From NCBI RefSeq assembly GCF_013184745.1, contig NZ_JAATVU010000056.1:1-38889 (forward strand): a stretch of DNA of 38,889 nt. Direction: 5' to 3'. How positions within the stretch are numbered: the first letter of the stretch is position 1; each line of letters starts with the position of its first letter. Shown piece by piece: positions 1 through 38,889 of the stretch. Under the pieces are notes generated by a model. The model did not search any database. It was not told the origin of the DNA and saw only the letters and a list, made by a program, of their open reading frames with translations. Made by a program: the position numbers and the translations under genes. The DNA is from Mangrovicoccus sp. HB161399. GTDB lineage: Bacteria > Pseudomonadota > Alphaproteobacteria > Rhodobacterales > Rhodobacteraceae.

Positions 1-186
1 CGCTGGCAGTCCCGCCGGAGAGGAACCGGCGGGCGCCTCGGCGTCCGGCCGGTCCCGGACCGCCGCGGGCAGCGGCTTCCCCGGCCGCTCCCCTAGGGCC
101 CCGGGCATCGCCCCGAGCCTGCGGTCCAGCCGCCCGTCCCCCGGATCGCACCCGGCGGCTTCCGTTTCCACCCGGCTCCGTGCCAT
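1..186 (-). CDS. Possible 5' part of an unrecognised gene running off the left edge
   Basis: On the minus strand an ATG at 186-184 is preceded by GAGGTG about six bases upstream and opens a frame that stays open for all 62 codons to the window edge. Third positions are almost all G or C, as in neighbouring genes. The peptide is rich in Gly, Pro, Arg and Ala and I recognise no family in it. It would follow the helicase gene in the same direction. GC-rich DNA produces chance open frames easily, so this is a weak call. Between 187 and 384 I see no other feature. Confidence 0.2.
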   Translation of the reverse strand, partial: MARSRVETEAAGCDPGDGRLDRRLGAMPGALGERPGKPLPAAVRDRPDAEAPAGSSPAGLPA

Positions 187-384
187 GCCCGCACCTCGCG
201 CATCCGGTGCCGCATGGCGCATCATGGCCCTATCGCCGTCGCCAGGGCCAAGGCCGGCAGGCGAACCAATTCACCGCACCAACGTGTGGGTTACTGCAAG
301 ATCGCCGAGGCGCTTGCAGGCCGGGCGCCTCTGCACCCTCCGGGGCGCGCGCCGTTGCAGCGTCCCGGAGGCGGGCGCCGCCTG

Positions 385-2457
385 TCAGCCCCACATGTCC
401 CGCATCATCGCCGAGACATCGATCGGGGCGGGGGCAGGGCGGGCCGGTGCGCCGCTGCCCTGTTCGGGCGACCAGGTCTCGGCATGGAACCGGTCCATGA
501 TCTCGCGCGGCAGGAAGCGCGTGCGCATCGCATGGACGTAGCGGTCGCCGTTGCGGCCCTGCTGGGTCACGTAGAAGCGCATGGGCAGTCCCAGCGCCAG
601 CCGGTCCTTCGCCCGTGTCATCGCGACATAGAGCAGGCGCCGTTCCTCCTCGATCTCGTCTTCCGTGCCGGTGCCCAGATCCGAGGGAATGCAGCCGTCC
701 ACCGCGTTCAGCAGGTGCACCGACTTCCATTCCTGCCCCTTGGCCGAATGGATGGTGGAGAGGATCAGGTAATCCTCGTCCTTCAGCGGCACCCCGGCCT
801 GCGCGCTGGCCGCATCCGGCGGGTCGAGCACCAGCTCGGTCAGGAAGGCCTCGGCCGAAGGGTAGCCGGCCGCGATCTGCTCGATCTGCATCAGGTCGGC
901 ACGGCGCGACTCGGCATCCTCGTGGATGCGCTCCAGATGCGGTTCGTACCATGTCCGCGCCAGCCCCAGCGCAGCGGGCCACTCCGCGCGCGCGGCCATC
1001 GCGGCGGCGAATCCCGGCCAGCCGTCGGCGGCGCGGGCGGGCGGTTCGACATCGGCGAGCGCTGAGACCGGATCGGGCGCCAGCGCGATGGCGTCGAGGA
1101 TGCGCCCCGCCGCCACCGGGCCGATGCCGGGGATCAGCTGCAGCACGCGGAACCCGGCCACCCGGTCGCGCGGGTTGCGGCCGAAGCGCAGCACCGCCAT
1201 CAGGTCCTTCACATGCGCGGTGTCGAGAAATTTCAGCCCGCCGAATTTCACGTAGGGGATGTTGCGGCGCGTCAGCTCGGCCTCCAGCTGCAGCGAATGC
1301 GACGAGGTGCGGAACAGCACGGCCTGGTCCTTCAGCCGCAGCCCCTCCTCGCGCGCCGCCAGCACGTCGGAGGCCACCATCCGCGCCTGTTCGGCCTCGC
1401 CCGCGACGGTCACCAGGCGCGGCAGGCCGCCCGAGTCGCGCTCGGTCCACAGCTCCTTGGCATGGCGTTCCCGCGCCAGCCCGATCACCGCATTGGCGGC
1501 GGCGAGGATCGGCTTGGTGGAGCGGTAGTTGCGCTCCAGCGCGATCACCTCGGCCCTGGGCGAGAAAGTGTCGGGGAAATCGAGGATGTTGCGCACGGTC
1601 GCGGCGCGGAAGGCATAGATCGACTGGGCATCGTCGCCGACCACGGTCAGGCCGCGCCCGTCCGGCTTCAGCGCCATCAGGATCCGGGCCTGCAGCCTGT
1701 TGGTGTCCTGGTACTCGTCGATCAGCACGTGGTCCCAGCCGTTTCCGACATGCGCAGCGAAATCCGGGTCCGACATGACCTGCGCCCAGGCCAGCAGCAG
1801 GTCGTCATAGTCGAGCACGTTCTGTTCCTGCTTGGCGCGGACATAGGATGCGAAGAGCTGCTTCAGTTCGTCCTGCCACATCGCGCACCAGGGGAAGCGG
1901 TCGCGCAGGACCTCGCCCAGCGGCTCGCCGGCATTCACCGCGCGGGAATAGATCGCCAGGCAGGTGCCCTTGGCGGGGAAGCGGGTTTCCGTCTTCGAGA
2001 ATCCCAGCCCGTGGCGGCATAGATTCATCAGGTCGGCGCTGTCCTCGCGGTCATGGATGCTGAAGTCGGGGTCGAGGCCGATGGCATGGGCATGCTCGCG
2101 CAGCACCCGCGCGCCGATGCCGTGGAAGGTCCCCGCCCAGGTCAGTGCGGAGGCGGCGATGCCGTTTCCCAGCGCCTCCTCCGTGATCCGCTCCACCCGG
2201 CGGGCGAGCTCGGCGGCGGCGCGGCGCGAGAAGGTCATCAGCAGGATGCGCTGCGGATCGGCGCCGCTGACCAGCAGATGGGCCACCCGGTGCGCCAGGG
2301 TGGCGGTCTTGCCCGACCCGGCCCCGGCGATCACCAGCAGCGGCGGGGCGACTTGGCCGGGCGCCACGCCGTATTCCGCCGCGGCGCGCTGCGCCGGGTT
2401 GAGCTTGTCCAGATAGCCCGGCCGCATCGCGGCCCGTTCCGTCGCCTGCCCCATCAT
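385..2457 (-). CDS. UvrD/Rep-type (SF1A) ATP-dependent DNA helicase
   Basis: This encodes about 690 aa with the complete motif set of a 3'-5' DNA helicase of the UvrD/PcrA/Rep group. Seen from the chosen start: motif I (Walker A) GAGSGKT at 45-51, motif II LIDEYQDTN, motif III GDDAQSIYAFRAA, motif IV ERNYRSTKPIL, motif V LSTIHSAKGQEWKSVHLL and motif VI EEERRLLYVAMTRAK. Family members unwind DNA in repair or restart of replication. No nuclease domain follows, so it is not AddA/RecB. I chose the ATG at 2457, preceded by GAGGCAGGGG. An in-frame ATG at 2490 lies inside the likely -10 (TATGCT) and has no ribosome binding site. A LexA-type box sits just upstream, so SOS control is likely. Which paralogue this is (main UvrD or an accessory helicase) cannot be decided here; it is slightly shorter than typical UvrD. 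Confidence 0.93.
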   Translation of the reverse strand: MMGQATERAAMRPGYLDKLNPAQRAAAEYGVAPGQVAPPLLVIAGAGSGKTATLAHRVAHLLVSGADPQRILLMTFSRRAAAELARRVERITEEALGNGIAASALTWAGTFHGIGARVLREHAHAIGLDPDFSIHDREDSADLMNLCRHGLGFSKTETRFPAKGTCLAIYSRAVNAGEPLGEVLRDRFPWCAMWQDELKQLFASYVRAKQEQNVLDYDDLLLAWAQVMSDPDFAAHVGNGWDHVLIDEYQDTNRLQARILMALKPDGRGLTVVGDDAQSIYAFRAATVRNILDFPDTFSPRAEVIALERNYRSTKPILAAANAVIGLARERHAKELWTERDSGGLPRLVTVAGEAEQARMVASDVLAAREEGLRLKDQAVLFRTSSHSLQLEAELTRRNIPYVKFGGLKFLDTAHVKDLMAVLRFGRNPRDRVAGFRVLQLIPGIGPVAAGRILDAIALAPDPVSALADVEPPARAADGWPGFAAAMAARAEWPAALGLARTWYEPHLERIHEDAESRRADLMQIEQIAAGYPSAEAFLTELVLDPPDAASAQAGVPLKDEDYLILSTIHSAKGQEWKSVHLLNAVDGCIPSDLGTGTEDEIEEERRLLYVAMTRAKDRLALGLPMRFYVTQQGRNGDRYVHAMRTRFLPREIMDRFHAETWSPEQGSGAPARPAPAPIDVSAMMRDMWG

Positions 2458-2500
2458 CTGCCCCTGCCTCGTCTGCCTCACGGCCAGCATAGGGCAAAAG

Positions 2501-2515
2501 GAACATAAAGGGAAC
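2501..2515 (-). promoter_or_regulatory. LexA-type SOS box upstream of the helicase gene
   Basis: On the minus strand this reads GTTC-CCTTTAT-GTTC, exactly the GTTC-N7-GTTC direct repeat known for LexA in alphaproteobacteria. A further GAAC upstream forms GAACAAGTTC with the first half site. The box overlaps the -35/spacer of a plausible promoter whose -10 is TATGCT (2491-2486), about 45 bases before the helicase start. It implies induction of the helicase by DNA damage; the regulation itself is inferred. Confidence 0.7.
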
Positions 2516-2541
2516 TTGTTCGCGCCGCCGCGGCCCGCCGG

Positions 2542-4716
2542 TCAGGACGGGAAGTCGTAGCGGTATTCCTTGCGCAGGCGGAACGGGAAGACCTCGGGGA
2601 TGCGGCGCCTGTCGGCCAGCCCGGCCTCGGCCAATCCGTCGAGATAGTCCTCCAGCCGCTGACGGTCCGGCAGGGTCTGCAGCACCGTCGCCTCGTTGCG
2701 GGCGGTTCTCAGCTGATTCAGCAGCTCGTCGGCGGTGGCGTATTTCGTGCCGCGCTGCATCAGCGCGATGGTCACGGCGCGCGCGGCTTCGAATTCCGCC
2801 TGCGGGTCCTTGCCGCCGAGCAGATCCGCTTTGCGCATCTTCTGTTCCAGGTCGGGATTGCCGTAGAGCCCGCGCAGCAGCAGGTCGCTGGCGACGATGC
2901 CCTGGATGGAGCCGGTGATGCCGCCGCGCCAGACCGGGATCCAGAGCCACTTGCCGAATTTCCGCGCGGTGGCGTTCAACGGTGTCAGGTCGATCAGCCG
3001 GTTGACCACCTTGGTCAGCCGCGACTGACCCTTGGCGAAGATCGGCTTCAGCGCCGCGTCGCCGATGCCGGGCCAGGCGGGGTCGGGAATGTCGGGCATC
3101 TCTCCGGGATCGATGATCGCCTGCGACGGCCCGCCGCCCATCACGGGGTTGGCCGGATCCAGGGTGAAATGCTCGGCCAGGAATTTCCGGCAGTTGCGCT
3201 GGCCGAGCAGGAAGTCGTGCTTGCGGAAGCTCTCGTCGAGGAAGCCGCCGAAGCCGTTGAGCGATCCGCAGGCCATGGCATTGCCGCCGGTCAGGTACGT
3301 GCCGTCCGGCGCCTTGCGCACCGGCGAGATGATGAAGCGCGAATGGATGTCGCTGTCCGAGGCCAGCAGCAGCTCGGTCGGCTTGAAGCGCGCCTGGGCG
3401 ATCACTACCGACAGGAGCTTCGAGCCGATCGCCAGCAGCCCCGACAGCTTGGTCGCGGCGTCCGGCTGCAGCGGCATGTATTTCTCCATGTCCGGGAAGG
3501 GGTCGATCATGATCACGGCACGGTTGGCGTCGCTGCGACCGCGCGGGTTCTCGCGCAGCTGGTTGGGGTTCGCGCCGCGCTTGCGGATGGCGAAGCGGGC
3601 ATATTCGAACGGCTCGTTGTTGATGGTGCCGCCATCGACCGCGACATAGGGGGCCGGGCTGCCGGGCGCGACATCGCGGGGAAAGATCTCCGGGATGGCG
3701 CCGCCGTTGATGATGTCCACCGGCAGCGCCCCGCCGCGGCGCGGTTCCGTGCTGCTCTTGGCGCCGAGTTCCGCGGCGACCGACAGGATGTAGCGGGCGG
3801 GCAGGGCAAAGGGGAATGCCCCGGTGGCGATCGAGGCGACGGTGAATTTCTTCCAGTCGCCCGTGTAGTCCGGGTCGCTGAACGGGATCTTTCCGCCCAC
3901 CGAGGTCTCGGGGTCGAGCGCGATGCCGACATCGTCCCAGTCCTCCAGCCAGGGCGAGGCCAGCTCCGCCCCGCTGCCAAGCCGGGGGATCCGGAAATGG
4001 CGGACCAGCGAATGCTGGGTCATGTTGAATTTCTGCTCGCCGCCGAAGCCGATCTGGTTGCTGACCCCGTTCATCGCGGTGGTGGTCAGGAACAGGTCGA
4101 GCGCGCCGGACACGAAGCTGTATCCGGCATTCGCTTCCGTCCAGGCAGAGATCCCGTCGATTGCCCCGGTGGCAACGGTGTCGAGATAGCTGCCGTTGAG
4201 CAGCGACAGCAGCGGCAGGTCCTTCTCGGGCGCCAGCGAGGTCCGGTCGATCAGAACCGGCGCGTCCGATCCCAGGTCGGTCTCGGCCAGCAGCCCGGTG
4301 TCGCTGCCCCTGTCGTAGAATCGCAGGTCGCGCACCCAGACGTCGTAGACCGGGCCGAGGACGTAGCCGAAGCTGGCCGTGCCGCCGCCGGACACCGGCA
4401 CGATGCCGGTCTTCGGCTGCTCCCAGGCCGGGCTTTCCTCGCCGCCGGCATCGAGCAGGCTGGCGACGATCAGCCCGGCGGTGGTGCCCCCAGCCGAGGT
4501 GCCGCTGATCGCCTTGACCAGCACCTTGTGGGTCGGGCCGCCCGGCGTTCCGGCGCGGCGGTTGTGCGCGCGCATGGCGCGGAACAGGTAGTCGACCACC
4601 CCGGCAGTGTAGGCGCCCGCGGAGATGGCGCCGGCCATGGCGAGGCCGATGACGAAGACGGGCATGCCGTCATCGTCGAAGTCCGGGGGAATCTCGGGGA
4701 AGGTGTCTTGCGGCAT
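2542..4716 (-). CDS. Patatin-like phospholipase, large form
   Basis: A 724-aa protein with a patatin-type Ser-Asp catalytic dyad. The N-terminus has a Gly/Ala-rich loop (GLAMAGAISAGAYTAGV, about residues 24-40) and the nucleophile elbow GTSAG with Ser74. The catalytic Asp is in VAVDGG (Asp361). The roughly 280 residues between Ser and Asp and the long C-terminal extension make it about twice the size of compact bacterial patatins. Patatins hydrolyse acyl esters of glycerolipids. I see no signal peptide or clear membrane segment, so it is probably cytosolic or peripheral. The ATG at 4716 follows AAGGA with good spacing; an in-frame TTG seven codons upstream overlaps that site and is less likely. 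It appears monocistronic, separated from both neighbours by gaps. Substrate unknown. Confidence 0.88.
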   Translation of the reverse strand: MPQDTFPEIPPDFDDDGMPVFVIGLAMAGAISAGAYTAGVVDYLFRAMRAHNRRAGTPGGPTHKVLVKAISGTSAGGTTAGLIVASLLDAGGEESPAWEQPKTGIVPVSGGGTASFGYVLGPVYDVWVRDLRFYDRGSDTGLLAETDLGSDAPVLIDRTSLAPEKDLPLLSLLNGSYLDTVATGAIDGISAWTEANAGYSFVSGALDLFLTTTAMNGVSNQIGFGGEQKFNMTQHSLVRHFRIPRLGSGAELASPWLEDWDDVGIALDPETSVGGKIPFSDPDYTGDWKKFTVASIATGAFPFALPARYILSVAAELGAKSSTEPRRGGALPVDIINGGAIPEIFPRDVAPGSPAPYVAVDGGTINNEPFEYARFAIRKRGANPNQLRENPRGRSDANRAVIMIDPFPDMEKYMPLQPDAATKLSGLLAIGSKLLSVVIAQARFKPTELLLASDSDIHSRFIISPVRKAPDGTYLTGGNAMACGSLNGFGGFLDESFRKHDFLLGQRNCRKFLAEHFTLDPANPVMGGGPSQAIIDPGEMPDIPDPAWPGIGDAALKPIFAKGQSRLTKVVNRLIDLTPLNATARKFGKWLWIPVWRGGITGSIQGIVASDLLLRGLYGNPDLEQKMRKADLLGGKDPQAEFEAARAVTIALMQRGTKYATADELLNQLRTARNEATVLQTLPDRQRLEDYLDGLAEAGLADRRRIPEVFPFRLRKEYRYDFPS

Positions 4717-4837
4717 GGACCCGGGTCCTTCTGGCAAATGCGGGGTCTGGAAATGCGCACAGCTGGAAACGTCTTCGCCCCGGACGGGTGCGGGGCGAAG
4801 GAAACTCGCTCTGAGGCGAGGCTAGGGGGGCGGGCGG

Positions 4838-4868
4838 CGCCGCGCAAGCGGCCAGTCGCTGCGCGGCG
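4838..4868 (-). terminator. Strong GC hairpin just after the AKR-RidA gene
   Basis: Perfect 9-bp arms CGCCGCGCA and TGCGCGGCG with a 13-base loop begin 7 bases after the stop codon of the leftward liv/AKR operon. There is no following U tract, so it may be a 3'-end stabilising hairpin or a Rho-linked end rather than a classic intrinsic terminator. A second, weaker stem (CTCGC/GCGAG, 4805-4820) follows. Confidence 0.5.
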
Positions 4869-4875
4869 TGCCGGA

Positions 4876-6339
4876 TCAGCCGGGCAGGACCGCCTCGGCT
4901 TCGATTTCCACCTTGTAGGGGCCGATCAGCCGCGCGACCTCCAGCAGCGTGTTGGCAGGGCAGACCGTGCCGAAGACGCGGCCATGGGCGCGCGACACCG
5001 CCTCGCAGTCCTCTGCATCGGTCAGGTACACGCGGGTGCGCACGACATGCTCGGGCCCGCCGCCATGGGCGCGGATCGCGGCGAGGATCTTGTCGAGCAC
5101 ATAGGTCGTCTGGGCGCCCGCATTTTCCGGTGCGACGGCGTGGCTCTGGCCATGGGTCGCGGTGGTGCCGGAAACGAGGATGCGGTTGCCGACGCGGATC
5201 GCCCGGCAATAGCCCGCGACGGGCTCCCAGGCAGAGCCGGTGAAGACCCGCGCCCGGTCCGGAAGCGCCGCGTCGGGCGTGGCCGGATGCACCGGCGGGA
5301 TCGCGTCGAGATGGTGCGACAGGTCGCCGGAGGCCGTGAGGAAAGGCGGCTTGCGGTATTCGTCGCCGCAATCGCCGGGGACCGGCGCCATCTTCGCGAA
5401 GACGGCGTCCAGCGCGGCGTGGTCGCCGGCATCCAGCGCGAAGCCGAAGACATTGAGGTTGTCGGCGCGGTGCTCGGCCTCGGTGATCCGCGCGCCGATG
5501 ATGGTCGCGGCGACGGCATCATGCTCCAGCACCCAGCGGCTCGCGACGTTCGACAGCGACACGCCGTGTTTCCGCGCGATGCCATGCGCCGCGGCCAGCA
5601 GCTCCTGGAACACGTCCCAGCCGCCTGCGGCGTCAATGAAGCGCTTGTACTTCATCCGGCTCCAGTCGGGGATTTCCGCCGGCTCCGGCTTGCCCAGCCA
5701 GCGTTCCGACAGGAAGCCGCCCGAAAGCGTGCCATAGGCCAGCAGCTTCACGCCGGTGCGCGCGCAAAGCTCGGACAGTGCGCCCGCGGCCCTGCGGTCG
5801 ACCAGCGAGAAGCTCACCTGGTTCGAGACGATGCCGATGCCTTCCTCCAGGGCGATCTCCAGATGCGCCGCGTCGAAATTGGTCAGGCCGATCGCGCCGA
5901 TCAGGTCTTCCTCGCGCAGCTTCTCCATTTCGTGCAGCGCATCGAGCCAGCGCGGATCCTCGAAGCTCCACCAGTGGAACTGCAGCAGGTCGACCTTTTC
6001 CACGCGCAGCCGGTCCAGCCGTTCCTGCACGCCCGCGCGGACGATCTCGGGCGTCATCGGCCCCGGCTCGGGGCACCATTTGGTGAAGGCGCGGACCGGC
6101 GTGCCTCCGGGCTGGCGCGAGATCAGCTCGCCGGTGATCACCTCGGCCGAGCCGTAGTGGTCGGCCATGTCGAAGCTGTCGAAGCCCGCCGCGGCATAGG
6201 CGGCCAGCTGGTCCGCGGCTGCCACCGGGTCGAGTGCGGTGCCGTCCTTCTCCAGATCGGCGACCTGCCAGAGGCCGCAGACGAGGCGGGAGATTTCGAG
6301 CCCGGGGGCGAGCGGGAAGCGGTCGGGCATGTCAGGCAT
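4876..6339 (-). CDS. Aldo/keto reductase fused to a C-terminal RidA/YjgF-like domain
   Basis: A 487-aa two-domain protein. Residues about 10-325 form an aldo/keto reductase with the full catalytic tetrad: Asp57 and Tyr62 (DMADHY), Lys87 (FTKW) and His122 (QFHWW), so NAD(P)H-dependent carbonyl reduction is likely. After a linker (about 330-370), residues 374-487 match the RidA/YjgF/UK114 fold: ILVSGTTATHG, then VVRTRVYLTDAEDCEAV, then ANTLLEVARL and VEIEAEAV. RidA itself deaminates reactive enamines/imines using an Arg in PARxxVEV; here that position reads PANT (Asn463), so classical imine deaminase activity is doubtful. It is the last gene of livG-F-H-M-AKR and overlaps livM by 8 bp, so it is translationally coupled to the transporter. 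The start at 6339 follows AAGGA; the ATG at 6330 is an alternative. It is a paralogue of the single-domain reductase at 10939-11997. Substrate not recognisable. Confidence 0.9.
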   Translation of the reverse strand: MPDMPDRFPLAPGLEISRLVCGLWQVADLEKDGTALDPVAAADQLAAYAAAGFDSFDMADHYGSAEVITGELISRQPGGTPVRAFTKWCPEPGPMTPEIVRAGVQERLDRLRVEKVDLLQFHWWSFEDPRWLDALHEMEKLREEDLIGAIGLTNFDAAHLEIALEEGIGIVSNQVSFSLVDRRAAGALSELCARTGVKLLAYGTLSGGFLSERWLGKPEPAEIPDWSRMKYKRFIDAAGGWDVFQELLAAAHGIARKHGVSLSNVASRWVLEHDAVAATIIGARITEAEHRADNLNVFGFALDAGDHAALDAVFAKMAPVPGDCGDEYRKPPFLTASGDLSHHLDAIPPVHPATPDAALPDRARVFTGSAWEPVAGYCRAIRVGNRILVSGTTATHGQSHAVAPENAGAQTTYVLDKILAAIRAHGGGPEHVVRTRVYLTDAEDCEAVSRAHGRVFGTVCPANTLLEVARLIGPYKVEIEAEAVLPG

Positions 6340-7330
6340 TGGTCTTCTGTCCTTGGGAAATCTTTGCAGTGTCGCGGCGGTCGGCGCGGCGCAGCGGAGA
6401 CCGCAGCGTGCCCGCCTCGCCCAGCAGCCCGCGCGGGCGCAGGAGCAGCACGGCCGAAAGCGCGACGCCGATCAGCACCAGCTGCAGCGAGGCGGCGCGT
6501 GCCTGCTGGCCGGAGGGGAAGAGCGCGGAGACCGCGCTCCCCGAGACCGCCCAGAGCGCCCAGACCAGCACCGCGCCGAGGATCGCGCCGCGCATGTTGC
6601 CCGAGCCGCCGATGATCAGCATGGTCCAGACCTGGAAGGTCAGGGTCGGCAGGTAGTTGTCGGGTGCGATGAAGCCGATGAAATGCGCCTGCGCCGCGCC
6701 GCCCAGCCCCATGACGAAGCCGCCGATGGCAAAGGCCTGCAGCCGGTAGGCGACCGGGTCCTTGCCGAGCGCGCGGGCGGCCTCCTCGTCCTCGCGCAGC
6801 GCGCGCAGCACGCGGCCCCAGGGCGAGCGGGTCAGGTGCTGCAGCACCAGGTAGCAGGCGAGGACCAGCAGGATCAGGACGCCCAGATTGGCGGCGGCGA
6901 AGAGACCGGGTTCCCCGGCCAGCCCGCCGAAGGGCCGCGGGATGAAGCCTATGCCGAAGGGGCCGCCGGTCAGGCCCTCGAGATTCAGCAGCGCCAGCTG
7001 GATCACCACCGCTGCGCCGAAGGTGGCGATGGCGAGGTAGTCGGCGCGCAGGCGGAGCGTCAGCGCGCCGAGGAGGAAGCACAGCAGCCCCGCCCCCAGC
7101 CCGCCGCCGAGCCAGCCGGCCAGCGGCGGCAGGCCGAAGCCGCCGATCCGTCCGTCGACCGGCGGCGTGGTCAGGATGGCCGAGACATAGGCGCCGACCG
7201 CGACGAAGCCCGCGACGCCCACGTTGAAGAGGCCGGCCTGCCCCCATTGCAGGTTCAGCCCCAGGCAGATCACGGCGTAGGTCAGCGCCATGGTCAGGAA
7301 AAAGGCGCCGTAGGACAGCAGGTCGATCAT
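6332..7330 (-). CDS. livM: Branched-chain-type ABC transporter permease, LivM family
   Basis: A 332-aa hydrophobic protein of the LivM family, inner-membrane permease of the hydrophobic amino acid uptake (HAAT) ABC group. It contains GLNLQWGQAGLFNVGVAGFVAVGAY near the N-terminus, the family signature region, and the cytoplasmic coupling loop LTRSPWGRVLRALREDEEAARALGKD for docking the ATPases. Its ATG overlaps the livH stop by 4 bp (ATGA). The same reading frame stays open upstream to about 8320, but that part has no permease features and lies opposite the real livH frame, so the short start is right. The end overlaps the AKR-RidA gene. Substrate is unknown: HAAT members also take up amides, urea, aromatics and other organic acids. 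Confidence 0.93.
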   Translation of the reverse strand: MIDLLSYGAFFLTMALTYAVICLGLNLQWGQAGLFNVGVAGFVAVGAYVSAILTTPPVDGRIGGFGLPPLAGWLGGGLGAGLLCFLLGALTLRLRADYLAIATFGAAVVIQLALLNLEGLTGGPFGIGFIPRPFGGLAGEPGLFAAANLGVLILLVLACYLVLQHLTRSPWGRVLRALREDEEAARALGKDPVAYRLQAFAIGGFVMGLGGAAQAHFIGFIAPDNYLPTLTFQVWTMLIIGGSGNMRGAILGAVLVWALWAVSGSAVSALFPSGQQARAASLQLVLIGVALSAVLLLRPRGLLGEAGTLRSPLRRADRRDTAKISQGQKTNA

Positions 7331-8237
7331 GCCATGGCCTTTCCGAAGATGCCCTGAGGGCGCAGGATCAGCACCGCGACGAGGATGACGAAGGACACCG
7401 CCGCGCGCCATTCCGCGCCGACCAGCCCGACCGCGAAGGACTCCGCCAGCCCGACGGTCAGGCCCGCGATCATCGCGCCGGGGACCGAGCCGATGCCGCC
7501 GAGGATCGCCGCGGCGAAGAGCGGCAGCAGCAGGTCGAGGCCCATGGTCGGCCGGATCTGCACGATCACGCCCGAGAGGATGCCGCCGACCGCGGCCAGC
7601 GCCGCGCCGAGGATCCACACCAGCCGGATCACCGCGCGGGTGTCGATGCCCGCCAGCGAGGCCAGGGCCGGGTTCTCGGACACCGCGCGCATGGCGCGCC
7701 CGGCCGGGCTGCGGGTCAGCAGCAGATGGGTCAGGACAACGGTGACGAGCGCGAGGCCGAGCACCAGCAGCTGGTCGGGCGTGGCACGCAGGCCCGGCAG
7801 GATCTTCATGGCGATCTGCAGCTCGTTGGTGAAATAGGCGGGGCTGGAGGTGTAGATGAACTCCAGCAGGTTCCTCAGCGCCAGCGCCGCGCCGAAGGAG
7901 GCCATCACCAGGATGATCTGCGCCGCGCCGGATTGCCTCAGCCGCCCGAACAGGAGCCAGTCGACGGCCAGCGCCAGCCCGGCTGTCAGCGCCATCGAGG
8001 CCAGAAGCGCGATCGGCACCGACCAGCCGAAGCTGAACGGCCCGATCGGCGTGCCGAGCCCGGGCAGCAGCGCGCCGAGCGCCGCGCTGACCGTCAGCGC
8101 CAGGTAGGCGCCCCAGGACAGCAGTTCGCCATGGGCGAAATTGGCGAAGCGCAGGATCGAATAGGTCAGGGTGACGCCGATCGCACCGAGCCCGATGATC
8201 GCGCCGTTGACCAGCCCGTCCATGAGGGGTTGCAGCA

Positions 8238-8241
<4 letters not shown>
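7327..8241 (-). CDS. livH: Branched-chain-type ABC transporter permease, LivH family
   Basis: A 304-aa membrane permease. The N-terminus MMLQPLMDGLVNGAIIGLGA and the stretch LTYSILRFANFAHGELLSWGAY are hallmark LivH sequences, and the loop RSPAGRAMRAVSENPALASLAGID is the ATPase-coupling region. It pairs with LivM to form the membrane channel. Both ends overlap neighbours by the 4-bp ATGA arrangement (livF before, livM after), showing one tightly coupled transcript. No odd features. Confidence 0.94.
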
Positions 8242-8968
<727 letters not shown>

Positions 8969-8972
<4 letters not shown>

Positions 8973-9748
8973 GCAGCGTCTCCAAGATAGGCGCGGACGA
9001 CTTCGGGGTCGCGGATCACCGCCTCGGGCGCGCCCTGCGCCAGTTCCCGTCCCAGCGCCATGACGACGACGCGCGAGCAGAGCCGGGCGACCATGTCCAT
9101 GTTGTGCTCGATCAGCAGGATCGAGACGCCTTGGCCGTTCAGCGCGACGATCCGCTCCATGATGTCTTCCAGCAGCGAGGGGTTCACCCCGGCGGCGGGT
9201 TCGTCGAGCAGCAGCACCTGCGGGTCGGCCATCATCAGCCGCGCCAGCTCCAGCAGCTTGCGCTGACCGCCCGAGAGGATGCGGGCGGGTTCGTTCTCCA
9301 GATGCGACAGCATCAGGAAATCGGTCAGGTGGCGGGCCTTCTCAACAGCGGCGTCCTCGTCGCGGCGGCTCTGGCCCGGGCGGAAGAGCGCGCCCAGAAC
9401 GCGCTCGCCGGACTGGTCCTGCGCGCCGCAGAGGACGTTTTCCAGCACGGTCATCTCCGGAAAGGGGCGCGGGATCTGGAAGCTGCGGCCGAGCCCGCGG
9501 GCAAGCCGCCGCTCGGCGCCTTCGGCCGTCACGTCGCGGCCATCCAGCAGGATGCGGCCCGAGCTGGGCGGCAGCGAGCCCGCCAGCATGTTGAACATCG
9601 TCGTCTTGCCCGCGCCGTTCGGCCCGATCAGCCCCAGCATCTCGCCGCGCGACAGCCGCAGCGACATGCCGCCGACCGCCGCCACGCCCTGGAAGCTGCG
9701 CGCCAGGTCGCGGGCTTCGAGCACCGTGTCCGCCTCGCCTTGCCCCAT
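8969..9748 (-). CDS. livG: Branched-chain-type ABC transporter ATPase, LivG family
   Basis: A 259-aa ABC ATPase and first gene of the leftward operon. It has Walker A GPNGAGKTT, the LivG-type Q-loop region LGRSFQIPRPFPEMTVLENVL, signature LSGGQRKLLELARLM, Walker B VLLLDEPAAGVNP and SILLIEHNMDMV. I start it at the ATG at 9748 (MGQGEAD), preceded by AGGG at suitable spacing. The upstream extension to 9850 would run through the AT-rich palindromic promoter region and adds no family sequence. Between livG and the divergent GntR gene lies a palindrome that probably controls both. Confidence 0.94.
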
Positions 9749-9789
9749 CCGATTTTCCCTGTTCCGGCCCGCCCTGCGAGTCGAGTTGT

Positions 9790-9805
9790 ATCTTTGATCA
9801 AAGAT
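9790..9805. promoter_or_regulatory. Perfect 16-bp palindrome in the divergent livG/gntR promoter region
   Basis: ATCTTTGATCAAAGAT is a perfect inverted repeat in an AT-rich island between the two divergent arms of the AKR/ABC cluster. It lies 41 bp upstream of livG and 69 bp upstream of gntR; a TTGACA (9808-9813) follows directly. Size, symmetry and position fit the operator of the adjacent GntR regulator, controlling the transporter and itself. Binding is inferred. Confidence 0.6.
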
Positions 9806-9874
9806 TATTGACACGACTCTGCGATGCAAGCCAAAAAGGTGAAACTTCACGGAAACCCGAGGCTAGGAGGCCGG

Positions 9875-10600
9875 ATGGCGGAACCGGGCGGACAGGCGGA
9901 AGACAGGGCGGTGCCGGGGCTGGGCCGGGTCGGGCGCGAGTCGCTGCAGGAGCGCGTCCACCAGGAGCTGGCGCGCTCGCTGATGCATGGCGCCTTCTCG
10001 GCCGGGCAGGTGCTGCGCATGCAGGCGCTGGCCGACACGCTGGATGTCTCCATCATGCCGGTGCGCGAAGCGCTGGCGCGGCTGGTGTCGGAGGGGGCGC
10101 TGGAAACCCTGCCGAACCGCTCGGCGCGGGTGCCGCTGATCACGCCGGAGCGGCTGGAGGATCTGGCGCAGGCGCGCTGCCTCGTAGAGGGCGAGCTGGT
10201 GCGGCTGGCGACCCCGCGGCTGGATGCGGCGGCGCTGGACGAGCTGCGCAGGCTCACCTCGGACTGCGAGGCCGCCTTCGACCGGCTGGATTCCGAGCAG
10301 GCGACCGAAACCTCGGTGCTGAACCACAAGTTCCATTTCGCCATCTACCGGGCGGCCGGATCGGCGGTGCTGATGCCGGTGGTGCGCAGCCTGTGGATGC
10401 AATCGGGGCCTTATGTGCGCGCCTCGGCGGTGATCTACGGCCGCAATCCCAGCCTGACGGCGGTCCATCACCACTGGGCGCTGATCGAGGCGCTGGCTGC
10501 GGGCGACGCGCAGGCCGCCGTTGCCGCGCTCCATGCCGACATCACCCAGTCCTTCAACCTGATCCGCGGCGACATGGCCCGGGAGGATGCCGATGGCTGA
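9875..10600 (+). CDS. GntR-family regulator with FCD domain (cluster regulator)
   Basis: A 241-aa protein with an N-terminal winged helix (about residues 25-90; LADTLDVSIMPVREALARLVSEGALETLPNRSARV is the typical GntR recognition region) and an all-helical FCD ligand domain. The metal/ligand-site histidines are visible in NHKFHFAIY and VHHHWALIEAL. Such regulators usually bind a small carboxylate or sugar acid and repress adjacent catabolic genes. The ATG at 9875 follows GGAGG closely; an upstream ATG at 9824 has no ribosome binding site and lies near the operator. It heads the rightward arm gntR-TIGR04076-AKR-binding protein, and its stop overlaps the next gene. Confidence 0.9.
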   Translation: MAEPGGQAEDRAVPGLGRVGRESLQERVHQELARSLMHGAFSAGQVLRMQALADTLDVSIMPVREALARLVSEGALETLPNRSARVPLITPERLEDLAQARCLVEGELVRLATPRLDAAALDELRRLTSDCEAAFDRLDSEQATETSVLNHKFHFAIYRAAGSAVLMPVVRSLWMQSGPYVRASAVIYGRNPSLTAVHHHWALIEALAAGDAQAAVAALHADITQSFNLIRGDMAREDADG

Positions 10601-10937
10601 CGACGAGTTCACGCTCTGGGACCTGCGCGTCGAGGTCGTGGCCCCCGACGGCGGCGCGATCCATTGCGGCGCAGAGATCGGCGATTTTTTCGAGCTGAAG
10701 GGCGAGATGCTGCACCTGCCGAGCGGGCAGGGATTCTCGATCTACTCGCTCGCCGCGTTGCTGCCGCTCCTGCCTGCCAAGCAGCGCGACACCCACCCGA
10801 ATGACTGGATGAGCACGGATGCCGAGGTCGCCTGCCCGGATCCGAACTGCGCCACGCGGTTCAGGATCATGCGGACGGGCCGCCGCACCTTCCGCCATTC
10901 CGAGACCACCGCCGTTCCGCTGACCAAGGATGACTGA
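10593..10937 (+). CDS. TIGR04076-like small protein
   Basis: A 114-aa soluble protein resembling the uncharacterised TIGR04076 family: LRVEVVAPDGGAIHCGAEIGDFFEL, a short GEMLHLPSGQGFSIYSLAALLPLLPA core and a Cys-containing segment CPDPNC near residue 82. The function of that family is not known to me. It begins at the ATG at 10593, six bases after GGGAGG, and overlaps the end of gntR; the ATG at 10587 is too close to the ribosome binding site. It is one base from the start of the second aldo/keto reductase, so the two should be co-translated. The context suggests an accessory role in the same catabolic pathway. Family assignment is from memory of the pattern, so moderate confidence. Confidence 0.65.
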   Translation: MADDEFTLWDLRVEVVAPDGGAIHCGAEIGDFFELKGEMLHLPSGQGFSIYSLAALLPLLPAKQRDTHPNDWMSTDAEVACPDPNCATRFRIMRTGRRTFRHSETTAVPLTKDD

Positions 10938-10938
10938 C

Positions 10939-11997
10939 ATGACCGTTCCGCCCCGCTTCGCCCTGGAACCGGGCTACGAGATCTCGCGGGTGATCCGCGG
11001 CGGCTGGCAGCTGGCCGGCGGGCACGGCGCGATCGACACGGCCGCCGCCATCGAGGACCTGATCGCAGCAGCGGACGCGGGGATCACCACCTTCGACTGC
11101 GCCGACATCTATACCGGCGTGGAGGAAATCATCGGCGGCTTCCGCGCCGAATACGCCAACCGCCGCGGCGCGGAGGCGCTGGCCGCGATCCGGGTGCATA
11201 CCAAATGCGTGCCGGATCTCGACAAGCTCGGAGGCCTGACCCGGCCGATGCTGCAGGAAACCATCGACCGGTCGCGCGCGCGGCTGGGCGTCGAGACGCT
11301 GGATCTGGTGCAGTTCCACTGGTGGGACTACGAGCAGGGCGACTGGCTGCAGGCGATGCGCTGGCTCGGCGAGTTCCGGCAGGAAGGCCGCCTGCATTTC
11401 CTTTCCGGCACCAATTTCGACAGCGACCATGTCGCGGCGATGAAAGAGGCCGGGCTGCCGCTGGCGACGATGCAGCTGCAATATTCGCTGCTCGACCGCC
11501 GTCCCGAGAAGCGCATGGCCGGGCTGGCCGGGACCCACGGGTTCAAGTTCCTCTGCTACGGCACGGTGGCGGGCGGGTTCCTGTCCGACCGCTGGCTCGG
11601 CGCGCCCGATCCCGAAGGCGAATTGGAGAACCGCTCGCTGACGAAGTACCGGCTGATCATCGAGGATTTCGGCGGCTGGGACCTGTTCCAGAGGCTCCTG
11701 TCGGCGCTGCGCGGGATCGCCGGCCGGCACGGCGCCGACATTGCCACCATCGCCTCCGCCGCCGTTCTGGCGCGGCCGCATGTGGCCGGCGTCATCGTCG
11801 GCGCGCGCAACCGCAGCCATCTGGACGCCAACCTTGCCATCGGCGCCGTCGATCTCGCCCCGCAGGACCTGGCGGAGATCGAGGCGGTGCTGGCCGAGGC
11901 GCATCCGCTCGACGGCGATGTCTACACGCTGGAGCGCGACCGCCACGGCCGCCACGGCTCCATCATGAAATACAACCTCAACAAAGAAGAGGCCTGA
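10939..11997 (+). CDS. Aldo/keto reductase, single domain
   Basis: A 352-aa aldo/keto reductase with intact tetrad Asp53 and Tyr58 (DCADIY), Lys89 (HTKC) and His127 (QFHWW). It shares with the reductase half of the fusion at 4876-6339 the opening PGYEIS/PGLEIS, the QFHWW motif, YGTxxGGFLSxRWLG and a WDLFQ/WDVFQ segment, so the two are paralogues. It has no RidA domain and ends after the TIM barrel. The ATG at 10939 is preceded by AAGGA at 8 bases and by a second possible ATG at 10930. It is followed after 53 bp by the binding-protein gene. It likely reduces a carbonyl in the pathway served by the ABC transporter, or an isomer handled in parallel with its paralogue. Confidence 0.92.
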   Translation: MTVPPRFALEPGYEISRVIRGGWQLAGGHGAIDTAAAIEDLIAAADAGITTFDCADIYTGVEEIIGGFRAEYANRRGAEALAAIRVHTKCVPDLDKLGGLTRPMLQETIDRSRARLGVETLDLVQFHWWDYEQGDWLQAMRWLGEFRQEGRLHFLSGTNFDSDHVAAMKEAGLPLATMQLQYSLLDRRPEKRMAGLAGTHGFKFLCYGTVAGGFLSDRWLGAPDPEGELENRSLTKYRLIIEDFGGWDLFQRLLSALRGIAGRHGADIATIASAAVLARPHVAGVIVGARNRSHLDANLAIGAVDLAPQDLAEIEAVLAEAHPLDGDVYTLERDRHGRHGSIMKYNLNKEEA

Positions 11998-12012
11998 GCC
12001 TCCTTCCCCCCT

Positions 12013-12030
12013 GGCGCTCCGCGAGGCGCC
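12013..12030 (+). repeat. Short inverted repeat between AKR and binding-protein genes
   Basis: GGCGC and GCGCC arms with an 8-base loop lie 21 bp before the binding-protein start and just before its AGGAGA ribosome binding site. It may stabilise or process the mRNA. Weak as a stand-alone feature. Confidence 0.3.
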
Positions 12031-12050
12031 CCTTCCGACAGGAGACGACA

Positions 12051-13310
12051 ATGAAACGCACCTACATTGCCCCGCTGGCCCTCGCCGCCGGGATGGGCGC
12101 TGCGCTGCCCGGCTTTGCCTGCGAGACCGAGGTCGGCATGGTCATGGAGCTGACCGGACCGGCCGGCGTCTACGGCCAGGCGGGCGCCAAGGCCATCGAG
12201 ATGGCCTTCCGCGACATCAACGAGGCGGGCGGCGTGCTGGGCTGCGAGATCGTGACCGACACCCGCGACAGCCAGAGCCAGGGCAATGTCGCCGTCGACC
12301 AGGCGACGCAGCTGGTGAATATCGGCCATGTGCCGGTGGTGATCGGCGGGATCATCTCCTCGGTCTCGATCCCGATCCTGACCTCGGTCACCGGCCCGGG
12401 CAAGGTGGTCCAGGTTTCGCCGGCCTCTTCCTCGCCGACGCTGACGCAGCTGGGCGCGGACGGCAAGACCGGCGGCTATTTCTTCCGGACCATCACTTCG
12501 GACGCGCTCCAGGGCACGGCGGCGGCGCAATATGCCATCGACCAGGGCATGAAGAAGCTCGCCATCATCCACGTGAACAACGATTTCGGCGTCAACATGA
12601 TGCGCGAATTCTCCAAGACCTTCGAAGCGCTCGGCGGCGAGATCACCTCGGTCACGCCCTATAACGAGCGCCAGGCGAACTATTCCGCGGAAGCCAACGC
12701 GGCGATGGCGGGCGACCCCGAGGCGCTGTACCTGATCAGCTATCCGGTCGACGGCGCCACCATCGCGCGGGCCTGGATCTCCAATGGCGGGCCGCAGAAA
12801 TTCCTGCTGAATGACGGCATGAACTCCGAGGACTTCGTGACAGCGGTCGGCGCGAAATACCTCGGCGGCGCCTACGGCACTTCCTCCGGCACCGCCGAAA
12901 CCGCCTCCACCGCGTATTTCTACGACAATTTCGAGGCCTTCTCGGGCGGCATCGCCCCGGACGCGCCGGCCGCCGACCGCTCCTACGATGCGGGCGCCAT
13001 CGTCGCGCTGGCGATCGCCCAGGCGGGCGAGGCCGATCCGGCGAAGATCCGCGACGCGATTCCGCAGGTCACCGGCACCGAGGGCACCCCGGTCCATGCC
13101 GGTCCCGAGGAGTTCAGGAAGGCGCTGGACCTGATCGCGGCGGGCGAGAAGATCCGCTACGAGGGCGTGATCGGCCCGGTCGCCTTCGACCGGTACGGCG
13201 ACATCACCGGCCCGTTCCGCCTGTGGAAGATCACGGACGGCGCAATCGAGACCACCGGCACCATGAGCGCCGAGCAGGTCGGCGAGATCAAGGCCGCCAC
13301 CTCGAACTGA
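12051..13310 (+). CDS. Periplasmic substrate-binding protein of the branched-chain-type ABC transporter
   Basis: A 419-aa type I periplasmic binding protein of the LivJ/LivK kind. The first 23 residues form a Sec signal peptide (MKRT then a hydrophobic core ending GFA) with cleavage before Cys; the site is not a good lipobox. The mature part starts EVGMVMELTGPAGVYGQ and includes VVIGGIISSVSIPI and LAIIHVNNDFGVNMMREF, typical of the two lobes. It should deliver the solute to LivHMGF encoded on the divergent arm, since no other binding protein is near. AGGAGA lies 6 bases before the ATG. A good terminator follows. Splitting transporter and receptor across two divergent operons under one regulator is unusual but seen. 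Confidence 0.93.
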   Translation: MKRTYIAPLALAAGMGAALPGFACETEVGMVMELTGPAGVYGQAGAKAIEMAFRDINEAGGVLGCEIVTDTRDSQSQGNVAVDQATQLVNIGHVPVVIGGIISSVSIPILTSVTGPGKVVQVSPASSSPTLTQLGADGKTGGYFFRTITSDALQGTAAAQYAIDQGMKKLAIIHVNNDFGVNMMREFSKTFEALGGEITSVTPYNERQANYSAEANAAMAGDPEALYLISYPVDGATIARAWISNGGPQKFLLNDGMNSEDFVTAVGAKYLGGAYGTSSGTAETASTAYFYDNFEAFSGGIAPDAPAADRSYDAGAIVALAIAQAGEADPAKIRDAIPQVTGTEGTPVHAGPEEFRKALDLIAAGEKIRYEGVIGPVAFDRYGDITGPFRLWKITDGAIETTGTMSAEQVGEIKAATSN

Positions 13311-13315
13311 GCCCG

Positions 13316-13350
13316 GCGGGCCGGGTTGCATCCGGCCTGCTTTACTCTTT
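13316..13350 (+). terminator. Rho-independent terminator after the binding-protein gene
   Basis: A 9-bp stem with one G-U pair (GCGGGCCGG at 13316-13324 and CCGGCCTGC at 13332-13340), 7-base loop, followed by TTTACTCTTT. It starts 6 bases after the stop codon and ends the gntR-AKR-binding-protein transcript. Confidence 0.75.
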
Positions 13351-13376
13351 GCGGCGGGACGGGTTAGCTCCGCCGC
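13351..13376 (+). promoter_or_regulatory. Hairpin abutting the ribosome binding site of the YhaO-like gene
   Basis: GCGGCGG and CCGCCGC (7 bp, 12-base loop) end directly against the AAGGAG ribosome binding site of the GTG-started nuclease gene. It could modulate translation or be a second part of the preceding terminator. Function inferred. Confidence 0.35.
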
Positions 13377-13388
13377 AAGGAGACCCAC

Positions 13389-14636
13389 GTGACCCGCATC
13401 CTGCACACTGCCGACATCCATCTCGACTCGCCCCTGCGCTCGCTGGCGCTGAAGAGCGAGGCGCTGCGCGACCGGGTGCAGGCCGCCACGCGCACCGCGC
13501 TGTCGCGCATCGCCGATCTGGCCATCGCGGAGGACTGCGCCGCGGTGCTGATCGCGGGCGACCTGTTCGACGGCGCCGAGCGCAGTGCGCGCACCGGCGC
13601 CTTCCTGGTTGCCGAGCTCGACCGGCTGCGCGCGGCGGGGATCGCGGTCTTCTACATCAAGGGCAACCACGACGCGGCGAGCCCGATCACCGGCAATGCC
13701 GAGCTGCCGGGCAATGTCCATGTCTTCACCGGCCATGGCGGCAAGGCGCAGATCGAAGGCACGGAGATCTGGATCCACGGCGTCAGCTTCTCCCGCCCCC
13801 ATGCACCCGAGAGCCTGCTGCCGAAATTCGGCCCGCCCGTGCCCGGCGCGGTGAACATCGCCATGCTGCACAGCTCTCTGGCCGGCGCGCCGGGGCACGA
13901 TCCCTATGCGCCCTGCACGGTGGCCGAACTGGCGGGCATGGGCTTCGACTACTGGGCGCTTGGCCACGTGCACAGGCGGCAGGTCCATTCCGAGGTTCCC
14001 TGGGTGGTCATGCCCGGCATGCCGCAGGGCCGCGACATCGGCGAAGCGGGGCCGAAATCGGTGACGCTGCTGGAGGTGTCCGGCGGCGGGATCACGGCGG
14101 AAGAGCGCGCGGTCTCGGCAGTGGAATTCCTGCGCCACGGAATCGACGTCTCTCCGGCAGAGGATGACGACGCGCTGCGCGACCTGATCCGTTCGGAGCT
14201 GCGCGGCCTGGCGCGCGGGCTGGTCTCCGATGACGGCATCCTGCGGCTGCAACTGGCCGGCGCGACGCCCCTCCATTGGCGGATCCGGCGCGACCGAGCC
14301 TTCTGGGAAGAGTTTGCGGCCGATGCGGCTCGGGCGACCGGGCGGCTCTGGCTGGAGAAGCTCGATCTCGGTCTCGCGGCGCCCGGCGATGCCCGCCTGG
14401 CAGGTCCCGTGGCGGATCTGGATGCCCTGATGGCGGAAATCCGCGGCAGCGAGGCGTTCCGCGACCTGGCGCGGCGCGAACTGGACGGCGTTTTGGCCGA
14501 GCTGGGCAAGGTCCTGCCGAGGGAGCGGGTTGACCGGCTGGTGCCGGACGAGGCGGCGGCCGAGGCTCTGGCAGAGCGGCTGATGGCTGAGGGCGCCGAA
14601 GAGATGGCCGCGCGGATGACGGGGGCCGGGGACTGA
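13389..14636 (+). CDS. YhaO/SbcD-like metallophosphoesterase (DNA exonuclease)
   Basis: A 415-aa calcineurin-like phosphoesterase. Metal-site motifs are complete: Asp9 and His11 (ADIHLD), GDLFD at 57-61, GNHD at 92-95, His161 (MLHSS) and GHVH at 192-195. The opening RILHTADIHLDSPL and LALKSEALRDRVQAATRTAL are typical of the YhaO branch of SbcD/Mre11 nucleases. It begins with GTG after AAGGAG. Its stop overlaps the start of the YhaN-like ATPase by one base, so both subunits are made together as a nuclease-ATPase complex. The role is presumably DNA end or break processing. A promoter was not identified in the 78-bp gap before it. Confidence 0.92.
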   Translation: MTRILHTADIHLDSPLRSLALKSEALRDRVQAATRTALSRIADLAIAEDCAAVLIAGDLFDGAERSARTGAFLVAELDRLRAAGIAVFYIKGNHDAASPITGNAELPGNVHVFTGHGGKAQIEGTEIWIHGVSFSRPHAPESLLPKFGPPVPGAVNIAMLHSSLAGAPGHDPYAPCTVAELAGMGFDYWALGHVHRRQVHSEVPWVVMPGMPQGRDIGEAGPKSVTLLEVSGGGITAEERAVSAVEFLRHGIDVSPAEDDDALRDLIRSELRGLARGLVSDDGILRLQLAGATPLHWRIRRDRAFWEEFAADAARATGRLWLEKLDLGLAAPGDARLAGPVADLDALMAEIRGSEAFRDLARRELDGVLAELGKVLPRERVDRLVPDEAAAEALAERLMAEGAEEMAARMTGAGD

Positions 14637-17600
14637 TGCGGCTGCGCGAACTGACGCTCGACATGTTCGGCCATTTCGCCGGGCGGCGCTTCGATTTTGG
14701 CGCGGCCCCCGAAGGCGGCCCGGATTTCCACATCATCCACGGGCCGAACGAGGCCGGCAAGACCACCACGATGGAGGCCTATCTGCGCCTCCTCTACGGC
14801 TTCCGCCCGCGCGGGGAGCCCTACGAGTTCCGCCATGGCCGCGCCGCGCTGAAGGTCTCGGCCGTGCTGGAGGAGGGCGGCCAGGCGCGCGCCTTTTCCC
14901 GCGTGCCGGGGCGGTCGGGCACGCTGCTCGACGGCAGCGGGGCGGCACTGACCGAGGGAGCGCTGGCGGGCATGCTGGGCGGGCTCGACGAGACCGCCTA
15001 TCGCAGCCTGCTCTGCCTCGATGATGCCACGATCGAATCCGGCGGCGAGGAGATCGTCCGTGCGCAGGGCGAGATCGGCACGCTGCTCTTTTCCGCGGCG
15101 GCCGGGATCGGCGGGCTTTCGACGGTGCTCGACGGCGTCCGCGAGGAGGCCGATGCGCTCTATCCCCCGCGGCGCAGCACCAGCGCTTTTGCGAGGGTCC
15201 GGAAGGAAATCAAGGGGATATCCGAGCGGATCCGGGAGATCGACATCCAGGCCCCGGCGCTGAAGGGGCTGCGCAAGGCGCTGTCCGAGGCCGAAGCCGG
15301 GGAGGCGCGGCTCAGCGCGGCGCGGCAGGTGGCACTGGCCGAAAGGGCCGGGCTGCGGGCTGCGGCAGATGCGCTGCCGCTGCTGGCCGAGCTCGACCGG
15401 CTGCAGGTGGAGCTGGACGCCCGTCCCGGCTGGCCGAGCAGTCCCGGCGCCGGGGCGGAGGAATTGGCCGCTATGACGGCCCGCGAGGCCCGGGCGGAGG
15501 CGGAGCGCGCGCGGCTGTCCGTTGCGGTTGCCGCTGCGGAGGAGGTGCTTGCCGCCGGAGAGCCCGACCCGAGGCATCTGGCCCTTGCCGCGCCGCTTGC
15601 CGGGCTGAAGGAGCTGGCCTCGCGCGAGATCGGCGCGGCACGGGACCTGCCGCGGCGCGAGGACCGGCTCGCCGCGCTGACCGCCGACCTGCAGCAAGCA
15701 TTGGCGGAGCTCGGCATCGCCGCGGAGGGCGATCCCGGACGGCTGGTGCCGGATGCCGATGCGCTGGCGGCGCTCGATGCGGCCTTCCGGTCGCGCAGCG
15801 ACGCCCGGAAGGAGGCGGCCGCGGCCGCGCGCGAGGCAGAGGCACAGGCACAGCGCCATGCGGCGGCCGGCGCGGAGCTGGCGCAGTTCGCCGCCCGCCC
15901 GGTGCCGGGCGCGGACCTCTCGGCAATCTTCGCCCGCTATGCGCTGGACGACCTCGTGCCGCGCCATGCCACGGCGGCGGCGGAAACGCGCGCGGCGCGG
16001 CGCGAGGCGGCGGCGGCCCTCGATGCGCTGGCCCTTCGGGGGCGGCGGGTTCCGCTGCCGGAAGTACTGCCGCTGTCGTCGTCCGAGGCGGAGGCGAAGC
16101 TGCGGGCGCTTCAGGCGGCGGAGCAGGCCGCCTCCGCGGCGGAGGCGGCGCTGGCCGAGCGGCGCGGCGCGGCTGCAGAGGTGGCGGCGCGGATCGCGGC
16201 ACTCGGCGGCGATGCGGGACTGGTCGGCGACCGCGAGGCGGCGGAGCTGCGCGGAACCCGGGACCGCCTCTGGGACCTGCACCTGCGGGCGCTCGACCGG
16301 ACGACGGCAGAGGACTTCGCGGCGGCGCTGGCGGCGGATGACCGGGCACAGGCGGCCCGGCTCGGCAGGGCAGCCGATCTGGGCGCTCTGCGGCACCTGG
16401 AACAGTCTCTGGCGGCGGAACGGGCCCGGCTGGAGCTGGCCGGAGCGGAAGCCGCGGCGCACGCAGCGGCGCGGGAGGCCGCGCGGGAGCTGCTGGCACA
16501 GGCGGCGGATGACGCCGGGCCGGGCCGGGACATGGACCCGGCGGCGCTTCCCGGCTGGCTGCGCCTGGCCGAGGATGCGGCGGCCAAGGCGGCGGCAGCG
16601 GAACGGATCGCGGCGGAGCACGCCCCCGTCTTCGATCTGGCCGGGCGGCTGATGGCGGAGCTGGCGCAGTACCTGCCGCGCGAGGCGCCGGATTTCGGCG
16701 AAGTATTGGCGGCGGCCAAGGCGCTCGACACGGCATGGCAGGCGCATGACGGAGAGGCAGCCGCGCTGCGCCGGGCTCACGGCGCAGCGCAGCGGGAACT
16801 CGCGGCGCGGCAGGCGGCGCTGGCGGCGGCGGAGGCCGAGTCGTCCCGGTGCGATGCGGCCTGGGAGGCGCTGCTGGAGGCGCAGTTCGGCGGGCGGCTG
16901 GCATCGGGCGCTCTGGATGTGTCGCTCCAGCCCCTGAACGCGCTGGCCCGGATCGGTCTGGAACGCGCGCAGGTGGCGGAGCAGGCGCGCAAGATGCGCG
17001 AGGACAGCGCGCGTTTCGCCGCCGCGCTGGCCGATCTTGCGGAACCACTCGGCATCCCGGATGCGGCGCCGCTGGAGCGTCACGCGGCGCTGTCGGCGCG
17101 TCTTGCGGAGGCCGAGAAGGCGGCGGAGGCGCACGCGGCACTGGTCCAGGCACTGGAGGGGGACCGGGCGGCGCTCGGCGCGGCCGGGCGCGAGCTGGAC
17201 GCCATCGCGCGCACGGTGGAAGATCTGGGCCGGGCCTTTCCCGAAGACGTGCCGGTCGGGACGCTGGGCGAATTGCGCCAGGCGGTGGCCGAGGCCGCGG
17301 CGCTGGAGCGGACCCGCCGGGACGCGGCCGCGCTGGAGCAGCGGATCTGCACCGGGCTGGGGGCCGCCGACGCGGCGGAGGCGCGGGCGAGTCTGGCCGG
17401 GCGGAGCCTGCCGGAACTGGAGGCGGCGCTCGGCGCGGCGGAGGCGGGACTGGAGACGCTGGAGGCGGAATACCGTGCGGCGATCGAGGCGCGGACGCGC
17501 GCGGCGGGCGAGCTGCAGGCGGTGACCGGCGATGCCGAGGTGGCGCTGCTGGCCGAGCGGCGGGCGGTGCTGGAGCTGGAGCTGGAGCAGGCGGGGCTGC

Positions 17601-18091
17601 GGCATCTCCAGCTCGATCTCGGCCACCGGCTGGCCGAGGAGGCGATCCGCCGCTACCGCGACCGGCACCGCGGCGGCATGATGGAGGCGACCGAGGCGGC
17701 CTTTGCCGAGCTGACCAACGGCGGCTATCCGCGGCTGGAAACCCGCCGGGAGGGCCAGGCGGAAAAGCTGATCGCGGTCGACAGCGCGGGCACGGCGCGC
17801 GAGGCGCAGGACATGTCGAAGGGCACGCGGTTCCAGCTCTACCTCGCGCTCAGGGCGGCGGCCCATGCGCAGCTGGTCTCGCAGGGCACCTGCCTGCCGT
17901 TCTTCTGCGACGACATCTTCGAGACCTTCGACGAGGACCGCACCCGCGCGGCCTGCCGGCTGATGGCGCGGATCGGCCGGTCGGGGCAGGCGATCTACCT
18001 GACCCATCACCGCCATGTCGTCGACATCGCGCGCGAGACTTGCGGCGATGGCGTGGCTGTGCACGCGCTCGACCCGGCGCGCCTGGCTTGA
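14636..18091 (+). CDS. YhaN-like SMC/SbcC-type ATPase
   Basis: An 1151-aa ATPase with a head split across both ends. The N-terminus has MRLRELTLDMFGHF and Walker A GPNEAGKTT (36-44). The C-terminus has the ABC-signature-like MSKGTRFQLYLALR, Walker B/D-loop LPFFCDDIFETFDEDRT and the switch ITYL-like AIYLTHHRH. Between them are about 900 residues of Ala/Glu/Arg-rich heptads, a long coiled coil. I see no CxxC zinc hook in the middle, unlike SbcC and Rad50, which fits YhaN. It partners with the nuclease encoded directly upstream (1-bp overlap). The long open frame on the opposite strand across this gene is a by-product of its extreme GC content. Confidence 0.9.
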   Translation: MRLRELTLDMFGHFAGRRFDFGAAPEGGPDFHIIHGPNEAGKTTTMEAYLRLLYGFRPRGEPYEFRHGRAALKVSAVLEEGGQARAFSRVPGRSGTLLDGSGAALTEGALAGMLGGLDETAYRSLLCLDDATIESGGEEIVRAQGEIGTLLFSAAAGIGGLSTVLDGVREEADALYPPRRSTSAFARVRKEIKGISERIREIDIQAPALKGLRKALSEAEAGEARLSAARQVALAERAGLRAAADALPLLAELDRLQVELDARPGWPSSPGAGAEELAAMTAREARAEAERARLSVAVAAAEEVLAAGEPDPRHLALAAPLAGLKELASREIGAARDLPRREDRLAALTADLQQALAELGIAAEGDPGRLVPDADALAALDAAFRSRSDARKEAAAAAREAEAQAQRHAAAGAELAQFAARPVPGADLSAIFARYALDDLVPRHATAAAETRAARREAAAALDALALRGRRVPLPEVLPLSSSEAEAKLRALQAAEQAASAAEAALAERRGAAAEVAARIAALGGDAGLVGDREAAELRGTRDRLWDLHLRALDRTTAEDFAAALAADDRAQAARLGRAADLGALRHLEQSLAAERARLELAGAEAAAHAAAREAARELLAQAADDAGPGRDMDPAALPGWLRLAEDAAAKAAAAERIAAEHAPVFDLAGRLMAELAQYLPREAPDFGEVLAAAKALDTAWQAHDGEAAALRRAHGAAQRELAARQAALAAAEAESSRCDAAWEALLEAQFGGRLASGALDVSLQPLNALARIGLERAQVAEQARKMREDSARFAAALADLAEPLGIPDAAPLERHAALSARLAEAEKAAEAHAALVQALEGDRAALGAAGRELDAIARTVEDLGRAFPEDVPVGTLGELRQAVAEAAALERTRRDAAALEQRICTGLGAADAAEARASLAGRSLPELEAALGAAEAGLETLEAEYRAAIEARTRAAGELQAVTGDAEVALLAERRAVLELELEQAGLRHLQLDLGHRLAEEAIRRYRDRHRGGMMEATEAAFAELTNGGYPRLETRREGQAEKLIAVDSAGTAREAQDMSKGTRFQLYLALRAAAHAQLVSQGTCLPFFCDDIFETFDEDRTRAACRLMARIGRSGQAIYLTHHRHVVDIARETCGDGVAVHALDPARLA

Positions 18092-18120
18092 CCGAACGGC
18101 AGGGGCGGCGAAGTTCGGGC

Positions 18121-18149
18121 TTGCCGGGCAGGCCAAGTCATTGAATACT
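18121..18149 (+). promoter_or_regulatory. Predicted sigma-70 promoter for the second GntR gene
   Basis: TTGCCG at 18121-18126 and AATACT at 18144-18149 are 17 bases apart, followed about 10 bases later by the leader with AGGAGGAGA (18169-18177). The hexamer TTGAAT is repeated twelve bases apart (18141, 18153) and might be part of a regulator site. Confidence 0.45.
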
Positions 18150-18186
18150 GCGTTGAATCCCCGAAGCTAGGAGGAGACGGCACAGT

Positions 18187-18852
18187 TTGGGACGGCGCTC
18201 TTTGCATCAGGAGATCACCTGCGAGATCCGCGAGATGATCCTGGCCGGCCAGCTCCGGCCCGGCTCCAAGGTGCCGGAGAAGGAACTGGCCGAACAGCTG
18301 GAGATCTCCCGCACGCCCTTGCGCGAGGCGCTGAAAGCGCTGTCGGTCGAAGGGCTGGTGACCCTGATGCCGAACCGCGGCGCGAGCGTCTCCGTGGTGA
18401 CGCGCCAGCAGCTGGAGGAGCTTCTGCCGGTGATGGGCGTGCTGGAGGAGCTGGGCGGCGCGCTGCTCTGCGCCCGGCTGGCCGCGGCGGAGGACCGCGC
18501 GGCCATGCTGGCGCCGCTGGAAGCGCTGCATGCGGAGATCCTCGCGGGCTACGCCGCCTGCGACGAGCCGCGCTACCGCAAGGCGAACAAGGGCTTCCAC
18601 GAGGCGGTGATCGCGCAGGGCGGCAACGGCGAGCTACTGGAAATCTACCGCATCGCGCTGGCCCGGATGCACATGAGCCGGTTCCTCGCCGAGAAGACCG
18701 CGGAGGACTGGGCGCAGGCTGTGGCCGATCACGAAGGCATCATTGCGGCGATCCGGGCGGGCGACGGCCCGCTGACGGGACGGCTGCTGCGCCACCATGC
18801 CGAGCACACGGCGCGGCGCGCGGTACTGAACGCGCTCGACCGGCAGGGGTGA
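18187..18852 (+). CDS. GntR-family regulator with FCD domain
   Basis: A 221-aa regulator. The winged helix occupies residues about 1-70 (LAEQLEISRTPLREALKALSVEGLVTLMPNRGASV) and a helical FCD domain the rest, with metal-site histidines in NKGFHEAVIAQGG, DHEGII and RLLRHHAEH. It starts with TTG nine bases after a strong AGGAGGAGA; no ATG or GTG is available until inside the DNA-binding domain. It converges on the amidase-dctPQM operon, ending 34 bp from dctM, and is its probable regulator. It is not close to the GntR protein of the AKR cluster in sequence beyond the common fold. Confidence 0.9.
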   Translation: MGRRSLHQEITCEIREMILAGQLRPGSKVPEKELAEQLEISRTPLREALKALSVEGLVTLMPNRGASVSVVTRQQLEELLPVMGVLEELGGALLCARLAAAEDRAAMLAPLEALHAEILAGYAACDEPRYRKANKGFHEAVIAQGGNGELLEIYRIALARMHMSRFLAEKTAEDWAQAVADHEGIIAAIRAGDGPLTGRLLRHHAEHTARRAVLNALDRQG

Positions 18853-18857
18853 GCCCC

Positions 18858-18875
18858 GCCGCCCCGGGAGGCGGC
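18858..18875. terminator. Short symmetrical hairpin between convergent gntR and dctM
   Basis: GCCGCC and GGCGGC with a 6-base loop sit in the 34-bp gap between two convergent genes and may act in both directions. No U tract on either side, so efficiency is uncertain. Confidence 0.4.
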
Positions 18876-18886
18876 AGGGCAGGGGA

Positions 18887-20206
18887 TCAGTCGAACATCA
18901 CCGCGGGCAGCCACAGGGCGATGGCCGGGAAGGCTAGCACCAGGATCAGCGCGATCACCTGCAGCCCGACGAACTGGAACATGCCCGAATAGATCTCCTT
19001 CAGGTGCCATTGCGGCGCGACGGCCTTCAGGTAGTAGGCGGCCATCGCCACCGGGGGCGACAGGAAGGCGGTTTGCAGGTTCACCGCGACCAGCGCGCTG
19101 ATCCACAGGAGGTTCAGCCCCGCCTGCTGCACGATCGGCAGGAAGATCGGCAGGAAGATGAACACGATCGGCGCCCACTCCAGCGGCCATCCCAGCAGGA
19201 ACACGACGATCATCAGCGCCATGACCACGCCGAAGGGCGGCAGGTCCCAGCTGACCAGCAGGTTGGCGATCCAGGGGCCCGTGCCCAGCCGGTTGAAAAC
19301 CGCGCCGAACATGTTGGAGGCGAGCAGCAGGAACAGGATCATCGAAGAGACGATCACCGTCTGGTAGAGCGCCATGCGGAGCCGCGGCAGCGTGAAGCGG
19401 CCATAGAGAATCGTCAGGATCAGCGCGCCGGCCGCGCCCATGCCGGCGCCCTCGGTCGGAGTGGCGACGCCGGTGAGGATGCTGCCCAGCGTCGCGCCGA
19501 TCAGCACCAGCATCGGCGTCATGCCGACGATCAGCTCCTTGACCGCGACCCTCCAGTTGGCCGGGCGCTCCGCTTCGGGAAGGGCCGGGCCGAGCGCCGG
19601 ATTGATCCAGCAGCGGACCAGCGTGTAGGCGAGGAAGAGCCCGGTGATCAGCAGCCCCGGCAGGATGCAGGCGGCGAAGAGCTTGGGGATCGAGACGCCG
19701 ACCACCGGGCCCAGCACCACCAGCATCACCGAGGGCGGGATCAGGATGCCGAGGGTGCCGCCGGCGGTGATCGTGCCTGCGGACAGGGCCGGATCGTATT
19801 TCGACTTGGTCATCACCGGGGCGGCCAGCATGCCGATCAGCGTCACCGAGGCGCCGATGATGCCCGTCGCCGTGGCGAAGATCGTCGAGGTCAGCAGCAC
19901 GCCGATATAGAGCGCGCCCGGCACGCGGGCGAGGGTGAACTGGAATCCCTTGAACAGCCGCTCCATGATGCCGGCCTGTTCGAGGATGTAGCCCATGAAG
20001 ACGAAGAGCGGCACGGCGGCCAGTGTCTCGGTCCCCATCACGCCCCAGGCCTGGTAGACCATCAGGTCGAAGGCGCGGTCGCCGAGGCCGAGATAGCCGA
20101 AGAACACGGTCAGCACGATCAGCGTGAAGGCGATCGGGAAGCCCGCGAAGATGCCGACCAGCAGCGAGGCCAGCTGCACGAAGCCGAGGATGACGCCGAA
20201 ACTCAT
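18887..20206 (-). CDS. dctM: TRAP transporter large permease, DctM family
   Basis: A 439-aa very hydrophobic protein with about 12 membrane spans, the large subunit that carries Na+-coupled solute translocation. It has typical DctM sequences: AGIFAGFPIAFTL, AAVPLFVFMGYILEQAG, GVSIPKLFAACILPGLL and TPTEGAGMGAAGALIL. It overlaps dctQ by 4 bp (ATGA) and ends the amidase-dctP-dctQ-dctM operon. Substrate is set by the DctP protein. Confidence 0.95.
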   Translation of the reverse strand: MSFGVILGFVQLASLLVGIFAGFPIAFTLIVLTVFFGYLGLGDRAFDLMVYQAWGVMGTETLAAVPLFVFMGYILEQAGIMERLFKGFQFTLARVPGALYIGVLLTSTIFATATGIIGASVTLIGMLAAPVMTKSKYDPALSAGTITAGGTLGILIPPSVMLVVLGPVVGVSIPKLFAACILPGLLITGLFLAYTLVRCWINPALGPALPEAERPANWRVAVKELIVGMTPMLVLIGATLGSILTGVATPTEGAGMGAAGALILTILYGRFTLPRLRMALYQTVIVSSMILFLLLASNMFGAVFNRLGTGPWIANLLVSWDLPPFGVVMALMIVVFLLGWPLEWAPIVFIFLPIFLPIVQQAGLNLLWISALVAVNLQTAFLSPPVAMAAYYLKAVAPQWHLKEIYSGMFQFVGLQVIALILVLAFPAIALWLPAVMFD

Positions 20207-20814
20207 GCGGATTCTCCGCTGCGGAACTGGAACGCGGCCTTGATCACCTCGGAAACGCCCTGGATCATCAGCAGCAGCGCGGTGGCCGGGATGACCGCGC
20301 GGTAGGGCCAGAGGATCGGCCGCCAGAAGCTGGCCGAGGCGCGCTCGGTGATCATGAAGGAGCTCAGCGCCTTGTCGAAGCCGGCCCAGAAGAAGAAGAA
20401 CAGCCCCGGAAAGAACAGGAGCACGTAGAAGACGAGGTCGACGCCCGCCTGGGTGCGCGGCGACCAGTCCTTGAAGAACAGGTCGGTGCGGATATGCCCG
20501 CCGAAGCGCAGCGTCGTCCCCGCCCCCAGCATGAAGATCGTGCCGTAGAGCATGTAGCTGAGGTCATAGGCCCAGATGCTGGGATTGTTGAACGCGTAGC
20601 GGCGGATCGCCTCCATCACCACGATGGCCACCAGCGCCAGCACCAGCCAGCTGAGGACGTGGCCGTAGAGATCGGCGAAGCGGTCGATCTTCATCACGAT
20701 GCCGCGCCAGGGATCGGGGATGTTCGGGACCGCCTTGCGCATCTGCTCGAGATCCGGAAGGTCCTCGTCCTGCTTGAGCGCGCGCAGGAGCGCGTCGTCG
20801 TCTTCGGCTGCCAT
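20203..20814 (-). CDS. dctQ: TRAP transporter small permease, DctQ family
   Basis: A 203-aa protein with a long hydrophilic N-terminal segment (MAAEDDDALLRALKQDED...) followed by four predicted membrane spans, the DctQ architecture. RRYAFNNPSIWAYDLSYMLYGTIFMLGAG and GHIRTDLFF are family signatures. The ATG at 20814 follows AAGGA with 6-base spacing; an earlier in-frame start at 20868 falls within the intergenic hairpin. It is larger than average DctQ because of the N-terminal tail and belongs to the large-DctQ type that accompanies TakP-like receptors. Confidence 0.92.
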   Translation of the reverse strand: MAAEDDDALLRALKQDEDLPDLEQMRKAVPNIPDPWRGIVMKIDRFADLYGHVLSWLVLALVAIVVMEAIRRYAFNNPSIWAYDLSYMLYGTIFMLGAGTTLRFGGHIRTDLFFKDWSPRTQAGVDLVFYVLLFFPGLFFFFWAGFDKALSSFMITERASASFWRPILWPYRAVIPATALLLMIQGVSEVIKAAFQFRSGESA

Positions 20815-20839
20815 GTCGGATCCTTGCCTGCCGTTCGGA

Positions 20840-20865
20840 CGGAGGACGGCCCGTGCCGCCCTCCG
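20840..20865 (-). repeat. Intergenic hairpin between dctP and dctQ
   Basis: CGGAGG-A-CGGC pairs with GCCG-C-CCTCCG around a 4-base loop: ten base pairs with one mismatch. It begins 7 bases after the dctP stop, without a U tract. Likely a read-through hairpin that protects the upstream dctP message and raises receptor over permease levels (inference). Confidence 0.5.
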
Positions 20866-20872
20866 CACGGGA

Positions 20873-21976
20873 TCATTCGAAGCCGAAATGCTTCAGCGCG
20901 ATGTCGGCCGGCGGGTTGATCCGCGCCTTCAGCGGCACGACGCGGGCGGCGAAGTCCTGCTGGCTGTCCAGCACCTTGGCGAAGAACTCGTCCTGTTCGG
21001 CATAGCGGTCGAGCACCGCCGACCATGCAGCCAGCTGCGCCTCCATCACGTCGCGAGGGGTCTCGGTGACCTTGACGCCCATCTCGGTCTCCATTTTGGC
21101 GAGCGCCTTGGAGTTCTCGTCGAGACCCTTCCAGTAGAAATCGGCGGATTCGGCCATGACGGCATAGGTGACGATCGCCTTCAGGTCGTCGGGCAGCTCG
21201 TCCCAGCGCTCCTTGGAGACGAAGAAGTTCTGGATCAGGCCCAGCTGCAGGTAGCTCGGCATCATGTAGATCTTCCGCACGTCCGGGAGGCCGAGGATCA
21301 TGTCGGCCTTCGGCCCGAAATACTCGGCGGCCTCGATCACGCCCTGCTCCAGCGAGGGCACGACCTCGGATCCGGGCACGGTCACCACGGCCGCGCCCAT
21401 CTCGCGCATGACGTCGACCGGCAGGCCGGGCGTGCGGTACTTCATGCCCTTGATGTCCTCGGCAGAGGTCACCGGCTCCTCGAACCAGCCGAAGGGCTGC
21501 GCCTGGGCCGGGCTCAGCAGGAAGGACACGGTGTTGGTCATCTGCAGCGTGTCGTTGATGTATTCGGCGAACAGTTCCTTGCCGCCGCCGTAATACATCC
21601 AGCCCATCAGGTCGATCGAGGGCATGCCGAAGCCCGGCGCCGAGGCGAAGAGGCTGCCTGCCGGATGCTTGCCGACCCAGTAGTCGGCATCGCCCCCGGC
21701 CGCGTCGATCACGCCGTCATTGACCGCGTCGAGCACGTCGAAGGCCGGGACGAAGGCACCGCCGGGGCTGACCTCCATGATTAGGCGGCCGCCGGACATC
21801 TGCTCGATCATCTCGGCGAGCCGGACGAAGGTCATGTGCAGGTCGTCGCCCGAGGCATAGGCGGTCTGGACGGTCCATTTGAATTCCTGCGCCGCGGCGG
21901 GCAGCGCAAGGCAGGCCATGGCGGCCGCCGTGGCGGCGCCCTTCACGGGGAGGGCGATCTTGGAAAGGAAGGACAT
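20873..21976 (-). CDS. dctP: TRAP transporter substrate-binding protein, DctP family (TakP-like)
   Basis: A 367-aa periplasmic protein with a Sec signal peptide of about 29 residues (MSFLSKIALPVKG, hydrophobic core, PAAA cleavage before QEF). The mature protein resembles the TakP group: MSGGRLIMEVSPGGAFVPAFDVLDAVNDGVID, MYYGGGKELF, KGMKYRTPGLPVDVM and EQGVIEAAEYFGPKAD. TakP relatives bind alpha-keto acids or other monocarboxylates; the Arg in KYRTPG is in the usual carboxylate-contact position. GAGGAA precedes the ATG. It sits after the amidase gene (95-bp gap) and before dctQ, bracketed by hairpins on both sides. The linked amidase suggests an amide-bearing carboxylate ligand, which is inference. 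Confidence 0.93.
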   Translation of the reverse strand: MSFLSKIALPVKGAATAAAMACLALPAAAQEFKWTVQTAYASGDDLHMTFVRLAEMIEQMSGGRLIMEVSPGGAFVPAFDVLDAVNDGVIDAAGGDADYWVGKHPAGSLFASAPGFGMPSIDLMGWMYYGGGKELFAEYINDTLQMTNTVSFLLSPAQAQPFGWFEEPVTSAEDIKGMKYRTPGLPVDVMREMGAAVVTVPGSEVVPSLEQGVIEAAEYFGPKADMILGLPDVRKIYMMPSYLQLGLIQNFFVSKERWDELPDDLKAIVTYAVMAESADFYWKGLDENSKALAKMETEMGVKVTETPRDVMEAQLAAWSAVLDRYAEQDEFFAKVLDSQQDFAARVVPLKARINPPADIALKHFGFE

Positions 21977-22035
21977 TGCGTTTCCTCGCTGTTGGATTGG
22001 GTCGGGCCGCGGCTTGCTTTTCTTGGAGGTTTCGT

Positions 22036-22062
22036 CCCGGCAGGGCGGCCCTGCCTGCCGGG
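22036..22062 (-). repeat. Intergenic hairpin between amidase and dctP
   Basis: Perfect 9-bp arms CCCGGCAGG and CCTGCCGGG around a 9-base loop, 9 bases after the amidase stop, not followed by U residues. It may partly terminate or be a processing/stability element separating amidase and dctP expression. Confidence 0.5.
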
Positions 22063-22071
22063 CCCCGTTGT

Positions 22072-23253
22072 TCAGTCCGGCGCGGTCCCGGCCACCAGCG
22101 GCTCGAAGCGGGAGGCGAGCGCGCAGAGGAAGGCATCGCGCCCCGGCGCGGCGTTGAACTGCACCGAGGATTTCAGCCCGTTCGCCGCCGCGCCGCCCGG
22201 CACGCAGGCCGCGGGCAGCTTGGCGAGCGACCAGATGCGGTTGACGAAGGGATCGCCGGTCCAGCCCAGCCCTTCCGGCGCCAGCGCGGCGGCTGCCGGC
22301 CCCATCACCGCGTCGATGTCCGCGAAGAGGGCGGTGCAGAACAGCCGGAACCGGTCGGCGGTCTCCAGCGCCGCTGCATAGTCCTCGTGGGGAATCGCCA
22401 GGGATGCGTCGCAGAAATCGCGCAGTTCCTCCGACAGCAGGTCGCGGTGCTCCGCCAGCTCGCGCGCCAGCGCGCGGGGGATTTCGTAGCCCATGACGGT
22501 CTTCTGCGCGTCCATCATCTCGAGGAACGGCGCCGGATCGTCGAGCTCGGTGACGCTGTGGCCGGCCGCGCGGATCGCCTCCGCTGCCCCTGTGACGGTG
22601 CTGCGGGTGGCGTCATCCACGGCCTCCCAGACCGCAGCCGGCAGCAGCGCGAGCTTCAGCGGGCGGTCGGGCAGGGGCTCGGGCGACCAGGCGGGAAAGG
22701 CCTTCAGCATCGCCTCGATCCCGGCCATGTCGCGGGCGAAGACGCCGACCCGGTCGAGCGTCGGCGACATGATGCGCACGCCCGCGCGGGGAATGTAGCC
22801 TGCCGAAGGCAGGAAGCCCGCGATGCCGCAGAAGGCGGCCGGGCGGATCACCGATCCGGCGGTCTGGGTGCCGAGCGCCCAGTCGAGCAGTCCGGCGGAG
22901 ACGCCCGCGACCGAGCCCGAGGAACTGCCGCCCGGCGAATGCGCCATGTTCAGCGGGTTGCGCGTCGGGCCGGGCTTCGTGGTGGCGTATTCGGTGGTGA
23001 CGGTCTTGCCGATCACGGTGGCGCCGGCGGCTTCCAGGGCTGCGACGCAGGGCGCGGTGGCGGCGGGCATCTGCCCCTCGCAGATCGGCGAGCCGCATTG
23101 CGTCGCCAGCCCGGCCACATCGATGATGTCCTTGACGCCCAGCCGTATGGCCGGGCGGTCCGCGGGCAGATCGGGGGACAGCTGGACGAAAGCCTTCAGC
23201 TCCCGTTCCACGTTTCCAAGCTCCGCGATCCAGTCGGGGGTCGTCATTGCCAT
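22072..23253 (-). CDS. Amidase-signature hydrolase, malonamidase-like
   Basis: A 393-aa amidase-signature enzyme. The Ser-cisSer-Lys triad is visible: Lys41 (GVKDIID), cis-Ser110 (GGSSSGS) and nucleophile Ser134 (GTQTAGSVIRP). Spacings of 69 and 24 residues equal those I recall for malonamidase E2 (Lys62, Ser131, Ser155). It hydrolyses an amide to acid and ammonia in the cytosol; the compact size also fits malonamidase-like members rather than GatA. Start at ATG 23253 after AGGA; ATG at 23247 is a close alternative. It is first in the operon with dctPQM, so the TRAP system probably imports its amide substrate or an analogue. The true substrate is not deducible. Confidence 0.9.
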   Translation of the reverse strand: MAMTTPDWIAELGNVERELKAFVQLSPDLPADRPAIRLGVKDIIDVAGLATQCGSPICEGQMPAATAPCVAALEAAGATVIGKTVTTEYATTKPGPTRNPLNMAHSPGGSSSGSVAGVSAGLLDWALGTQTAGSVIRPAAFCGIAGFLPSAGYIPRAGVRIMSPTLDRVGVFARDMAGIEAMLKAFPAWSPEPLPDRPLKLALLPAAVWEAVDDATRSTVTGAAEAIRAAGHSVTELDDPAPFLEMMDAQKTVMGYEIPRALARELAEHRDLLSEELRDFCDASLAIPHEDYAAALETADRFRLFCTALFADIDAVMGPAAAALAPEGLGWTGDPFVNRIWSLAKLPAACVPGGAAANGLKSSVQFNAAPGRDAFLCALASRFEPLVAGTAPD

Positions 23254-23325
23254 GCCTGTCTTTCCTGCCAGTTCCGTGCAGGAGTTTCTGCGCGGCAGCA
23301 TGACTCGGGCAAGATATAATTATTC

Positions 23326-23338
23326 ATGCAAAATGCAT
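23326..23338. promoter_or_regulatory. Candidate operator upstream of the amidase-TRAP operon
   Basis: ATGCAAAATGCAT is a 5-bp inverted repeat with a 3-base centre in the AT-rich leader (about 23310-23370) upstream of the amidase gene. Nearby TATAAT/ATTATATC-like sequence could provide the -10. Symmetry and size suit a GntR/FCD dimer, the likely ligand being the GntR protein at 18187-18852. Inferred. Confidence 0.4.
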
Positions 23339-23467
23339 CGTAGCCGGCTGCACGATATTTATGCTTCGCGGCAATGAATTTTGTGCGGTGATGCCGGATT
23401 TTGGGCATCCTCCCGAAACCGTGTCTGCATCGCGGCAGGCTGTAGTCAAGCTTCTGGGGTGTTTTGG

Positions 23468-23584
23468 AAAAAAGAAGCGGCGACCCCAGGGAGGAGGAGG
23501 GGGCCGCCGCAGATTTTCCGCAGCTCAGGGAGGAGGAGGAGCTGCCGGAAACTCGTAAATCCGGAGGATGCTGCTGCATCCGAT
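23468..23584 (-). ncRNA. Predicted cuckoo/CcsR-like small RNA with two CCUCCUCCC loops
   Basis: On the minus strand three stem-loops follow each other. Hairpin 1 is GGATGC-loop-GCATCC (23581-23566). Hairpin 2 has a 7-bp stem GCAGCTC/GAGCTGC (23545-23520). Hairpin 3 has an 11-bp stem with one G-U pair (23510-23477) and runs into TTCTTTTTT, an intrinsic terminator. Hairpins 2 and 3 display the identical 12-base loop CTCCTCCTCCCT, complementary to Shine-Dalgarno sequences. Rhodobacter CcsR/cuckoo RNAs are known for exactly such CCUCCUCCC loops in stem-loops and act in stress responses. Those are often linked to a small DUF1127 gene; I find none here. The transcript would be about 115 nt from the promoter at 23591-23619. 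It lies downstream of uspA, same strand. No protein frame here is convincing. Confidence 0.7.
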
Positions 23585-23590
23585 ACAGAG

Positions 23591-23619
23591 ACATTAGCCG
23601 GTCTGCTGCGTTGCAGCAA
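23591..23619 (-). promoter_or_regulatory. Predicted promoter of the small RNA
   Basis: Minus strand TTGCTG (23619-23614), 17-base spacer, TAATGT (23596-23591). Transcription would begin near 23584, just before hairpin 1. The CTTG...CTAAT context might also suit an RpoH-type sigma factor, as used by CcsR RNAs in Rhodobacter. Confidence 0.5.
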
Positions 23620-23634
23620 GATATTTTGCTGCAA
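23611..23634. promoter_or_regulatory. 24-bp inverted repeat over the sRNA -35 region
   Basis: TTGCAGCAA-N6-TTGCTGCAA is a perfect repeat whose proximal arm contains the predicted -35 of the small RNA. It has no U tract, so an operator is more likely than a terminator. The regulator is unknown. Confidence 0.45.
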
Positions 23635-23685
23635 GGCAGCAATGCAGTTGCAGCATGGCTCCCGGGCCATGGCCCGGACATGCAA

Positions 23686-23712
23686 GGACCGGCCCCCAGG
23701 GAAGGCCGGTCC
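23686..23712 (-). terminator. Hairpin downstream of uspA-like gene
   Basis: Perfect 9-bp arms GGACCGGCC and GGCCGGTCC with a 9-base loop, 23 bases after the uspA stop. It lacks a U tract but is the best candidate 3' end for the TAXI-TRAP operon. Confidence 0.5.
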
Positions 23713-23735
23713 CACAGCCGCGCAGCATGGGCGGC

Positions 23736-24158
23736 TCAGCCGTCGCGCAGCACCAGCACGGATTTCCTCGAATGCCGCAGCAGCCGCGAGGCGTTGCTGC
23801 CGAGCAGATATTCCCTGAGCTCGGGCCGGTGCGCGCCGACGATGATGAGCCCGACATCCAGCTCGTCTGCCAGCCGGATCACCTTGTCGTAGACCGTGCC
23901 TTCAAGCACGTGGATCTGCGCGTCGATCCCGGCAGCCTCCACCGCGCGGACCAGCTCGCCGCGGGCGGCTTCGAGCGAGCGGGCCTCGAAATCCTCGCCC
24001 AGCTGCGAGCCGACGATCGCCATGCCGACATCGGGCACGACGGTGACGACATGCAGCGCCGCCCCCCAGCAGGCACAGCTTTCGGCTGCAGCCTTCAGCA
24101 GGGCCTGCGTCTCGCCGGGAACCGCGACGTCGACGGATGCCAGAACGGACTTGAACAT
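23736..24158 (-). CDS. Universal stress protein (UspA family), TRAP-linked
   Basis: A 140-aa Usp domain: MFKSVLASVDVA at the start, LHVVTVVPD, and the C-terminal nucleotide-binding segment IIVGAHRPELREYLLGSNASRLLRHSRKSVLVLR. The G-x2-G-x9-G(S/T) ATP motif has Arg in place of the second Gly, while GSNAS is kept. It is separated by 13 bp from the fused TRAP permease gene and so belongs to that operon. The known parallel is TeaD of Halomonas, a Usp protein that tunes the TeaABC TRAP transporter; a similar role is likely but inferred. GGGGAG precedes the ATG. Confidence 0.92.
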   Translation of the reverse strand: MFKSVLASVDVAVPGETQALLKAAAESCACWGAALHVVTVVPDVGMAIVGSQLGEDFEARSLEAARGELVRAVEAAGIDAQIHVLEGTVYDKVIRLADELDVGLIIVGAHRPELREYLLGSNASRLLRHSRKSVLVLRDG

Positions 24159-24171
24159 CTCCTGTCTCCCC

Positions 24172-26796
24172 TCAGAAGGCCGGCTGCGTCGCCCGCGGGC
24201 GCTGGACCATCACGATCAGCGCCAGGAGCAGGAAGGCCGGGATGAAGAACACTTCCTTCGGCATCCGGTCGTTCTCGACCTTGACCGAAACGATCCGCGC
24301 GGGCTCGTCGCCGTAGAAGTCGAAGCCGTTGGCCAGCGTCTCGAAGAAGGGCGTGCCGGGGAAGGGCTCTTCCAGCAGCAGCTGTTCGCCCTCTTCCAGC
24401 ACGGTCAGCCCGGCGGCTTCCAGCCGCGCCAGACCGCCGCCGGCGTCCTGCGGCGTGATCTGCAGCGTGGTCGTGGCCAGCTTGCCGGTGTCGAAATCGG
24501 GCGCCTCGACCTCGACCCGGGCGGATGTGCCCGCGGGCAGGCTGCCGATGGCGTCGAGCGCGGCGGTGCCTTCGTAGCTCTGGAACTCCGGCTCGATCTG
24601 GTCGAGCCAGAAGCCCGGACGGAACAGCGTGAAGACGACCAGCAGGATCACCGCGGTTTCCCACAGGCGGCTTTTCGCGATGAAATAGCCCTGCGTCGCG
24701 GCGGCGAAGAGCAGCATGGCCACCAGCGAGACGCAGAAGATCAGGATCGCGTGGAAGAAGGTCACGTCGATCAGCAGGAGGTCCGTGTTGAAGATGAACA
24801 TGAAGGGCAGCAGCGCCGTGCGGATGTCGTAGCTGAAGCCGACGAGGCCGGTCTTGATCGGATCCCCGCGCGAGATCGCGGCGGCGGCATAGGCGGCAAG
24901 TCCCACGGGCGGCGTGTCGTCGGCGAGGATGCCGAAGTAGAAGACGAACATGTGGACCGCGATCAGCGGCACGATCAGCCCGGATTGCGCGCCGACCGAG
25001 ACGATGACCGGCGCCATCAGCGAGGACACGACGATGTAGTTGGCCGTGGTAGGCAGGCCCATGCCGAGCACCAGCGACAGCACGGCGACGAGGACCAGCA
25101 GCACCATCAGGTTGCCGCCCGAAATGGTCTCGATCACCTGGCCGATGATCTGGTGCGCGCCGGTGAGGCTGATCGTGCCGACGATGATGCCGGCCGCGCC
25201 GGTGGCGACGCCGATGCCGATCATGTTGCGCGCGCCCGCGACGAGACCCGAGACGAAATCGGCGAAGCCCGCCAGCGTCTCGCCCGCCATGGCGGAGCCG
25301 CCGCGGAACATCGCCTTCAGCGGGCGGTGGGTCAGCGCGACGATGATCATCGCGATGGTCGCCCAGAAGGCCGAGAGCGCGGGCGACAGCCGCTCCAGCG
25401 TGTCGGTGCGCACCATCAGGTTCCACACCAGCACGAAGATCGGCAGCGCGTAGTAGGCGCCGCCCAGCAGGGTCGGCGTCAGGCGCGGCGCCGAGACGAC
25501 AGGGGCGTTCGGGTCGTCCACCTCGATGTCCGGATAGCGCGAGGCGACATAGACGAGGCCCAGATAGGCAAGCCCCAGCAGCACAAGCGCGGCATAGATC
25601 GTCTCGCCGGGCATCAGCGGCTCCAGCATCATCCGGATGCCGATGACGGCCATGGTGACCGCGGCCATGGCGAGGAAGCCGGTGAGGAACAGGATCAGGA
25701 TCATCGGCACGCCGATCGCGCGGCCGGGCTTGTCGAGCCCCTTCAGCCCCATCTTCAGGCTTTCCAGGTGCACGATGTAGAGCAGCGCGATGTAGGAAAT
25801 CACGGCCGGCAGGAAGGCGTGCTTCACCACCTCGATATAGGGGATGTTGACGTATTCGACCATCAGGAAGGCCGCGGCGCCCATCACCGGCGGCGTCAGC
25901 TGGCCGTTGGTGGAGCTTGCCACCTCGACCGCGCCGGCCTTTTCGGGCGAGAAGCCGATGCGCTTCATCAGCGGGATGGTGAAGGTGCCGGTGGTCACCG
26001 TGTTGGCGATGGACGAGCCCGAGATCATGCCGGTCATCATCGAGGACAGAACCGCCGCCTTGGCCGGGCCGCCGCGCAGCGCGCCCAGCATGGCGATGGC
26101 GACCTTGATGAACCAGTTGCCGCCCCCGGCCTTCTCCAGGAGCGCGCCGAACAGCACGAAGAGGAAGATCATCGTGGTGGAGACGCCGAGCGCGACGCCG
26201 AACACGCCCTCGGTCTGCATCCAGTAATGGCCCATCGCCTTGGAGAAGGAGGCGCCGCCGTAGTTGGTGAGGTTGCCGATCCAGGCGGAATAGCCGCCGA
26301 AGAATGCGAGCGCCAGGAAGAGCGAGCAGATGATCACCAGCGGCAGGCCGAGCGAGCGGAAGGTCGCAACCATCAGAACCACCATGCCGATTCCGGACAT
26401 GACGATGTCGGTCATGCTCCACAGCCCCGGCCGCTGCGCGATCTCGAAGCGGAACACCACGAGATAGAGGCAGGCCGCCACGCCGAGGATGGCCAGCGCC
26501 CAGTCATAGGCGGGCACCCGGTCGCGGTGGCCCATGATCGGGAAGGCCAGCGTCGCCAGCAGCAGCGCGAAGGCCAGGTGGACGTAGCGCGCCTGGGCGA
26601 CGATGTTGGCGAATTCGGACACGCCGGTCAGCTGCGCCATGACGCCGGGCAGCTTCGAGGCGATGTAGAGCTGGAACAGAGACCAGATGATGCAGAGCGC
26701 GAAGATCAGCTTGGTCACGAAGGGCCCGGCCTCGCGGGCGCCGGTATCGGCCGCGGCGACCATTTCCTCCGCGGATAGTTGCGTCTTGTCGCTCAT
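24172..26796 (-). CDS. TAXI-type TRAP transporter fused permease (DctQ-DctM)
   Basis: An 874-aa membrane protein joining the small and large TRAP permeases, the form that works with TAXI receptors. An N-terminal block of about four spans (FVTKLIFALCIIWSLFQLYIA...) is followed by the DctM-like part with ATTMIFLFVLFGALLEKAGGG, GMISGSSIANTVTTGTFTIP and VLSLVLGMGLPTTANYIVVSSLMAP. Near the C-terminus a soluble segment (about residues 730-840, ATTTLQITPQDAGGGL...) precedes a last span ending KEVFFIPAFLLLALIVMVQRP. It follows the TAXI receptor gene after a 91-bp gap holding a hairpin. Confidence 0.93.
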   Translation of the reverse strand: MSDKTQLSAEEMVAAADTGAREAGPFVTKLIFALCIIWSLFQLYIASKLPGVMAQLTGVSEFANIVAQARYVHLAFALLLATLAFPIMGHRDRVPAYDWALAILGVAACLYLVVFRFEIAQRPGLWSMTDIVMSGIGMVVLMVATFRSLGLPLVIICSLFLALAFFGGYSAWIGNLTNYGGASFSKAMGHYWMQTEGVFGVALGVSTTMIFLFVLFGALLEKAGGGNWFIKVAIAMLGALRGGPAKAAVLSSMMTGMISGSSIANTVTTGTFTIPLMKRIGFSPEKAGAVEVASSTNGQLTPPVMGAAAFLMVEYVNIPYIEVVKHAFLPAVISYIALLYIVHLESLKMGLKGLDKPGRAIGVPMILILFLTGFLAMAAVTMAVIGIRMMLEPLMPGETIYAALVLLGLAYLGLVYVASRYPDIEVDDPNAPVVSAPRLTPTLLGGAYYALPIFVLVWNLMVRTDTLERLSPALSAFWATIAMIIVALTHRPLKAMFRGGSAMAGETLAGFADFVSGLVAGARNMIGIGVATGAAGIIVGTISLTGAHQIIGQVIETISGGNLMVLLVLVAVLSLVLGMGLPTTANYIVVSSLMAPVIVSVGAQSGLIVPLIAVHMFVFYFGILADDTPPVGLAAYAAAAISRGDPIKTGLVGFSYDIRTALLPFMFIFNTDLLLIDVTFFHAILIFCVSLVAMLLFAAATQGYFIAKSRLWETAVILLVVFTLFRPGFWLDQIEPEFQSYEGTAALDAIGSLPAGTSARVEVEAPDFDTGKLATTTLQITPQDAGGGLARLEAAGLTVLEEGEQLLLEEPFPGTPFFETLANGFDFYGDEPARIVSVKVENDRMPKEVFFIPAFLLLALIVMVQRPRATQPAF

Positions 26797-26839
26797 GCTC
26801 TGGTCCCCGGCCCTGCGGCTTGCTGTTCGTCAGTCCTGT

Positions 26840-26866
26840 CCGGCGCGCCGCGGGCGGGCGCGCCGG
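26840..26866 (-). repeat. Strong hairpin between TAXI receptor and permease genes
   Basis: Perfect 10-bp arms CCGGCGCGCC and GGCGCGCCGG with a 7-base loop, 21 bases after the receptor stop. No U tract. It should protect the upstream receptor mRNA or attenuate read-through into the permease gene (inference). Confidence 0.55.
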
Positions 26867-26887
26867 GATGTCATGAGGCGCCCGGGA

Positions 26888-27859
26888 TCATTCCATCAGG
26901 CCGAGTTCCTTGTAGGCCTTCTCGGCGCCCGGATGCAGCGGCGCGCTGAGGCCGTCATGGATCATTTCCTCGGCCTTGAGGTTGGCGAAGGCCGGGTGCA
27001 GGCTGCGGAAATCGTCGAGATTGGACATCACTTCCTTGGCGACGACATAGGCGACCTCGTCCGGAACGGCAGTCGAGGTGACGAGGGTCGCGCCGACGCC
27101 GAAGGTGGTGGTGTCATCGGGGTTGCCCGCATACATGCCGCCCGGAATGGTGGCGACGCGGTAATAGGGGTTGTCGGCGACCAGCTTGTCGATCGGTTCG
27201 CCGGTGACCGAGATCAGCTTGACGTCGCAGGTGGTGGTGGCTTCCTGGATCGCCGCCGCCGGGTGGCCGACGGTGTAGATCATCGCGTCGATGTTGCCGT
27301 CGCAGATCTGCTTCGCCATTTCCGAGCCCTTGTACTCGGTCGCCAGGGCGAAATCGTCCATGGTGATGCCGAAGGCGTTCATCACGACTTCCATCGTGGC
27401 GCGCTGGCCCGAGCCCGGGTTGCCCACGTTCACGCGCTTGCCCTTGAGTCCCTCGAAGCTGGTGATGCCGCTGTCGCCGCGCACCAGCAGGGTGAAGGGC
27501 TCGGGATGGATCGAGAACATCGCGCGTTCTTCGGGGAAGGGGTGGTCGGCGAATTGCGAGGTGCCGTGATAGGCGTGGTACTGCCAGTCCGACTGGGCGA
27601 CGCCGAATTCCAGCTCGCCGGCCTGGATGGTGTTGATGTTGTAGACCGAGCCGCCGGTCGATTCCACGGCACAGCGGATGCCATGCTCCTTGCGGGACTT
27701 GTTCACCAGGCGGCAGATCGCGCCGCCGGTCGGGTAGTAGACGCCGGTCACGCCGCCGGTCCCGATCGAGATGAACTGCGTCTCCTGCGCCGATGCGGCG
27801 CCGCCGATGGCGATGGAGGCAGCGGCTGCAAGGCCACCGATGATGGAACGAAACTGCAT
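26888..27859 (-). CDS. TAXI-family TRAP substrate-binding protein
   Basis: A 323-aa periplasmic receptor. A Sec signal peptide of about 24 residues (MQFRSIIGGLAAAASIAIGGAASA) precedes QETQFISIGTGGVTGVYYPTGGAICRLVNK, the TAXI family signature. KGKRVNVGNPGSGQRATMEVVM and EYKGSEMAKQICDGNIDAMIYTVGHP are further conserved blocks. TAXI receptors bind glutamate, 2-oxoglutarate or other small anions; the ligand here is not evident. The ATG at 27859 follows GGGAG; an earlier in-frame start adds residues without a signal character. The upstream gene is an RpiR regulator in the same direction, the downstream one the fused permease. Confidence 0.94.
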   Translation of the reverse strand: MQFRSIIGGLAAAASIAIGGAASAQETQFISIGTGGVTGVYYPTGGAICRLVNKSRKEHGIRCAVESTGGSVYNINTIQAGELEFGVAQSDWQYHAYHGTSQFADHPFPEERAMFSIHPEPFTLLVRGDSGITSFEGLKGKRVNVGNPGSGQRATMEVVMNAFGITMDDFALATEYKGSEMAKQICDGNIDAMIYTVGHPAAAIQEATTTCDVKLISVTGEPIDKLVADNPYYRVATIPGGMYAGNPDDTTTFGVGATLVTSTAVPDEVAYVVAKEVMSNLDDFRSLHPAFANLKAEEMIHDGLSAPLHPGAEKAYKELGLME

Positions 27860-27901
27860 GGATGGTCTCCCGTTGTATGTCACGTGTACGCTCGCGCGTC
27901 C

Positions 27902-27918
27902 GTGAACGGAGGGTTCAC
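27902..27918. promoter_or_regulatory. Inverted repeat between rpiR and the TAXI receptor gene
   Basis: GTGAAC-GGAGG-GTTCAC lies 43 bp before the receptor start. It may be an operator for the adjacent RpiR protein, or an mRNA hairpin before the gene. An AT-rich stretch (27945-27955) lies just upstream at the end of rpiR. Confidence 0.4.
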
Positions 27919-27945
27919 CAAGTTTCGGGCGGTGTCATCCCCAAA

Positions 27946-28833
27946 CTATTGTTTTTTCTGCGCTGTCCAGTAGGCGGAGGTGGCCTCGCGCAGCCGGTCG
28001 TAGGATTCGATTCGCGACCGCGCGGCCGCGCCGCCGCGATGCATCAGCATCGCCAGCAGCACTTCGATGACCGCCATCATGCCGGCGAAACAGCCGAAAC
28101 TGTGCGTGGACTGGACCGAGATGACCAGCACGTGCTCGGGACGCAGCAAGGGCGAGATCACCTCGGAATCGGAAATGAGAAGCAGTTTCAGCCCTTTCCT
28201 CTGGGCAAATTCGCAGGCCTCCACCGTCTCGCGGGAATAGGGCGTGACCGCGATGGCCAGCAGCACGTCGCCGGGCCTGGCGTCGTTCAGATCGTCGATC
28301 GCCGTGTTCTGGTGGCGCGGGATCAGCTCCAGCGAGGGCAGCGCCATCCGGCCGACATAATGGAAGTAATAGGCCATCGCATAGCTCGCGCGGACTGCCG
28401 TCAGGTAGACCCGGTCCGCCTCCGCCAGCAGCGTGGTCATCGCCTCGATCGTCTCCAGGTCCTGGTGCTCGAGCGAGCGCGACACGATCCCCATCGCGTT
28501 CGCGGCCGCAGCGGCATAGACTTGGCCGAGATCGCCGCGGTCCTGCTTGGCGGTCAGCCAGATCTGCTCTTCGCCCGGGTCCGAGGAGGACAGCAGCGCC
28601 TGTCGGAACGGCTCGCGGAACGCGTTGTATCCCGGAAAACCAAGCGTTTTCCCAAGCTTGACCAGTGTGTAGGTGCTGACCCCGGCCTTCCGTGCGGTGT
28701 CGCGGATCGGGTCGATGCCGACATCGGACGGATGGTCGATGATGTATTTCGCGGCCTGCCGCAGCTGCGGCGTCATCTCTGCGATTCCGTCCTTCAGGGC
28801 GGCCAGAATGCGGGTCTTGCGGGTCGGATCCAT
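27946..28833 (-). CDS. RpiR/MurR-family regulator (HTH plus SIS domain)
   Basis: A 295-aa regulator with an N-terminal HTH (about residues 10-80; MTPQLRQAAKYIIDHPSDVG and GVSTYTLVKLGKTLGFPGYNAFREPFR) and a C-terminal SIS domain (about 115-255) with VYLTAVRASYAMAYYFHY and GDVLLAIAVTPYSRETVEACEFA. SIS domains usually sense phosphosugars, although RpiR proteins beside TRAP systems and aminotransferases often control amino-compound use. GGAGG is 5 bases before the ATG. It is divergent from the class III aminotransferase and 86 bp upstream of the TAXI operon in the same direction, so it likely controls both. Confidence 0.92.
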   Translation of the reverse strand: MDPTRKTRILAALKDGIAEMTPQLRQAAKYIIDHPSDVGIDPIRDTARKAGVSTYTLVKLGKTLGFPGYNAFREPFRQALLSSSDPGEEQIWLTAKQDRGDLGQVYAAAAANAMGIVSRSLEHQDLETIEAMTTLLAEADRVYLTAVRASYAMAYYFHYVGRMALPSLELIPRHQNTAIDDLNDARPGDVLLAIAVTPYSRETVEACEFAQRKGLKLLLISDSEVISPLLRPEHVLVISVQSTHSFGCFAGMMAVIEVLLAMLMHRGGAAARSRIESYDRLREATSAYWTAQKKQ

Positions 28834-28857
28834 CGCTGCCTCCGGCTGGATGGGCCA

Positions 28858-28867
28858 AACATATGTT
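28858..28867. promoter_or_regulatory. Palindrome in the rpiR/aminotransferase divergent promoter region
   Basis: AACATATGTT in an AT-rich island of the 140-bp divergent region, 24 bp before rpiR; TTGACA at 28881-28886 points toward the aminotransferase but lacks a good -10. Possible RpiR site. Ten-base palindromes are not rare, so weak. Confidence 0.3.
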
Positions 28868-28973
28868 ATTTCCCGGCGATTTGACAGGCGATGCAGTTTT
28901 CCGCTTGGCTCGCGTCAGGCCGGGCGGATCCCGGCCGCCCGCAGCCCCAGGGCATATCCCAAGGACGCGCCAG

Positions 28974-30299
28974 ATGAGCCATGTCTTCCCCCGTCAGATC
29001 AAGTCCCCCCCGCCTGTCGCCGTCACCGGCCAGGGCTGCTATCTCGTCGATGCCGCCGGGAAGCGTTATTTCGACGGTTCGGGCGGCGCGGCCGTGTCGT
29101 GCCTCGGGCATGGCGACCCCGAAATCGTCGCGGCGGTGCAAGCCCAGGTGGAGAAGCTCGCCTTCGCCCATACCGGATTCTTCACCTCCGAACCGGCCGA
29201 GGCGCTGGCCGATCTGCTGATCTCGAAGGCGCCGGGCAGTCTCGACTGGGTGTATTTCGTCTCCGGCGGGTCCGAGGCCACCGAGGCCGCGATGAAGCTG
29301 GCCCGCCAATACCATGTCGAGCGCGGCGAGCCGCAGCGCCGCCACATCATCGCCCGCCGCCAGAGCTATCACGGCAACACGCTGGGCGCGCTGGCCGCCG
29401 GCGGCAACCAGTGGCGCCGCGCCCAGTTCGAGCCGATGCTGGCCGACATGCGCCATGTCGCGGCCTGCTACGAATATGCCGAGAAGCGCCCGGGCGAGAG
29501 CAGCTACGACTACGGCCAGCGCGCCGCGCAGGAGCTGGAGGACGAGATCCTGGCCTTGGGGCCGGACACCGTGATCGCCTTCATGGCCGAGCCGGTGGTC
29601 GGCGCAACGCTGGGCGCGGTCCCGGCGGTCGAAGGCTATTTCAAGCGCATCCGCGAGATCTGCGACACCTATGGCGTGCTGCTCATCCTCGACGAGGTGA
29701 TGTGCGGCATGGGGCGCACCGGCCATCTCTTCGCCTGCGAGGCCGAGGGCGTGGCGCCCGACATCCTGTGCATCGCCAAGGGGCTGGGCGCGGGCTACCA
29801 GCCGATCGGCGCGATGCTCTGCACCGGGGAGATCTACGGCACGATCGCCGGCGGCTCGGGCTTCTTCCAGCACGGCCACACCTATATCGGCCACCCGACT
29901 GCCTGCGCCGCCGGGCTTGCCGTGGTCAATGCCATCCTCGACCGCGACCTGCTGTCGAACGTGAAGACCCAGGGCGACGCGCTTGCCGCGGCCCTGTCCG
30001 AACGCTTCGGCCAGCATCCCCATATCGGCGACATCCGCGGCCGCGGCCTGTTCCGGGGGCTGGAGATCGTCGAGGACCGGGAAACCAAGAGGCCCTTCGA
30101 CCGCAAGGCGGGGATCGCGCCGAAGCTGAAGAAGGCGGCCTTCGAGGCCGGGCTGATCTGCTACCCGATGCAGGGCACCCGCGACGGCCAGTCGGGCGAC
30201 CACGTGCTGCTGGCGCCGCCCTTCATCATCGGGCCGGAGCATGTCGACGAGATCACCGGCAAGCTGGCCACGGCGCTGGCGCAGGTGCTGCCCTCCTGA
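28974..30299 (+). CDS. Class III pyridoxal-phosphate aminotransferase
   Basis: A 441-aa fold-type I aminotransferase of class III (omega-transaminase group). Seen: VSGGSEATEAAMKLARQY (phosphate-binding SGGSEA at 97-102), YHGNTLGAL, cofactor Asp240 in LLILDEVMCGMGRTG, and the PLP Lys269 in LCIAKGLGAGYQP. HTYIGHPTACAAGLAV and the FRGLEIVEDRETKRPF segment are typical of the family. Members move amino groups of omega-amino acids, amines or 2,2-dialkylglycine-type substrates. AAGGA lies 8 bases before the ATG; a longer open frame upstream has no family sequence. Divergent from rpiR and the TAXI transporter, which probably supplies its substrate. Confidence 0.93.
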   Translation: MSHVFPRQIKSPPPVAVTGQGCYLVDAAGKRYFDGSGGAAVSCLGHGDPEIVAAVQAQVEKLAFAHTGFFTSEPAEALADLLISKAPGSLDWVYFVSGGSEATEAAMKLARQYHVERGEPQRRHIIARRQSYHGNTLGALAAGGNQWRRAQFEPMLADMRHVAACYEYAEKRPGESSYDYGQRAAQELEDEILALGPDTVIAFMAEPVVGATLGAVPAVEGYFKRIREICDTYGVLLILDEVMCGMGRTGHLFACEAEGVAPDILCIAKGLGAGYQPIGAMLCTGEIYGTIAGGSGFFQHGHTYIGHPTACAAGLAVVNAILDRDLLSNVKTQGDALAAALSERFGQHPHIGDIRGRGLFRGLEIVEDRETKRPFDRKAGIAPKLKKAAFEAGLICYPMQGTRDGQSGDHVLLAPPFIIGPEHVDEITGKLATALAQVLPS

Positions 30300-30316
30300 T
30301 GCCGTGAAGGCCGTTT

Positions 30317-30344
30317 CGGCGCGCGGCATTTGAAACGCGCGCCG
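30317..30344 (+). terminator. Hairpin after the aminotransferase gene
   Basis: Perfect arms CGGCGCGCG and CGCGCGCCG with a 10-base loop, 17 bases after the stop. No U tract. The next promoter starts inside it. Confidence 0.5.
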
Positions 30345-30357
30345 GGCGTGGTATCAT
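30330..30357 (+). promoter_or_regulatory. Near-consensus sigma-70 promoter for the small protein gene
   Basis: TTGAAA (30330-30335), 16-base spacer, TATCAT (30352-30357). Start of transcription near 30364 supports the downstream ATG at 30389 and excludes the in-frame ATG at 30356. Confidence 0.6.
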
Positions 30358-30388
30358 GATCCGCGCGGACATGCTCTGGGAGGAGATC

Positions 30389-30664
30389 ATGCAGCCAGAA
30401 CTCGCAACGCGGCGGCGCGTCCTCGTCGTCACCTACGAACGCTACATCGAGGCGGACCGGGAATGGACCGAAGCCCTCGGCGAGGTCCAGCGCTGGTTTC
30501 CGGCCGATGACCGGCCCTATGCCGAGGCGATGGGCGAACCGGGGTCGCGGATGCGCGAAATCTACGAAAGCCGGATGCGGGCGCTGCTGCAGTTCGAGGC
30601 CGCCCGCGAGAAGTTCCACACCGCCCGCCAGCGTCTCGCAGCCCGCCGGATCCACGTCGCCTGA
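30389..30664 (+). CDS. Small protein of unknown function
   Basis: A 91-aa soluble, charged protein (MQPELATRRRVLVVTYERYIEADREW...) that I do not recognise. It looks mostly helical, with Arg/Glu-rich segments and EAAREKFHTARQRLAARR at the end, perhaps a helical hairpin. No cysteines and no membrane span. GGAGG lies five bases before the ATG and a good promoter sits upstream. Codon use matches neighbours. Monocistronic; it stands between the aminotransferase and the XRE-SulP group with gaps on both sides, so its context gives no function. Confidence 0.7.
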   Translation: MQPELATRRRVLVVTYERYIEADREWTEALGEVQRWFPADDRPYAEAMGEPGSRMREIYESRMRALLQFEAAREKFHTARQRLAARRIHVA

Positions 30665-30770
30665 CGCAGCCCGGCGCTGCCGCGGCCGCCCCGTCTCCCG
30701 GAGGCTTTCCGGAAGCGTGCTGGGTCGCGCGCCGTTCGGTCTCTCGAAATTTGCGGAAATTGCATCTCTC

Positions 30771-30789
30771 TTGATGTCTGAGACATCAA
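30771..30789. promoter_or_regulatory. Perfect 19-bp palindrome upstream of the XRE-SulP operon
   Basis: TTGATGTCTGAGACATCAA has 9-bp arms around one G, in an AT-rich island 45 bp before the XRE gene; its first six bases could serve as a -35. The size and symmetry suit a dimeric HTH repressor, most simply the XRE protein itself. Nothing else is seen between 30665 and 30833. Confidence 0.6.
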
Positions 30790-30833
30790 TATGGTAGTCT
30801 GGGCATGCAGAAGGCAATTTCAGGGCATCACGC

Positions 30834-31094
30834 ATGATCACCTCAGCCCAGATGCGCGCCGCGAGGGCGCTCCTGGGGATCGACCAGAAGACGCTGGCCG
30901 AGCTCTCGGGCCTCTCCGTGCCGACCATCCAGCGGATGGAAGCCAGCCCCGGCAATGTCCGCGGCGTGGTCGACAGCCTGACCCGCGTGGTCGAGGCGCT
31001 TGAAAAGGCCGGCGTGGAGCTGATCGGCGAGGGCGCGCGCAGCTCCGAGGGCGGGCGCGGCGTCCGGCTGAAATCCGGCCCGGCCGGGTCCTGA
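30834..31094 (+). CDS. Small XRE-family HTH regulator
   Basis: An 86-aa protein that is almost only a Cro/C1-type HTH: MRAARALLGIDQKTLAELSGLSVPTIQRMEAS, followed by a helix (VDSLTRVVEALEKAGVELIGEG) and a short tail. Family members of this size commonly sit next to SulP or other transporters in alphaproteobacteria. It is 10 bp upstream of the SulP gene and so is in its operon. The palindrome upstream is a likely autoregulatory operator. The ribosome binding site is weak (AGGG, wide spacing). Confidence 0.88.
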   Translation: MITSAQMRAARALLGIDQKTLAELSGLSVPTIQRMEASPGNVRGVVDSLTRVVEALEKAGVELIGEGARSSEGGRGVRLKSGPAGS

Positions 31095-31104
31095 GGGCCG
31101 CAGC

Positions 31105-32811
31105 GTGACCGGCACCGCATCCCGCCCGACCGCCGCGCCGAGCTTTGCCGAGCTCTTCACCCCGAAACTCGCCACCGTCCTGCGCGAGGGCTACGGCGCG
31201 GCGCAGCTGCGCGCCGACGCCATGGCCGGGCTGACCGTCGCCATCGTGGCGCTGCCGCTGTCCATGGCGATCGCCATCGCCTCGGGCGCGACCCCGGCCC
31301 AGGGACTCTACACTTCGGTGATCGGCGGCTTCCTGGTTTCCGCGCTCGGCGGCTCGCGCTTCCAGATCGGCGGCCCGGCGGGGGCCTTCATCGTGCTGGT
31401 CGCCGCCACCGTGGCGCAGCACGGGGCGGGCGGGCTGATCCTCGCGACCTTCCTGTCGGGGCTGATGCTGGCGGCCGCCGGGTTCCTGCGGCTCGGCACC
31501 TTCGTCAAGTTCATCCCCTTCCCGGTGACGGTCGGCTTCACCGCCGGAATCGCGGTGATCATCTTCGCCAGCCAGGCGAAGGAGCTCCTGGGCCTCGCGC
31601 TCGCCCACGAGCCCGGACCGCTGGCCCAGAAAGTCCCTGCGCTGTGGGCCGTGCGGGACAGCCTGTCCCCGGCGGCGCTCGGGGTCTCGGCGGCCACCGT
31701 TGCCGCCATCCTCGGCCTGCGCCGCTGGCGGCCGCACTGGCCGGGCATGCTGATCGCCGTGGCGGCGGCCTCGGTCGCGGCGGCGCTGTTCTCCCTGCCG
31801 GTTGCCACTATCGGCAGCCGCTTCGGCGGCATCCCGCAGGCGCTGCCGATGCCGCATCTGCCGGATCTGAGCCCGGCCAAGGTGATCGAGGTGCTGCCTG
31901 CCGCGGCCTCCTTCGCGCTGCTCGGCGCCATCGAGTCGCTGCTCTCGGCGGTGGTCGCGGACGGCATGACCGGGCGGCGCCACCGTTCCAACTGCGAGCT
32001 GGTGGCGCAGGGCGCGGCCAATCTCGGCTCGGCGCTGTTCGGCGGGTTCTGCGTGACCGGCACGATCGCGCGGACCGCCACCAATGTCCGCTCCGGCGCG
32101 CATGGCCCGGTAGCGGGGATGCTGCATTCGCTGTTCCTGCTGCTCTTCATCGCGCTGGCCGCGCCGCTGGCCGCCTTCATCCCGCTGGCGGCGCTGGCCG
32201 GGGTGCTGGCGGTGGTCGCCTGGAACATGATCGAGCGCCCGGCCATCCTGCTCCTGCTGCGCTCGGGTCCGGGCGAGGCGGCGGTGCTGGGCTCGACCTT
32301 CCTGCTGACCATCTTCCGCGACCTGACCGAGGCGATCGTCGCGGGCGTGGCGCTCGGCTCGCTGCTCTTCATCCAGCGGATCGGCCGGATGACCGCGGTG
32401 GCGACCGGCGCGCCGCTGGTGGCGCGGGACGAGGCGGACGGCGCCCACCCCCGCGGCGCCTATGACGAGGCCCAGGCCGCCGATCCCGGGATCGCGGTCT
32501 ACCGCATCACCGGGGCGCTGTTCTTCGGCGCGGCAGCCTCGATCGGCTCGGTGCTCGACCGCATCCAGGACGGGCACCGCGCGCTGGTGATCGACCTCTC
32601 CGCCGTGCCCTTCCTGGACTCGACCGGCGCCAACATGATCGAGGGGCTCGCGCACAAGGCGCGCAGCCGCGGCGTGGCGCTCTGGATCACAGGCGCGGCG
32701 CCGGGCATCGCACGGGTGCTGGACACCCACGGGCTGCGCCCGCCGCTCGCGCGGCGCGCTGCGACCGTGGAGGCGGCGGTGGCGCTCCTGCGCGGGGAGG
32801 AGGCGGCATGA
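31105..32811 (+). CDS. SulP-family inorganic anion transporter with STAS domain
   Basis: A 568-aa member of SLC26/SulP. About 10-14 membrane segments (residues about 40-440) include LTVAIVALPLSMAIAIASGATPAQGLYTSVIGGFLVSALGGS, the family core, and FIPFPVTVGFTAGIAVII. The cytosolic C-terminal STAS domain (about 455-560) has ALVIDLSAVPFLDSTGANMIEGL. Likely substrates are sulfate, bicarbonate or C4-dicarboxylates; the sequence does not decide. It starts with GTG seven bases after GAGGG and overlaps the next HTH gene by 4 bp. Confidence 0.94.
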   Translation: MTGTASRPTAAPSFAELFTPKLATVLREGYGAAQLRADAMAGLTVAIVALPLSMAIAIASGATPAQGLYTSVIGGFLVSALGGSRFQIGGPAGAFIVLVAATVAQHGAGGLILATFLSGLMLAAAGFLRLGTFVKFIPFPVTVGFTAGIAVIIFASQAKELLGLALAHEPGPLAQKVPALWAVRDSLSPAALGVSAATVAAILGLRRWRPHWPGMLIAVAAASVAAALFSLPVATIGSRFGGIPQALPMPHLPDLSPAKVIEVLPAAASFALLGAIESLLSAVVADGMTGRRHRSNCELVAQGAANLGSALFGGFCVTGTIARTATNVRSGAHGPVAGMLHSLFLLLFIALAAPLAAFIPLAALAGVLAVVAWNMIERPAILLLLRSGPGEAAVLGSTFLLTIFRDLTEAIVAGVALGSLLFIQRIGRMTAVATGAPLVARDEADGAHPRGAYDEAQAADPGIAVYRITGALFFGAAASIGSVLDRIQDGHRALVIDLSAVPFLDSTGANMIEGLAHKARSRGVALWITGAAPGIARVLDTHGLRPPLARRAATVEAAVALLRGEEAA

Positions 32812-33047
32812 CCGCGGCGGCGCGGAACCGCCCGGGCCGGGACCGGTCCGGGGCCGCGGCGCGGCGGCGGGCGGCGCTGCTCGCGCTGGAGCGCCCGCGG
32901 ACCCAGGCCGAGCTTCGCGACCTCCTGGGCATGAGCAACAGCGGCGTGCTGCACCTCCTGCGGCGGCTGGAGCGCGACGGGCTGGCGCGCCCGGCCGAAA
33001 AGGTCGGCTGGACCCGCATCTGGGAAAAGGTCCGGCAGCGCGGCTGA
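32808..33047 (+). CDS. Small winged-helix protein coupled to SulP
   Basis: A 79-aa basic protein. After an Arg-rich N-terminus, residues about 19-75 form a short winged helix: ALLALERPRTQAELRDLLGMSNSGVLHLLRRLERDGLARPAEKVGWTRIWEKV. It resembles MarR/ArsR-like DNA-binding halves without an effector domain. Its ATG overlaps the SulP stop (ATGA) after GGAGG, so it is co-translated with the transporter. Exact family unknown; it could be a second local regulator or an autoregulator of the operon. Confidence 0.78.
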   Translation: MTAAARNRPGRDRSGAAARRRAALLALERPRTQAELRDLLGMSNSGVLHLLRRLERDGLARPAEKVGWTRIWEKVRQRG

Positions 33048-33145
33048 TGCGGGCCGGAACCGCGGGTTTGGCCCCTGAATCGGGCGCTGCGGCGGCTGAA
33101 CCGGCCTTTCCCGGCCGCGACGGGGCCGGCGGACCATGGGCGGGC

Positions 33146-33172
33146 TTGACTTGCCGCACGCGGAATGTGCGG
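33146..33172 (+). promoter_or_regulatory. Possible promoter/operator upstream of the CYTH gene
   Basis: TTGACT (33146-33151) is followed directly by an inverted repeat CCGCAC-N7-GTGCGG (33154-33172). No good -10 is evident. Tentative. Confidence 0.25.
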
Positions 33173-33234
33173 GATGTAGCTGCGCTGTCCTGCCTCCGGG
33201 ACGGGCGCGGGGTGCCCGGGGCTTCGATGGTGCG

Positions 33235-33711
33235 ATGGCGAAGGAAATCGAACGCAAATTCCTCGTGACCGGCGAGGGCTGGCGGGACCGCGTGATGCGC
33301 AAGGTGCATCTGCGCGACGGAATCCTGGCCTTTGCCGGCGGGCGCAAGGTCCGCATCCGCTTCTATGACGGGCGCGCCACGCTGACGGTGAAGGGCCCGC
33401 GCATCGGCATCAGCCGCGACGAATTCGAATACGACATCCCCGGAGAGGACGGCCTGGTCCTGCTGGAGCAGCATTGCGGCGGCGGCATCCAGGAAAAGAC
33501 CCGCCACCATGTCTTGCATGGCGGCTTCGAATGGACCGTCGACGAGTATCACGGGCTCCTGGCCGGGGTGGTGATGGCGGAGATCGAGCTGCCGTCGGAG
33601 GAGGCCGAGTTTCCGCACCCGCCCTGGCTCGGGCGCGAGGTTACCGGCCTGCCGGAATACCGCCAGGCCAACATGGCGGAGGCCAGGCGGCAGCGCGGCA
33701 ATACCGGCTAG
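33235..33711 (+). CDS. CYTH-domain protein (ThTPase/class IV cyclase-like)
   Basis: A 158-aa single CYTH domain. The diagnostic ExExK signature is at the N-terminus (KEIERKFLV). Alternating charged strands follow (RKVRIRFYDGRATLTVKGP, RDEFEYDIP, VVMAEIELPSEEAEF), forming the triphosphate tunnel. Family members hydrolyse inorganic triphosphate or thiamine triphosphate, a few make cAMP; without an adenylate-binding match, tripolyphosphatase is more likely. I start at the ATG at 33235 (MAKEIE), where the family normally begins; the upstream in-frame extension is Cys/Gly-rich and unlike it. Ends one base from the convergent MFS gene. Confidence 0.9.
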   Translation: MAKEIERKFLVTGEGWRDRVMRKVHLRDGILAFAGGRKVRIRFYDGRATLTVKGPRIGISRDEFEYDIPGEDGLVLLEQHCGGGIQEKTRHHVLHGGFEWTVDEYHGLLAGVVMAEIELPSEEAEFPHPPWLGREVTGLPEYRQANMAEARRQRGNTG

Positions 33712-33712
33712 C

Positions 33713-34915
33713 TCAGGCCGGGAGCGCCGCCAGCGGCCGGGCCGGGCGGCGGGACAGCCGCCACAGAGCCGCGACCAGGCCCAGATTGGCCACGCCTGCT
33801 GCCGCGGCCAGCGTGAAGGCCGCCGCGTAGCTTCCCGAGATGTCATGGGCCGCCCCGCCCATGTAGCCGCCGAGCCCGTGGCCCAGCCAGGCGAAGGCGA
33901 TCACCACGCCGCTGGCGCCCGCGCGGTGCCGCGCCGGGATCAGGGTGCGGATCGAGGTCAGCACGCCGGTCATCACCCCGGCATAGCCGAAGCCGTAGAC
34001 CGGCGCGAAAACCCGGAACTGCCCCAGGTCGCCGAGCTGCGCGAAGCCCGCGACCAGCAGCGTCTGCCAGGCGCTGGCGATCAGGTAGGCGGGCAGGGCG
34101 CCGGTCCGGTCGGCGAGCCGCCCGAAGGCGATGCGCCCGCCGATCGCCGCCAGCATCATCAGCAGCATGACCTGCCCGGCCTCGGGACCGGAAATCCCGC
34201 AGCCCTGGACCAGCGGCACCAGATGCATGAGTGGCACCGCCATCAGGCTGCAGCAGCAGATCACGGCAAGGCTGAGCAGCACGGTGACCGTCGCTACCGG
34301 CGGCCCGTCCGCTTCCGCTGCTCTGCCTGCCGCGGCGGCCGGGGCGGGGTCGCGCATCGCCAGCGCAAGCGGCACCAGAAGGGCGAGGCTTGCGAGGCCC
34401 GCGGCAAGAAGCGCGCCGCGCCAGCCGAGCGCGCCGATCAGCAGCGTGTTGGCATAGGGGATGCCGCCCTGTCCCAGCGCCTGCCCGGCAGAGACCAGCC
34501 CGATGGCCAGCCCTGCGCCGGTGGCGAACCAGCGCCCCACCAGCGCGAAGAGCGGCGCGAACATCGCGCCGCCGCCCAGGGCGCCTGCAAGGAAGAACAG
34601 CGCCCAGAGCTGCCAGAGCGCCGTGGCGAAGGAGGCAGCCACGAGCGCCAGTCCCAGCGACAGCGCGCCCGCCAGGACCACGGCGCGGGTGGAGATGCGG
34701 TCGGCCAGCATCCCCATCGCCGCCCCGCCGAGTGCCAGCCCGGCCATGCCTGCGGTGTTGATGAAGGCGATGCCGCCGCGGCTCCAGCCCTCGGCCCGCT
34801 CCAGAGGTTCGAAGAAGGCGGACAGCCCGTTGACGAGCTGTCCCATGGCGATGGCGAGCATGGCCGCGGCGGCGGCCGCGATCGCCCAGCGGCGGGAGGG
34901 GGCGTCAGCGGGCAT
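33713..34915 (-). CDS. MFS permease
   Basis: A 400-aa major facilitator protein with 12 predicted spans. The motif between TM2 and TM3 is present (GMLADRISTRAV), a related one in the second half (GRLADRTGALPAY), and a central loop of about 20 residues (AAAAAGRAAEADGPP). The overall type resembles organic anion/monocarboxylate symporters, but the substrate cannot be read. AAGGAG precedes the ATG. It lies 12 bp after the cysteine synthase-glutaredoxin gene and is last in the globin-cysK-MFS operon. It might export a thiol or import a sulfur compound (speculative). Confidence 0.9.
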   Translation of the reverse strand: MPADAPSRRWAIAAAAAAMLAIAMGQLVNGLSAFFEPLERAEGWSRGGIAFINTAGMAGLALGGAAMGMLADRISTRAVVLAGALSLGLALVAASFATALWQLWALFFLAGALGGGAMFAPLFALVGRWFATGAGLAIGLVSAGQALGQGGIPYANTLLIGALGWRGALLAAGLASLALLVPLALAMRDPAPAAAAGRAAEADGPPVATVTVLLSLAVICCCSLMAVPLMHLVPLVQGCGISGPEAGQVMLLMMLAAIGGRIAFGRLADRTGALPAYLIASAWQTLLVAGFAQLGDLGQFRVFAPVYGFGYAGVMTGVLTSIRTLIPARHRAGASGVVIAFAWLGHGLGGYMGGAAHDISGSYAAAFTLAAAAGVANLGLVAALWRLSRRPARPLAALPA

Positions 34916-34927
34916 GTCCCTGTCTCC

Positions 34928-36421
34928 TTACGCGGCCGGGCGGCGCGGATGCAGCCAGGCGGGCAGGAAGGCATAGGCATTGCCGACGCTTCCTCCGTCC
35001 ATCTGCCGTCCGGCGGCCTCGAGCATGGCCTTCAGCCGCCCGTCATTGAAGGCGTCGAAGGTCTCGGTCGCCCCGCCGACATGGGTGCCGCCGACGAAGA
35101 TCTGCGGGATCGTCGCCGCGCCGGTCATCTCGGCCAGGGCCTTGCGCACTGCGCCGCCGCGGTTGTCCGCCCGGTACTCCGGCCCGTCGAGATCGACCGA
35201 GCGGAACGGGATGCCCGCCGCCTTGAAGAGCTTGCGCACCGACCAACAGAATTCGCACCATTCCAGCGCGAAGATCACCACCGGCTGTTCCGCGTCCGAG
35301 ATGATTTCCCGCACATGGGCGAGCGCCCCGGCCTCCGCGGCTTCCGGCGCAGCTGCGGGCGCCTGCGCCGGCGCGGCATCGAAGCGGAACCGCGGCGTGG
35401 AGGAGGCGATCGCCATCTCCTCCTCGTTCATCGCCTCGCCGACATCGGCGAAGAGCGGCGTCGAGAGGTAGCGCTCGCCGGTGTCGGGCAGCATGGCGAG
35501 GATCTTCGCCCCTTTTGGCGCGCGGCGCGCCACCTCCAGCGCGGCGGCGAAGGTCGCCCCGGAGGAGATGCCGCAGAGGATGCCCTCCACCCGCGCCAGT
35601 TCCCGTGCGCCCTTCAGCGCATCGGCGCCGGGGACCGGGCAGATTTCGTCGATATGGCCGGCATCGATCACGTCCTGCGCCAGCTTCGGGATGAAATCCG
35701 GGGTCCAGCCCTGCATCAGATGCGGGCGGAAGGCCGGGTGGCTGGCGGCGGGGGACCCGTCGGGCCGCACCGCCTGCGCGATGCCCGAGCCGAGCAGCGG
35801 CGAGTTGTCGGGCTCGGCCGCCACGATGCGCGTGGCCGGGCTCTTCTCCTTCAGGCGGCGCGCCACGCCCTTCATCGTGCCGCCGGTGCCGAAGCCGGAG
35901 ACCCAGTAATCCGGGCCCGTGCCGCCGAAGGCGGCGAGGATTTCCTCCGCCGTGGTCTCGCTGTGGATGTCGGGGCCTGCCTCGTTGTCGAACTGCCGGG
36001 CCAGGAACCAGCCATGGGTCTCGGCCAGTTCCTGCGCCTTGGCCAGCATGCCCGAGCCCTTCTCGGCGGCGGGCGTCAGCACCACCTTGGCGCCGAGGAA
36101 GCGCATCAGCTTGCGGCGCTCGACGGAGAAGCTCTCGGCCATCGTGACGACCAGCGGGTAGCCCTTGGCGGCGCAGACCATGGCGAGGCCGATGCCGGTA
36201 TTGCCGGAGGTCGCCTCGATCACGGTCTGGCCCGGCTTCAGCGAGCCGTCGCGCTCGGCAGCCTCGATGATGCCGAGGGCCAGGCGGTCCTTCACCGAGC
36301 CCATCGGGTTGAAGGACTCGAGCTTCACGTAGAGCTCGACGCCTTCCGGCACCAGGTGGTTGACGCGGACGACCGGAGTGTTGCCGACGGTGGAGAGGAT
36401 GCTTGCATGGGGGTTGGTCAT
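34928..36421 (-). CDS. cysK: Cysteine synthase A fused to a C-terminal glutaredoxin
   Basis: A 497-aa two-domain protein. Residues 1-330 are O-acetylserine sulfhydrylase: PLP Lys44 (NPMGSVKDR), substrate loop TSGNTG at 71-76, GTGGT phosphate clamp at 178-182 and GISSGAT at 284-290. An Ala/Pro-rich linker (about 349-365) joins a class I glutaredoxin (about 370-475) with active site WCEFC (Cys389, Cys392), TIPQIFVGG (cis-Pro loop) and GG at 449-450. It makes cysteine from O-acetylserine and sulfide; the tethered Grx may supply or regenerate reduced sulfur, or sense redox. A C-terminal tail ending LHPRRPAA has no clear role. It follows the globin by 45 bp. Confidence 0.92.
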   Translation of the reverse strand: MTNPHASILSTVGNTPVVRVNHLVPEGVELYVKLESFNPMGSVKDRLALGIIEAAERDGSLKPGQTVIEATSGNTGIGLAMVCAAKGYPLVVTMAESFSVERRKLMRFLGAKVVLTPAAEKGSGMLAKAQELAETHGWFLARQFDNEAGPDIHSETTAEEILAAFGGTGPDYWVSGFGTGGTMKGVARRLKEKSPATRIVAAEPDNSPLLGSGIAQAVRPDGSPAASHPAFRPHLMQGWTPDFIPKLAQDVIDAGHIDEICPVPGADALKGARELARVEGILCGISSGATFAAALEVARRAPKGAKILAMLPDTGERYLSTPLFADVGEAMNEEEMAIASSTPRFRFDAAPAQAPAAAPEAAEAGALAHVREIISDAEQPVVIFALEWCEFCWSVRKLFKAAGIPFRSVDLDGPEYRADNRGGAVRKALAEMTGAATIPQIFVGGTHVGGATETFDAFNDGRLKAMLEAAGRQMDGGSVGNAYAFLPAWLHPRRPAA

Positions 36422-36466
36422 GTCTTCGGTTCCTTCTGGAAATCTGGGATGTTGCTGAAAGGGGGA

Positions 36467-36898
36467 TCAGGCGGATTTGCGGGCGGCGTCCGCCGCTCCG
36501 GCCTGCATGGTGGCGGCCACTGCCGAATAGGCCGCCAGCCAGGCATCGCGGGCGGACGCAGGGAAGGCCGGGCCGAGCCGCGCCGCCATCGTGGCGATCA
36601 GCGCCTCGCCGACCGCGCCGTAATGGGCGTCCTCGACTCCATAGCCGGCATGGCGCGCACCCATTGCCCGCAGCGGCGCGAGCACCGGAGCGAGGTCATG
36701 GGCATGCTGCACCACGAGGCCGATCGCGGCGGCGAGCTTGCGGCCCTGATCGGCGAGCTGGGCGGGAAACATCGGCCGCAGCTCCGGCGCGATGCGGAAA
36801 AGTTCGCCGTAGAAGGCTTCGGACATGCCGGGCGCGTCCTGCGCCAGCAGCGTCCATGTCGCGCGGATGGCGCGTATATCGTCTTGGGTCAGGCTCAT
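36467..36898 (-). CDS. Single-domain globin (flavohaemoglobin/Vitreoscilla type)
   Basis: A 143-aa classical-fold bacterial globin without a reductase domain. Haem-pocket residues can be aligned by eye: proximal His83 (ARHAGYGV), B10 Tyr30 (AFYGELF), CD1 Phe44 (RPMF) and E7 Gln51 (ADQGRKLA), the Tyr/Gln pocket of NO dioxygenase-type globins. Start at the ATG at 36898, eight bases after GAGG; upstream in-frame codons lack family sequence. First gene of the operon with the CysK-Grx fusion and the MFS permease. Probable roles are NO or O2 handling; an electron donor is not encoded here. Confidence 0.92.
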   Translation of the reverse strand: MSLTQDDIRAIRATWTLLAQDAPGMSEAFYGELFRIAPELRPMFPAQLADQGRKLAAAIGLVVQHAHDLAPVLAPLRAMGARHAGYGVEDAHYGAVGEALIATMAARLGPAFPASARDAWLAAYSAVAATMQAGAADAARKSA

Positions 36899-36960
36899 CG
36901 GGTCATCCTCGTTCAGGTGATGCCGCGACATTGCCCTCGGCACTTTTCCGCCTTGTGTCG

Positions 36961-36975
36961 GCCGGTGCCACCGGC
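36961..36975. promoter_or_regulatory. Inverted repeat upstream of the globin gene
   Basis: GCCGGTG-C-CACCGGC, a perfect 15-bp repeat 62 bp before the globin start. Could be an operator or a short hairpin. A clear promoter is not visible. No gene is seen between 36899 and 37406. Confidence 0.3.
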
Positions 36976-37144
36976 GGTTTCAGTTGTTTCAGACGGACGG
37001 CCGCGCGGTGGCGGGGGGCTGCAGCCGGAAGACAGTTGCGCCCGCGCAGGGGGCTTCGCGCTGCCATGGGCGTTCTGCGCGCTGGCCAAAGGCAGCGCCC
37101 GCCAGGGAATGAGTTCTTCGGAGATAATGGCAGGACAGGGCCGG

Positions 37145-37168
37145 GCATTCGGGCGCAGCGCCCGATGC
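37145..37168. repeat. Strong intergenic hairpin
   Basis: GCAT-(T)-CGGGCGC pairs with GCGCCCG-ATGC around a single A: eleven pairs with one bulge. Isolated in gene-free DNA between globin and the transposase remnant; might be a terminator remnant or REP-like element. Confidence 0.35.
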
Positions 37169-37406
37169 TCAGGTCTGCTGGTGCCGCCCGTCGCCAGTGC
37201 CGCCAGAGGCCGTTCGCTCATGCATGGACCGCGCCGCGAGGCATCGCAGCCCTGCGCGCATGATTCCCGCGAGCGTTCCCGGTGCTTTTCAAGGTTGTTG
37301 TCACCGGTGCCTATTGTCAGGCTGCGCACTCTCCCGTCCCGGCCAAGGGGCCGCCGCCGACTGCTTCCCTGGCGAGCGCGTCGGAGGCCCCTTGGCCTCT
37401 CGGCAT

Positions 37407-37862
37407 CTCGTCGGGCCGTTCCGGGTTGAGCCAGACCGATCCGATCGGCGTCCAGAGCCGCGTGCCGCCTGACCAGCGCTCGGGCCGCGCCGTCCGGGCC
37501 AGTTCGCAGACCTGGCGGAGCTTTTCCAGGAGAGCACGCGCCCCGCCGCGGTGGCGCTGCCCGGGCGTCACGAAGCGGATGGCGCTGGTGCGGTGCTCGC
37601 GGTTGTGCCGGGCGACGAAGCCCTGGACCCAATCCCGAGCTGCCCCGATGCCGGCGAAGCTGCGCGGAGGCCAGTCCGGACGGCACTTGCAGCTCCGGAA
37701 CAGCGCCTCGGAGAAGGGGGTGTCATTTGGTACGCGTGGCCGGCCGAAGGAGGCCGTGATGCCGAGCCGGTCCATCGTTGCCTTCACGGTCGCGCCTTTC
37801 ATCGGACTTCCACTGTCCGCATGCAAAACCAGTGGGTTGGCCAGGCATTTCTCCGCCCAGAC
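37407..37862 (-). pseudogene. IS3-family transposase remnant (C-terminal integrase core)
   Basis: On the minus strand the frame carries the end of an IS3-type OrfB: LVLHADSGSPMKGATVKATM (second catalytic Asp), NDTPFSEALFRSCKCRPDWP (catalytic Glu), WVQGFVARHNREHRTSAIRFVTP and ERWSGGTRLWTPIGSVWLNPER, which is the usual C-terminus. The N-terminal half with the first catalytic Asp and the HTH of OrfA is missing; the same frame upstream (to 38072) reads as unrelated sequence. The usual SDNG is altered to ADSG. No clean terminal inverted repeats were found. A decayed insertion sequence. Confidence 0.8.
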
Positions 37863-38889
37863 AGCGCGCCGCTGCGGGTTCGGCCGGGGCGAACGCCACG
37901 GTGACAGCGGAGTTGCCGGCGGATGCGCCGCCGGTTCGAGCACCGCTGGCGACGCCTGCGACACGCGCGCCTGCCACGACGCCGTCGCCGACCACGGTGC
38001 GGCAGCAATCATTCCGCCCCGCCGCAACGCCAGGCCCCGGAAGCCGGACAGCGCCGGAGCCCGGGCACGCAACGGGATCCCGAGGGCGTCAAGGCACTTG
38101 GGCCGGACACTCTGGCGGAACTGGAGCGGATGCCACCGCCGCAGCAGGGTGGAAACGAAAATGACCTGCGCGAATCTGCCCGGCCAGCGGCTGATGTCCG
38201 TTCGGCGTAGGCTTCGGACCGATGGCGGTCGATGCCTCGCCTTCGACCGCCAGGTGGCGGAGGTCCGGATCCGCGCGTTCGCGGCTGCGTTCGGACCAAT
38301 GGCGCTTGCCGCTTCACGGCCCTCGGCATCCCGGTCACCGTGACCATGGGATAAGCGTGTCCGGGGAAAGGGGAGCTCTGGCCGCTAGCTAATTTGTGCA
38401 ACACGTATGACCGCCCCTTGCGCAAGAGGGATTTGGAGCATTTTGGCGCGCTGTCGGGTGCTGACATGTATCCGGCTTCTTGATGCGGCCATCAAATGCC
38501 GCGGGCCCGAAGGCACCTTGTTGCAGACTGGATTTGCCGGCCCCCTCGCACGACCGTTGCGGCCCGGGCTGCTCTCGGCCCTCCTCCGCTCCGGCGTCTC
38601 GCGGCCGCTGGCCGGCCTTGCGCCGCCATTGCCGGAGCCCGGCGGGTCTCTCCGCTCTTCGTCAGTGCCCGGAGTGAGCCCGCGAGCGCGATGGTTCGCG
38701 TGAGCGGGCGAACGCGCGCCGCTCGCGATGCGCTCGGACCGGTGGCGCGTCACCGCTCGCTGTTCGCAAGGGCCACGCGGACCGGCATCGGCGGTTCGAT
38801 CCCCGGCATCTTCCGGAGCCGGGCAGAAAGCGGAGTTCGCCTGCTTGCCGCCTGTATCTGCGCGTGAGTTCCGAGATCCGCTGGGACAG
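37863..38889. other. Gene-poor, decayed right end
   Basis: No convincing gene in about 1 kb. The open frames on both strands are Arg/Gly/Ala/Pro-rich and match nothing I know. A short plus-strand frame ending at 38483 (…NTYDRPLRKRDLEHFGALSG…) and a 122-codon minus frame (38385-38753) are unrecognised. A degenerate element TCGGACCxxTGGCG occurs at about 38215, 38291 and 38725. Next to the IS3 remnant, this looks like mobile-element debris. Confidence 0.5.

Follow-up and report, generated by a model that had tools for sequence, protein, structure and literature searches.

The cuckoo RNAs comprise 2-4 neighbouring hairpins, each with a loop that contains CCUCCUCCC; the family was reportedly described by Reinkensmeier and Giegerich in 2015 as neighbouring hairpins that have a loop motif in common and differ in their stems. 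In many Alphaproteobacteria, the CcsR/cuckoo RNAs are linked by synteny to DUF1127 proteins. Excerpts of the published work describe several features of these RNAs and of related regulators: (i) cuckoo RNAs occur with two, three, and four hairpins (PMC3927594), (ii) in R. sphaeroides, CcsR1-4 depend on RpoHI/RpoHII (PMC8307010, PMC10253847) and CcsR RNAs are processed from mRNA (PMC8307010), (iii) the Sinorhizobium NfeR1 RNA has an LsrB site, TGCA-N6-GCAT, at -72 to -60, and its anti-Shine-Dalgarno (anti-SD) loops silence ntrB in vivo, which loop mutants fail to do (PMC10746234); six NfeR1-type copies are present in S. meliloti (PMC7143759), and (iv) VtlR, the primary regulator of DUF1127 genes and AbcR2 (PMC12595884), has a box of the form GCAT-N3-TG-N3-T (PMC7486931), printed as CAATGCAGCCATGCA (PMC12595884). 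A cuckoo RNA and LsrB are treated together in PMC10746234 and PMC7143759, the excerpts of which deal with NfeR1 and AbcR of Sinorhizobium. LsrB has been called unique to Rhizobiales from a tree with few proteins (excerpt of PMC11975290).

The window analyzed here is a stretch of 38,889 nucleotides, the complete contig C276 of the 7.18-Mb Mangrovicoccus sp. HB161399 genome of 323 contigs. The closest named relatives of its TRAP gene belong to Mangrovicoccus ximenensis (95%), Poseidonocella sp. HB161398 (91%), and Mangrovicoccus algicola (90%); a plasmid search revealed no close relative of the window, the best row covering 18% of the query at 79.5%. As assigned by Pfam, the minus-strand gene order is TAXI receptor, TRAP transporter fused permease (DctM, DUF3394; 24172-26796), uspA (Usp domain; 23736-24158), the RNA element, and amidase (22072-23301). 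A previous sequence-only reading had placed the element behind uspA and TAXI/TRAP genes and found no adjoining DUF1127 gene; both statements agree with the Pfam assignments, uspA occupying the upstream position instead. The uspA/TRAP context of the sRNA varies between relatives: in M. algicola, the TRAP match and the sRNA match are only 102 nt apart, which leaves no space for uspA, and this gene is missing from the orthologue.

The predicted sRNA transcript is about 117 nt long (23468-23584, minus strand), with a start near 23584 as deduced from the -10 element. The three minus-strand hairpins of the sequence-only reading, two of them with an identical 12-base loop, are all present in the fold. 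The 5' hairpin, GGATGC-AGCA-GCATCC (23566-23581), lacks the anti-SD loop; it is followed by the first cuckoo hairpin (about 23515-23551), with the loop CTCCTCCTCCCT at 23538-23527, and by the second one (23477-23510), with the same loop CTCCTCCTCCCT at 23499-23488. The latter hairpin doubles as the stem of the terminator that had been proposed and runs into a U-tract at 23476-23468. Minus-strand folding, suggested earlier as a check, gave -56.8 kcal/mol for a 141-nt stretch versus -39.4 +/- 3.4 for shuffled sequences (z -5.2), and 0 of 200 shuffles folded as well.

A search for the 12-mer loop over the genome yielded 21 occurrences versus 2 for the reversed control, and 16 of the 21 form eight pairs spaced by 37-39 nt, one of which is the window pair. 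The covariance model R1, built from the ten copies found in this genome, retrieves these ten with E-values from 3.7e-29 to 4.9e-21, the next match being at 0.039. The copies are unlinked and dispersed over ten contigs, so that the element, previously taken for a separate and locally unassigned single member, is in fact one of ten. None of the four DUF1127 genes of the genome (Pfam) resides on any copy-bearing contig. The TRAP locus of M. ximenensis (L067) has no R1 match, and the window-like copy of that species is located on a different contig.

The earlier suggestion that different stems carry a conserved loop is supported by covariation: over the ten copies, 13 of 25 base pairs show changes on both sides, versus 3-6 when the partner is slid. 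Pairing holds in 94.7% of cells, a share that is not independent evidence because the structure was derived from those same rows. The proposed comparison with relatives gave a similar picture: of 38 copies from four genomes, 33 have kept both loops intact. The five remaining copies are four C90 orthologues, each with one intact loop, and a 25-bit match (L174) that is probably false. In the C90 locus and its three orthologues, the second loop is degenerate in all four genomes and the promoter box is kept. For the 5' hairpin, we used the 36 copies with enough sequence, L159 being too short. The 5' segment belongs to the best 5% of its own shuffles in 16 of these (about 2 expected); at a loose cut of -3 kcal/mol, 26 copies pass, little better than the 23.6 expected by chance. 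Many copies fold a 5' hairpin whose sequence varies and differs from that at 23581-23566 in the window. Each of the four window orthologues has such a hairpin, with nearly the window sequence in three and a different one in the fourth. This hairpin may shield the 5' end of the RNA.

Among 246 genomes of the family, at least 197 have an R1 match at E<=1e-6. With 15 candidates scored per genome, the copy counts are lower bounds, and on these counts the ten copies of the present genome are the most; the next highest are at least 9 in each of G113 and G239 and at least 8 in G003, a genome of the same genus. Numerous or dispersed cuckoo copies were also observed in G113, G239, and G119, which represent other Paracoccaceae genera. 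In the three congeners (G001, G002, and G003), the copies are dispersed as well; in other genera, they mostly form tandem clusters, and a DUF1127 ORF, detected by a regular expression, lies near the cuckoos in 16 of 24 other-genus loci. A weak eleventh match in G001 (E 0.003) was kept outside the copy set. Six locus groups, including that of the window, are common to all four genomes by their flanks, some of which are partial. The flanking homology of the window extends over 3218 nt in G002 and 3299 nt in G003 and is short in G001, where 276 nt match upstream at 87% and 955 nt match downstream at 70%. A 755-nt match at 100% between two M. algicola loci is due to overlapping fetches.

As judged from its hairpins, loops, and Rfam scores, the window element is a cuckoo/CcsR-type sRNA, another member of this known kind that stands outside the curated CcsR1 and ar14 families. 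Two adjacent hairpins have loops with CCUCCUCCC, the 5' hairpin lacks the motif, and the stems vary around constant loops. The cuckoo/CcsR-like identity advanced from sequence alone was borne out by a targeted scan of 601 nt against Rfam: the match to CcsR1 (RF02791) spans the whole model with 56.0 bits (E 4.7e-13), under its gathering score of 65.3 bits, and that to ar14 (RF02344) is likewise full-length, with 44.9 bits (E 4.7e-7), under its gathering score of 58.8 bits. Rfam at the gathering threshold gives no match over the window. All ten copies of the genome stay below these cut-offs, the best of the others reaching 57.7 bits for CcsR1 and the best of all 50.7 bits for ar14. Only 2 of 12 cuckoo loci from other genera are called at the gathering thresholds, one as CcsR1 and one as ar14; since a single locus of the 12 reaches 65.3 bits, we regard the CcsR1 cut-off as strict. 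The position behind a DUF1127 (ccaF1) gene and the co-transcription with it that characterize CcsR1 were not found for the window sRNA, which has uspA upstream.

The 17-bp-spaced promoter that had been proposed upstream of the element was recovered as TTGCTG (-35; 23619-23614), 17 nt, and TAATGT (-10; 23596-23591) on the minus strand. A strict E. coli sigma-70 promoter scan does not call it; the support for this predicted promoter is comparative. When the upstream regions of the ten own copies are aligned without guidance, the columns of the box and of TTG show no variation. The box is a predicted LysR-type (LsrB/VtlR-like) site, ATGC-N7-GCAT-N7-TTGC (23631-23656), with its T-N11-A at 23655-23643. 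For guided tables, the box was sought within a range in 37 copies, that is, the 38 copies minus the weak 25-bit match L174, for which no promoter was found. The presence of TTG in these tables is by construction, because TTG with an A at a distance of 16-18 nt was the pattern sought; in the same guided set, the -10 element is located 16-17 nt past TTG. Over the 37 copies, the box has the form ATGC-N7-GCA followed by a near-invariant C and then by G and T, both invariant. The spacing is almost rigid: the distance from the T of the box to TTG is 36 nt in 31 of the 37 copies and 37 nt in five, and in the predicted frame this T falls at -70 to -72 in 36 of 37, which places the box at about -71/-59.

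The predicted box agrees in both sequence and position with the excerpted LsrB/VtlR sites. Upstream of its core promoter, the window has ATGC-N7-GCAT, the first half reading TGCT instead of the TGCA of TGCA-N6-GCAT, and an exact copy of the VtlR form, GCAT-TGC-TG-CCT-T. The printed VtlR motif is matched in register at 13 of 15 bases (23646-23632, reverse complement of the motif). Over the 37 copies, the mean is 9.5 of 15 and 13 copies have 8 or fewer bases in register, so judged by this motif the box is weak in many copies. The LysR-type box common to the copies is what is new in this analysis; among the papers searched, none names a LysR-type regulator for CcsR, and an earlier report of the box is possible.

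Promoters were compared between genomes with R2, a profile that uses sequence only and was built from 35 promoters of this one genus; of the 37, L159 and L162 were left out because of their different spacing. In the genome itself, the ten sRNA promoters rank first by construction, because they are contained in R2, and the next match is at 0.0023. Out of sample, R2 gives long matches (E<=2.3e-5) at 22 of 24 other-genus cuckoo loci, each located upstream of the cuckoos and on their strand; the remaining two give one partial match and one miss. At its best position, the VtlR motif is matched at 13 or 14 of 15 bases in 18 of the 23 other-genus loci with an R2 match; the mean over the 23 is 12.8 versus 8.05 for shuffles, which reach 12 at most. 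At L045, a CcsR1 copy that exceeds the Rfam cut-off (84.2 bits), the promoter has 14 of the 15 motif bases. In a control set of 59 TRAP loci (774 kb), strong matches were found only at three sRNA promoters, the next one being at 0.017.

In whole-genome R2 searches of 37 genomes, Paracoccaceae of other genera gave 23 matches with E<=1e-3: 12 upstream of cuckoo clusters (assigned by position), 7 at DUF1127 genes (assigned by an own profile, E<=2.6e-5), 2 at other small ORFs, and 2 within long ORFs. The last two (L274 and L282) were taken as chance matches on account of this location. A further DUF1127 match, L281 in G022 (E 0.0013), falls outside the tally. The six non-sRNA matches in the three congeners are at four DUF1127 genes, one DUF1127-like ORF, and one small ORF; among the four DUF1127 genes of the own genome, two have a match, and both matches are weak, one with 14.0 bits (E 0.29) and one with 12.8 bits (E 0.72). 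Judged by these promoter sequences, the link between the window sRNA and DUF1127 is a common promoter type and not adjacency.

Several small ORFs were noted behind promoters of this type. The best non-sRNA match in the own genome (L243; C265, 29085-29150) precedes a 73-aa ORF. We considered this ORF as a DUF1127 gene and rejected it, since Pfam does not assign it and the own profile gives E 0.3, equaled by a shuffled copy; it is related to the DUF1127-like ORF L266 of another genus (1.7e-11). At L272 and L275, ORFs of 32 and 49 aa behind an R2-type promoter both have EPVPxWxDYL and possibly form a further small-protein family.

The candidate regulator is LsrB/VtlR. In G037, the LysR protein encoded next to trxB is closely related to Agrobacterium LsrB (PDB 9HH1, 2.7e-101), and with this G037 protein as query, exactly one match at E<=1e-45 was found in each of 23 Paracoccaceae genomes, the own genome included; this argues against the restriction of LsrB to Rhizobiales proposed in PMC11975290. 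The single own orthologue, on contig C264, has 9HH1 as its best solved relative (3.5e-71, next 2.6e-31). Proximity to trxB was rejected as a marker of lsrB in the family: when flanks of 1.5 kb were searched with a regular expression matching the LTTR helix-turn-helix, such a pair was found in 0 of 10 Paracoccaceae genomes and at neither of the own trxB genes, versus 7 of 9 genomes outside the family. An LsrB box before the own lsrB was not found with a strict expression. Outside the family, two R2 matches at E<=1e-3 lie directly behind lsrB (G037 and G047); in the family member G012, a match behind lsrB is at 0.0071. SorX/SorY-type RNAs are located behind lsrB in G037, G012, and the own genome, and not in G047; only the G012 SorX reaches the cut-off. 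The one directly behind the own lsrB (L218, 2483-2562) has no R2 match at E<=10.

We consider it probable that the window element is an independently transcribed, trans-acting cuckoo/CcsR sRNA, predicted to be activated by LsrB/VtlR and to block Shine-Dalgarno sequences with its loops, and a daughter of the C281 locus described below. In the proposed pathway, a LysR-type regulator, most likely the LsrB/VtlR orthologue, would bind the ATGC-N7-GCA box, located some 71-59 nt upstream of the start, and activate the TTG-N17-TAnnTT-like promoter, probably during oxidative or nutrient stress. The resulting 117-nt RNA would consist of the 5' hairpin and the two hairpins with CCUCCUCCC loops, the last of which would also end transcription. 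Through its loops, the RNA may pair with Shine-Dalgarno sequences of the GGGAGGAG type in many mRNAs and thereby block translation. The hairpins, covariation, copy number, box, spacing, cross-genus promoter match, LsrB orthologue, and C281 synteny come from sequence; from these we infer transcription, LsrB binding, the stress signal, the targets, and the order of events.

It is less likely, though it deserves attention, that the sRNA is real and the box is read by another LysR-type protein such as OxyR, or acts together with an RpoH-type sigma factor, LsrB being secondary. The half-site spacing ATGC-N7-GCAT-N7-nTGC is similar to that of OxyR sites, and cuckoo-cluster promoters of other genera have, by eye, RpoH-like -10 elements such as CCCATGTT. 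The RpoHI/RpoHII dependence of CcsR1-4 in R. sphaeroides (excerpts of PMC8307010 and PMC10253847) is unexplained by the predicted LysR-type box and suggests joint control with it. We nevertheless favor LsrB/VtlR, as the sequence and position of the box fit what is published for LsrB and VtlR sites, the DUF1127 genes caught by R2 are the class that the excerpted text places under VtlR control, and R2 matches occur directly behind lsrB in G037, G047, and G012.

As for the targets, the sRNA loops are complementary to GGGAGGAGG, and the genome contains 71 GGGAGGAG-N3-9-ATG sites versus 10 for the reversed control; these are candidate sites, among which gene starts are not distinguished. By analogy with NfeR1, the sRNA would block the translation starts of many mRNAs while LsrB is active. 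That its main role is instead to bind or titrate DUF1127 RNA-binding proteins of the CcaF1 type seems improbable to us. Such a role would agree with the common promoter type of cuckoo and DUF1127 genes and with the excerpted report that CcaF1 binds RNAs and affects CcsR maturation (PMC10253847); however, it accounts neither for the 71 strong Shine-Dalgarno matches nor for the in vivo silencing of ntrB by the NfeR1 loops and its loss in loop mutants (excerpt of PMC10746234).

The location of the element downstream of uspA on the same strand, together with the processing of CcsR RNAs from mRNA in R. sphaeroides (excerpt of PMC8307010), might point to an element that has no gene of its own and belongs to the uspA/TRAP transcript, either as an RNA derived from the 3'-UTR or as a terminator. 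We regard this as very unlikely, because a promoter module with fixed spacing lies between uspA and the hairpins, the other own copies also have this module, in 3-kb surroundings that share only the element with the window, and the M. algicola orthologue lacks uspA.

Comparison of the locus groups suggests how the copies could have arisen. The C281 group has a neighbour gene in common with 13 of the 24 other-genus cuckoo loci, and the other nine groups have none; for three of these nine (C101, C310, and C319), the congener loci were assigned by promoter/hairpin likeness. No group other than that of C281 (L029) and its congeners L153, L171, and L162 is syntenic with other-genus cuckoo loci. The C281 promoter retains the other-genus form ATTGTGCA, and the distance of about 70 nt from the predicted start to the first loop is too short to hold a DUF1127 gene. 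From its sequence context, C281 appears to be the old DUF1127-CcsR (CIN1) parent locus from which the DUF1127 gene is gone, the order of events being deduced, and the window copy would be one of nine daughter copies.

The window hairpins (23551-23477) match those of the unlinked C294 locus (L024) at 83 of 88 positions, and the promoters at 45 of 109; C294 matches its own G001/G002 orthologues at 70-77 of 100 in the promoter and 73 of 89 in the hairpins. We read the likeness of the hairpins at differing promoters as an exchange of the hairpin unit, and recombination between the two copies is likely. The least probable of the readings, a spreading repeat with no regulatory role whose loops and box are conserved through recent copying, would fit the ten copies and this one close hairpin match, but the stems covary around intact loops, promoters agree at only 45/109 and 40/131 in the two paralogue pairs compared while box and spacing hold, and six locus groups have flanking homology, partial for some, in all four genomes.

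On balance, though with little assurance, we lean towards a scenario in which LsrB/VtlR is an ancestral alphaproteobacterial activator of one regulon made up of cuckoo/CcsR RNAs, DUF1127 proteins, and the SorX/AbcR-type RNA located next to lsrB; the Mangrovicoccus parent locus would have lost its DUF1127 gene, and a cassette made up of box, promoter, sRNA, and terminator, about 200 bp in all, would have spread to ten loci, its hairpins still recombining. Such a history would give a natural example in which an sRNA gene spread together with its promoter once the partner gene had been lost. The common box provides a concrete regulator candidate, LsrB/VtlR, in a family from which a 2025 paper reports LsrB absent, and predicts a small testable regulon that unites cuckoo/CcsR RNAs with DUF1127 small-protein genes.

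Compared with the described systems, the window sRNA resembles the cuckoo RNA family in its adjacent hairpins, single loop motif, and unlike stems and differs in the extra 5' hairpin without the motif; no feature excluding membership was found. It has in common with R. sphaeroides CcsR1-4 of the CIN1 locus the two hairpins with CCUCCUCCC in both loops, variable stems, and the full-length model match. Unlike CcsR1-4, it falls below the gathering score, is present at its locus as a single copy, and has its own predicted promoter and no DUF1127 gene before it; therefore, we see no sign of mRNA processing. The likeness to ar14/NfeR1 of Sinorhizobium lies in the anti-SD loops, several gene copies, own promoter, and LsrB box at equal distance, whereas NfeR1 has the motif in three hairpins rather than two and its host belongs to a different bacterial order. 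Finally, the box, the DUF1127 genes, and one anti-SD-type sRNA recall the LsrB/VtlR regulon of Rhizobiales; here, this regulon is a prediction from sequence alone, extended to Paracoccaceae and to the cuckoo/CcsR sRNAs.
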